DNA of 64,000 bases from Malus domestica (lineage: Eukaryota > Streptophyta > Magnoliopsida > Rosales > Rosaceae), in contig NC_091667.1 in NCBI RefSeq assembly GCF_042453785.1, positions 34,092,001 to 34,156,000 of the forward strand, written 5' to 3'. Below the pieces are notes generated by a model. The model was not told the DNA's origin. It worked only from the letters and a program-made list of their open reading frames with translations, and ran no database searches. Both the position numbers and the translations under genes were made by a program. The first letter of the stretch is position 1. Every line of letters starts with the position of its first letter. Positions 1 through 64,000 of this stretch are shown here, in pieces.

Positions 1-1636
1 CATGTTCTCTACGAAGCTTTGCTAGTTCTCTGTTTTCCTCAATTCAATGAAGAGTTTAGACCCACTAATTTATCAATAAATAAATAAACACAGTAAAAAA
101 CCTTAAATTACCCAATTAGAATAATGACAACAATTGGACAAAACAAAAGAAACCGTAGAGATTCAGCAGTTAAGTGTCTACAACCTCAAAATTTTACTGA
201 GTTTATGCAACTAAAGGGGCAATCAAATTATTAAGTTGTAAACAAAGTATCCAATTTCACGAAAAAAAGGATCTAATAGCACATTAGATGGTAAACTTGG
301 AATTAACCATTGGATTTTGCAAGACAGCATTTAAGATAGATGTGTAAACATGGATACAAATGCTTATCTAAATGGGTAAGGCACGTGTGGTTGTTTTTGT
401 GCCTTCATATGTTTATCACAAAAGATAACACAGGGCAATAAAGTATTTTGTCAAATTGGAAATTGTGAATATAAATTTTATTGTATCATAACAGCAGCAA
501 TTTTAAGCAAAAAGATTAAATCCACCAGTGTTAAATCCTGAAATTCTACAAAGAAAAATACGAAGAACACACCCACAACCGAAACACATAGAAAAAACAT
601 GACAGAAATTCTTTCCAAATAAGCAAAACAAAATTAAAAAAAAAAACCCAGGTGCAAGCAAAACAAAGGAAACTAAATTAAAACACATTCAAATACCTTC
701 AACACAGAGAACTTCGGAAATCGAAATTGAAACTCACAAATTTTCAAAGGCACCGTTTCCTGAAGCTGAAAACCAATTTGCATCACACATTTAGAGAAAC
801 TATCAAACCAGACACAGAAAATCGAAACCATATAGACTGATAAACATGCAATGCTTACTTGGAAACGCCAGATTAGATCAGTCCAAACCAATTTCCAATC
901 GAATAAAAAATGGGGAAAAATCTCTGAAATCGAAAACCAAACGACATCAGACATGCAAAAAAAACTATGTGAGGAAACACACGAAACCGAAACCACACGC
1001 GATAACAAACACACAAAACTTACCTCAAAATGGTCGATCAGATCAGCCCACAAATAATTCGAATCGAATTAAAAACAGGTAGAAAACAAAGAAGAACAAA
1101 GCAAGAAACCGAAGAATCGGCAGAGCGACAGAGAACAAAATCTCAGACGAAGAAAAATCGAGGGCGAAAAACCAATGAAGTCGAGGTATGCCAGAGAAGA
1201 AAGCGAAAAAGCAATTCAATGGTTGATAACAACCCATTTAAATTGAACCCAAAAAGCTTCTACCATTTAAAAATCAAGAGAACACAATCTATAGAGTCAG
1301 AAGAAAAACAGTCCCAGATGCGAGATTAGAAGAACTCACAGCAAAACTATCCACTCTGAGACTACGCGAGGCAAAGAGAGAAGAGAGGAAGAGAGAGAGC
1401 AAACGGCTGGAAAAGAAGGAACCAAATGCAATGGGAAAAAATTCGACTAAAACCAGTGAAAAGGAACTGAAAAACGAAGAGAAAGCGACGATGACAGTAG
1501 CGTGGAAGTAAAGAGCACAACCGTCCTTTGACTGTGGAAAGCAGGAAAAAAAACGAACAGAAGGAAAAAATTTAAGGGCATTTTGGTCCGCACACTGCCT
1601 TAAAACAGTATCACCCGAGTTTGGGTTTTAGTATAT
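1..1636. other. Intergenic; possible 5' leader of a leftward gene
   Basis: No open frame here looks like a protein. Read on the minus strand, the part around 1,330-1,560 is rich in C and T, with CTCTCT-type runs. That resembles the pyrimidine-rich 5' leaders of plant housekeeping genes, such as the beta-tubulin leader in this window. If so, the gene would be transcribed leftward and its coding part would lie beyond base 1. This is inference from base composition only. Confidence 0.25.
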
Positions 1637-1890
1637 ACTAGCCTCTCAGCACGCGCTCACGCGCATGCGAGAGGCATTTTTGTATCACGGGCGCTGCGCG
1701 CCCCAAAGATGTGTTGCTTTAAATATTCTTATATTTCTTAAGTGATTACTGAAAATGAATATATCTCATTATTATGCCTAAGAGAACGACTTATATAAAA
1801 ATAACTAACACAATATATTTTGAGAGGCGCGTAGCGCCCGTGATTAAAATAGACTCTCACATGCGCGTGAGCCCCTACGAAGAGGCTAGT
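1637..1890. mobile_element. GC-rich MITE with ~70-bp terminal inverted repeats
   Basis: The segment begins ACTAGCCTCT and ends AGAGGCTAGT. The inverted similarity continues inward for about 70 bases at roughly 75-80% identity. It includes GCTCACGCGCATG on one side and CATGCGCGTGAGC on the other, then ATCACGGGCGCT against AGCGCCCGTGAT. The core of about 110 bases is AT-rich and non-coding. No clear target-site duplication was found, so the superfamily is not assigned. Confidence 0.6.
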
Positions 1891-4800
1891 GAGCATGAAC
1901 GCTATGTGATGGCACACATATTCTTATATAAGTTGTTCTCCTAGGCATAATAAGATGACTACGCTACTTGATGACACGCATGCATACTTGCTCACGTGCT
2001 TATTTCTTATTAGAACTTAGGTAAACATTTGACGTGGTTGTTGACAATTGGAATATTAACTAAGCATTGATTAACATGCTTATTTCATATTGGTGACACA
2101 TTAAATAATTTGCATATTTAATTTAAAAATTAGTCTATCTAACATTATTCTTCCGCACAAATATGAAGAAAACTCTTAAACATTTGCTATTAAAAACTAA
2201 CATGTCAATCTGTGGTAATTAAATCTCTAATTACAATTGGTATATAGAGTACAATGCCTAGGTTCTTGTTATACTTGACCCTCTCTTATCTTAATCCCAT
2301 TCGTCACCATGTTAGAGTCTAGTAATCTGCACACCATGGTCACCTCGGACCTTATTCGACGACGACGTCGAAGAGGAAGTGGTCGTATCCTATCACCAAG
2401 GGCTGGTAGTAAAAAAAAAATTGGTTAGAAAGAAATCAAACTTTAAACCAACTCCACCCTACTGTTTGTGAAAAAAAAAAACATGAAAAATGTGAACTAA
2501 AAATAGAAAAACGAACTGGTTATCAGAAAAATCCGTAAACTGCCCAAGAAAAGAACGTAAAAAAATAAAATCAAATTACCAGAAAACAGAAATGAGATGT
2601 TCTACAAAATCATAATTTCATAGTTCTTTCTTCAACTCAAGCAATTGGAATTGCACAGCCTAGCCCATACTGCAATTCCATGAATCATGAGCTCCAGGAC
2701 CAGAAAATCCTCCCTCTCTAATGTTGAACATTCTAGTCCTAACCTGAATTGGCACACCCATAATTATGTACTCACTCACTCCTCTAATTGTGTCAACCCT
2801 CCTATTCGCACAACCATATGAACATATGATCCACCACCTGCTCGAACGACGTCAATGCACTCACACTCTTCCCCATTTTATTTGCTCCGAATCACGTCAA
2901 TCCAACCAGTTGCCCCATGTATTTCATCACATCCCTGACGCAGATCATGTGTCGGCATTCTATGTTCATCCCATGTTGTTTTATCGTATGCAGACTCGCG
3001 TCCCTTCAATCCCAAGCATCCTCTGCACTTCCAGAATGTCATTTCTTGCCATTTGGAAAACTATTCGCAACCAAACTCAGAAATTATGAGCCTTCGAGAA
3101 TATAACAAACAAACTAAAAACTTAACTTTGAGAATATTAGTTTAAGTGGTACCTGAATCAGAAGCACAAAGCCAAGAAAATAAAGAGACCTATACCAAAA
3201 TTAGAAGCACATAGTCAAATTGGTAAATATTAGTTTATAGATTTACAAAATATAAAGAGACCCAATTCTAGAACCAGAAGCACATAGCCAAGAAACTAAA
3301 AAGAAAAAACTCGATGGAGTGTGAAGAAATAAGTCAACCCAGATACAAAACCACAAAGTAATCCAAAAAACCCAAAAGTCACACAAATTAGTCAAATTCT
3401 TTTTGGCAGAAAAGAAGAACATACAATGGGAAACTTGTTGCTGGTGTAGCAAATAAGCATACAGGTCTTCCCCACAGCCCCATCTCCCAGAGTCACACAC
3501 TTGATGAACCTTGAAAAGCTTCAAGCCATTGGAAACTAAGAAAATACTCAGAGAGGCAAAATCTACATAGAAAACGAAAAGAAAAGGTGGGTTGTGGTTG
3601 GGTTGTTGGGATATGCACAAACAGAATGATCCGGTAAAACTACAGGCTGCAGGATAAGATTCAAAACATATTAAACCAAAAACCAGTGTATAATTCGTAC
3701 CAGTGTGAGATGATTCTTGGCAAATAAATAGAATCCAACGAAACTGAAATTCACTTAGGAGAAAGAGTAAGTTGTACCAATGTGAGATGATTCTAACCGA
3801 CGGGAAATATCTGATGAATTTCAAAAGAAACTTCGAAAAACCACTCGGAGGATATGAGTCTGCGCAGAAGACGAAAGTGAGTTTGTTTACTCTTTGTATA
3901 TATTGTGGGGGTTAAGTGATGATTTGAGATCTTTAGAACGTGCGGTAAATGGCGGTTCCTTCTCCAGTATTAGCAACTGCTGCAACTGCTGATCTTAGTG
4001 GAAGTGTGGAGAGTTTCGGTTCCATCTGGAGTGGTTTTCTTTTCTTTTCTTTTTTTATTTACTATTTTTGTGTTTTTTTTTTATGGTGAAAAGATTAGAG
4101 TGCGATACAATAGTTATAAGAAGATCAATCTAAGGGGTGACAATGAATTTTAAAGTGTGGGTGTTTTCATCCGGTGGTCCAGAATGTTCATGGTTAAGAT
4201 AGGCACATATGCAGAGCATTCCGCTTTTTGTAGATAATTTATGAATGTTGTGATATTATCATTTTGACCTTATTTCTATTAGTAGTTGTATGTTAGCTTT
4301 GTGTGTGAAGTGAGGACATTCTTGGCATTTCGGAATGTTTCACCATTTAGTCATTCTCACTTTATATATATAGATAAATATAATTTTAAAGTTAATTTAC
4401 TTGGACCTCAGCAGGAATAATACCCCCTTTGTCTTATCAGATTGAGCGACTTTGCAATGAAACTTTTGTATATATTTTTGATGTATTGTAGACGATTCAT
4501 GGTCATTTGCATGTCATGGCGTTGTCTGATAAAGAACAAAAATTTGTAAACGTGCTAATTTGACGACTCTATCGCTCTTGGTTTCAGAAAGTAAAAAGGA
4601 TGCATGGAATAAAGTCCATGCAATTAAGACTTTTTAAAAAAAGTGATTTTGTGGATCTTTAAAAAGATGGTTAATAACAATAGATGAAAATTCTGTAGTA
4701 ACTATAATAAATTTATTAATTTGGGTTCAATGTGGAAGAGAGGCCCCTTCACCGAAGCCTAAAACTGGTTGTTGGGCTTAATCATCATGACCATTTTGTC

Positions 4801-6210
4801 TTCAACGCTAGGATAGCAGACCCGATCTTAAACTCCAAAGATTTGAATTGTTATGGTTATGTACGTGCGTGATAGTGAATTGCTCTATTTCTTGGTGATG
4901 ACGATTCAATACGTGTCGTTGCGTCAATGCATTCCATATATGGGTTGAAAAAATGACAACGATACGATTGGTGCTTGGTATTCATTTTAAGGATTTCATG
5001 ATGTATAATGTTAAAGTAAAAAAGTTACAATGACTTATTTGTTAAAACTCTGTCAGTTGTTTACATGTAACATGCAGAAAGAATTTATCATATCTCTTTA
5101 ACTTGTCACTCCAAAAATTAATTTGATGTATGTTCGGAACATGTGGCATCACGGTTTGATACATATATTATTCTCCCAACATGAGCTTTTTTTTTAATTT
5201 AAAGTTAATTTATTATTTGTCCCCTAGATTATTAATTTAAAGTTAATTTATGAGATCTTGTTTGGACCGTACACAGGTACATGAATTAGTTGATAGTTGA
5301 TATATATATTTTTTTATTATTAAAAAAATTACAAAATCTAGTACAATTCAAGATAATCAGCTGATAAATTACAAGATGTTGGGAGAGGGCGTGAGGGAGG
5401 GGAGGTTCAGTGGATGAATTAGAAAGGGGAAAATGAGTTCCGGAAATAGCATCAATTGTAAGGTTTAGTTTTGGTAGAGACTTGTCTGCAAATTTATCAA
5501 TATATATAGCTGATCTAGAAGAGTAAAAAGCTTACTGTCCTAGGAAACAATTACATGCGAAGGGAAATTAAACAAGATATATAACGCTTGCAGCAACTCA
5601 TAACTGAAAGCAATTGAGTCTCAGGAATAGAATGCACTCCTCACTGCGTTGTGCGTTCCAACCGAATGGTAGAACAGTATACTACCAAACATTAGAAACG
5701 AAAATGTTGATTCATCAAACTGTCAGTCCGCCTATTGCGTCGAATTCACGTAACTTGATACCAAAATATATGCAGCTATGCATATGGGTTCACCTGTAAA
5801 CTATCTGTGCGCGTGCACGTGTCTAGTTTTATTAACCTGATGAGAATCTATCTCTGGGTGCTTGCATATGTATTGGTTTATGAACTCCAGGAAGATTATA
5901 AAAATAACATGAAAAGAGAGAGCAGAAAGAGAGGTGGTGGAACACACAACAAAGCAACAATATTTAAAACTGCAGTTTAAATATATATATATGGAGTAAT
6001 TAATTGAGATACCGTTGAGCTATATATTGTTACTTCGATCATGAGCTCAACAAGCTTTCTAGTATTTCATAAATAACTTAGAGCCTCTGGATTCCACAAC
6101 TTTCTAAGCCATGCCTGCCTCGCCGAGTGACCACAAGTGCCTGGGGAATTATTACTTGTACCTAGAATAAGAGGTTCCTACACACTCGGAGTCTCTACGA
6201 CCTGGCGGAT
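1891..6210. other. Intergenic, AT-rich, no recognised gene
   Basis: No conserved protein was recognised in any frame. Short local repeats occur near 3,160-3,300 (AGAAGCACATAGCCAAGAAA and variants) and near 3,700-3,800 (two copies of a GTGAGATGATTC-containing block). On the minus strand a TATA-like ATATATACAAAG reads at about 3,892-3,903, upstream of a 193-codon open frame with no recognised domain. I do not call that frame a gene. Confidence 0.5.
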
Positions 6211-6474
6211 CTACTCTTCAGAAGTACCTACGCCCTCCTCCTCCTTTGACCTCCTCTTCTTCTTCAGCTCATTCTTGGTTGGAGTCCGTACATGCGTAGC
6301 AACACACTCGTGTGGGTGGTGCTTGGAGTACACTGGGTAAGCACACACCGGTTTCTTAGAGCAAACGTAATGTGTTGCAAGGTGTCTGTCATGAACATGG
6401 ATCCTCAAGCCTTCAATTGTATCGAAGGTCTTGCTTACACTGGTACAGCCATTGCAACGAAATGTTTGAGACAT
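6211..6474 (-). CDS. Small C2H2-like zinc-finger protein (87 aa, hypothetical)
   Basis: This is a single-exon frame of 87 residues. Residues 5-27 look like a variant C2H2 finger: F-x-C-x2-C, then KTF, then GLRIH and a histidine pair (HVHDRH). The second cysteine and the first histidine are further apart than the usual 12 residues. A second Cys/His cluster follows (VCSKKPVC, then SKHHPHEC and ATH). The C-terminus is basic then acidic (KKKRRSKEEE). The frame stays open upstream, but the TATA box at 6,576-6,585 lies inside that extension. The internal ATG, about 100 bases downstream of the TATA box, is therefore the likely start. Nucleic-acid binding is inferred from the finger pattern only; I do not recognise the family. 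Confidence 0.5.
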   Translation of the reverse strand: MSQTFRCNGCTSVSKTFDTIEGLRIHVHDRHLATHYVCSKKPVCAYPVYSKHHPHECVATHVRTPTKNELKKKRRSKEEEGVGTSEE

Positions 6475-6575
6475 TTTGGACGAGTTTTGGGAGAAAGAAA
6501 CTAGAACAAAGGAGTTTCTTTTAGGGTAAAGAAAACTGATCGAGGGACTTAAGAGTACATAGAGAGATGGAGGTT

Positions 6576-6585
6576 TATTTTTATA
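6576..6585 (-). promoter_or_regulatory. TATA box of the small zinc-finger-like gene
   Basis: The minus strand reads TATAAAAATA about 100 bases before the chosen ATG. This predicts a leader of about 70-75 bases and excludes the longer upstream start. Confidence 0.5.
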
Positions 6586-7879
6586 GGACAAGGATACTTG
6601 GAAAAGATGTAAAAAAATATTTATCCAAAATGGAAAAGCAATCATTACAGTTGTAGCGAAAAGAAGTGCTTTTTTTTTTTTTTTTTTGGAATTATTATTA
6701 GAATTTCAAAAATCTCATTCTACACTTCAAATTTTCTATATTAGGAAAAAAAAATACACTTGTAAGGAATTTAGAATGAGATTTTTGGAGTGTCAATAAT
6801 ACTTCTCTTTTTTTTTCTTTTTTCTTTTTTCTTTTTTTTTCCAAGGGAAAATTAAAATCCCCTACAGTTTTTCTATATCGTTTAGATTAAACATCTGTGC
6901 TTTTTCAAAATTTGATTAAAGTACTTTGACCAATAGTTACCTCTATTTTTTAAAATTAAAATAATTTTTGAATTTATCATTTTATCTGTATGATGCACTT
7001 TTCCTTATTTAGTGGAGATATTAGTAATTAAACTATATTTTCTCTTCTTCCAAATATGTTTTTTCGATCAGTTTTTTTTTTTTTTTTTTTTGGGTTATGC
7101 AAACATTTAATATTATTTATTTTTTCAAATGGTTTTTTTCTTTTTCTAATAGTTGGTGATCAACATAAAAGCTCCGTGTAATTTTTCAATTTTTTTGTGA
7201 AATTATATATATATTTTTGCTGTTTTTTTAAGTATAGTTGTTGACGAATTATTATTAGGTACAATACATTACGTATATATTATCTGCGGGTACGTTTGAA
7301 TTTACAAAAATCATTAATTGATATGTTTATTTGCAATTTTGGTATGTTTTATTTGATGCATATTGTTAATATTAGTACATTATTTTTATTTTGGTATGTT
7401 TTATTTTGTACACATTGTGTATTGGTACGTTTATATTATTCTAAATCCTATTTTCTCTTAACGTACTAAAAGAAAAGCTTATTTCGATACGTTTGATTTT
7501 GGGGGATTAAAAAATATTTTAAACTATTTTGGAAAGAAAATATCTTAAATCGTAGATAATTATTGCTAAATTGTAGTATTATTGTGAAAATAAATTGAAT
7601 CTAACCAACTTTTTTTTTTTTTTACCATTATCTCTAAGAAAGGAGAGTAATCAAAAGGCTAGATTATAGGGAATTTGTTACAATATACGGTGCATATAGC
7701 ACCAAAATTATGACAAAAAAAAAAGTTTAATCAAATCACTAAAAGGCATGAATGTTTGATCTAGAAAATTCAAAACTGAGGTGATTATATCAAAAGATCC
7801 CTAAATTATAATTAAGTGTGAAAGTTCAATGTTGTTCTCATCCAATTTTTTTTTTTTATTTATAAATTATTCTTATTAT
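6586..7879. other. AT-rich intergenic DNA with T-runs
   Basis: The sequence is very AT-rich with several T-runs of 12-18 bases (about 6,670, 7,070 and 7,610). No gene or structured repeat was recognised. Confidence 0.5.
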
Positions 7880-9838
7880 TAAGAGGGGGAGAGAGGAGTT
7901 GAAACTATTGCAATAATTTAGGAAAATGGGGAGTTTGGAACCCGAGACGTATGAGTGAAAAACTAACACCCTAGCTATCTACTAAGATATTGGACCACAT
8001 GCAATTTATTTGTTCTCTTCCAATTTATTTACTCTCTATTTACACACAACCAATGCAACCACCTACCCACAAAGCATGCATATAATCATAACCTTGGGTT
8101 CTTTGCTCTTAATAAGTCTAAGAAGTAGACATCTCTTGAAAGTGGAATGAATGTCGCTTTCGATTTTTGTAATCGACCAAATACCCTTTAATTATTTTTT
8201 GTGATATCCTAAACTTGTAAATGAAAATTTTTATATACGACTTCTATAAGTGACAAAATTAATTTTAATTCACTACAATAATTCCATTACATAACTTAAC
8301 CTAAATAGCTCACACTTATTATTGTATCGAGCTAAAAAGAAAATCTTCAAATGAGAAAATCCACCTAAATTATGGATGCAGTAATACATTGTGTCCTCCA
8401 GCTCTGCAGCAAGCAAGAACAGAAGAAAGAGTGAATTCATTAACCTGCAGTAAATAAAAGATCAGCACCCAAAGCATCATTACTTGCTAAGGCTATTGCC
8501 ACTTTGCCAGAACAGGTAGTTTGTGTGAGGTTGGTCCCCTTCAAGATTTGCTGCAGAAATCATTTATTTTTTATCTGCTATATTATTATTACTTGTACCA
8601 GTCTTTTTCTCTAAACAGCTTGATCACTCCTATATTATCATCCCTGGGTGGAGTGTGTTGGTGTTTAAAACATCCGCAAGGAATAAACGATAAAAAACAA
8701 CCCGGCTTTTGCCTCGTTCCTCTTTTATGGAGATATTTTTCAAGTACCCAAAATACAGGGTGGTACAACACACATTATTATATAAGTGAAGGAACACTTG
8801 AAAAATAAAACTTCCCTCAACTTATGTTACAGACTTCAAGTTTGTTCGATGTGTTTATTCTTTAAGTACTTTGTGACATGTTCACTTAGTTTGGTCCTTC
8901 AGTTTAACTACAATCAGTGTCATTCTTGAATTTAAGTGAGTACATTAGGCTGAAGAGAATAATATCAACTGAAATTGAAAGTATAATCATGCATATTGTA
9001 ACAATATGCTCTGTAAATTTATATATAATAGAAATAAGGTATGAGGTTTTATAGACACATTAGGTATGTATCACCAGAGGTTTGCTATCATGATCCAAGA
9101 AGCACTTTCTCCCAAACCAATCGTTCGAAATAGTATCTCTTGCTAGTTAAAATCCGATATGCCTATTGCAAGTACAAGCTGAGCAAAAATTCCATGGTGC
9201 TTCAAGCATTTTATATTTTGTGCATTTTAATCCTCGAAGCATAATTTATGTATTTTTTATCAAAGATTTAACGGTTATTATACACCGAAACAGCGGTGAA
9301 AATCCCCAAGTTGAGCCATATACTTTGTTGTGAGGTAGGTCCCTCCTCCAAATTTGCTGCACCAATATGAATCATTAGATTAGGTCCAAGTCTCGTTCTT
9401 TGACAGTACCAAGTATCTCTGAACGTCTTGAACTCGTCCTGAGTGATTCAAACATTCGCAAGGAATAAACCATAAAAAACAATGTGGCTTTTGCCTTCTT
9501 ACACAAGAAAGCCTCCAAAAGTAAAGTCAGTGGCCCACTTGTAGAAAATTACAACCATTCTACTAGTAATAATATTTTTTTTTGAGACAAAAAATCTTCT
9601 AATAAGAATAATATTATGTGATAATCTATTACCAGTAACATTTTTTTAATAAAATATCTTATTTTCGACTCTTGTAGATGACACGAGTTTAATTCTAATT
9701 TATAACGACGCACTCAGTTTGCAACTTAATCAAATTTATCACTACGTGCAATATATTATTGTATCAAACAGTGACGGTTAGAATCCAACTAGCTAGACTA
9801 TGGACTCGGTAATTAAAATTATATCGTTGCAAGTGTGA
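7880..9838. repeat. Oldest, degenerate unit of the 2.9-kb tandem array
   Basis: Parts of this stretch align with the two later units. About 8,040-8,130 matches 10,830-10,920 (shared CATAACCTTGGGTTCTTTGC). About 8,500-8,700 matches 11,300-11,500, and 9,740-9,838 matches the end of the next unit. Divergence is clearly higher than between the later units. It also lacks the hAT-like insert, so it represents the pre-insertion state. Confidence 0.65.
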
Positions 9839-12720
9839 TTTTTATGCACTTTCATAAATTACTCTTACATATGTCACGTTGCTAATTTGATTTTAATATT
9901 AAACAACTAAACAAACATTAATCATAAATTAAGGTGGATATTTCAATGTGCAATATGGAGAAAATTAAAACTAAAGAGGGTGTAAAATGGAGTTAGTTCA
10001 TTCGTTTAACTAAAAATCAACGGATTTTATTGTAACGAGTTATTGACTTGGGCACGGGGCCTCATATTCTCATTGCTTCGTTGGTTTTGTGGCAACAAAT
10101 GTGCTTATCATATATGTCCGATAGTGTATAATGTTTTTGTTTTTCTTCACAATTCACGAATTGATATTTTGGGTGCACTAATCATTACAAACAGGGTAAA
10201 GCTTGTTTTGGTTAAGCACCTCAAGCATACATAAAAAAAATCATTAATTAGGTTAAGCATTAATTAAAAATTTATTAATTAGGTTAAGTTTTTTGTTTTT
10301 CTTTTAGGGCATCGTTAAGTGAAATGAGCATTTCATTAAGGGTCCATATATCACGTGTAATCTTCATTTGTGATAAATAAAATTTCAGAGTGCAGTCCTC
10401 ATAATTAAGTGTTGCTATGTACAAGTAAAGTAAAGCCTAGTAGAAATTAAAACTAATGTCACCAAGTACCACATGTATATGCCTATTGGAGTCGGTCTTC
10501 AAAAAAGTGAACAATCGTGGCTTAGCCGATCTTTCTTCTTTTATAATTTTTTATGAATACCATATAGACATCACTAGCTGAGCTCGTTGACAATGAGATT
10601 AGTTGATTTTCCAACAAACAAGTGATTTTATGAAGATTATTGTTACCCTTGAAATAAACATAAATTTTCTACAAATTGTTGAAACTATTACAATAATTTA
10701 AGAGAAATAAGAGTTTTGAACACAAAACGAGATACATGGGTAAAAACCTAACACTCATATCCACCAAAATATTATACCAAATATAATTTATTTGTTCTCA
10801 TCCAATTTAATTGTTCTCTATTTACACACACCCAATGCAACCACCCACCCACAAACAAACCATGCATACAAGACAATCATAACCTTGGGTTCTTTGCTCT
10901 TAAGTCTAGAAGGTAGACATCTCTCGGAAGTGAAACGAATGTCCCTTCCGATTCTTATAATCGACCAAATACCCTTTTAAGTATTTTTAGTGGTATTCAT
11001 AAACTAGTAAATGAGAAACTTTATATACAACTTTATAAATTGCGAGATCAATTATAATTCACTATTGCTCTTTCATTACATAACATAACCTAAACCGCTC
11101 CACGCTTAAATGTAATATGTTGTTATATCAAGTTTAAAAGAAAATCTTCAAATGATAAAATCCAACTGGATTATGGATTCCAGCTGCAGCAAACAAGAAA
11201 GAAGAAAGAGTGAATTCATTAACCTGCAGCTGCAGTAATTAAAATATCATCACCCAAAGCAATGAAAGCACCATCACTTGCCATGGCTATTGCCATTTGC
11301 CAGAACTACTGGTACTTTGTTGTGAGGTTGGTCCCCGTCAAGATTTGCTGCACCAATCATTTACTTTTGATCTGCTATATTATTACTATTTGTGCCTGTC
11401 TTTTTCTCTAAGCAGCTCGAACTCTCCTATAGTATCATCCTTGGATGGAGTGTGTAGGTGTTTAAAACATCTGAAAGGAATACACAATAAAAACCAACAT
11501 GGCTTTTGCCTCCTTACACAAGATAGTCTCCTAAAGGAAAGTCAGTGGCTCCACTTGTAGAAAATTACAACCAATCGACTAGTAAGAGTTCGATTCTTAT
11601 TTATAATGACTCGCCGGTTGTGAAACTTAATCAAAAATACCATCCCTTGGTGTAGTATGTTACTGTATCAAACAATGATGCATAAAATTCGCTTAGCTAG
11701 ACTATGGATGCGGTAATTAAAATTCTAATGGTTCAAGTAGGGATGGACAAAATATCCGCGGGTATGAGTAACCGCGCGATTACCCGTCCATTTGAAACTC
11801 ATGGTTATGGTTATGGGTAACTATTTAAAACAAATAAACAGTTATATAGATATAACCATTTACCTGTGAAATTTAAATGAGTGATTATGATTATTACCCG
11901 CGGGTACCCATTTAACCGTTTATTTTAATATATGTAAATGAAAAAAACCTAAAAACTCTAAATTGTTCGACCTCTCCCATACTTCTGCCGCTCATCTCTC
12001 TCTCTCATCTCCACCTCGTTCTGACTTCCATCAACTACAAAACCTAGTTTTCTCTTTTTATTTTTATTCAAAATTCAATGATTTATATTTTGGATTAATT
12101 GGATTGGAGGTTTGGATTGGTCTGACATGTGATAAATAATTGAGGAAAGAGCAATTGTTTGTGGTGCCGCTGACTAATCTCCATGCGAGAGTCCTAGACT
12201 GCTTCCTAATTTATTTTCATGGACACTGAGTTGCTATTTTGATGTGTTAGTATTTGTTTTATTTTCTCTTTTTCTTATAATATTAATTGATTGCCAACCA
12301 CATAAGTTTTGTAATGAGAACGACTTGCATGACATGAGCATACGGCAATCGTAATATGTTTCATCAATGATACAATAATATGTACAAGTTTTTTGAAGAT
12401 TTAAAATATGAAAATACGGACATAGATGTTAAATATACTAATAACGGTGTTTAAAAATTATGACAAATTTCTATTTTAATTTTCAAGTTGTTAAAAAAAC
12501 GTGATGGGTGAAAAAAAGGGGTAAAATGAGTAAAAATTGGTAAACAGGTTTAAAATGGGTAAATGATTACGGTTAAATTGGTACACGATTTTGGGTATGC
12601 TTAACCGTCTATGCAATTACCCAAATGGTAAACAGTTATGCGGATAAGAGCTTAAACGGTTATTGGTAAATAACAGCGGTTACCCGTCTGCCATAACCAT
12701 TGCCCATCATGCAAGTGTGA
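9839..12720. repeat. Tandem array unit 1 (~2.88 kb)
   Basis: The block recurs almost base for base at 12,721-15,777. Anchor phrases such as TTTTTATGCACTTTCATAAA begin each unit. The unit has no convincing gene. Short open frames (for example 10,043-10,234 and 11,297-11,560) recur in the other units only because the DNA was duplicated. On the minus strand a short exon-like stretch at about 11,235-11,310 reads MAIAMASDGAFIALGDDI and is followed by a splice-donor-like GT. It may be a relic of an unrecognised gene. Confidence 0.85.
11738..12708. mobile_element. hAT-like non-autonomous element, copy A
   Basis: The element begins TAGGGATGGACAAAATATCC and its far end reads, in reverse complement, GATGGGCAATGGTTATGG. 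TAGGG-type termini are typical of hAT elements. Sub-terminal regions are built from repeated GGTTACCCG/CGGGTAAC motifs in both orientations. No transposase is encoded. The older unit of the array reads straight through the insertion point (CGTTGCAAGTG), which gives a natural empty site. The flanking duplications are degenerate. Confidence 0.65.
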
Positions 12721-13457
12721 TTTTTATGCACTTTCATAAACGACTCTCACGTTATTCACGTTGCTAATTTAATTGGAGTATTAAACAACTAAACAAACAT
12801 TAATCGTAAATTATGGCGGACATTTCAATGTGCAATATGGAGAAAATTAAAACTAAAGAGGGTGTAAAATGGAGTTAGTTCATTTGTTTAACTAAAAATC
12901 AACGGATTTCATTGTAACGAGTTATTGAATTGGGCACCGGGCCTCATATTCTCATTGCTTCGTTGGTTTTGTGGCAACAAATGTGCATATCATATATGTC
13001 CGATAGTGTATAATGTTTTTGTTTTTCTTCACAATTCACGAATTGATATTTTGGGTACACTAGTCATTACAAACAGGGTAAAGCTTGTTTTGGTTAAGCA
13101 CCGCAAGCATACATAAAAAAATCATTAATTAGGTTAAGCATTAATTAAAAAATTATTAATTAGGTTAAGTTTTTTGTTTTTCTTTTAGGGCATCGTTAAG
13201 AGAAATGAGCATTTCATTAATGGTCCATATATCACGTGTAATCTTCATTTGTGATAAGTAAAATTTCAGAGTGCAGTCCACATAATTAAGTGTTGCTATG
13301 TACAAGTAAAGTAAAGCCTAGTAAAAATTAAAACTAATGTCACCAAGTACCACATGTATATGCCTATTGGTGTCGGTCTTCAAAAAAGTGAACAATCGTG
13401 GCTTAGCCGATCTTTCTTCTTTTATAATTTTTTATGAATATCATATAGACATTACTA

Positions 13458-13622
13458 GAGGTCGTACTTGGTGCGATGTCAAGTGCCTTCGCCCATGAGC
13501 GGTAGGTCTCGGGTTCGAGACTTGGGAGCAGCCTCTCCATAAATGGGGGTAATGCTAGCCGACATTCACCTCTCCCAGACCATGCGTAAAGCGGGAACCT
13601 TGTGCACTGGGTACGACCTTTT
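13458..13622 (+). mobile_element. tRNA-derived SINE (165 bp)
   Basis: The element starts GAGGTCGTACTTGGTGCGAT, carries a box-B-like GGTTCGAGACT of an internal pol III promoter, and ends GGGTACGACC plus T residues. It is flanked by a perfect 18-base target duplication at 13,440-13,457 and 13,623-13,640 (ATCATATAGACATTACTA). The paralogous site in unit 1 (about 10,558-10,576) has a single copy of the target and no SINE. A second member of this family lies at 48,398-48,562. Confidence 0.9.
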
Positions 13623-14799
13623 ATCATATAGACATTACTAGCTGAGCTCGTTGACAATGAGATTAGTTGATTTTCCAACAAACAAGTGATTTGATGAAGA
13701 TTATTGTTACCCTTGAAATAAACATAAATTTTCTACAAATTGTTGAAACTATTACAATAATTTAAGAGAAATAAGAGTTTTGAACACAAAACGAGACACA
13801 TGGGTAAAAACCTAACACTCATATCCACCAAAATATTATACCAAGTATAATTTATTTGTTCTCATCCAATTTAATTGTTCTCTATTTACACACAACCAAT
13901 GCAACCACCCACCCGCAAACAAACCATGCATATAAGACAATCATAACCTTGGGTTCTTTGCTCTTAAGTCTAGAAAGTAGACATCTCTCGGAAGTGAAAT
14001 GAATGTCCCTTCCGATTCTTATAATCGGCCAAATACCCTTTTAAGTATTTTTAGTGGTATTCCTAAACTAGTAAATGAGAAACTTTATATACAACTTTAT
14101 AAATCGTGAGATCAATCATAATTCACTACTGCTCGTTACATAACTTAACTTAAACCGTTCCATGCTTAAATGTAATATGTTGTTATATCAAGTTTAAAAG
14201 AAAATCTTCAAATGATAAAATCCAACTGGATTATGGATTCCAGCTGCAGCAAACAAGAAAGAAGAAAGAGTGAATTCATTAACCTGCAGCTGCAGTAATT
14301 AAAAGATCATCAACCAAAGCAATGAAAGCACCATCACTTGCTATGGCTATTGCCATTTTCCAGAACTACTGGTACTTTGTTGCGAGGTTGGTCCCCATCA
14401 AGATTTGCTGCACCAATCATTTACTTTTGATCTGCTATATTATTACTATTTGTGCCTGTCTTTTTCTCTAAGCAGCTTGAACTCTCCTATAGTATCATCC
14501 TTGGATGGAGTGTGTAGGTGTTTAAAACATCCGCAAGGAATACACAATAAAAACCAACATGGCTTTTGCCTCCTTACACAAGATAGCCTCCTAAAGGAAA
14601 GTCAGTGGTTCCACTTGTAGAAAATTACAACCAATCGACTAGTAAGAGTTCGATTCTTATTTATAATGACTCGCCGGTTGTGAAACTTAATAAAAAATAC
14701 CATCCCTTGGTGTAGTATGTTACTGTATCAAACAATGATGCATAAAATTCGCTTAGCTAGACTATATGGATGCGGTAATTAAAATTCTAATGGTTCAAG

Positions 14800-15768
14800 T
14801 AGGGATGGGCAAAATATCCGCGGGTATGAGTAACCGCGATTACCCGTCCATTTGAAACTCATGGTTATGGTTATGGGTAATTATTTAAAACAAATAAACA
14901 GTTATAGATATAACCATTTACCTGTGAAATTTAAATGAGTGATTATAATTATTACCCGCGGGTACCCATTTAACCGTTTATTTTAATATATGTAAATGAA
15001 AAAAAACTAAAAACTCTAAATTGTTCGACCTCTCCCATACTTCTGCCGCTCATCTCTCTCTCTCATCTCCACCTCGTTCTGACTTCCATCAACTACAAAA
15101 CCTAGTTTTCTCTTTTTATTTTTATTCAAAATTCAATGATTTATATTTTGGATTAATTGGATTGGAGGTTTGGATTGGTCTGACATGTGATAAATAATTG
15201 AGGAAAGAGCAATTGTTTGTGGTGCCGCTGACTAATCTCCATGCGAGAGTCCTAGACTGCTTCCTAATTTATTTTCATGGACACTGAGTTGCTATTTTGA
15301 TGTGTTAGTATTTGTTTTATTTTCTCTTTTTCTTATAATATTAATTGATTGATAACCATACAAGTTTTGTAATGAGAACGACTTGTATGACGTGAGCATA
15401 CGGCAATCGTAACATGTTTCATCAATGGTACAATAATATGTATAAGTTTTTTGAAGATTTAAAATATGAAAATATGGAAATACATGTTAAATATACCACT
15501 AACGGTGTTTAAAAATTATGAAAATTTTCATTTTAATTTTTAAGTTGTTAAAAAAATGTGATGGGTGAAAAAAGGGGGTAAAATGAGTAAAAATTGGTAA
15601 ACAAGTTTAAAACAGGTTATGGTTACGGTTAAATGGGTACGTGATTTTGGGTATGGTTAACTGTCTATGCAATTACCCAACGAGTAAACGGTTATGCGGG
15701 TAAGAGCTTAAACGGTTATTGGTAAATAACAGCGGTTACCCGTTTGCCATAACCATTGCCTATCCCTA
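14800..15768. mobile_element. hAT-like non-autonomous element, copy B
   Basis: This copy preserves the ends best: it starts TAGGGATGGGCAAAATATCC and finishes GCCTATCCCTA, giving inverted ends of the TAGGGATNGGCA type. It is 969 bases long and nearly identical to the copy in unit 1, having been carried along by the tandem duplication. It contains no open frame of note. Confidence 0.7.
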
Positions 15769-15777
15769 CAAATGCGA

Positions 15778-15990
15778 TTTTTATGCACTTTCATAAACGA
15801 CTCTCACGTTATTCACGTTGCTAATTTAATTGGAGTATTAAACAACTAAACAAACATTAATCGTAAATTAAGGCGGACATTTCAATGTGCAATATGGAGA
15901 AAACAAAAACTAAAGAGGGTGTAAAATGGGGGTAATTCATTCGATTAACTAAAAGTCAACGGAATTCATCATAATGAGTTATTGACCTCA
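15778..15990. repeat. Partial third unit of the tandem array
   Basis: The first ~210 bases of the unit recur here (TTTATGCACTTTCATAAACG onward). Similarity fades after about 15,985, where the sequence turns to GCTCCGGGCCTCATGG and then diverges completely. This marks the right edge of the array. Confidence 0.75.
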
Positions 15991-17720
15991 GCTCCGGGCC
16001 TCATGGTCTCATTGCCTCATGGGCTTTGCGGCGTTCCTATTGGCCCGATAGGAATGATCACTAAATGGGCCGAGCATTAGAACTTCAGAATATTTCTATT
16101 GGGCTTATGGTCCAATACAGTTTCAGCCTTTGGTCAATCTCAAGTAAAAAGACCATCCTATCCTATTGATTAACTTATGGGGTCAAGAACATGAATGTTG
16201 GGTTTGCTTGGAATGTCCGCAAACTAAAGCGTAAGGGTGTCGCAAACTGAATCCTTGTCGGAGTCATAACCTTTCTGCTCTTTGCCACTGACCTCCTGCA
16301 AAGCCAATGAGCCCTCTCTAAAACCGGCGAATACCTTTATGAAACGATAGTGTCATTTTGGCAGTTTTATATGATCACAAATTAATTTTATATTGCTAGA
16401 GTTGAAAAGTTAAAACGCGTGATAAATGTAGGACTCGCTCTGCGATGATTGTGGCATTCTCATTGTAGATCAGCTTCTCTTTAGTAGTCAATTACTTTTT
16501 TGGTATCTCAAATCAGTCTCACAATGCGATGTGATAAAGTTAAAACGGATGACAAGACATAATTGAATTTTGAATATCGTTATAAATTTTTGTCCTCAAA
16601 TTATAAAGAATAATTTGTGTGTAACGAGTTTTACAACCTCATCTCTCTACATTTTTCATCATGTAAACATACATATGCCTCAAATTATAAAGAATAACTT
16701 GCATATAACGAGTTTTACAACTTCATCTCTTGGCGTCTTTCGTCACGTATAACACATGAAGATGAAACATGTGACAAGTAAGTTGGTTTGATGGGTGGCC
16801 ATATCTTATTAGTAGCTTTACCTATAAAATTAGAAATGATGGAGTTTCTTAGCTTTGGCACGAAGGGTTGAGTGATGGGTACACTCGATCTCGCTATGAT
16901 TACGATGATGACGACTTTGCTTCTTCTCTTTTGGGCCACTTTTCACTAATCTAAGATTGAGTGTAATGTGCATTTGGTACAGGCCATCATTATTTTTGTC
17001 TCCAACAAAGTATCTCACTTCACTTGTGGCCCAAAGATATATTAAGGAAAAAGCTTTGGTATGTGACATCTAAACCATATAATTTCCCAAAGTTGTTGAA
17101 GTGTTGATAAACAAACATAGACCACACTTCATGTAATCGATTTTATATCTAATAGATGATGTGAGAGTCCGAATCACGACTCCTATAGTTATCGACGATT
17201 TGTTTTAAATTTTTTTAAATACCTGTTGTTATTTATTATTAATGAGAAGAGAGATTTGAACTTAAGACCTAGTACAAATTTAGAATGAGCAATACGATTA
17301 GACTTTCTTAGAGTTAACACCTTATAAAGAAGAGAACACAATTTCTTGTGACCAGATAACTGTATAAGTGTAGTGGACACTAAGAGTGAGATATAAAAGA
17401 AAGGAGTATGAAACCATAATATGAAGAAAAAAATAATATGTCTTGTACGTGTGACCCGATAACCACATAATATAATCGTTCAATCTAAAACAACTAAGAC
17501 TTGATCCTATAAAAACAAACACATGCTTTGTGATGTATCCAAAGTTTTGAGAAAAAAGAGAAAAACACTTACTTAAAAAGCACCATCTCCAAAATTAAGA
17601 ACATAAACAAACACACACTAAATTTTCTTAAAACTAAAAACTAGAGGTTTCAGGTTCGAAATCCGATGCTGATGTGAAAGCCGAGCTTATGATTAAAAAG
17701 AAATTGAAATGTCTCTATAA
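15991..17720. other. Intergenic between tandem array and beta-tubulin
   Basis: No recognised gene. It holds one short tandem duplication (listed separately) and degenerate dispersed-repeat text near 17,220-17,300. Confidence 0.5.
16594..16760. repeat. Short tandem duplication, 84-bp period
   Basis: The phrase CCTCAAATTATAAAGAATAA begins at 16,594 and again at 16,678. The following ~70 bases (ACGAGTTTTACAAC and onward) are similar in both copies with scattered substitutions. Two copies only. Confidence 0.75.
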
Positions 17721-18176
17721 GTCATCTTGATCTCCAAAAAATGCCACTCACATGACCCTCGTATAGTCTATTCCAGTCACGTGTCCCGGTGCGAGACTCA
17801 TGTGCGACTCCGCAAGACTTTCTCTGTGCACTCATCCAAACCAATCCAACATCCCATTTACCCCACAATACCGCTGGCGCGTAACCGTCATCCACCTCAG
17901 CGCGTACAACACAATATCTGCAGTCGTTTCTCAAGCGTTAAGCACAGCATCCCTGCAACCACACCAATCCCTCCGAATCCCCTACCATCCAAACCGCCAA
18001 TCAAAATTGACTCCCAAATATCCAACCATATCAACGGCTTACATAAAATACGTCCCTAGCAGGAATGCAAGAGGGTCGCAGGCTTCTGCCTCCCGAAATT
18101 ACAGTTCGCTTTTCAAAATTTAAATTCCCACTCAAACCAAACGGCGCCGTCAAACTCGTCCGTCATCCCAGCCCGC

Positions 18177-18183
18177 TATAAAT
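18177..18183 (+). promoter_or_regulatory. TATA box of the beta-tubulin gene
   Basis: TATAAAT lies 138 bases before the ATG. The leader between them is strongly pyrimidine-rich (TTCTCTCTCTCTCCCTCTGT), as in many highly expressed plant genes. Start of transcription is expected near 18,205-18,210. Confidence 0.7.
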
Positions 18184-18314
18184 CCCCAGACGACAGTCCC
18201 TCACTCCCCCAAACCCTTCGTCTTCTTCCCTGACCATTTCTCTCTCCGAGAACATTCTTCTCTCTCTCTCCCTCTGTCTCTGCAGTCGCTCTCTCTCCTC
18301 CACCGCTCTCCAAA

Positions 18315-20628
<2,314 letters not shown>

Positions 20629-23074
20629 TCTTGGATCTCGATTCTCATCTGTTCTCTGTTTTGCTTCATTTATGTTGTGGATTTAATTATGGTTTTGTTT
20701 CTTAATTCCTTATTTGGGGTTTGAATTGCTGGATTCTCGTCAGTTCTTCGGCCATTATTCACCTGTTTGGTTTTTTTTCATTGTCCTTAGTTTTTAGATG
20801 GTAGCAGTTCAGTGGTCCGAAAATATGTTTATTGAATGTGTTAATCGAGTCTGTGATATGAGGTTGGTGTTATGTAAACATTGTTGGTGTTATGTAAACA
20901 TTGTGATGATTAAAAGTGCATTTTGTTTGATGGTGGGTTTATTTCATGGCCTCTGTTTCTTGTGTTTATCTTTGTTTTACATTTAAGGGCTTGAAATTTT
21001 CTTGATGACTCAGGTAACTCGTCACAAAACGACATAATGTAGCATGTTTGGGGTCCATTTGTCAATAAGTTGGGTTGTTATCGAGTCATTCGTTAAGAAA
21101 CCGTTAACAAGTTGAATTGTTATCGGGTCATTCGTTAAAAATCTAATAAGATATCGTTTGTCAGATTTTGACATTAAGTATGATAATTTTTTGCATGACT
21201 CGTAATCCGACACAAAACGATACGACCTATTAACGGATCGGGTTATTATTAGGTCACTTGTTAAGGTAACAAGTTTAACACAATACAACCCATTAATATA
21301 TAATACAAACACGACCTATTTATCAGGCCTTAATTAGTACCATCGTTTGCATTGTATTCATGAATTATTGAATTGATAGAAAGTACGAAAAACAAAAACA
21401 AAAAGATAGACAACATGTGAAATTCTGGAAAAGTGTTAATTTTTTGAATTGTTTGCATGTGCTCATTGAGGCAAGCAGGTGCTGTGGGATGAAAGAAAGG
21501 CTGCTGGATTCTTTCTAGATAGGGTTTTCAGATTACATACATTTTTCACAAAAATATGGGACTTTTTTTATACTTTGGTGTCAATAAAATTGTGTGTGTG
21601 ATAGTCTGATCAAGTAGACTGTTCAAACTTCAAACCACACACAAACGGTCTAGCATTTACATTATGGTACGTACCTACGCGGAGGTCAACCTACTTCGTC
21701 CAACGTTTTGACACAAAAAAAAATTCTTATTGGCCTGGCACCACGTGATTTCACTTAGTGCGAGCGTTGCCATAGTCATTCAACCATACTTTCTATTTCC
21801 TCGTCAATGTTAATTAATTTATTGTGGACTGTCGTTCAATAAACCCGTCTGATGAAGAAACTAGGGATGAAATGTTTAATCTGAGTGGTCCTCCTTTGAA
21901 TGGAGTATGGGTGATTGGGTGGTGATGGAGGAGTAAGTTAAAATTAAAGCCATCATACTAAATACTAATTTGTGCTTTCAGTTGGGATGTCTCTATCGTC
22001 CGGGTCCCTGGGGGCCAAACCCTAAACCCACCAAAATGCCAATGCTTATCAATCAACGCAATTTGACAGACAAACTGGCGTGCTCAAAAGCATATGCTTG
22101 GGCAATGTCTTATTCAGTGAGCAAGAAATACGATTTAGTACACTAAATATCATAATACAAATGGTCGAATTATTTTTTTAGTTAAGGTGGGTAGCCACAT
22201 GGAATTTGGTGGGCTAATTTTCTTCAGAACTTTGTCTCTCATGGGCTCTGATGGACTATTTTTATAGGGGTGGTTTTTGTACTCATGATTTTTATTTTAA
22301 AATTACATTTGAGGAGGAATTAATGAAAAAAAATAAGAGAACGATTGTAGAAGAGAAAATTAAAACAGTAAAATTCACTAAATTATTGTAGTAGTTAATG
22401 GATTCAAAACTTTCTCTGCTTTCAATTATTACAATAATTTCCAATCAATTCCACCTCTTAATAATATTGTGATATTAATTTGTCCAACGTTTAGTACGAT
22501 CAAACTACAAAGTTATCGGTGTGTCCGTTAAGTTAACCAATACATATTTTCTTTTGAATACTTTTAGTTTTCAAATTAATTTGTCTTAAATACATACTAT
22601 CGTTCTACTTCTTAAATACTCTAAAGGAGAGGAAGAATTTAAACCCGAGTCATAGTAGACTGAAGAAATGTGTTCTAGCCATTAGGGTAGTCTATCAATT
22701 GCCGTTTTCAAATTAAATTTAAATGTTGACTTATGCCTCAGTACTGTATTTTATTTTTTAGTTTTAGCTTTCCATATACCAAACTAAAAATTATTTTTTA
22801 TCCTCCCAAAAATGACGCCAACTCAAGAAACAAACAAAACACATAAAAGCTGTAGAAAAATATCTTTATTATCAAATCCATCCAAATATTAAAGCATACA
22901 CAAGCTAGAAAACAATCTTGTATACACACATATATATCTCACCTAATTAATCTAAGTTGTATTTCTGAATTCTGAGTTCCATATATATAATTTAAATAAC
23001 ACATAATGATATTCTGGTGTAAATTATCAAGCCCGGCCGGAAACTCAGCCCTTAGTGCATGCATGCTGGTGTAC
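20629..23074. other. Intergenic between beta-tubulin and PAR1 genes
   Basis: This holds the tubulin 3' untranslated region (T-rich, roughly to 20,990). A degenerate repeat with several TTATCGGGTCATTCGTTAA-like motifs follows at about 21,020-21,330. The rest is AT-rich DNA. A small direct repeat (GTTGGTGTTATGTAAACATT, twice) lies near 20,862-20,900. No further gene was seen. Confidence 0.5.
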
Positions 23075-24083
23075 TTAGAAAGGAGCCTGTGCTGGGGCAA
23101 CCTCCACTGGTGGATAATCAGTTGCCAAGTTCACTGAGTTGATTGGTCCTGGTGCTGTCAATTTCGCGTTGATTGGTCCCGGTGCGACGTATCCAGAGCT
23201 ACGAATCTCCGACATCTCTCGACGAGCATTTGCTCCTTGTGCTGCACATAGTGTTGGTAGAAATACACCTACAACCGAAACACAATACTTAATTAATGTT
23301 ATTCCCATTAAGATTTTTTCGAAAACGTTTTGTTGCTTGACGTATGTTGTTAGATTGTGAATTGAACAATTATTCACGTTGATTTGTACGAATATGCAGT
23401 TTGAATTTACAGTCTAATTAACAATATATAGTTACCTTCACCAGCAGCAAGATTGAAGTAAAGGTCAACAATGTTGGGGCAGCTGCCGTAGCACTGAGGG
23501 GAGCAAAGTTTTTGTGTGAAGCTAGACTCCAGGAGAGAGTCTGATGAGATGCCGTAGGATTTGCGATCAAGCCCACAAGACTTGATGCACGTCTCGCTCT
23601 CGATCCAGTCCTTTAACTTATCGGCCTCAATTTCTGATGTTCGGCACGTGTACGCTTCCTCCCCGCTTCTTCTCACGTGCTTCTCAAGCACACAGCGTTT
23701 GCCGGACGATGACACCGCGAATGCGCATGCATCGTGGTCTAGATTCTCACATGTTATTCCTCCTGCAAGCATGCAATGTATTACATATTTTTTGCACATA
23801 ATTGGCTAGTTATCTCGATAAATATTCGATAGATAACAGCATGTTTGATCAATATTGTTAGTTTTCAAGAAAGTTAAAAACCGACAACATTTACTAAACA
23901 AGTTTTCAATTTTCAAACAAAAAAAAAAAAAAAAAAAACAAGAAAAACAAAATTGAAAACTGAAAACAAATTAATATCAAACCATCTAGTAATTAACACA
24001 AACAAACCTAGAGTGGCTTGGACACAAACGGCAAGGGAAAGAGCCAACACTGCGATGTTCTTCAAGCACATGGTAGAAGCCAT
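23075..24083 (-). CDS. PAR1 (photoassimilate-responsive) family secreted protein, 198 aa
   Basis: Exons on the minus strand are 24,083-24,008, 23,762-23,436 and 23,268-23,075. The splice sites are GT-AG and the joined frame is 198 codons. Residues 1-25 form a hydrophobic signal peptide (NIAVLALSLAVCVQA), so the product should enter the secretory pathway. The mature part matches the plant PAR1 family in my memory: GGITCENLDHDACAF, SSSGKRCVLEKHVRRSGEEA, TCRTSEIEADKLKDWIE, SPQCYGSCPNIVDLYFNLAA and ARREMSEIRSSG. Many paired cysteines suggest disulfides. The C-terminus carries two APGPIN repeats and a proline-rich end. PAR1-family members were described as induced by sugars and pathogens; the molecular function is not known to me. 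No defect was seen. Confidence 0.9.
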
Positions 24084-25950
24084 CTGTAACTAGAACAGAA
24101 GAAGCTAGGGTTTGTGAACTTGAGCTAGAGAGATGAAGAGGAGGAGAAACTTGTATCGTGTGTTTGTGTAAATGCATGGTAGGGAGAGCCATTTTATATA
24201 ATTGTAGGTTAACTGTAGCATATAGAAAGAGAAACATATAGTTAAATTATTAATTTACAGATGGTGGTCGACTTTGAATATGTGAAAAAATGCACAGGAA
24301 CCCTACTTTATATTTTAGTGGAGATATAGCGGAGTCCATAGGCGAAGCCCGTGTTCGAGAGGTTTCTCTATCTTGACCTTAACACCAATTTTAACTTACA
24401 AGTCAAATGTATATGTCGCAACTTCTTTCCTCCGCTATCAATGGCGTAGATGCATGGTTTGTATGTATATATATCAATGTACCAGCTGCTGAAGTATTCA
24501 GGTCATGGGAGATTATGTATGTATATGCTTAATTAACATAAGATACTTTTCAGTGTGCCGGAAACACAGACTAATACACCAAATGTCATAATACAAGTGG
24601 TTGAAAATTCCTTTTCAAGTATTCAACCATTTATATTATGACAAATAATGTCCCAGACAGTATTCCCGACACACTAAAAAATCTCTGTGTTAAGCAAGAT
24701 AATTTATGATGAACAAACACAAAAACCGTTTTTATTGATTTTAAATGTTACTAACTAAAATAAAGAGTTATGCAATTCCAAAATTCATTTTGACGAAAAA
24801 GCCTATTTCAAATTTCTATGATTGTATTAGTGAAGTCAATGGAGCTAACGTTCCTCACTATTTGATAACGACGCCTAAATGGCAAAAGGCACCCCATGTA
24901 AAACCAATCGATACTTTCTTTTCCTTTCAGCAATAGTTCCAGTTCCAACGAACACAATCACAAAAAAGAGTACTATTTTTTTTTAAACAAACATAATATA
25001 TACATTAACGGAGTATAAGAGTGAGTTAAACCTTACAATGAACTTGTCATAATAATGTGGTTTAACTTCGCTTATGACAAGAATCAAACATAGGACCTCT
25101 CAGTTACAAGTAAAGAGGAACACAACTAAACAGTAATATTAAGTAACAAAAAAATACTAATTAAAACCGAAATTTATATCAACAAATAAACAAGAAAAGG
25201 CACCGTATAAATATAATATACATGTCTAAAAGCTGTCCATGGCTATGGCGCCAACCCACTAATCACGACCATCTTACAAATAGGACAATATTATATATGG
25301 ATTAATTAACGAAAAGTCCGAATTAATTAGGCGTATGCATGCAAAGTTGTGTACGAAACTGCATGATCTACCACGTTGTACGCATATCCGCAATGTCATA
25401 AACATATTACATTTGATATGATGTTGATTTCTGTGATAATTCTTGTTTTTATTTTTTTACTAACAATATTATCTACATCTTCAGAGTAAGGAAGTAGGCT
25501 AAGTCTCACAATTAGTTAATAATAATATGATTCAAATTCGTTTTTAGTGAGAATCGAGTATAAAACCTCTCATTTAAGGTGATGGTTCTTGTTTTTGTCC
25601 TGATTAATTTCAGATGGTTCATATTTCATAGGGCAGCAGGTCTATGTTTTATGGACAGATCTTAAAGCCGGTCTTTCGTCAATTCTTGGTCAGCTTGATG
25701 GAGAGAAAATGAACACATTATATTGTAAAACATACGTTTCCCTATTTCATGGGCCATGGCAATTACTGGTATTTGGAAGAAAATATTGAAAAGTAAAACG
25801 TAGCTACCGGCTTCCGTAAGACCTTGTTGAACATTCTATACAAGAAATCCTACAATCTTTAATTTTTTTTTTTTAACACAATAAGGTGGTCTGTTAGAAT
25901 TTTACATATGTAAAAAAACGTTGGTTGTACGACTCGCTTTTAGAATATTC
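24084..25950. other. Intergenic with one small MITE
   Basis: Promoter-side DNA of the PAR1 gene and AT-rich spacer. Degenerate copies of a dispersed sequence occur near 25,060-25,130 and 25,480-25,590; both include text such as ATAGGACCTCTCAGTTACAAG. No gene was recognised. Confidence 0.5.
24553..24675. mobile_element. Small palindromic MITE (~120 bp)
   Basis: It starts GTGTGCCGGAAACACAG and ends, in reverse complement, GTGTGTCGGGAATACTG. Inward the arms continue with TGTCATAATACAAGTGGTTG against CATAATATAAATGGTTGAAT. It folds into one long stem-loop. A related single arm occurs near 22,130-22,180. Confidence 0.6.
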
Positions 25951-27123
25951 AACATGTTTTTATACCATAATTATATACTACTTTATGTGACATCTGATAG
26001 GACAGCCACATCATTTAAATTAATCAAAATTTAATTTAAATTAAAAACTATTTAATAAGCCAATAATTAAAATAAAATAAAAAACTGGATTCAACCGATG
26101 CTTTGGCGGGTGAGCCCACTTTGCTTTGCTTGAGAACTGAATATTCTGAGCCTTTGGAGGGAAATCCTTTTGCTGCATTGATCTCTTCGCTTCGAACTTC
26201 CAGTACAACTTCACCTCCATTGGAAGAAACTTCTCCGACATGCTTACTTCCCTGCCTTTCAAAAACTTTTCTCTCTCTATGGCCTTCATTGAAACCCTAC
26301 CACATCAAACATCACAAAAATCTTGCATTAAACCCCAACTAAACAAAACACCAAAATCGGAATGGCATTAAAAAATGCTAATTTTTCATATCCTTTTGGT
26401 AGATAAATCCCAAGTTCCCTCTTTTCTTTCAGGATTAATCAAATCTTTATTTTCCTAATTAATTATTGAAGATTTATATCGCTGGCTTTCTAACAATACC
26501 ATAATAAACTAGTTCTGATCAAACTCTACAACATTAAACATCACAAAAAGCTTTCACTAAACCCCAAATAAAGAAAAGATGGTACACCAAAAACAAAATC
26601 ACATTTAAAAGTTCTGACTTTTCAAACCCTTTAGGCAGATATATCCAATCTCCATCGTTTTAACCAAAGATTGAAACTTTACAAGAAGTAATCTTCTTCC
26701 GTCAACGTAACTGGAAAAGAAGTTACCTTGGCGCCAAAAAATCAAATCAAACAATACAAAGTGTCAAAACAGTAAGAAATACTATTCTTATTCACCTAAA
26801 TATGTAAATAATCAGACTCACCACACCAGAGCTATTCACAGAGCAGAGACAGCACCCACCGAGGAAAAAAATGGAAGATCATTCCAGCAGGTTCTTTGAT
26901 TCAGTAGTGGAAGAAGAAATGGGAGAAGAAGCAAGATTGAACGGGGAAGGAAGGAGAAGACTCCTCGTATGTTACAATCACCATTTAATTATAGTTTTTT
27001 TATTTAATTATTGGTTTATTAAATGGTTTTTAATTTAAATTAAATTCTGATTAATTTAAATGATGTGGCTGTCTACATCAGATGCCATATAAGGTGGTAT
27101 ATAAATATAGTATAAAAACATGA
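25951..27123. mobile_element. Long-TIR element (MULE-like) carrying possible gene fragments
   Basis: Inverted ends of about 140 bases: 25,951-26,090 matches the reverse complement of 26,983-27,122, including GATGTGGCTGTC and AGTTTTTAATTTAAATTAAA. The flanks TAGAATATTC and TAAGAATATC may be a decayed 9-10-base target duplication, which would fit Mutator-like elements. The ~900-base interior is less AT-rich than the arms. It has coding-like stretches at about 26,100-26,290 (minus strand, for example GEVSSNGGEVVLEVRSEE) and 26,871-26,970 (plus strand, MEDHSSRFFDSVVEEEMGEE). No transposase is visible, so a Pack-MULE is possible. The source gene is not recognised. Confidence 0.6.
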
Positions 27124-27721
27124 TAAGAATATCATTACTGATTCATAAATATCCATATTATAATTTGAGCAGTATACTAATATGACATGATTCCAGTTAC
27201 ATGAAAATAAATTTATTATAAATGTTGAAGAAAAACTACCTCCATATAATATGGAATGCTCTCCCCCGTGGTTTGCGGAGTCAAACCTTTGAGTAAACAA
27301 TGGTTAGAGATTGCTGTTGTTAGGGCATGGACTAAGGCGCAGAAATAGTTATTAACCGACTGAGACATCAGTTTAGACTTTCAAGTGTGAATTTTCCTTT
27401 TTGCCTACTAATTCCATGCCCATTTTAACGGCTGGGGAGCCATGCTTTCCTCAATTCTTTGAATTTTTGTTACCCCGAAATTAACTCCGGGAGTTGGAAC
27501 AAAAGTGTGATTAGACCTAACTTTCTTTTGAATTTCTTGTCAAGCACTTAACTCGAATGATTAAGAGTTAAGCATTAAGTCATAATTAACTCATGGGAAC
27601 GAGAGAAACTGTCCCACAAACAGTAGCTCCTAGTTTCTGCGTTTGCGGACGAAGAGGAATGTACCGTGTGTGACACGATATATAGTGTATTACACATTTA
27701 TTGATTCGGACATTTTTTTAA
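27124..27721. other. Spacer between two long-TIR elements
   Basis: About 600 bases with no recognised gene, repeat or RNA. Confidence 0.45.
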
Positions 27722-28865
27722 GTCAAATTTTTTTCGTGATCCCTGTGGTGACACGACATTTTCAATGTGACCCTCGTGGTGAAAAAGTTGTTAATTAAAC
27801 TCTCGTAGTGAGCCTTGTTAGCAATTGAGGTTCAATCCAAACTTCCATTATTCTTTTGTTAAATAAACTCATGTGACTATCACATGGAGGGATTAAATTC
27901 GTCATTTCAATTCAAATTACATTGTATGCGGTGGACATCTAGTATGACTTAGGGTGTAACTGAAATTAGATTTTATCAAAAAAAAAAAACTTAAACGCAA
28001 TGTAACTAAACCTATAAAACCATGTCAATGGCTAGGAGAAGAGGTGAATGTAAAGTTGCACCTAATTTCTTAGGTATGATTTCGTTTAGAAATCCTACTA
28101 CTTTTGATAAACTATTTTTTTTTCCAATGTCAACACGTCTTTGATCATGAATTAGAGACTTAGTCTTATTTGAATTTTAAGTCTTCTATCAATTTGTACT
28201 AGTTTGCATAGACCTTCTGGAATGGCCCCAATGCACAACATGCAAAATCAACAAATGAAAAAGCACAATACCTTGCAAAAAAAAAATTGATGAAGCGAAG
28301 GGAATTGATTTTGTATTGTGAAAAACTAGATTATTTGTTTATTTTGTGGAAAATATTTTGAATGACTATTTGTTATGATGAACCACAATATATTGTGGAA
28401 GACATACTTTTGTCTTTGTGTTTTTTTTTTTTTGGCTTGGATATATGCTTTTGTCATTAGTGTGCACAATACATTATGGTATGAGAAATGATGAAGTTGT
28501 TTTTTCTTTCGGTTAATGTAATTTATCTCCCTTTTGTTTCAATTTGCTTTGTACACTGGAATCAGATGCCAACTCACAAGAGAAACAAGTGCATGTCATA
28601 ACTCACTCAGAGAGAACACATGTATACGGTATATCTAAGTCATGCTAGATGTCCATGGAATAGGATGTAATTTGAATTGAAATGATGAATTTGACTCATC
28701 CACATGATAGTCACATGAGTTTATTTAACGGAACACTAACAAAAGTTTGGATTTGGACCTCAATTGCTAACAGGGCTCACTACCAAGGTTTAATTATTAA
28801 CTTTTTCACCACAAGGCTCACATTGAAAGTGTCGTGTCACCACAGGGATCAAGAAAAAAAATTGG
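27722..28865. mobile_element. Second long-TIR element, ~240-bp inverted ends
   Basis: Bases 27,722-27,965 match the reverse complement of about 28,628-28,865 at roughly 85% identity. Shared landmarks are TGATCCCTGTGGTGACACGA at the outer side, GTTAGCAATTGAGGT, AAATAAACTCATGTGACTAT and TTTCAATTCAAATTACAT. The interior of about 660 bases is AT-rich and non-coding. Long inverted ends suggest a Mutator-like or foldback non-autonomous element. The family is not assigned. Confidence 0.75.
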
Positions 28866-29617
28866 CCTTGTTTTTAATACAAACAATATTTTTAACTAAA
28901 GGGTTGATGAAATAAATTGGTATCAAACTCATCATTTACAAGATTCGGACTTAAGACCTTTAACTTATAAGAGGAATACTACTATACTGTAGTACTGAAT
29001 AACATTAAATTGCTTTGGACCTTAGTCTCAATTTAATTTAACAAGATATGATAATTGATTTGGAAGACTTAATACTTCGCCTTTGTTTACATGACATGAA
29101 TGATGCTCTCCTGTTCATTTGGTTAAATCTAAACGCTCACTCGTTAAAAATAATGTGCGGAAGAGGATTTCCATGGATGGTATTTGAGGTATTGAATCGT
29201 AATTGACTTCCATGCATCGAACTGTGAGTCTGTGACTTTTAGACATGGTGTGGGCTTCTGTTAAGAGCTGTCGTTAAGAGGGTTTGGGGACTTTGGGCTT
29301 CTTAACCATCTCCTTTTCCATGAGATCCAATTGCATTTTTTCAAACATTTTTGTAATTATTTTTTCCAATAAATATGCATTTCTCATTATTCTCAAAAAC
29401 AAGAAAAAAGAAATACGCACCCCTGTTTAGTAGCAGCCAGTTATAATATTCATTATTGCAATGAACATTAGGTTACAAATCTATAGATCTTCAGGAGCGA
29501 TCATGCATAGCTTTCTTACTCTTCGAGATTCTGTTTCTTGACGTCCAAAGCTTGTGATGTGTATATATATAAAAGTATTTACTTTATGCATGTTTTAAAT
29601 AACCATTTATATTAACC
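28866..29617. other. Intergenic, no recognised gene
   Basis: Starts with a degenerate dispersed repeat (TCGGACTTAAGACCTTTAAC, about 28,945). The remainder is AT-rich spacer with nothing recognised. Confidence 0.45.
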
Positions 29618-29838
29618 TTTCTACACAGATTACTATCAGAGACCGTGGATGAAGAAAAGTGAGTACGTTGCTCCCTTAGATTTGATTTGAATCGATTACA
29701 CCTCACACAGCAAGCATGAGGGAATTACTTTCTACACAGATTACTATCAGAGACCGTGGATGAAGAAAAGTGAGTACGTTGCTCCCTTAGATTTGATTTG
29801 AATCGATTACACCTCACACAGCAAGCATGAGGGAATTA
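29618..29838. repeat. Perfect-looking 111-bp tandem duplication
   Basis: The block beginning TTTCTACACAGATTACTATC and ending AAGCATGAGGGAATTA occurs twice in succession with a period of 111 bases. I saw no difference between the copies, so the duplication is recent. Confidence 0.9.
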
Positions 29839-29908
29839 GCCATTCCAATCCTTCACACTTTCAGCGTGAGCTTTGATGACGTGCTGGAGAATGACCACTT
29901 ACTTACAT

Positions 29909-30287
29909 GATGTAAGTTAGGGTTGGTTTGGTATTGTTGTGATTTGAAAAAAAACTGCTGTGAGAATAAGCGGTTGTGAAATAAATCAGCAGAGTGTTTG
30001 GTAAACTTTTTTGTAAAAGTGTTTTTGGAAGAAAAAAAAAACAGTCTGATAGTGAGTCTTTTCATTAAAGGAGCACTGTAGCTGTGTGTGCTTTGAAAAA
30101 AAAAAAAAAAATTCCAAAGCTGCAAATAGCAGCTTCAGCTTTTTTCTTTAATTTCAGCTTATTCTCACAACATCTTCCAAAATAAGCCATTTTTTTTCAG
30201 TTTACCAAACGCCTAAAACCCTCACAGCTTTTTCATATGTGCTTTTTTTTAAGCACCTTACTCCCAAACCACCCCTTAGTTACATCA
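29909..30287. mobile_element. MITE with GGTTTGG/CCAAACC termini
   Basis: Left end GATGTAAGTTAGGGTTGGTT; right end in reverse complement GATGTAACTAAGGGGTGGTT. The interior has mirrored A- and T-runs and complementary text (GTGAGAATAAGC against GCTTATTCTCAC; TGGTAAACTTTTTT against CAGTTTACCAAA). It is about 380 bases and non-coding. This type of T-rich MITE is common in plant genomes. The exact ends are uncertain. Confidence 0.65.
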
Positions 30288-30651
30288 GATTAATTTGACA
30301 GATGACACAATATACACCCTCTAATGTTTTAATCTTGGCCATCCATTACAAATAAGAACAAACATAAAAACTTAAGAACATTTCTAACTAAGAACCCAGA
30401 AACTGATTCTTCAAAGCTTCAATTCTTCGATCTTGCACCAACAGAGCTTATAGCTCAGCAATTCGGACATAGGAATATGATGCTCTGTACAGATTGGTAG
30501 AAACTAGTAGCTAGCGAAAGACACTGATAAATAAATATCCAGTATAATGGTGTTACTGTTGCTTTAACTTGTTTTTTTATTGATGATTATTGGTTCATTA
30601 ATCATGTGGGGTTCCTTCACACCTGCCATGTCTTTGAGTACATGTTCATAT
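30288..30651. other. Short spacer between MITEs
   Basis: About 360 bases, nothing recognised. Confidence 0.4.
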
Positions 30652-31962
30652 TAGGGCTGGGCAAACGGGTACAAGACCCGCGGGCCGGTTCGGGTATTGT
30701 CGATTCGGGCCGGGTTCGGGGCGGGGCCAAATTTGGTAGAGACAAAGCGGGGCGGGGCGGGGCGGGGATAGGGTATCTACAGGGGCGGGGCGGTTCCATA
30801 ATTTTAGAATACAGGGGCCCCGAACCTACCCGTTTTACATATGCTTTACTCATTTAGTCCCCTTCCCCCGATTACCCCACTTTCTTTCTTCGTTCTCGCA
30901 CCCCTCGACTGCGTCGACATCACAGCAGTCGAAGAAGACGATGGGCTCACCATCGGAGAAGACGATGACCTCATCGCCACGATCCATGACTGGACTGCCA
31001 AGATCTGCTATTGCTCAACTCCGTCAGTTCGTCTTTCTATCTCCGTTAACTTGAGCTCTGCTCAAATACAGTTTGTCGATATCTCCGTCAGTTCGTCCTA
31101 CGAATCCAAATCGGCCACCACCATCATCTCATCTCCTCCCTAAATTAAGGTAATTTACTGAATTCAGTCTCTGCAATCTCTCTAGGGGTATGATTTGAGG
31201 CTAATTTGTTTTATTGGGTTGAAAGTTTTCTGGGTTTGAAATTTTTAAGTGGGTTTTCGGGGATCAATGAATAAAATTGTAATAAAATTGCAAATGGATG
31301 GCATTAGATTCGATTTGCTGGGTAGAGCCTTCCTTAAGCTAGTCTCCACAAATATCTTGGGATCTTCCATTGCTCTGCTGCTGGTGGGATTCTTTGGATG
31401 TGCAGAGAAGGAAGCAACTGCAGAAGCAAGCATTAATCTTCTGGGTTGGTTTCTGTGTCTCGGATGAACTTGCAGGTGCAACAGCTGTTGGTGGAGTTGC
31501 AGCTGGGAGTTCGGCGGTGCTATTGAGTGGTGGTTTTGTCTTGCTTCATACTTTGTAGAATGTGGTATCTGTGAAATTTGTGGAATTTGTGGAATCTGTG
31601 GAAATCTGGGAAATTTGTGAAATCTGTGAAATTTGTGGAATTTGTGCAGTTTTTTTCAATCTGTGCAATCTGTGCACTGCAAAATGCAAACTGTAATCTG
31701 TGCAGTTTGTGAGAAACTGCAAAAAACTGCACTAATTGCAGTTTGTGAGAAACTGCAATCTGTGTGCAGCAAACATTTTTAAACAGGAAAAAAAAGGACC
31801 CGTGTACCCGGATCGAACCGGCCCGTTTCAACCGGGCCGGGTAAGGTCCGGTTCTAATTTTCAAAATTGTAATGCCCGGCCTGGCCCGCCCCGTCTCCTT
31901 TAATTCCGGGTCCGGTCCGGTTCCTTCAAAAATGGGCCCGGCCCGGCCCGTGCCCAGCCCTA
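30652..31962. mobile_element. GC-ended hAT-like non-autonomous element (1.31 kb)
   Basis: It starts TAGGGCTGGGC and ends GCCCAGCCCTA, a perfect 11-base inverted terminus. It is flanked by a perfect 8-base direct repeat GTTCATAT (30,644-30,651 and 31,963-31,970), the duplication length typical of hAT elements. The outer ~150 bases on each side are very GC-rich (GGCGGGGCGGGGCGGGG; GGCCCGGCCCGGCCCG). The middle contains a CT-rich stretch, an acidic open frame without known domain, and a minisatellite (31,560-31,780) of GTGGAATTTGTGGAATCTGT-type repeats. No transposase. Confidence 0.85.
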
Positions 31963-32092
31963 GTTCATATATTTGGCCCTGATTCCAGAACGACAAAAAA
32001 ATGAAGGGATCAGAGTAGTAGTTCAGCTTTCATGCATGCGCATAAATAACATATGTGTGTTGTAGAGCCAAAAACAATTAAGATACAACACG

Positions 32093-32634
32093 TGGATTTT
32101 TGGAAAGGATAAAATTATCTTTGAGGCACATCGGAATTTCTATGTGTGAGCAGTGGACAATCATCGCACAATTAAGTCAAAAATGCCCAAATATGTATTT
32201 ATTTTTAAACCTATTTCATTCATTCTTATCAAATCCTCTCCACAAGGTAGCCCCAAATCATTCATTTTTAATTATATTAATTAGCTAATTAATTGATTTA
32301 TTATTCAATTATTCCTAATTAGCTACAAATCATGAACCTCACCCAAAATATCAACCAAGTGGCCGGTCCTCTTCCTCCTAAAGGGGCCAGCCACACCCTT
32401 ATAAATACTACCTTTATCTCTCCAAAACCCAATTCCAATTCTCTTGCTAAATTCTCTAAATTATCCAAACATTTTTCCCTCAAAATTTTAACTTTGACAT
32501 CGGAGGTTCTTCAGTCAAAGCCTCCCCTCAAATTCATCGTAGGCGCGTGAGACTCTTGATCTTGACCTAAGGTGTTATTTGTTTTGTAGGTGCAATTTTG
32601 TCCAATAGCAAGAAGGAAGAAATTTGCATCCACA
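32093..32634 (+). repeat. Left LTR of the gypsy element
   Basis: Pairs with 34,583-35,223. Sequence identity looks near 85% in the alignable part, so the insertion is old. Confidence 0.75.
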
Positions 32635-34124
32635 AATTGATGCTTTCATTGAGAGTTGAGTCACACGCTCGTAGAAGACTCTCGCATCTAAGGTTTTTTC
32701 TTTCCTTGCTTATTTGTAGATTTTTCGTACGTTCCTTATCCTTGGAATTTTTACTTCTAAAAATTCTTTAATAAAACGTAAAAGAAAAGTACAAATGGCA
32801 AGAGATTTGGAAACCTCGACGAACGAAAATTCCAACGTTCAAGGATTAGGATTGCGGCGATCTTCAAGGCTCAACATAGAGGTGAGTGGAGCGGCACCCC
32901 CCACGAGGCACCACCTTGGCAACCACTCACGACAAGGTACATGGCGCCACAACCACGACCCCGAGCTGTGCCACTTCCACCTTCAAAGGCCCAAGCCCTA
33001 GTCGAGTCGGCCAATGCCACCCAAACTCGACGTGAACCCAACGCGTTGCTAACCTAAGCCCTAGCCTCGCACCCATGTGCGCCACACGCCTAGCAGCCTA
33101 CTCCTGTGGCCCATCATGCTCCCGATGAGTAGCCCACTCTTGTGGCCTAGACTATTCCCATGACCCAGCCTACTCTTGTGGCCTAGCCTGTTCCCGTAGC
33201 CTTCCAAGCAGCCCAAATCGGTCCAAGATCAAATCTCGACTTCCACTGCTCAAAGAGATACATTCCTTCCAAGCTTTTCCAACCCAAATGGAGAACAACA
33301 CTTGTCTCGACAAGTCATAGAGTTGACGAGCGCTATCGCACAACAAACGAACTTAGTGAACCAACTCTTGCAGCGTATCGAGATGCAACTTACCTTAGAC
33401 AAGGTGTCCCGAAGTAGGACATGGGCAGACGAAGAACCTCTCCAGTTGCTTCCCCGCAAGCAGTCACTAGACCGGCCACGAACCAAACGTTCGGGCAGTG
33501 TACACTTTTGACTGGGCCCTTTAGATAGCGTATACTCCCGTCTTAGCGTGTGGAGGAGCGTGCACTCTCGACTAGGCCCACAGACGAGCATACATTCAGG
33601 TTGGGGTCACACTCCGATAGTCAACATGAGCAACCTTCCATGCAAAATGTTCATTCGCTGCTAAGCCTTCAAGGAGCATCATCCACCTCACTTTGAAATA
33701 GGCAGCACGACTGACGAAAAGAAGCAGTCACTCAATCCGACTCAAGATCACTAGACAGCATACGAGAAATTCACTCATTTGCTAGACCAGCAGGTCACGA
33801 CTAGGGGCAGCTGAGAACTCTGCTACCTTCACAAAGGTAAATTCAGGAAGAAGTAGAGAGACTCTTGACTAAGCGATTGCACGTAATGAGGTTACCGATG
33901 AGACACTACGACGGGACATGACCAACATAAGCATTTCACCCTTCACGGATGAGATCGAGCAGGCAGAGCAGCCTTCCAAAAAGGACTTCCAGCAAACCAC
34001 CCGTTGTTAGAAAAATTAATCATCTAACTTTGGCATACTCTTTCAGTCTGACAGATAAGCATGCATTTTGGGACAATGCTCGCCAATCAAGATGCAAGGA
34101 CTTGAAAAAGAACCTGACATCACC

Positions 34125-34430
34125 TATCTACTATCCAAACCGAAAGCACCGGATGACTTATTCGCATGTTTGACGGTATCTGAAGCAGCAATAAGCTCTA
34201 CCATTATACGAGAAGAGCTGGGGGCTGGACTACCTGTATTCCACAATTCAAAAGCTCTTCTCAATGCTACCAGAAATACAAAAGCTAACTTTGGCAATAG
34301 TTGTTGCAACCTGGAAGCTCAAGTTTTACTTTCAGAAACATGTAGTCATCCTCATGACGCACTATTCCGCCCAATCTAGACGGGCGACGATAAAAGCATA
34401 GACATTGGCAGATGCAAAATTTTCTGACGA
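34125..34430 (+). pseudogene. RNase-H/RT remnant of the gypsy element
   Basis: The plus strand reads SKPKAPDDLFACLTVSEAAI, then IIREELGAGLPVFHNSKALL. After a frame change it reads IQKLTLAIVVATWKLKFYFQ. This order matches the connection and RNase-H region of Ty3/gypsy polymerases, where typical text is LAVSE, IREE, PVFY-SKAL and LALVVA-RKL-YFQ. The frame shift and downstream stops show it is dead. Upstream reverse transcriptase, protease and the integrase are missing. Confidence 0.75.
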
Positions 34431-34582
34431 ACGCAACAACTCGGCCCAAAGGCGCGCCAAGGGCAGACGAACACTAGAATGACATACTCAAAAACAAGTT
34501 TTGTCTTCGTTGCCCCAAAAGTTTCTACATAGGAGCAACATGCACCGGCAGTAGAACACCACCTCCAAAAATAATCAAGAGG

Positions 34583-35223
34583 TGACATATGAATTTTTTA
34601 GTAAAATTGATAAAATTACCCTCGAGGCACACCAGAATTCCTACGCGCTAGCAGTGGACAATCATCCCACAATCAAGTAAAAAATGCCCAAATAGGTATT
34701 TATTTTTAAACCTATTTCATCCATCATCATCAAATCCTCTCCACAAGGTAACCCCCAAATAATTCCTTTTTAATTATATTAATTAACTAATTAATTGATT
34801 TATTATTCAATTATTCCTAATTAGCTACATATCATGAACCTCACCCAAAATACCAACTAAGTGGCCGGTCCTCCTCCTCCTAAAGGGGCCGGCCACACCC
34901 CTATAAATACTACCTTAATCTCTCCAAAATTCAATTCCAATTCTCTTACTAAGTTCTCTAAATTCTCCAAACAATTTTCTCTCAAAATTCTAACTTTGGC
35001 ATCAGAGGTTCTTTGGCCAAAGCCCTCCCCCCCTCCCAATTCATTCTCTAAATTTTCCAAATACTTTTCTCTCAAAATTCTAACTTTGACAACGGAGGTT
35101 CTTTGGCTAAAGTCCCCCCAATTCATCGTGGGCATATGGGGTTCTTGACCTTGACCTAAAGTGTTATTTATTTTGTAGATATAATTTTGTCTAAGAGCAA
35201 AAAAGAAGAAATTTGCATCCACA
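34583..35223 (+). repeat. Right LTR of the gypsy element
   Basis: Longer than the left LTR because a block containing TTCTCTCAAAATTCTAACTT occurs twice (about 34,975 and 35,065). It has a TATA-like TATAAATACTACC at about 34,902. Confidence 0.75.
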
Positions 35224-35625
35224 TGTGTGTGTGAGTTTATCCATCGGCGAGGCCCCATGGCTCCATGGGCCAAGAAAATATCCGACAATAATTACTGTTT
35301 TAATACTAAATTTCTCGATGAGACGTTGACTTCGACATTTGTCTGATAAAATATCTCGTGCAGGATTTTGTAGTGTAAGAAGACTGTTCTTAATTTTATT
35401 TTGTTTGAATCCAGTGATTTAAAACATCACAGTTTCTTGACAATGATAATATGCATGGCTATGAATTTCTATAAAAAATGGATGATGAAATGATCCATCT
35501 TTTGCCCTGCGTGATCACAGCAGGCGCATGGTGAACTGAATTGTACGGAGACTTTGAAGATAATGGAACAACCATTATCAAACTAAGAACGAACCCTATT
35601 AAGAAATTAGCACAAGAACAGGTAA

Positions 35626-35661
<36 letters not shown>

Positions 35662-35940
35662 ATCAGCTATATGCTTATGATCAATCTAGCTAGCACTTAG
35701 GTGGATATATTATTTGCATCTATTTTCCAGTTAAACAAAACCTAGCCAGTGAAGTTTCTGCAAACATTTCAAGCCTCACCCTATAATAACCATCTGCGAA
35801 TTAACAAAATTAACTAAATTATGATCATGAAGTTAATAAGCTCTCAAAAAATTCATCAAATTAATTGGCAAAGTAAAGAGGGTTTACTTTCGATTTCATA
35901 CCTGGATAAACCGATTATCAGATGAGTTAAGAGGTTTAGA
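35224..35940. other. Spacer between gypsy element and MIR393
   Basis: AT-rich, with one CA microsatellite. It would lie 3' of the MIR393 hairpin on the minus strand. Nothing else recognised. Confidence 0.45.
35627..35659. repeat. (CA)n microsatellite
   Basis: Uninterrupted CA dinucleotides for 33 bases. Likely length-polymorphic. Confidence 0.95.
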
Positions 35941-36080
35941 GCAGATGATGGAAACGTCCGAAGGGATCGCATGATCCAACTACATATATAACCTGCCATG
36001 TCTGTACGGACGATGTTTGACATATATGATCAATTAGATCAATGCGATCCCTTTGGAAGCCTCCACCTGCACTAGATATA
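35941..36080 (-). ncRNA. MIR393: MIR393 microRNA precursor
   Basis: On the minus strand the 21 bases at 36,057-36,037 equal the conserved plant miR393 as I remember it (start UCCAAAGGGAUCGCAU). The next base is U instead of the usual final C. After a loop of about 60 bases the other arm at 35,975-35,955 reads AUCAUGCGAUCCC and then UUCGGACG, a typical miR393 star. The two strands pair over nearly the whole 21 bases, with one A-C mismatch and one bulged U. The star extends two bases beyond the pairing at its 3' end, as Dicer-like products do. Pairing continues below the duplex (GCAGGUGGAGG against complementary bases of AUCAUCUGC). miR393 is known to cut mRNAs of the TIR1/AFB auxin receptors. 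A TATA box lies upstream at 36,179-36,185. It is independent of the neighbouring genes. Confidence 0.92.
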
Positions 36081-36178
36081 TATTCTTCAAAACCCTAGCT
36101 CTCAAAAGAAATATGCATATGGCATATATGGTGATTCAAGTCTCAGGAACTGGTTATTTGGGTTCTTGATCAGTTGAG

Positions 36179-36185
36179 TTTATAT
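36179..36185 (-). promoter_or_regulatory. Candidate TATA box of the MIR393 transcript
   Basis: The minus strand reads TATATAA about 120 bases before the mature miRNA. This would start the primary transcript near 36,150. It is placed by position and motif only. Confidence 0.45.
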
Positions 36186-36199
36186 ACGAAAGGAGAAGG

Positions 36200-38034
36200 T
36201 TAGCTGTCTTTTAAATGCACAAGTGAAGCCCTTTTTGTTCTGTTCATGCATTTCGTGTGATGGGAAGGTTCATTTGCGTATGAGTCATGAGATGCTTCTT
36301 TTCCTATCAGTCTATCTTTTCCAATCTACCTAGTTACTAAAGGTTAGCTAACCACTTTTCTCAACAAGTACTGCTAGAATTCACACATTTTTGAACCACA
36401 TTTCAATAATATATTATCTACGTACGTAATCAATGATGCATACAATTAATATTTAATAAGATAAATCTTCTTAAATAAGAAGATGGATCCGTGACATCAT
36501 TTTTTTACACAACATTTTACACAAGTTTTTATGGGGCTCACTCCGTAATGTATTTTAACGATCCGAGTCTTCTATCTTTTAGAAGATAATTCATAGGTCT
36601 TCCTTGAAAAAAATTAGACAAATTCATTACCATTTAGACATGCATTTGTAGTAAAGAAAATGGACGAATACGGTTCTACAAAGAAACCCTAAACTCTTAA
36701 TAGTTTCAGATTTATGTGGTTTTTGGTAGACGTGATATTTGAGGAAATATCTAAACGATAGACGAATCAGATCATTCAAATACATTACGAAGTGAACCCT
36801 ACAAAAACATATGTAAAAAAATAATATCACGTATCCGTCTTCCTTAAATAATATGGCATATCGCGACAATGCCATACATTACAAAAATATCGTCTCGCTA
36901 ATACTTTGTTTTCAAATATTTCTTCATATACCATAAGTAAGTTGTATGTATGGATTATGTGGGCAATTAATTAATGGGGGGTATCGTGTATGTAATAACG
37001 AATGAATACCACATCATATATGAACATATGTGGCCTACGGCATTCAATCGGTTCAAAAGTAATCAATCTCTAAACGGGGTATGTTAGTGGTAAGGGGAAC
37101 CGACAAGAGAATATGGGGGCAATTGCATAATTGCATTTGCATGTTCATATAAAGCAGGTAAAAGTTGTAATCAAATATCTATTCTTGCCACCAAAAAACT
37201 CAGCATTATTCCCAATATAGATAATGACACTTTACTTTACACGCGTTGTAATTTGTTCTTTTTTAATTTAGTTTTATTATTTTAAATATTTGATTGTATT
37301 AAAAAAACTAATTTACTGTCTATAATTTGAAAAAAAAAAGGTTAGTAACACTCTTTACGTCGGTTGCTTTCTTTTGATTATTAAGACAAAATTAAGGAAG
37401 CACAACAACCACTAGCAAGTGCATAGTTTTATTTGCGTCTTAACCATGCCCATACCCCTCTCAAGTCTCAACATTGAATATGACATATTTTCGTTTCAAT
37501 CATTCATAAATACAGAAAATTATATATATTTCTGATCGTATACACAAATTTTAGTTTGTCACGTAAAATAAAGAAATATAAGCGACGTAATCTCAATACG
37601 TTGCCTTGAAGCAAATCAATTGAACTTTTCAACAATTCTCAAGGTGATCAGCATTTTTTTTCTTCTTACAATCGATATTGAACAAAGGGATAATCTAAAA
37701 ATTTCATATTTAAGCACGAATGCTCTTAACGAATTGAGTTGCAAACTCTTTACCAGATAATATCCCTTTTAAACAAAGAGATGATGTTTCTCTTAATAAA
37801 TCCAGTCTAGAGGTTGCCATTCGGCCCAAATTACGGACCAGGCCTAGTAAGGGCTAAAATTTGGTCCTTGTTAATCGGCCCGTATTAGCTTAATAGGGTT
37901 CGATCGGCTGTGTTTGAATTAAAGAACCAAAAAAAAAAAAAAAAAAAAAAAGCTGAGAGCCTGCAACTCTCGCCTGTGCAGTTTTCTGATCATTTCCCGC
38001 CTATCTTTGCCACTCCTCAACTGAGAAGAAGAAG
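36200..38034. other. Intergenic between MIR393 and RPC3
   Basis: AT-rich. The first ~1 kb is presumably the MIR393 promoter region. Just before RPC3, copies of GGCCCA/GGCCCG (37,820-37,890) resemble the GGCCCA elements common upstream of plant housekeeping genes. A 21-base A-run lies at about 37,928-37,950. No other gene was recognised. Confidence 0.5.
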
Positions 38035-41000
38035 ATGCCGGCGACCCACTTCGGCGTCAAGTACGCCGTACACATCATCACCTCCCACTTCGGCAATCTT
38101 GTCGCTGTACTCTCTCTCTCTAAAGCTTCCACCTTTCCCCCTCTTTTTTCCTAATTTTTCTGTAATTATTACTAATTAATGTGTTTACGGATGCAGAAAG
38201 TGTGTGAAAATCTTCTGAAACGAGGACCCCTAACACTGAGACTCCTAATTGGGTTCACGGAGCTCACCCCTCAGCAAGTCAAGAATTCCCTCCTCATCCT
38301 AATCCAGCACAATTGCGTTCAGCCCTTCTCCGTCGACCAAGCAGGTGCTTCTCTCACACCCTAACCCTAACAATCTCAGCGTTCGTTGAAAATTTTGTGA
38401 CCCCTTTTGGGATTTGATTGATTTGATCAATGTGCATGATAAAGTGAGTGACTTGGTTTGTGAATGTGATTCAGAGGGCCCGAAAGTCACTCAGTATGTA
38501 GCACTGATCGATAACATACTCCATCGATGGAGGTTTGCCAAATTCATGACGGTTGTTTCGCAGGAATTCGATAAAGAGGTTAGTTTTTTACCTCTTTTGG
38601 TTTTGACTTTGGTTTGTTTGTTTTTAATTGATCAATTCTCAGATTATAGCCTTTTACTCATTGTTTTGCAGTGTGAACTAATTATTAAGGATTTGCTTGA
38701 GAATGGTAGGCTTACTTTAAAACAAATAACTGAAGGTAACCCTTTTCTCAGTGTTTGATTGCATTTTTTGTTGACTGGTTTTGATTGAATTTACAACTAA
38801 TTGGGTTCATTGTGTTTGGGTGTACGACTAGTATCCGTTCCCATAACTTGCTATGTTTTTTGTTTTGTAAATTATAGGTTTTTGTTTGATTTTTCAAAAC
38901 AGGAGAATATGCAGTTAAGGATACTGTTGAGAAAAGCTTTCTTAAACTTGTGAACGCTCATTTTGTGGAACGCTGCCCGGCTCCTGAAGCAGTTCTCGAA
39001 GAAGCAAGTAAAGATGCTCCAAAGAAGCGAGGTCCTAAGTCTTCCAAGGTAAAGATTCCACTGATATGCTTGAAAATTAAGAAAAGAGATCTTTAGTTAT
39101 GCACCTCCTTTAGTTGCACATTTTTTAGTTTGTTTTGCAAAATGTGTATCTTTATAAATCATTTTTGGAATTCTAACAGATTGTTGAAGTACCAGAGACT
39201 ATAGAACAACGTGTTGTAGCAGTAGCAGCACCTTCAGCAGCTATGAGATTTTCTATTTTGACAGATTCTGAAACCGATGCTCATGGGGGTAGTTCTTCTA
39301 GTATGAGTACCGGGGACAAGGTTGGTATAAGTATGGTCATTTGTAGACACCAGGGATAGTTTGTTCTAATATACAAGTTCTTGAAAAGCAACTCCATCCT
39401 AATGTGTTGTTTTCGGCATTTACAGCGAAAGCATGATGCTTTGGAGTTGGATGAATTTGCTAATAATGAAGTGGTTCTTTGGCGTGCTAATTTTGAGGAA
39501 TTCATTCGCTGCCTAAGGCACAAGGTTGGTTTTCTGTCTGCTTTCTTTTGAATTATAATTATCCGTTCATAGTAATGAGAGCGGTTGGATTTTCTGGTTA
39601 AACATTATATGTTGAGTATGTTTTGGCATAATCTGAATTTGTTTATGCGGATGCTCTGTATGCTCTATTGATACTAACTGGTAGAGATAGTTCAGTTTTC
39701 GATGACTAGAAGAAGGTCAAGAGTGAGTTAAATGTTGCCATGCTTTTCAGAAACTACATGTTGGGTTTGCATTTGAGTTCAAAGTTCAAACTTTTCCCTC
39801 TTTTGTAATTATAGAGTTTGGTTCATTGAAATGAACCTTGGAGTAGACTGAACATCCAAATGGGCATTGCTTGGTTGACAAAAAGAATTAATTATGTAAA
39901 GGAAAGGGAAATCCTCTGTGGAATGTCCAAATACTACCTGAGTTCTTTCTCTGCATTATTAATTGTGTTCCTATGGGTAACCTTATCTTTTCATGAGATG
40001 CATTCCTTCATCTTTTGATATGGTTCTGCATAGTCTGCCTGAGGTGAAAGTAAATTTTCATTTTGTGGTCTAGGCTTGCGTTGAGAATGTGAGAGCACGG
40101 CTGGATGACGGAGCTGCACTTGTCTTAAGAGCAATGCTTAAGTCAACTAGAACTGCAGAGAAGAAAGTAAAGACCGAAAATTCAGGTAAACCGGAAGTGT
40201 GGATTATTGCGTGGTGAATTGGTTATTTTCAGTTCAATTTCTCGGCCAAGAAAATGTTGATGAGTTTAGAAATAACATGATACCTTAATAATTTCTATTG
40301 GCCAAGACAGTGTTGATTCAGAATTACTTAAAATACAAACAATTCAACAAGTCATTGGGAAGGAGTATGACCAAACAATAAAGAAAGTTCGAAAAGTAGC
40401 CAAGGAATAACCTTAATAAATGAAACCAACAAATACAAATACTTAATAATTATTTTAGAAATAACATGAAACCTTAATAAATGAAGCCAAGGAATAGTTT
40501 CGTTGATTGTTTTGCTGATTGATTTTGCAGTTCCTGTATCATTCAGTACTATTTATGAGGAGGTGATAAACAGCGAAGCTGGTCGTAATTTGACATGTGA
40601 TCGCGTCAAAGCTTCCCTCAGCTTGTTGTGCGACGAAAGAGATGTCGATGAGGATGAGTCGTATAGTGTTGGTACAATTCGCTTCTTCTCATACAATTGA
40701 TTTTTGGTTTTTATTTTTCCTTTATCTTTCTTATCGATAACATAGTAACAGATTGGTACTGAGCTTTCATTAACGCATTTATTTCTTGTACAGACTTGAA
40801 GAAAATTCTTGAGCTGGCTCAGAATGATGAGGTTTTATCTGACTTTTGTTCTTTCAAGATATATGAAAATTCATTTTTATTCACCAGGACCAATGTCTAA
40901 GTACCTTTTCTTTTCTGTAGGTGGAGTCAATTGTTTTGAAAAGATATGGGAGAGATGCTTATAAAATGTTTAGGCTACTGTCGACTTCAAGTCGTGCACT

Positions 41001-41752
41001 TGAGACGGATAAGGTAATAACTTTGTTATGACTTCCACCGCTCGCATCTGTACGATGAATTATTCAGTTTATCATGAGCGTTGGTAGAATGACCACAAAA
41101 TTTAATGTGTTTGGAGCAAGTCAAGGTTTATGTTGTTGTTAGAATAGCACATTTGATATTTCGAACACTCATCCCAATACTTTATAGATTTCAGATATGA
41201 CACTTGTTGAAAAGAAGGAAACTCCCACAATTCTATATAAGCTGTGGAATGATGAGTACTTGCTTATGGAGGTAAAGCACTTCCCTGTTATATGTACCAC
41301 GTGCACACACATGCAGCCGTGCTAGTGTTTTTACTTTTGCTCTCTACGACAATGTGTCATCTCGCTGCAGAGATTAGCTGTGACAGGAGCCAGACAGGCA
41401 CAGTTCTTGGTGTGGAAGGTTGACAGGCCCATTGTTTGGAAACATGTTTTAGATGAGATGTTCCACGCAGCGCTGAATCTGAGTCTTCGACTGGCGTACG
41501 AGGACGAACAGATTAAAGAGGTTCGTAAAAACACATAATGTTATGGTTCTAGTATGTTCAGTTTGGAAACGGTTCAGGTTCGTATTCTGAACAATCGAAG
41601 TTGTCTCATATTTGCAGGTACAGCTTCTCCCAGCGCACAAGCGAACGGGGCCATTAGGGAAACAATGGCAAAGATTTAGAAATGTGGTTTATGTTATGCA
41701 CGCATCCCAACTGAAGATTGATGATGCCATCATGCTCTTCCATGACTTCTGA
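38035..41752 (+). CDS. RPC3: RNA polymerase III subunit RPC3 (RPC82/POLR3C), 508 aa, 14 exons
   Basis: RPC3 belongs to the Pol III-specific initiation subcomplex with RPC6 and RPC7, which works at tRNA and 5S rRNA genes in the nucleus. Exons: 38,035-38,106; 38,197-38,344; 38,475-38,578; 38,672-38,735; 38,903-39,048; 39,180-39,320; 39,426-39,524; 40,074-40,185; 40,531-40,671; 40,794-40,831; 40,921-41,013; 41,188-41,271; 41,371-41,520; 41,618-41,752. All have GT-AG borders and the sum is 1,527 bases in one frame. The N-terminus (FGVKYAVHIITSHFGNLVA, then KVCENLLKRGPLTLRLL) is the family's first winged helix. Later come DLLENGRLTLKQITE, EEFIRCLRHKACVENVRARL, KMFRLLSTSSRALETDKISD and DEMFHAALNLSLRL. 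Length fits the family. A truncated inverted copy follows from 42.6 kb, so read-through could form a hairpin. Confidence 0.95.
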
Positions 41753-41834
41753 TTCTACACTAACTGTAACTCTTATTTATATTTTGGGTTTGGTCTTGCT
41801 TGTAAGAAAGGTTGCTGTAGAATTTCAATCCGGC

Positions 41835-42408
41835 CCTTGTAGTGCATAAGAATTCTTGGGAAGCTTAGCAACAACAAAATGTGTAGAATTGTCTTCCAAT
41901 CCTTACTCAAAATTACGTTACAACAATCAGGAATGGAGTTAGAATTTTTTTTAGTGGGGTTGACCTTAACCTTCAATTATACTTGTGAAAACAAAATTCC
42001 TAATAGTAGAATTTCTTCTATAAAGTACTTAAATACGATAAATTTAAATTGTGTAACCATGGTGATTTTTTTGCCTATGCACAAAGCTTTAGTGGGGTAG
42101 CTGCTCCTGGTGGGCCTTAGCTGCCTCTGTCCTTGACAACAATGTAGAATTTTCTTCCAAGTGGTATTCAGTCTCAGCCCTTGTTAATTTGAACTAGTAT
42201 TCGACTTCCGTGCCTCGCTTCTTTACTCAAATTATTTGGTATGGATGTGAGTTTTTTGTTTTCTTCTTTAAACGGAGACAAAAATACGTACTTCAGACAT
42301 ATTTCATCATTTTGAATATATCATTAGATTAAGAGCTAATCGATAAGAGATAAAAAATGATTGATTTGGCCAGTGCAAAAATTGCAATCTGATGCCATGG
42401 TGAACCAA
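41835..42408. other. Spacer at the centre of the RPC3 inverted duplication
   Basis: Unique-looking AT-rich DNA between the two RPC3 arms. The arms stop matching after ATTTCAATCCGG (41,834 on the left, about 42,612 on the right). No gene seen. Confidence 0.5.
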
Positions 42409-42611
42409 TCATAGGTGATGTAGAATGGAGGAGGCCAAATATTGGTATATTGTTTTTTGAGAATTTTAACGATAAACTTCTGGTACTGTTCATTTTAACG
42501 AAAAATTATATTTTTACACTAAAAAGTCAATTCTGATATTATTTACTCAACTTTTTTAAAACATAAAAAACAATATACCAATATTTGGCCTCCTCTCCAT
42601 CACCTATGATC
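42409..42611. mobile_element. MITE with ~50-bp inverted ends at the RPC3 palindrome axis
   Basis: The left end ATCATAGGTGATG followed by GGAGGAGGCCAAATATTGGT is mirrored at the right by ACCAATATTTGGCCTCC and CATCACCTATGAT. The interior contains TTTTTACACTAAAAAGTCAA, a motif also found at the axis of the kinesin palindrome (about 53,970). The right end abuts the last base of the inverted RPC3 arm. Confidence 0.8.
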
Positions 42612-45600
42612 CCGGATTGAAATTCTACAACACCCTTATCACCCTTTGTTTCTAACAAGCAAGACCAAACCCAAAATATAAATAAGAGTTGCAAATGTAG
42701 AATCAGAAGTCATGGAAGAGCATGATGGCATCATCAATCTTCAATTGGGATGCGTGCATAACATAAACCACATTTCTAAATCTTTGCCATTGTTTCCCTA
42801 ATGGCCCTGTTCGCTTGTGCGCTGGGAGAAATTGTACTTGCAAATATGAGACAACTTCGATTGTTCAGAATATTAACCTGAACCGTTTCCTAACTGAACA
42901 TACTAGAACCATAACATTGTGTGTTTTTACGAACCTCTTTAATTTGGTCATCCTCGTACACCAGTCGAAGACTCAGATTCAGCGCTGTGTGGAACATCTC
43001 ATCTAAAACATGTTTCCAAACAATGGGCCTGTCTACCTTCCACACCAAGAATTGTGCCTGTCTGGCTCCCGTCACAGCTAATCTCTGCAACGAGATGACA
43101 CATTGTCATAGAGTGCAAAAGTAAAAACACTAGCACGGCTGCGTGTGCGCGTGCACGTGGTACATATAACAGGGAAGTGCTTTACCTCCATCCTTCCACA
43201 GCTTATAGAGAATTGTGGGAATTTCCTTCTTTTCAACAAGTGTCATATCTGAAATCTATAAATATTGGAGAAAGTATTCGAAATATCAAATGTGCTATTC
43301 TAACAACAAAAACCTTGACTTGCTCCAAACACGTAAAGTTCCGTGGTCATTCTACCAACGGTCATGATAAACTGAATAATTCATCGTACAGATGCGAGTG
43401 GTGGAACTCATAACAATGTTATTACCTTATCCATCTCAAGTGCACGACTTGAAGTCGACAGTAGCCTAAACATTTTATAAGCATCTCTCCCATATCTTTT
43501 CAAAACAATTGACTCCACCTGCAGAAAAGAAAAGGTACTTTGACATCGGTCCTGGTGAATAAAAATGAATTTTCATATATCTTGAAAGAACAAAATCAGA
43601 TAAAACCTCATCATTCTGAGCCAGCTCAAGAATTTTCTTCAAGTCTGTACAAGAAATAAATGCGTCAATGAAAACTCAGTACAAATCTGTTACTATGTTA
43701 TCCATAAGAAAGATGAAAGGAAAAATAAAAACCAGAAATCAATTGTATGAGAAGAAGCGAACTGTACCAACACTATACGACTCATCCCCATCTACATCCC
43801 TTTCATTGCAGAACAGGCTGAGGGAAGCTTTGACGTAATCACATGTCAAATTACGACCAGCTTCACTGTTTATCACCTCCTCATAAATAGTACTGAATGA
43901 TACAGGAACTGCAAAATCAATCAGCGAAACAATCAACGAAACTATTCCTTCGTTTCATTTATTAAGGTTTCATGTTATTTCTAAAATTATTATTATTTGT
44001 ATTTGTTGGTTTCATTTATTAAGGTTATTCCTTGGCTAATTTTCAAACTTTTCTTTTTTGTTTGGTCATACTTGTTGGAATCCCAGTTGTCCCACAGAGG
44101 TAATGAGAACAAGCAATTATATAGAATTATCCCACTCTAACTAACACCGAGACCTTTTGCAATAAAACCCCACACCTGACGAATTGAGCAAGTGGCCAAG
44201 TGGGGACAATATCGGTGTTGTTGGAGTGGGCCCATGGCCCGTCTACCTGAAATTTAAGAATACTCCTCCCCAATTACTATTGTTGAATTGTTTGTATTTT
44301 AAGTAGTTCTGAATCAACACTGTCTTGGCCTATAGAAATTATTAACGTATCATGTTATTTCTAAACTCATCAACATTTTCTTGGCCGAGAAATTGAACTG
44401 AAAATAACCAATTCACCACGCAATAATCCACACTTCCAGTTTACCTGAATTTTCCGTCTTTACTTTCTTCTCTGCAGTTCTAGTTGACATAAGCATTGCT
44501 CTTAAGACAAGTGCAGCTCCGTCATCCAGACGTGCTCTCACATTCTCGACGCAAGCCTAGACCACAAAACGAAAATTTACTTTCACCTCAGGCAGACTAT
44601 GTAGAACCACATCAAAAGATAAAAGAATGCATCTCGTAAAATGATAAGGTTGCGTATAGGAACACAAATAATAATGCAGAGAAAGAACTCAGGTAGGATT
44701 TGGACATTCCATGGAGGATTTCCCTTTCCTTTACATAATTAATTCTTTTTTGTCAACCAAGCAATGCCCATTTGGATGTTCAGTCTACTCCAAGGTTCAT
44801 TTCAATGAACCAAACTCTATAATTACAAAAGAGGGAAAAGTTTGAACTTTGAACTCAAATGCAAACCCAACATGTAGTTTCTGAAAAGCATGGCAACATT
44901 TAACTCACTCTTGACCTTCTTCTAGTCATCAAAAACCAAACTATCTCTACCAGTTAGTATCAATAAAGCCACAGAGCATCCGCATAAACAAATCCAGATT
45001 ATGCCAAAACATACTCAACATATCATGTTTAACCAGAAAATCCAACTGCTCTCATTAATATGAATGGATAATTATAATTCACAAGAAAGCAGAAGAAAAC
45101 CAACCTTGTGCCTTAGGCAGCGAATGAATTCCTCAAAATTAGCACGCCAAATAACCACTTCGTTATTAGCAAATTCTTCATCCAACTCCAAAGCATCATG
45201 CTTTCGCTGTGAATGCAGAAAATAGCACATTAGGATAGAGTAGCTTTCAAGAACGTTTATATTAGAACAAACTATCCCTGGTGTTTAAAAATGACCATAC
45301 TTATACCAACCTTGTCCCTGGTACTCATACTAGAAGAACTACCCCCATGAGCATCGGTTTCAGAATCTATCAGGATTGAAAATCTCATAGCTGCTGCTGC
45401 TACGACACATTGTTCTATAGTCTCTGGTACTTCAACAATCTGTTAAAATTCCAAAAATGATTTATAAAGATACACTTTTGAAAAAACAAAGTAAAAAATG
45501 TGCAACTTAAGGAGGTGCATAACTAAAGATCTCTTTTCTTAATTTTCCAGCATATCAATGGAGTCTTTACCTTGGAACACTTAGGACCTTGCTTCTTTGG

Positions 45601-45628
45601 AGCATCTTTACTTGCTTCTTCAAGAACT
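42612..45628 (-). pseudogene. Truncated inverted copy of RPC3 (exons 5-14)
   Basis: The minus strand repeats RPC3 from within exon 5 to about 80 bases past the stop codon, introns included, at roughly 93-95% identity. The stop codon is at 42,705-42,703. Exons 1-4 and most of exon 5 are absent; the copy begins abruptly at about 45,628, next to a MOR1 fragment. A 14-base deletion in the copy of exon 12 (near 43,190) shifts the frame. Other exons remain open with a few substitutions, for example HTALNLSLRLVYEDDQ and NEAGRNLTC-type text with DYVKASLSLFCNERD. The intron-8 copy carries a 187-base insertion with a 5-base duplication. It cannot encode RPC3, but it could act as antisense or hairpin RNA. 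Confidence 0.93.
44073..44259. mobile_element. 187-bp LTR-like insertion in intron 8 of the RPC3 copy
   Basis: Begins TGTTGGAATCCCAGTTGTCC and ends AAATTTAAGA, flanked on both sides by ATACT. The intact gene's intron 8 reads through the target without it (GGAAGGAGTATGACC on the coding strand). A 5-base target duplication and a TGTTGG start fit a solo LTR of a small retrotransposon. The right end is not the usual CA, so the class is uncertain. Confidence 0.7.
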
Positions 45629-45639
45629 TAGAATCTCTT

Positions 45640-48265
45640 TTCTTAAAATTGTAAAACAAACCACCTCAGCAGTATATCCAATACTTGAATAATTTCCTTT
45701 ATAATGGTTGGAAGCGCCTGGAATGCATACACAAGGACATTGGTCAAACTAAGCACGCATATTTGATACAAATTGAGATATTAGGAATAGCAGAAATATA
45801 CCTTGTGTAGTATATCAAGCCCATCAACTTGCTTCTTAAAATCTGTAGAAAGAAGCCGCCTATGCACATCCTCTCTAAAGTACTTCGAAATATCATTCTG
45901 TATGTAATGTGCAAGTAAAATACTTTTCATAAATGCAATGACAATGAAAAACACAAGGAATTGTTCTGTGAAATCTGTACAAGTGTTCTATCCGTGGCTC
46001 TTCAAACTTAAACTTTTTAGCTACCAATCGCTCTCTATCCTCCTGCAGTTCAAATCCCCATTCATCAGTAGACTCAAGATTAGTACACAAGTTCAAATTC
46101 CATGCTATTGTCATATGTACGTTAATTGAATCTTTAACATTTATCAAGGCCTGTGACTGGACAGCTATATCTGGACGGACAGCTCTCTCAAAATTTCAGA
46201 ACGCATGTCTCTGCTGCTTTACCAACATATGAGATGAGGATTTATCCTATAAAAGATTCCAGACGTCCAAGTGATTTCAGAAGCGAGTAATATATGAATA
46301 AACTTAAGTGTATATATATATGTACTAGCATATATACATAACATACACATTTGTGTGTCCGTGTCACAGAGCGTGTCTGTTACCTAAACCTTTTTACATC
46401 ATTGTAAGATTTTTTCAATGTGTGCTTTGATGGATGGACAGGGTTAAAATAAATAAGACAAGAATTTCTTATGATAATCAATTACAATTTACCGTCAAAG
46501 CAGAGGAAGCTGGTTTCAGAAGATGAGCAGCATCAGAGAAATCACTTAACCCGGAAAGCTGTCTTGTCAACCACTCGACGAGATCTTTCCACCCTTCTGC
46601 ACCAAGCTTGGTGTCTGATATAGCTGCTGTAATATAAGGAACCTACAACAACATACTGTTACACTACTTGACACGAGACTCAAATTTCAAATCACGAATA
46701 GAGATAAAAGACGGTCACCATTTTATCAAGATGAACAGCAGAGAGACATGAGTCTAAAGCAGTTAAGGTGCATTGTCTCATATGCTTCTTATTGTCTCCT
46801 AGACATTTCAAAACATCCGACAGAATGCTCTGCAATTCATGCAAAAGTTCAACTGTATTAAAAACAACAAAACAGATACTTCATATAAGTAGTTGTCAAT
46901 TTGGATATAAACAAACCTTACTGAACTTTTCAACTGGTGCGCCCATTGCAGATGCAACAGTACCAACAACCGTTAAGGTTGCAGAGACCAAGTTCTTGTT
47001 GCTATCATATAAGCACCCACTTAAGGCACCAAACAACTCCGCCGGCAGTCAAACAATAAACAAGTTATCATGAAATTGAATGGCGACTATTCTGTAGGTA
47101 ACAATAAATATATTGTTTGTACCAGTTAGTTCCAGTTGGCTGGATGCATGCATTAGCTTCTTCTAAAATTTTATTGACAGCTTCTTTTGACTCCAAGCGA
47201 ACCTGGAAGATGGAAAATTAACACACCCAAAAGCTAAAAGGACCAGTCACCTGGACCAACAAATTTATGTATAGCACCCAAAAGCTTAATAGTAGAGTTC
47301 CTAGTGGCAGCAGCACTGGACTGCAGTTCAGTTTCTTTACAAAAATCAATCAAATCCTGTAAAACATATTATCCTCTTTATGTAAATTACTAAGTCCTAA
47401 TTGATGACTGGAAGAGATGAAAGAAAACAAAATCGGCTAAATCGGAACAGAATCCAAAAACCTTAAGTTTCATATGTGCAACACCAAAGTCTTCAACCGC
47501 TGAAACCATCCACAATACTCCCTCGCTGAGAACCTTAGGGTTCTTGTGCTCTTTCATAATTTTTTTAAAGCTACAAGAAGAAGAAATATCAATCAATCAT
47601 TGGAGAACGAGCAATATATAGTGCATGCGCATGGGTATAAGATTAAGCATCCTTGCTTTCAGGAAAAACAGAAGGCATCCAGAAAAATGATGGCTAGTAG
47701 AAGAATCACATCTAAACTTGCTTTTTCAAAAATTAATCCTGGACCTATGGCTTCAGAAAAAGAAGTGAGGCATTTCATGGCATGGGTCCGGGTCTTGATA
47801 TCTGCAACCCGTTCACTAATACCTGTCAAAGTGCATAACACCATTAGAAACTAGATTTGACAACCTTATATGTTCATCCACAGCAACAACCTGAAGAGAG
47901 ACAAAAAACAAACCAAACTCCAATCCTGATGTCTGATCTAAATTAAAATAAAAACTCACCCAGAAGACAAAGTACTACATATTTCTTAGGAAACTTCTTT
48001 GCAGTGGACGCCAGGTAATAAATTTTACCCGAAACACTAATAAGAGAGAAAAGCAAGCAAGATCTTATTAAACTTGCCTAACAAAATATTCAAAGCATAA
48101 ATACCTGAACATTTTTTTCACTCAAACCAGGGACAGCACAAAGTAAACGAACTAACATCTCAATTGAATGGTCAATGTCCTGTAAACCTTCGACTTGCTG
48201 TTTAAATGAGGATATGGCTGCAACATAATCGAATATAATACATTCAACCAGAATATTGCATGGAA
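45640..48265 (-). pseudogene. Internal fragment of a MOR1/XMAP215-family gene
   Basis: MOR1 (GEM1) is a ~2,000-residue TOG-domain protein that promotes microtubule growth. In minus-strand order the exons read DIDHSIEMLVRLLCAVPG (about 48,150), ASTAKKFPKKYVVLC (47,985), ERVADIKTRTHAMKCLTSFS (47,800), KIMKEHKNPKVLSEGVLWMV (47,540), TELQSSAAATRNSTIKLLGA (47,310), LESKEAVNKILEEAN (47,180), SNKNLVSATLTVVGTVASAM (46,970), DVLKCLGDNKKHMRQCTLTA (46,800), GWKDLVEWLTRQLSGLSDF (46,570), EDRERLVAKKFKFEEPRIEH (46,010), KYFREDVHRRLLSTDFKKQV (45,860) and ALPTIIKEIIQVLDILLRWF (45,680). This corresponds to roughly one sixth of the family protein, with intron remains. A frameshift and stop occur near 46,200, and both ends of the gene are missing. 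The left end is fused to the RPC3 copy within about 12 bases. Confidence 0.88.
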
Positions 48266-48397
48266 AACATGGGAATATCAACCATGTCAATTGACCACCA
48301 AAGACAAAAGGCAAACACATTAATCAATAACAGAACAGAGAAAGTAAAAAAAGTAGTTTACCATTGTAACAAACTACTAAATATACATACTACACAA

Positions 48398-48562
48398 AAA
48401 AAGGTCGTACACAGTGCACAAGGCTTCCGCTTTACACAGGGTCTAGGAGAGGTGAATGTCGGCTAGCCTTACCCCCATTTATGGAGAGGCTGCTCCCAAG
48501 TCTCGAACCCGAGACCTACCGCTCATGGGCGAAGGCACTTGCCATCGCACCAAGTGCGACCT
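48398..48562 (-). mobile_element. tRNA-derived SINE (second member of the family)
   Basis: The minus strand starts GAGGTCGCACTTGGTGCGAT, has GGTCTCGGGTTCGAGACT and ends TGTGCACTGTGTACGACCTT. It is 165 bases, the same length as the copy at 13,458. A 21-base perfect target duplication flanks it (48,377-48,397 and 48,563-48,583; core AAATATACATACTACACAA). It separates the MOR1 fragment from the METTL14-like fragment. Confidence 0.9.
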
Positions 48563-48605
48563 CTAAATATACATACTACACAATGGAAAAATAAAAAATA
48601 AAAAA

Positions 48606-49085
48606 TTCATGAAATGTCTGAATATAAGTCACCTGAAAGAGTTTGCGCTATCCCCAGAGTTCGTTGGAGCCAAGTTTGATGTCATTGTTGTGGATCCACA
48701 TTGGGAGGAATACGTTCATCGTGCTCCTGGTGTTGCTGACCACACAGAGTATTGGACATTTGAAGAAATAATGTGGTCTTGCAGTGGGGCTTTTATAGTT
48801 GTGAAAGTATATGTTGGGTGAAGACGAACAAAACTAATGCAACTCCTGGTTTGCGGCACGATGCCCATAGTATGTTTCAGCACTCAAAGGTTGGTGCAAT
48901 TTTTCTTGTGTTCATGTTCTTCCTATTACCTGCCCTCCTCCCTTGATGAAAATGCTTTGTTGCCAATACAATGAAGGAGCATTGCTTGATGGGAATAAAA
49001 GGCACCGTTCGTCGCAGCACTGATGGCCATATAATCCAAGCCAACATTGATACAGATGTAATAATAGTCGGGGAACCCGCGTACG
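48606..49085 (+). pseudogene. METTL14-like (MTB) RNA methyltransferase gene fragment
   Basis: METTL14/MTB is the partner subunit of the mRNA m6A writer. The plus strand reads EFVGAKFDVIVVDPHWEEYV, then HRAPGVADHTEYWTFEEIM (48,655-48,775). After a gap and frame change it reads WVKTNKTNATPGLRHDAH and SMFQHSK (about 48,817-48,890). After an intron-like stretch comes [20 protein letters not shown], then [17 protein letters not shown] and a stop at about 49,085. The order and wording match the C-terminal methyltransferase domain of the plant protein. The segment between FEEIM and WVKTN is largely deleted, and the DPPW-type motif reads DPHW. Both gene ends are missing, so this is a dead fragment. 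Its orientation is opposite to the MOR1 and kinesin fragments beside it. Confidence 0.85.
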
Positions 49086-49615
49086 GCCAGTAACCACATG
49101 AAGAACGCTGGGTTTTATTGCTATGTGTGAATCACTGAATCATGGATATAAAGTTGAAAAGTGGTGTGGGTTTTTATCTCAATATTTCTGTGATCAAGTC
49201 TTATGATGTGTAGTGAGCTGGTGGCAGTAACAGTCTGCTATAGAGTTTGCCCTTGGGATGTGTCTAAAATGAGTTGAATGTTTTATGCTGTTGGTTTTGT
49301 ACCATAGTAACTCGGTAATCTTATTATTTCAGTTATGTTTTAGACATTAAATGGTGACACAAGATCTCTGTAGCGAAATTTTACTTGAGGTGTAGACACG
49401 TAGAAAACAGTCGTATCCTCGAACAATTGACACATCAGGATTTCTTAAAGAGCCAAGAAGCTATATGCATTTGTTCTCTTTCCTACTAGTGGTTCATATT
49501 CTAAACCTCATAAATTTTCACTAGACACCAGACGGAGCTAGATTGTCTGGTTGCAACTTCTCCACACCTACATGCAAGGTCTTTACGTTTGTCCTCATCT
49601 TCACGGTTGTCCTCT
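49086..49615. other. Spacer between gene fragments
   Basis: Possibly the 3' side of both flanking fragments. No coding text recognised. Confidence 0.4.
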
Positions 49616-52600
49616 TTACACTAGACCTGGTTGCACGTTCTTCATGGTCATTTGTCTTCGAGGAATCCCTTCACAAGTGTGAACTGTAGAAGCAAATCGA
49701 AGGGAGCAGCAGGTTTCCCCGATGGAAGACAAGTTTTGCGCGACGCTGACATCAGCGTCTTGCAATCTCCTCCCAAACAAAGATGTTTATGCATGAAAAG
49801 AGATGTGATGTAAATACTACAATTCCTTGAGAACAAAGCAAGCAACAATAACGGTAAAACTATCACAGATTACTATACCTGTAGAAGATAGGTTAGCATG
49901 GAATTCCTAAATGGAACATGGTCCTCCTTGTTCACCAAAGCAGACATCATGCAACTCAAGGATAACAAACTTTTGTTAATAGTTTGGGTTTCCTTCAACC
50001 GCTCTCCGGTTGCACCCGTCCTCGACAATCTCTCACTTCCAGCGAGATCGATAAGATTTAAGACCTCATTGACTTCTTGTTTTTGTTTTCCCCCGATATA
50101 TGGACTCTGAAACCAAAATAAGGGAAGAAAGAAAAGTGCCCCATTTTAAAATGCTTCAATATTTCCACAAAAAACATCATTCTGGGAAGCCTGGTGAAAT
50201 ACTTTGTCAAAGGTCAAATGATGATTTTGTCCTGCAAAGTTAATAAAACATTTATAGAAAATTAGATTCAAATAATTCGTCACTATGATTTTAAACTAGA
50301 TAAGAAATAAAACAAGCATTAGAGTGCCCATACCATTTGGTAGCAAGTCGATGCCTCTGCCAAGAGACTCTGTTGCGGTAGGATAAGAAACTGCAGGCGC
50401 TTCATTCTCATTAGCTAGCCACGGTCAAACTCGACAAAAGACCCTCATATTTCCTTTTACTTCCTATTAAAGAAGAAGATTCATACCTAAAATATTCCAA
50501 TTACGATTCTCTTCTAAACCACATATTGTTAAATACATCTGACATACTAAATACAACCCACTAATACTTTTTTCCAATTAAATTTTAAAACACACCCCAC
50601 TTACATTCCCAAATTGCCCTCACTTTCTGCATATACCATACACTCTCTACATACACCCCACATCCAAAAAGAAGCAAATGAATACACAACTAGGTTTCTG
50701 TCATGAATGTTTTTTTCTCCCACAGATATCAAATGCAAAAATCATGAATATTCATAACAAATGAGTTATTTTAGTTGATATCTAACGAACGCGAGATTTA
50801 TGTTAACAAACATCAAATGATACGAACAAATATGGGTGAATAATCATAAACATGTGAAACAGCCTAAATAATTATAGGGTCTTTTTTCACGTTTACATTT
50901 CTGTCAATTTTAGGGTTTAGGTCCATCAATTTAGAGGTTCCTTTGAATTAGGGGTTTATGATTGAATTAGTCACTGATCGATTAACCATGCCAACATCAC
51001 TTTCATGTTATTTGGGAAAACATGTGCTCAATACAAGGGCAAATTTGGCTATTGCATTTTCCATGGGATAACATTTTCATTGACTAGTCACCCAAAGAGC
51101 AGAGCATGAAGAAAAATAGTATACAAATTGAACATGACGGGGGTGTATTCATAAAATAACTTCTATTAGAAAATTTATGGAGCCTAAATAGTTATTTTAT
51201 ATTAAAGTAATAAAACAATATGTGAAGTACATTTAACAAAGTGAGGTGCTAATAAGAATACCATAAAAGTGTTATGGAATTTTTTCCTGAAGTTTTCTCC
51301 TTCAAACACGATTCTTTTCTGTTCTTCTAGTTGTGTCAGTGTCATCTTCAGTTTTTCATTTAAAGCACCTAAATTGTGCTTCAAGGTATATTCTCTTTTC
51401 TGGAAAAGCATGCCGACAACAAAAATAAATAAATAAAACGTTTTAAAATAGATGACTTAGTATTTAATATTTTAAACTAAACATATATTCCTTTTAAGAT
51501 GAGTGGATTCTAATTTTCTCTAAAAATAGTAAAAGCAAAACAAAAATAAAACGAATCCAATACCAACCTTAAGCGACTTCACCCTTTGAGCTACTAATGT
51601 AAAACTTTCGGTCAAACGTTTCAGATCCTCAAAGTGCCTTACTCTTTGATCCATGATTTCTTTCTCGCCATCCCAGTCATGCGGCACCAACACGCAAACC
51701 ATAAATGTTATTTTACGTATCCATAAACAAATGAAACTGATTCATTTCCAAGCACGCAAACAATACCTTAAGCCTACACATCTCTCTCCTACATTAATCT
51801 ACCGATTTCTAGTTGTTGCGCTAATTTTTTTTCCTAAAAAATTATGCGTTTTCAAAGTAACGAGTTATAATAAAAGCATGATCTCGAATATGTTACGAAA
51901 ATTAATTGGACTTAATATTGATAATGGATTTACAAGTATTTTAATCATGATAAAATACATAATAGAGAAATTATTAGAACTACAGATCATAGAATAAGAG
52001 TTGGTTACAAACTCTTAAAACTGCAAACACAACTACTACCACGATAGGAGGAGCACTTATGATCTCACGTAAATAAAACTGCAGTATGGTCTTTCTTCTC
52101 GAACATGAGGTTTGTATGCACTAACTCTATCAAGAGTGAAACTATTCTGACTTCGAGAGAGAAGAAGATTGATGCGACTCTATGCTGTTTGGTTTCGATC
52201 ATAATTAGTTAGACCACCTATTGTTATTACTATCCATTAAGCTCATTACATAGGTAATATCATTACGCCCTTCTACACCTCAAAACATACTATCATTCAA
52301 TGTATTTAAACTTTTTTTCGTATGTAATGAGGATTATGAATGAAGATATGAATTTACTTTGATTTATTTTCCATTTCAACATTTATTTTCTTACAATTTC
52401 CCTTTTATCATGTTTGATCCTATCAAATATCACTACAAAGGTTTTGCCACAACAATTTTACAATTCATTCATTAGAGTTTGTATTGGTTGTCTAAATCTC
52501 ATGTCTAATCCTGCAAGTAAGTCTTGCTTCCTTTATTTGTATATTAATAATACATGTTGACAACGATATAATATATAAATGTAGTCTAGTGATCAAGTTC

Positions 52601-53702
52601 TTTAAGTATCAAAATACCAACAATGCACACCACAATATTACAAAAATAAAACCAAATACAAACCTCTAAAGCTTTTAAACTTGCAAGGATATGTGGCAAA
52701 AAATTTGCAAATTGTTTCTACAAAAGTCAATGAACCCATTTATTTTTGTATTACATTCTCTAAACTTGCAAAACCACTAATCACTATTTGCATCACAAGG
52801 CATATGAACACCAATTCCGTTCTCGTAATTTACACATAGTAATGAAAAACTAATAAATAATGGAAAGCACTCTAGTCAATGGTGTATATGGAGATGTATA
52901 ACATATATATCTCTAGCTATAGGAGCCCAAGTCAACATCACATAAATAAAAAATTCACATTACTCAAATCGGAAGCACCAAAAATTCAAATAGGGATAAC
53001 TTTTCCACTAGCTTTTATCCCATTATTAGCAAAAAATCTTCACTATCCATTAACTCTTTCACTAAGGAAATCTTATTTTCCTCTATTTAAACCAATTTGG
53101 AACGAAAACCCTTCAACCCCATCAATGGAATCGACCCTTCTTTATCATCCAGGCCAAAATCTCCATATGTCCATACATTGAATAAGAGAACCCTCAACTT
53201 CCTTTGTGCTTGTTCTTGCCCAATATTAAATGTGTTTTGTTCTGGTGTGGGTTGTAATTAATTTTGGTGAAACAGGGTCATTGGTTTCAAGTTTGGAAGA
53301 TCATGAACGGAAACACCGTTGGTTGCTTGTTCTTACTTGGCACGTAACCACCTCCTCAACCCATAAAAATTTAAAAAATGTATGAGCAAACTGTGGTTCC
53401 AGTGGGTGGGTCTAGGGGAGGGATGAGGGGCAGCAAAAGGAAGTTAGGGAAATGGGGATCTTAGGCAGGGCCAAAAATGGAGGAAAATCATTGCAGATAG
53501 AACTCTTTGGCCTTGAAATGAAATATTAGATTGTTCAAGTCATTTACTATTTATACTTTCCCTCTAAAATCCATCAAAATCATAATTTGATTACACCATT
53601 TTTATTTTATTTTTCCAAAAATCAAAGTTATGGAATGAAAAAGTAAAGTTAGCTTACCAAAAGCGGAGTCAGATGAGCACTGCTTTGGTCGCTAGAAGCC
53701 AT
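49616..53702 (-). pseudogene. Broken kinesin-14 (ATK/KIN-14 type) gene, left palindrome arm
   Basis: Minus-directed, C-terminal-motor kinesin-14 remains. Exon 1 (53,702-53,658) encodes MASSDQSSAHLTPLL. Then come a coiled-coil exon with stops (about 51,840-51,765), PHDWDGEKEIMDQRVRHFED (51,680), the neck (REYTLKHNLGALNEKLK, then LEEQKRIVFEGENFRKK; 51,400-51,270), the first motor part (SYPTATESLGRGIDLLPN, about 50,370) and HHLTFDKVFHQASQNDVF (50,220). The later part is [20 protein letters not shown] and [17 protein letters not shown] (50,070-49,880), then LGGDCKTLM, a frame shift, and CSLRFASTVHTCEGIPRRQ with a stop at 49,618-49,616. The exons for the P-loop and the centre of the motor domain are absent. 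With stops and a frameshift, this is a pseudogene. Confidence 0.9.
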
Positions 53703-53924
53703 TAATCAGGTGGAGTTGAGGATCAGATTATCCAAGGATAAGAGCACAGGGAAGAAGAAGAATAAGAGGGAATGGTTGGGGCATAGGAAAAGAGGGAAGA
53801 AGAAGAATAAGAGTGCTTTCTTTTTCTAAAAGTTTTACAAAGATCATTTATTCGGAGTCGTCGATGCAGGGTGTGGAGTTCCCTTCTCTTTTTTTCTCTT
53901 TCTTTATACAATATAAAATAGAGA

Positions 53925-54215
53925 ACTTTAACGAAAATCTTTCGATACTGTTCACTTTTACAAAAAACCATATTTTTACACTAAAAAGTCAATCCTAATA
54001 CTATTCATTTTACCCTTTATTTTATTCTTATCGTTAAAACTCAAAGTTTTCAAGTCATTTTCATTAATTTTCCTTTGTTTTTTATGTTTTAAAAAGTTAT
54101 TTTACAAGTAAAACTAACGAAAATGATTTGAAAACTTAACGATAAGGACAAAATAAAGGGTAAAACGAATAGTACCACGATTGACATTTTAGTGTAAAAA
54201 TATGGTTTTTCATTA
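53925..54215. mobile_element. Palindromic MITE-like sequence at the kinesin axis
   Basis: The left half contains CCATATTTTTACACTAAAAA and TTTACCCTTTATTTTATTCT. The right half holds the mirrored AAAATAAAGGGTAAAACGAA and TAGTGTAAAAATATGG. The half-elements share TTTTTACACTAAAAAGTCAA with the MITE at 42,409-42,611. It could be a MITE or simply the joined arm ends of the palindrome. Confidence 0.65.
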
Positions 54216-54294
54216 AAATTCCCTATTTACATAGTATAAAGAAAGAAAGAAAAAGAAGAAGAGAACTCCACACCCTACATCGACAACTCTGAAT

Positions 54295-54500
54295 AAATGA
54301 TCTTTGAAAAACTTTTAGAAAAAAGAAAAACAAAGACAGGAGAGAGAGGGAGGGAGTTGTACACGTTGAAAAGGAGCATCCCAAAACTTTTAGAGACAAG
54401 AAAGAGAGAGAGAGTTGTACATTGCAAAAAAAAAACGCAGCCCAAAACTTTTAGAGAGAGAAAGACAGAGGAGGGAGGGAGTTGTACATAGCTAAAACAG
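54295..54500. repeat. Imperfect leader repeats, AACTTTTAGAG...GAGTTGTACA
   Basis: Three to four purine-rich units each contain CTTTTAGAGA and end GGGAGTTGTACA or GAGAGTTGTACA, with a period of about 65-70 bases. Only the right arm has the expansion; the left arm has a single unit near 53,825. Confidence 0.7.
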
Positions 54501-54785
54501 ATATTTCGAAAACTTTTAGAGAGAGAAACAAATAGATAGGTGATGGAGCGTTAGGTGATTAGACATGAGCATGCCATTATAGTAAAAAAGCAATCTCCTG
54601 TCTTTTCCTCTGCCCACACCTTCCCTCTTCTTCTTCTTCTTCCCCGTTGGATAATCCGACCCTGCGCATGTCATTCTAGTGAAAAAGCATTGTCCTATCT
54701 TTTCCTTTACGCCACCCTTTCCTTCTTCTTCTTCTTCCCCGTGCTCTTATCCTTAGATAATCCAACCTTCGCCTCCACCTGATTA

Positions 54786-57700
54786 ATGATTTCTAACGAC
54801 CAAAGCAGGACTTCTCCGACTCCGCTTTCGGTAAGCTCTAACTTTACTTTTTCATTCCATAACTTTGATTTTTGGAAAAATAGAATAAGGAGGGTGTAGT
54901 CAAATTATGATTTTATAAGATTTTGATAAATTTTAGAGAGGAAACTATAAATAGAAAATGACTTAAACAATCTAACATTTTATTTCAGGGCCAAAGAGTT
55001 CTATCTACAGTAGTCTTTCTCCATTTTTTGCCCTGCATGAGATCCCTATTTCCCTAACTTCCTTTCGCCACCCTTCATCCCTCCCTGAGACCCACCCACT
55101 GTGACCGTAGTTTGCTCATCTATTTTCTAAATTTTTATGGGTTGAGTAGGTGGCTGTGTGCCAAGCAAGAACAAATCACCAATGGCGCTTCCGATCATGA
55201 TCTCCCAAACCTAAAACCAATGGCCTTGTTTCAGACCAGAATTAATCCAACCCACACAAAAACAAAACCCAATTGATATTGGGCTCCCACAGCAAGAACA
55301 AGCACAAAGGAAGTTGAGGATTTTCATGGTGTTTTACTCAATGTATGGGCATGTGGAGATTTTGGCCTAGAGGATAAAGAAAATGGTCGATTCCATTGAT
55401 GGGGTTGAAGGGTTTTCGTTCCAAATTGCTTCAAATAGAGGAAGATAAGGCTTTCTCAGTGAAAGAGTTAAGGGATAGTGAAGATTTTTGGCCAATACTG
55501 GAATGAAAGCTAGTGGAAAAGTTATCCCTCTTTGCATATTTTGGTACTTCAGATTTGAGTAATGTGAATTTTTTATTTATGTGATGTTACTTGGGCTCCA
55601 CATCTAGAGATGTATGTGTTATACATCTTCATATACACCATTTACTAGAGTGTTTTTCATTATTTATTGGTTTTTCATTGCTATGTGTAAATTGCAAGAA
55701 CGAAATTGGTATCCATATGCCTTGTAATACAAATAGTGGTCGGTGACTTTGCAAGTTTATAGAATGTAATACAAAAATAAACAGGTTGATTGACTTTTGC
55801 AAGAACAATTTATAAATTTTGTGCCACATATCCTTGCAAGTTTAAAAGCTTTAGAGGTTTGTATTAATTTTTATTTTGTTTTACTTTTATTTTTGTTATA
55901 TATTTATAATATTGTGGTGTGCATTGTTGGCATTTTGATACTTAAAGAACTTGATCAACCAGATCACTATACTACATTCATATATTATATCGTTGTTAAC
56001 ATATATTATTAATATACAAATAAAAGAAGCAAAACTTACTTGCAGGATTAGCCATAAGATCCAAACAACCAACACAAACTCTAATGAACGAATTGTAAAG
56101 TTGTTGGGGCAAAACCTTTGCAGTGATCTTTGATAGGATCATACTTGATAAAAAGGAAATTGCAAGAAAGTAAATGTTGAAATGGAAAATAAATTAAAGT
56201 AAATTCATATATTATTCATAATCCTCTTTACATACGAAAAGAAGTTTAAATACATTGAAGGATAGTAAGATTTAAGGTGTAGATGGACCTAATGGATAAT
56301 AATAACAATATGTGGTCTAACTAGTCATGACTGAAGCCTAATAGCATAGAGTCACATCAATCTTCTCTTCTCTAGGACTCAGAATAGTTTCACTCTTGAT
56401 AGAGCTAGTGCATATAAACCTCATGTTTGAGAAGATAAGACCATACAGTTTTGTTTACGTGAGATCACAACTACTCCTCTTATCATGGTAGCAATTGTGT
56501 TTGCAATTTTAAGAGTTTGTAACCAACTCTTATTCCATTATCTTTAGTTCTAATAATTTCCCTCTTGTGTATTTTATCATGATTAAAATACTAGTGAGTC
56601 CATCATTAATATAAGTCTAAATAGTCCTCATAACATATTCAATATCATGGTTTTATTATAACTCACATTACTTTGAAAACGCACAATTTTTCAGGAAAAA
56701 GAATCAGCACAACAATTAGAAATTGATAGATTGAAGCAAGAGAGAGATGTGATGAGGCTCAAGGTATTGTTTGCATGCTTGGAAATGAATTAGCTCCATT
56801 GGTCTATAGATATATAAAATAACATCTATGATTTACGTGTAGGTGCCACATGACTGGGATGGCAAGGGAGAAATCATGGACCAAAGAGTGAGGCACTTTG
56901 AGGAGCTGGAACGTTTGACCGAAAGTGTTACATTAGTAGCCCAAAGAGTGAAGTCGATTAAGATTGGTATTGGATTCATTTTACTTTTGTTTTGCTTTTA
57001 TTATTTTTTGAGAAAATTAAAATCCCCCCTCATCTTAAAAGGAATATATATTTAATTTAAAATGTTAAATACTAAGGCATTTACTTCAAAACGTTTTATT
57101 TATTTATTTATTTTTGTTATGAGCATGGTTTTCCAGGAAAGAGAATACACACTGAAGCATGATTTAGATGCTTCAAATGAAAAACTGAAGATGGAACAGA
57201 AAAGAATCGTGCTTGAAGGAGAAAACCTCAGAAAAAAAAACTCCATAACACTATTACGGTAAGTTTTTTTATTAGCACTTCACACTTTGTTAAATGCACC
57301 CCACATATTGTTTTATTATTAAATAATTTAACACTCTAATATAAAATAACTATTTAGATCCCATAAATTTTCTAATATAAGTTATTTTATTTATACACCC
57401 TATGTAGAGCCCAACCCAAAAAACTAGTCCAACAAGTGAGAGGACCCCAAGGACTTAAGAATCCCTACACCCTCATAAGTGTAGTTGATGTGGGATCATA
57501 ACATTACACCACCCTTCGGAAGCCGACACCCACGGCGGCCCTTATTCTGGTGGCTTTCACTCTTAACGGCGGCGCACCCTTGGTCGTCCCGTTAAGGTAG
57601 TCCCTTCCAGGTCGTTCCCTCCGCAGCGTCGGGAACCTAGGCTCTGATACCAATATTAGGTACTCAATGTTAGGTACTCAAGCCCAAGGGAATAGCCCAA

Positions 57701-59143
57701 CCCAAAAGACTAATCTAATAAGTGGGAGGATCCCAAGGACTAAAGAACCCTTACACCCCCATAAGTGTAGTCGATGTGGGGTCATAACATTACACCACCA
57801 TTCGGAAGCCGACGCCCACGGCGGCCCTTACTCTGGTGGCTTTCACTCTTAGCGGCGGCGCACCCTTGGTCGTCCCGTTAAGGTAGTCCTTTCCAGGTCG
57901 CCTCCTCCGCAGCGTCGGGAACCTAGGCTCTGATACCAATGTTAGGTACTCAAGCCCAAGGGAAGAGCCCAACCCAAAAAACTAGTCTAATAGGTGGGAG
58001 GACCCCAATGACTTAAGAACCCCTACAACCCCATAAGTGTAGTCGATGCGGGATCATAACACTACGTTATGTTCAATTTGTATATTTTTCTTCTTGCTCT
58101 ACTCTTTAAATGTCTAGTCAATGACAATGTTGATCCCATGAAAAATGCAATAGTCAAATCTGCCTTTTTATTGAGCACATGTTCTTCCAAACAACATAAA
58201 AGTGATGTTGACATGGTTGATCGATCAGTGACCAATTCAATCATAAACCCCTAATTCACATAAACCCCCAAACTGATAGACCTAAACCCTAAAATTGACA
58301 AAAATCTAAACGTGAAGAAAAATCCTAGAATTATTGGTTGTTTCACATGTTTACTATCATTCATCCATATTTGTTCGTATTTTTTTGTTTGTTGACATAA
58401 ATCTCGTGCTTGTCAAATATCAAATGAAATATCTCATTTGTTATGAATATTCATGATTTCTGTATTTGATATTCGTGGGAGAAAAAAACATTCATATTTG
58501 ATGTTTAATATTCATGATAGAAACCTAGTTGTGTATTTCTTTGATTCTTTTTAGATGTGGGATGTATGTAGAGAGTAAGATATATGCAGAAAGTGTGAGG
58601 TGTAAGGGCAATTTGGGAATATAAGTGGGGTGTATTTAATATATAAGATGTATTTAACAACATATGACGCAAAAGAGAATCGTAATTTGAAGATTTTAGG
58701 TACTAACCTTCTTCTTTAATACGAATTAAAAGGAAATATTAAGATCTTTTGTCGAGTGCGACCGTGGCTAGCTGATGAGGATGAAGCACCTACAATTTCT
58801 TATCCTACCGACCATGGCTAGCTGATGAGGATGAAGCACCTACAATTTCTTATCCTACCGCAACAAAATCTCTCGACAGAGACATCATCTTGCTACAAAA
58901 TGGTATGGGCACTCTAATGCTTGGTTTTTTTTCTTATCTAATTTAAAATCATAGAGACGAATTATTTGGATCTAATTTCACCATAAATGTTTTGTCAACT
59001 TTACAAGCCAAAATCATCATTTTACCTTTGACATAATATTTCACCACGAGGCTTCCCAGGAGGATGTTTTTGTGGAAATATCGGAGCTTATGCACAGTGC
59101 ACTCAATGGCTATAAGGTACAGTGCACTCAATGGCTATAAGGT
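54786..59143 (+). pseudogene. Broken kinesin-14 gene, right palindrome arm
   Basis: Plus-directed copy. Exon 1 (54,786-54,830) encodes MISNDQSRTSPTPLS. Next are 56,695-56,763 (EKESAQQLEIDRLKQERDVM), 56,843-56,962 (PHDWDGKGEIMDQRVRHFEE), 57,137-57,258 (neck, REYTLKHDLDASNEKLKM and EQKRIVLEGENLRKK), about 58,750-58,902 ([19 protein letters not shown]) and about 58,990-59,116 ([20 protein letters not shown], then ALNGYK). Defects: the splice donor after 56,962 is ATTGGT where the left arm has GTTGGT; a 51-base tandem duplication at 58,758-58,861 inserts a stop; a ~27-base duplication follows the last exon; and a TRIM lies in the intron at 57.4-58.1 kb. The P-loop (GQTGSGKT) and everything after it are absent. 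No motor function is possible. Confidence 0.9.
57415..58066 (-). mobile_element. Tandem TRIM retrotransposon (three LTRs, two interiors)
   Basis: The order is LTR (5' truncated, 57,415-57,522), interior, LTR (about 57,670-57,791), interior, LTR (57,940-58,063). The LTR is about 125 bases, reading TGTTAGGTACTCAAGCCCAA at one end and GGGATCATAACA at the other. Next to an LTR the minus strand reads TTGGTATCAGAGCC, the binding site for initiator methionine tRNA, so the element lies on the minus strand. At the other side of the interior the minus strand has a purine run, GAAGGGTGGTG. The interior of about 145 bases is non-coding. These features define a TRIM. The matching place in the left palindrome arm (about 51,140) lacks it. 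Confidence 0.85.
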
Positions 59144-59235
59144 AGAGTGATTTTGTTTTCTAAGCATTTTAAATTGTGACTTTTCTTTCTTACATTATTT
59201 TGGTTGCGGAGTCCATATTCAAGCATAACTTTTGC

Positions 59236-60555
59236 CCTTGGTGAACAGTAGTCAACCACCGGATCTTAGTAGAGAATAACCAGCACTTATTACCAAGTCG
59301 AAAATTGTAGTCCAACGTAATAAACATAATCCAAAAACTGATAGAGCTGAAAAAAAATTATAATAACATTCTAATTCACATGCTAAAACCAACAATGACT
59401 ACAAACAAAACACAGTTAATCTCCATACACAAAAGAAATAGAAACACCAATAAACACCAAGAAAATAAACAATAAAGATATGAAACAGAGGGTAAAGAAA
59501 ATTAAAAATTATTTGAACAATTAACATTAAAAACCACATAGCACCAATCGAAAGGACAAAACAACACTCACAAATTTTTTACCTCTTTTCTTCTGCCTTT
59601 GTATCAGTTGCGAACAAAAATTATTTGCCTTCAGCCAGGGCACACGGTTAAAATATTCAGACACCTATACACCAAAGAAATTTGTTACAATACATTGACA
59701 AAGCAAATAATCATTGATTAAACATAATTAACAAATCTGTACCCATGATCTCTATGCAACCATACGGTTTACCTTACCACTTGTTCCCTACTGCCCTCTA
59801 ACTAACAAAAACTATTTTACCTAATTAATAGAGTTTGAACAACTAACATTAAAAACCACATAGCACCAATCGAAAGCATAAAACAAGAATCATAAAATTT
59901 TTACCTCTTTTCTTCTCCCTTTGTACCAACTGGGAACAAAAATTATTTGCCTTCGGCCAAGGCACACGATTGAAATTTTTTAGAAATCTATATGCCAAAT
60001 TTGTTACAATACACTAACAAAGCAAATAATCATTGATTAAACCTAATTAACAAATCTGTATCCATGATCTCTATCCAACCATATGGTTTACCTTATTGCT
60101 TGTTCCCTACTGCCCTTTAACTAACAAAAGCTATTTTACCTAACTAATAAAGAGTAATTATACATGCATTTAATGGTAACCAACCAATGATTATGTAAAC
60201 AAATACACATGTGGGTGATAAATGAAGTTCTGAACTAAAAGTTGAGACGATGGATTGACAACCTATTAAATCAAACGAAAAATAATAATAATGAAAGAGA
60301 TCAACTCTAATTGTCTTTCCTTGCACCATTACCAGAACAAAATTTATGCGAGCCAAAAACAATGAAATGGTCAATGCAAACATTGCAGACAGATTCAAAA
60401 AAAAAAAATTTGAAGCCAAGGAAAAACTTGAAAACCCACAAAAAACCGAAATCTTATAGGAGTCCATCTTTCCATCGTTTTCCTTCAAAATAAAAACAAA
60501 AAACTCTAATTTGTGTGCCTACACATATACATCGGATAAAAATCGTAAACAAATA
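59236..60555. other. Intergenic with a 322-bp tandem duplication
   Basis: Past the palindrome end the sequence is AT-rich. Its main content is the duplication listed next. A 114-codon minus-strand frame at 60,144-60,488 has no recognised domain. Confidence 0.5.
59511..60147. repeat. Tandem duplication, 322-bp period, with exon-like segment
   Basis: The block starting AACATTAAAAACCACATAGC at 59,523 recurs at 59,845. On the minus strand each copy has an open segment, RVPWLKANNFCSQLIQRQKK in one and RVPWPKANNFCSQLVQREKK in the other. Both are followed by a donor-like AGGTAAAA. Amino-acid changes are conservative, but two copies are too few to show selection. The product is not recognised. Confidence 0.75.
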
Positions 60556-61170
60556 CAACAACAACAACAAAGCCTTTTCCCACTAAGTGGGGTCGGCTAT
60601 ATGAATCCTAGAACGCCATTGCGCTCGGTTTTGTGTCATGTCCTCCGTTAGATCCAAGTACTCTAAGTCTTTTCTTAGAGTCTCTTCCAAAGTTGTCCTA
60701 GGTCTTCCTCTACCCCTTCGGCCCTGAACCTCTGTCCCGTAGTCACATCTTCGAACCGGAGCGTCAGTCGGCCTTCTTTGCACATGTTCAAAATCACCGG
60801 AGCCGATTTTCTCTCATCTTTCCTACAATTTCGGCTACTCCTACTTTACCTCGGATATCCTCATTCCCAATCTTATCATTTCTCGTGTGCCCACACATCC
60901 CACGAAGCATCCTCATCTCCGCTACACCCATTTTGTGTACGTGTTGATGCTTCACCACCCAACATTCTGTGCCATACAACATCGCTAGCCTTATTGTCGT
61001 CCTATAAAATTTTCCCTTGAGCTTCAGTGGCCTACGACGGTCACACAACACGCCGGATGCACTCTTTCCATCCAGCTCGTATTCTATGGTTGAGATCTCC
61101 ATCTAATTCTCCGTTCTCTTGCAAGATAGATCCTAGGTAGCGAAAACGATCGCTTTTTGTGATCTTCGCT
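60556..61170 (-). mobile_element. RTE-type LINE 3' end, 5' truncated
   Basis: Minus-strand text matches the C-terminal end of plant RTE reverse transcriptases: [29 protein letters not shown], then in another frame [40 protein letters not shown] and [20 protein letters not shown]. After a stop where RWFGHV is expected comes VQRRPTDAPVRRCDYGTEVQ and RGRGRPRTTLEETLRKDLEY. The 3' tail is made of GTTGTTGTT repeats (plus strand CAACAACAACAA at 60,556). One frameshift near 61,075 and a TGG-to-TGA type stop near 60,795 show decay. The left part of the element is cut off at about 61,170 by other repeat DNA. Confidence 0.9.
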
Positions 61171-62574
61171 AGATTGCTCCAGTCATTAGTGTGGATAAGT
61201 ATATAAATGGATAGAGATAGGAAAGCAAACACAAGATGTACGTGGTTCACCCAGATTGGCTACGTCCACGGAATAGAAGAGTTCTCATTAATTGTGAAGG
61301 GTTTACACAAGTACATAGGTTCAAGCTCTCATTTAGTGAGTACAAGTGAATGATTTAGTACAAATGACATTAGGAAATATTGTGGGAGAATGATCTCGTA
61401 ATCACGAAACTTCTAAGTATCGGAGTGTGGTGTCGTCTTGACTTGCCTTATCTGTCTCATAGGTAGATGTGGCATCTTCTCTGGAAGTACTCTTCCTCCA
61501 TCCAGGGGTGGTATCTTTAACTGGTGGAGATGCACAAGGTAATGTATCAATTTCACTTGAAGCTTACTTGTAGTTTCAGGCTTGGTCAAGCGCGATACAA
61601 ACCATGTAGTAGGAGTCCCCCAAGTCGCCGAGCTAGGGGGTCTGCTGAAAGAGGTGACAGACAAGGTAAGCAATCAGAGCTCCGACTGATTGTTCACCTT
61701 CTCCCCATCTTGCAGCAGCATGAAGGATAAAGAGAAGAAAAATGAGAAGAGATGATATGAGATACTTTTGCTTTTGAAGAAGTAACTTTCCACAGGCTTA
61801 TTCTTGAACTGAGCTGGAGGGTTTTCTGGTTTCCTCCAGAGTATAAGGCCGACTGAAGAATTTGAGGGTCAAAACAAGTCCATCAAATCTAGAGTACGTT
61901 CCACCCTGCTGATATGGGATACTTTTGCTTTTGACAGAGTAATGAATGTATCGGCACGTGTGCTGTTACGCTTGTCTCCACATGCTTCCTTGTATCCTTC
62001 GCACTTGCCCTATCTGTTCCTCAAGCAGATGCGGAATCTTCCCTGGAAACATAAGATGTTGAAGATGAGTACTCGAGAGCAATGCCAGGTAAGTAATCAG
62101 GTAAGGGGTTCCAGGCAGTCAGTTCCTGGCTGGAAGCTTGATTCCAAGTGCTGACTGATTGCTCTCTTTCTCCTTGTCTTGCAGGTAAAAACAAGGCCAA
62201 AAGAAAAGACAGGGAAAAAGCATGATATGGGATACTCTTGCTTTTAACCCTGATGATATGAGATATTCTTGCTCTAGTATAGCTTGTTTGCAGAGGTATT
62301 ATCGGGGGGAAAGAAAGCTGAATATTTCGAAAGGCTTCGTTGGGAGTGCCCTCTCAGATATGATGAAGGGTTGAGCATTTTTGCAGGTCTGCCTGTCCGT
62401 TGGGGATGGAGGTCGACATATATAGGAGTCTCCCTAACAACAAGTAGTAATGTTATTCCTTTACCCTGCTTGGTCATAGCACGGTAGTGGGAGCTGCCAG
62501 TTTCACATGTTTTAACTCTGTCAGAGCACTTTGAAAAAGTGGTCTGTGGTATCTGGCTCTCGAGATTCGGAGAA
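61171..62574. repeat. High-copy-type repeat, probably LTR-retrotransposon derived
   Basis: No coding frame. The text (GATGTACGTGGTTCACCCAG; CTACGTCCACGGAATAGAAG) is wording I remember from abundant apple repeats. Internal similarity is seen: GATATGAGATACTTTTGCTT (about 61,755), GATATGGGATACTTTTGCTT (61,911) and GATATGGGATACTCTTGCTT (62,224), and two blocks with TGACTGATTG near CTTGCAG. Long non-coding repeats of this kind are often interiors of non-autonomous LTR elements. The class is inference. Confidence 0.5.
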
Positions 62575-64000
62575 CGATGCCTCTTCGATTTTTGAGAAAG
62601 CAATCATGCTGGGGGTATGACTCTCGAGATTCGGAGAGCAGTGTCTCTTCGATTTTTGAGGAAGTAATCATGTTGGGAGTCTGGCTCTCGAGATTCGGAG
62701 GGTGGTGCCTCTTCGATTTTGGAGCAAGCAATCTTGTTGGGAGTGTTGTCTCGAATGTGAGTAAAGGTTGGGCATGTTTGCTAGTCTACCTTGCCACGAA
62801 GCACAAAGGTTGACACACAGGGACTTTCCAATTATCCAGCAATGGTACTGTTCCTTTACCCTCTCTTCGATTTTGAGAAAGTAGTCATGTTGGGAGTCTG
62901 GCTCTCGAGATTCGGAGGACGGTGCCTCTTCGATTTTGGAGCAAGCAATCTTATTGGGAGTGTTTTCTCGAATGTGAGTAAAGGTTGGGCATGTTTGCTA
63001 GTCTACCTTGCCACGAAGCACAGAGGTTGACACACAGGGACTTTCCAATTATCCAGCAGTGGTACTGTTCCTTTACAGTTGTGGGTAATAATATGGTAGC
63101 TAGACCTTCAAAATTTATGTGTCTAAACTTTTGTTAGTGCTGTTTTTTTGCTATTCTTTTACCTTTCTTGGTCAGAGCGATGTAGTGGGAGCTGCAAGCT
63201 TCACGTGCTCAACTTTGGCAGAGAACTTTGGCAAAGTTATTTGTGGTACCCATGAGCTATTGTTGCGTGTGGGAAGTGGGTGATTGAACAGTAAGATTCA
63301 TGTGCTTTCTACTTCACCAGAAGTCTTCGACAGAATGCCCATAATTTCTGCAAAGCTGAGTGTGCGTGTGACAGGTGTTGACAAGGCTAGAAAAGTAGGT
63401 GCCTCTTCGATTTCTGAGATCGGCCCTCGTGGTCTCTGAGCAGCCCAGCTTTTGAGAAAGCGAGCGCCTCTTCGATTGATTCGGAGAACGATGCCTCATC
63501 GATTTTTGAGAAAGCAATCATGTTGGGGGTCTGGCTCTCGAGATTCGGGGAGCAGTGTCTCTTCGATTTTTGAGAAAGTAATCATGTTGGGAGTCTGGCT
63601 CTCGAGATTCGGAGGGCGGTGCCTCTTCGATTTTGGAGCAAGCAATCTTGTTGGGAGTGTTTTCTCGAATGTGAGTAAAGGTTGGGCATGTTTGCTAGTC
63701 TACCTTGCCACGAAGCACAGAGGTTGACACACAGGGACTTTCCAATTATCCAGCAATGGTACTGTTCCTTTACCCTCTCTTCGATTTTTAAGAAAGTAGT
63801 CATGTTGGGAGTCTGGCTCTCGAGATTCGGAGGACGGTGCCTCTTCGATTTTGGAGCAAGCAATCTTATTGGGAGTGTTTTCTCGAATGTGAGTAAAGGT
63901 TGGGCATGTTTGCTAGTCTACCTTGCCACGAAGCACAGAGGTTGACACACAGGGACTTTCCAATTATCCAGCAGTGGTACTGTTCCTTTACCCTTGTGGG
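62575..64000. repeat. Higher-order tandem repeat (~216-bp monomers, ~914-bp super-unit)
   Basis: A ~216-base monomer contains AGTCTGGCTCTCGAGATTCG, GTGCCTCTTCGATTTTGGAG, GTGAGTAAAGGTTGGGCATG and CAGGGACTTTCCAATTATCC. It occurs at about 62,647-62,861, 62,862-63,076, 63,561-63,775 and 63,776-63,990. A partial monomer precedes each pair (62,575 and 63,488). Between the pairs lies a ~410-base spacer. Matching points 62,862 and 63,776 give a super-unit of about 914 bases. At the right edge the sequence re-enters the spacer (CCCTTGTGGG), so the array continues outside the window. Open frames across it are by-products. Confidence 0.85.

Follow-up and report, generated by a model that had tools for sequence, protein, structure and literature searches.

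The window, by which we mean the whole 64,000-nucleotide stretch of Malus domestica DNA analysed here (contig NC_091667.1, positions 34,092,001 to 34,156,000), carries on its minus strand a hairpin which is almost certainly a canonical MIR393 gene of a Malus, or very closely related, genome. No stop-to-stop reading frame of at least 130 amino acids overlaps this hairpin, and the nearest listed frame ends at position 35291. The features of the locus and its flanks are as follows.

35937-36074, minus strand: fold-back stem of MIR393 with some 17 nt of lower stem under the miRNA (first and last paired bases in the dot-bracket structure of the 35930-36090 fold)
36036-36057, minus strand: miR393 (5p), 22 nt, UCCAAAGGGAUCGCAUUGAUCU, containing the exact 21-mer and equal to the 22-nt sequence paired with apple miRC17 (PMC3446319, Table 1)
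35976-36035, minus strand: upper stem and terminal loop (RNA fold)
35955-35975, minus strand: miR393 star (3p), 21 nt, AUCAUGCGAUCCCUUCGGACG, located from the pairing table and equal to apple miRC17 (PMC3446319, Table 1)
35948-36067, minus strand: match to the full Rfam model RF02516 (MIR393), 92.3 bits against a gathering cut-off of 60, E 1e-19
35947-36066, plus strand: match to RF02516 on the opposite strand, 66.6 bits against the cut-off of 60
36180-36186, minus strand: TATATAA, a weak candidate TATA box matching TATAWAW, 129 nt upstream of the miRNA

The gene adjoining MIR393 encodes the RNA polymerase III subunit RPC3 (38036-41752, plus strand) and contains Pfam RPC82 domains. Aligned with a M. 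domestica protein, its hand-joined translation of 507 residues agrees at 499 of 510 positions (98%); next come M. sylvestris with 93% identity and Prunus avium with 74%, among the best 120 of 466 matches in a protein database clustered at 90%. A second, inverted copy of RPC3 lies tail-to-tail with the first (45627-42706, minus strand; 92-94% identity by blastn), lacks the part matching residues 1-159 and matches an annotated M. domestica protein of 339 residues. Further large duplications are visible in the window, namely a second large inverted duplication (50153-53793 and 54698-59087, 78-83% identical), adjoined by a fragment of a kinesin motor (49876-50145, minus strand), and tandem duplicated segments between 7898 and 16032, which reach up to 95% identity over 2.4 kb and of which the third part is more diverged. 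The window also holds a tubulin gene (18234-20628, plus strand) with the GTPase and C-terminal domains on separate exons, and a match to the PAR1 protein family (23410-23805, minus strand, E 3.3e-60). On the other side of MIR393, two direct repeats of about 570-660 bp (32068-32634 and 34565-35223), 83-87% identical and about 2.5 kb apart, probably form the terminal repeats of an old LTR element. Two nearby ORFs were tested for Pfam domains and gave none. The end of this probable element is some 0.7 kb away from the MIR393 hairpin, on its downstream side.

Membership of the hairpin in the MIR393 family rests on the full-length match to RF02516, in which the alignment spans positions 1-126 of the 126 in the model on 36067-35948 of the minus strand, with a score well over the curated gathering cut-off (E 7.2e-21 in a smaller search). 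The miRNA, the star and the lower stem are conserved with respect to the family, and the loop differs from it in sequence and length, as is usual. Two other Rfam rows, mir-H11 (27 bits against a cut-off of 70) and SCARNA7 (24 against 65), fell under their cut-offs and were rejected. The 5' arm bears the conserved miR393 at 36057-36037 (minus strand) with all 21 bases identical; searching both strands of the window at up to three mismatches gave this site alone, and among 100 shuffled windows not one contained such a match. Thus the original prediction of a MIR393 gene on the minus strand, with the conserved miR393 in its 5' arm, is borne out by the model score, by the exact 21-mer and by the identity of both arms with a printed apple pair. 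We regard the locus as an unremarkable member of this familiar plant microRNA gene family, of a kind already known.

The same observations bear on the idea that an inverted repeat or a transposon gave rise to the hairpin, as a source of siRNAs whose likeness to miR393 is accidental. The window does contain several repeats, inverted as well as direct, the LTR pair among them. However, the MIR393 hairpin lies outside that pair, the 21-mer has no second copy in the window within three mismatches, and the MIR393 covariance model is fitted from end to end, so that we consider this origin extremely improbable. In larger collections, the miR393 21-mer had no match among viral contigs. A single exact match was found in a genome-contig collection of 257 billion bases, within a bacterial genome bin; it is presumably a chance occurrence, about 0.1 exact matches being expected by a simple random estimate.

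Folding of positions 35930-36090 of the minus strand gives one long hairpin of −64.8 kcal/mol, compared with a mean of −36.5 kcal/mol for shuffled sequences (z −7.4), and none of the 200 shuffles folded as well. Folding of this region had been proposed beforehand as a check on the prediction, and it gives a stable hairpin. The pairing of the miRNA duplex was unchanged in all three wider contexts that were folded (221, 301 and 601 nt). When both strands of the window were tiled in 1596 windows of 161 nt, two reached −64.8 kcal/mol or lower, namely the MIR393 hairpin and 32880-33040 (minus strand), and the region 18480-18640 (minus strand) came third with −64.7 kcal/mol, just behind MIR393. The region 32880-33040 has the lowest raw energy of all (−74.5 kcal/mol), sits between the two direct repeats and is without an Rfam match. 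Raw fold energy was therefore dropped as sole proof of the MIR393 hairpin, one region being lower and another near-equal, and because it is not unique in the window, our case is built on the family match and the shuffle score.

On the plus strand, the hairpin likewise scores over the Rfam cut-off and folds at −55.2 kcal/mol, which raises the question of whether an antisense MIR393 precursor exists in addition to, or instead of, the one described here. A near-palindromic stem is expected to match on the plus strand by symmetry. The minus strand is better by 25.7 bits and by its fold (−64.8 against −55.2 kcal/mol), and the exact 21-mer and both printed arms are found on the minus strand only. 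The plus-strand match was for these reasons rejected as a second gene, and an antisense precursor appears very unlikely.

The community criteria for plant microRNA genes ask for a hairpin with a miRNA/miRNA* duplex, few mismatches and 2-nt 3' overhangs, and for both strands of the duplex to be sequenced and precisely processed. The duplex formed by 36057-36036 (22 nt) and 35975-35955 (21 nt) has overhangs of 2 nt at both 3' ends, a single A:C mismatch (A36054 opposite C35960) and a single 1-nt bulge, U36041, in the 5p arm. One mismatch and one bulge are what had been predicted, and the pairing table shows them at these positions. The predicted 2-base overhang holds at both ends for the 22/21 duplex, but not for a miRNA of 21 nt, which would end at 36037 and leave just 1 nt on the miRNA side. 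The miR393 of this locus is therefore best written as 22 nt with a 21-nt star. This geometry is consistent with an asymmetric duplex that would yield a 22-nt guide; the apple miR393 in print also has 22 nt. The final U of the mature region, which the original prediction had pointed out as a departure from the usual 22-nt form, is present; its description as unusual was overstated, since the 22-mer ending in U (or T) is common in print, among the matching papers on many plants, and we take it as a normal variant. The 3' arm, predicted to be a typical miR393 star, pairs with the miRNA at 35975-35955 and agrees letter for letter with the printed apple 3p.

A stem of about 17 nt under the miRNA is of a length suited to base-to-loop processing in plant miRNA biogenesis, and the lower stem of the present hairpin fits such processing. 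From what is known of the family, the minus strand would be transcribed by RNA polymerase II into a non-coding RNA. Its fold-back would be processed by DCL1, most likely with an initial cut some 17 nt above the stem base, so as to release the 22/21-nt duplex. The asymmetry of this duplex, with its bulged U in the 5p arm, would yield a 22-nt miR393, which would guide AGO1 to the mRNAs of the auxin receptors TIR1, AFB2 and AFB3 and lead to their cleavage. Guides of 22 nt can trigger secondary siRNAs, and it is possible that miR393 starts secondary siRNAs from these mRNAs. Secondary siRNAs have been linked to miR393 in banana, according to a review (PMC9409142).

Action of miR393 on TIR1/AFB genes in Malus is supported by published target lists, and at this locus it would follow by analogy. 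In Malus hupehensis, TIR1, AFB2 and AFB3 are given as miR393 targets with inverse expression (PMC4523022), and the same three targets are named for 'Yanfu 6' apple (PMC5371658). In PMC3446319, the apple degradome lends weak support to an auxin F-box target (2.72 TPB, category 3). Apple miR393b is stated to act on MdTIR1A in the review PMC9409142, and this module, for which PMC9409142 and PMC9180697 cite Li et al. (2021), involves the same miRNA family and the same genus as the present locus. Within the window itself, no target gene of miR393 was found at up to three mismatches.

Judged from its sequence, the MIR393 copy at 36067-35948 (minus strand) is likely to be functional. It could instead be a silent or decaying copy, with its hairpin intact but without transcription, so that other loci would supply the plant's miR393. 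The probable LTR element about 0.7 kb downstream would be in keeping with silencing, yet neither arm nor the lower stem shows decay, and the 3p arm, although less constrained than the miRNA, equals a sequenced apple small RNA. We therefore consider a silent copy unlikely. Upstream, TATAWAW has two matches in 642 nt, against an average in the window of 1.34 per kb per strand. The TATA-like site is thus at chance density, where a match alone means little, and TATATAA is kept as a weak promoter candidate only.

The printed pair to which both arms correspond comes from apple small-RNA sequencing; PMC3446319 names the accession GSE36065 for public apple small-RNA reads. In Table 1 of Xia et al. (2012; PMC3446319), the 3p appears under the name miRC17 as a novel miRNA specific to apple, with miR393 as its star. 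The roles assigned to the two arms thus differ from ours, while the sequences of both arms are letter-for-letter identical. For miRC17 the table gives 11 normalised reads, all from leaf, with none from root, flower or fruit, and in that study a miRNA/miRNA* pair had to hold more than 75% of the reads of a locus. Before new miRNAs were called, reads within two mismatches of the mature miRNAs of miRBase 17 had been removed; a star strand that was not yet listed could get through this filter as a new miRNA. The table gives one matched locus per miRNA, contig MDC005391.194 around position 11,429 in the case of miRC17, and therefore its reads could stem from another MIR393 copy. Because both of its arms are identical to the arms of the miR393 hairpin described here, miRC17 is, on sequence grounds, miR393-3p.

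A similar case is found in cotton, where miR7253, from a 3' arm, was termed novel and Gossypium-specific (PMC3726788). It is identical to the 3p arm of the window in 19 of 21 bases, and a jute paper (PMC4378336) files the very same 21-mer under miR393, as col-miR393b-3p. The jute and cotton sequences end in AU, whereas the 3p of the window ends in CG. By this resemblance, cotton miR7253 is most likely also miR393-3p under a wrong label, as with miRC17. Later cotton work uses the name miR393-3p, according to a review, and in the open-licence literature we found no published correction of the miRC17 or miR7253 labels; there, the name miR7253 came up in its original paper only.

In Arabidopsis, miR393b* acts on the SNARE gene MEMB12 via AGO2 (review PMC9409142), and by analogy the leaf-preferential apple 3p arm might work as a guide of its own, for which we see only a slim chance. 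Such a guide would differ at its 3' end from the jute and cotton forms, having CG where these have AU. At the level of genes, the gain is one more annotated MIR393 locus in an apple-type genome. The practical benefit lies in a correction: miRC17, and most likely miR7253 as well, is the passenger arm of a miRNA that ranks among the most conserved in plants, and does not count as a lineage-specific invention.
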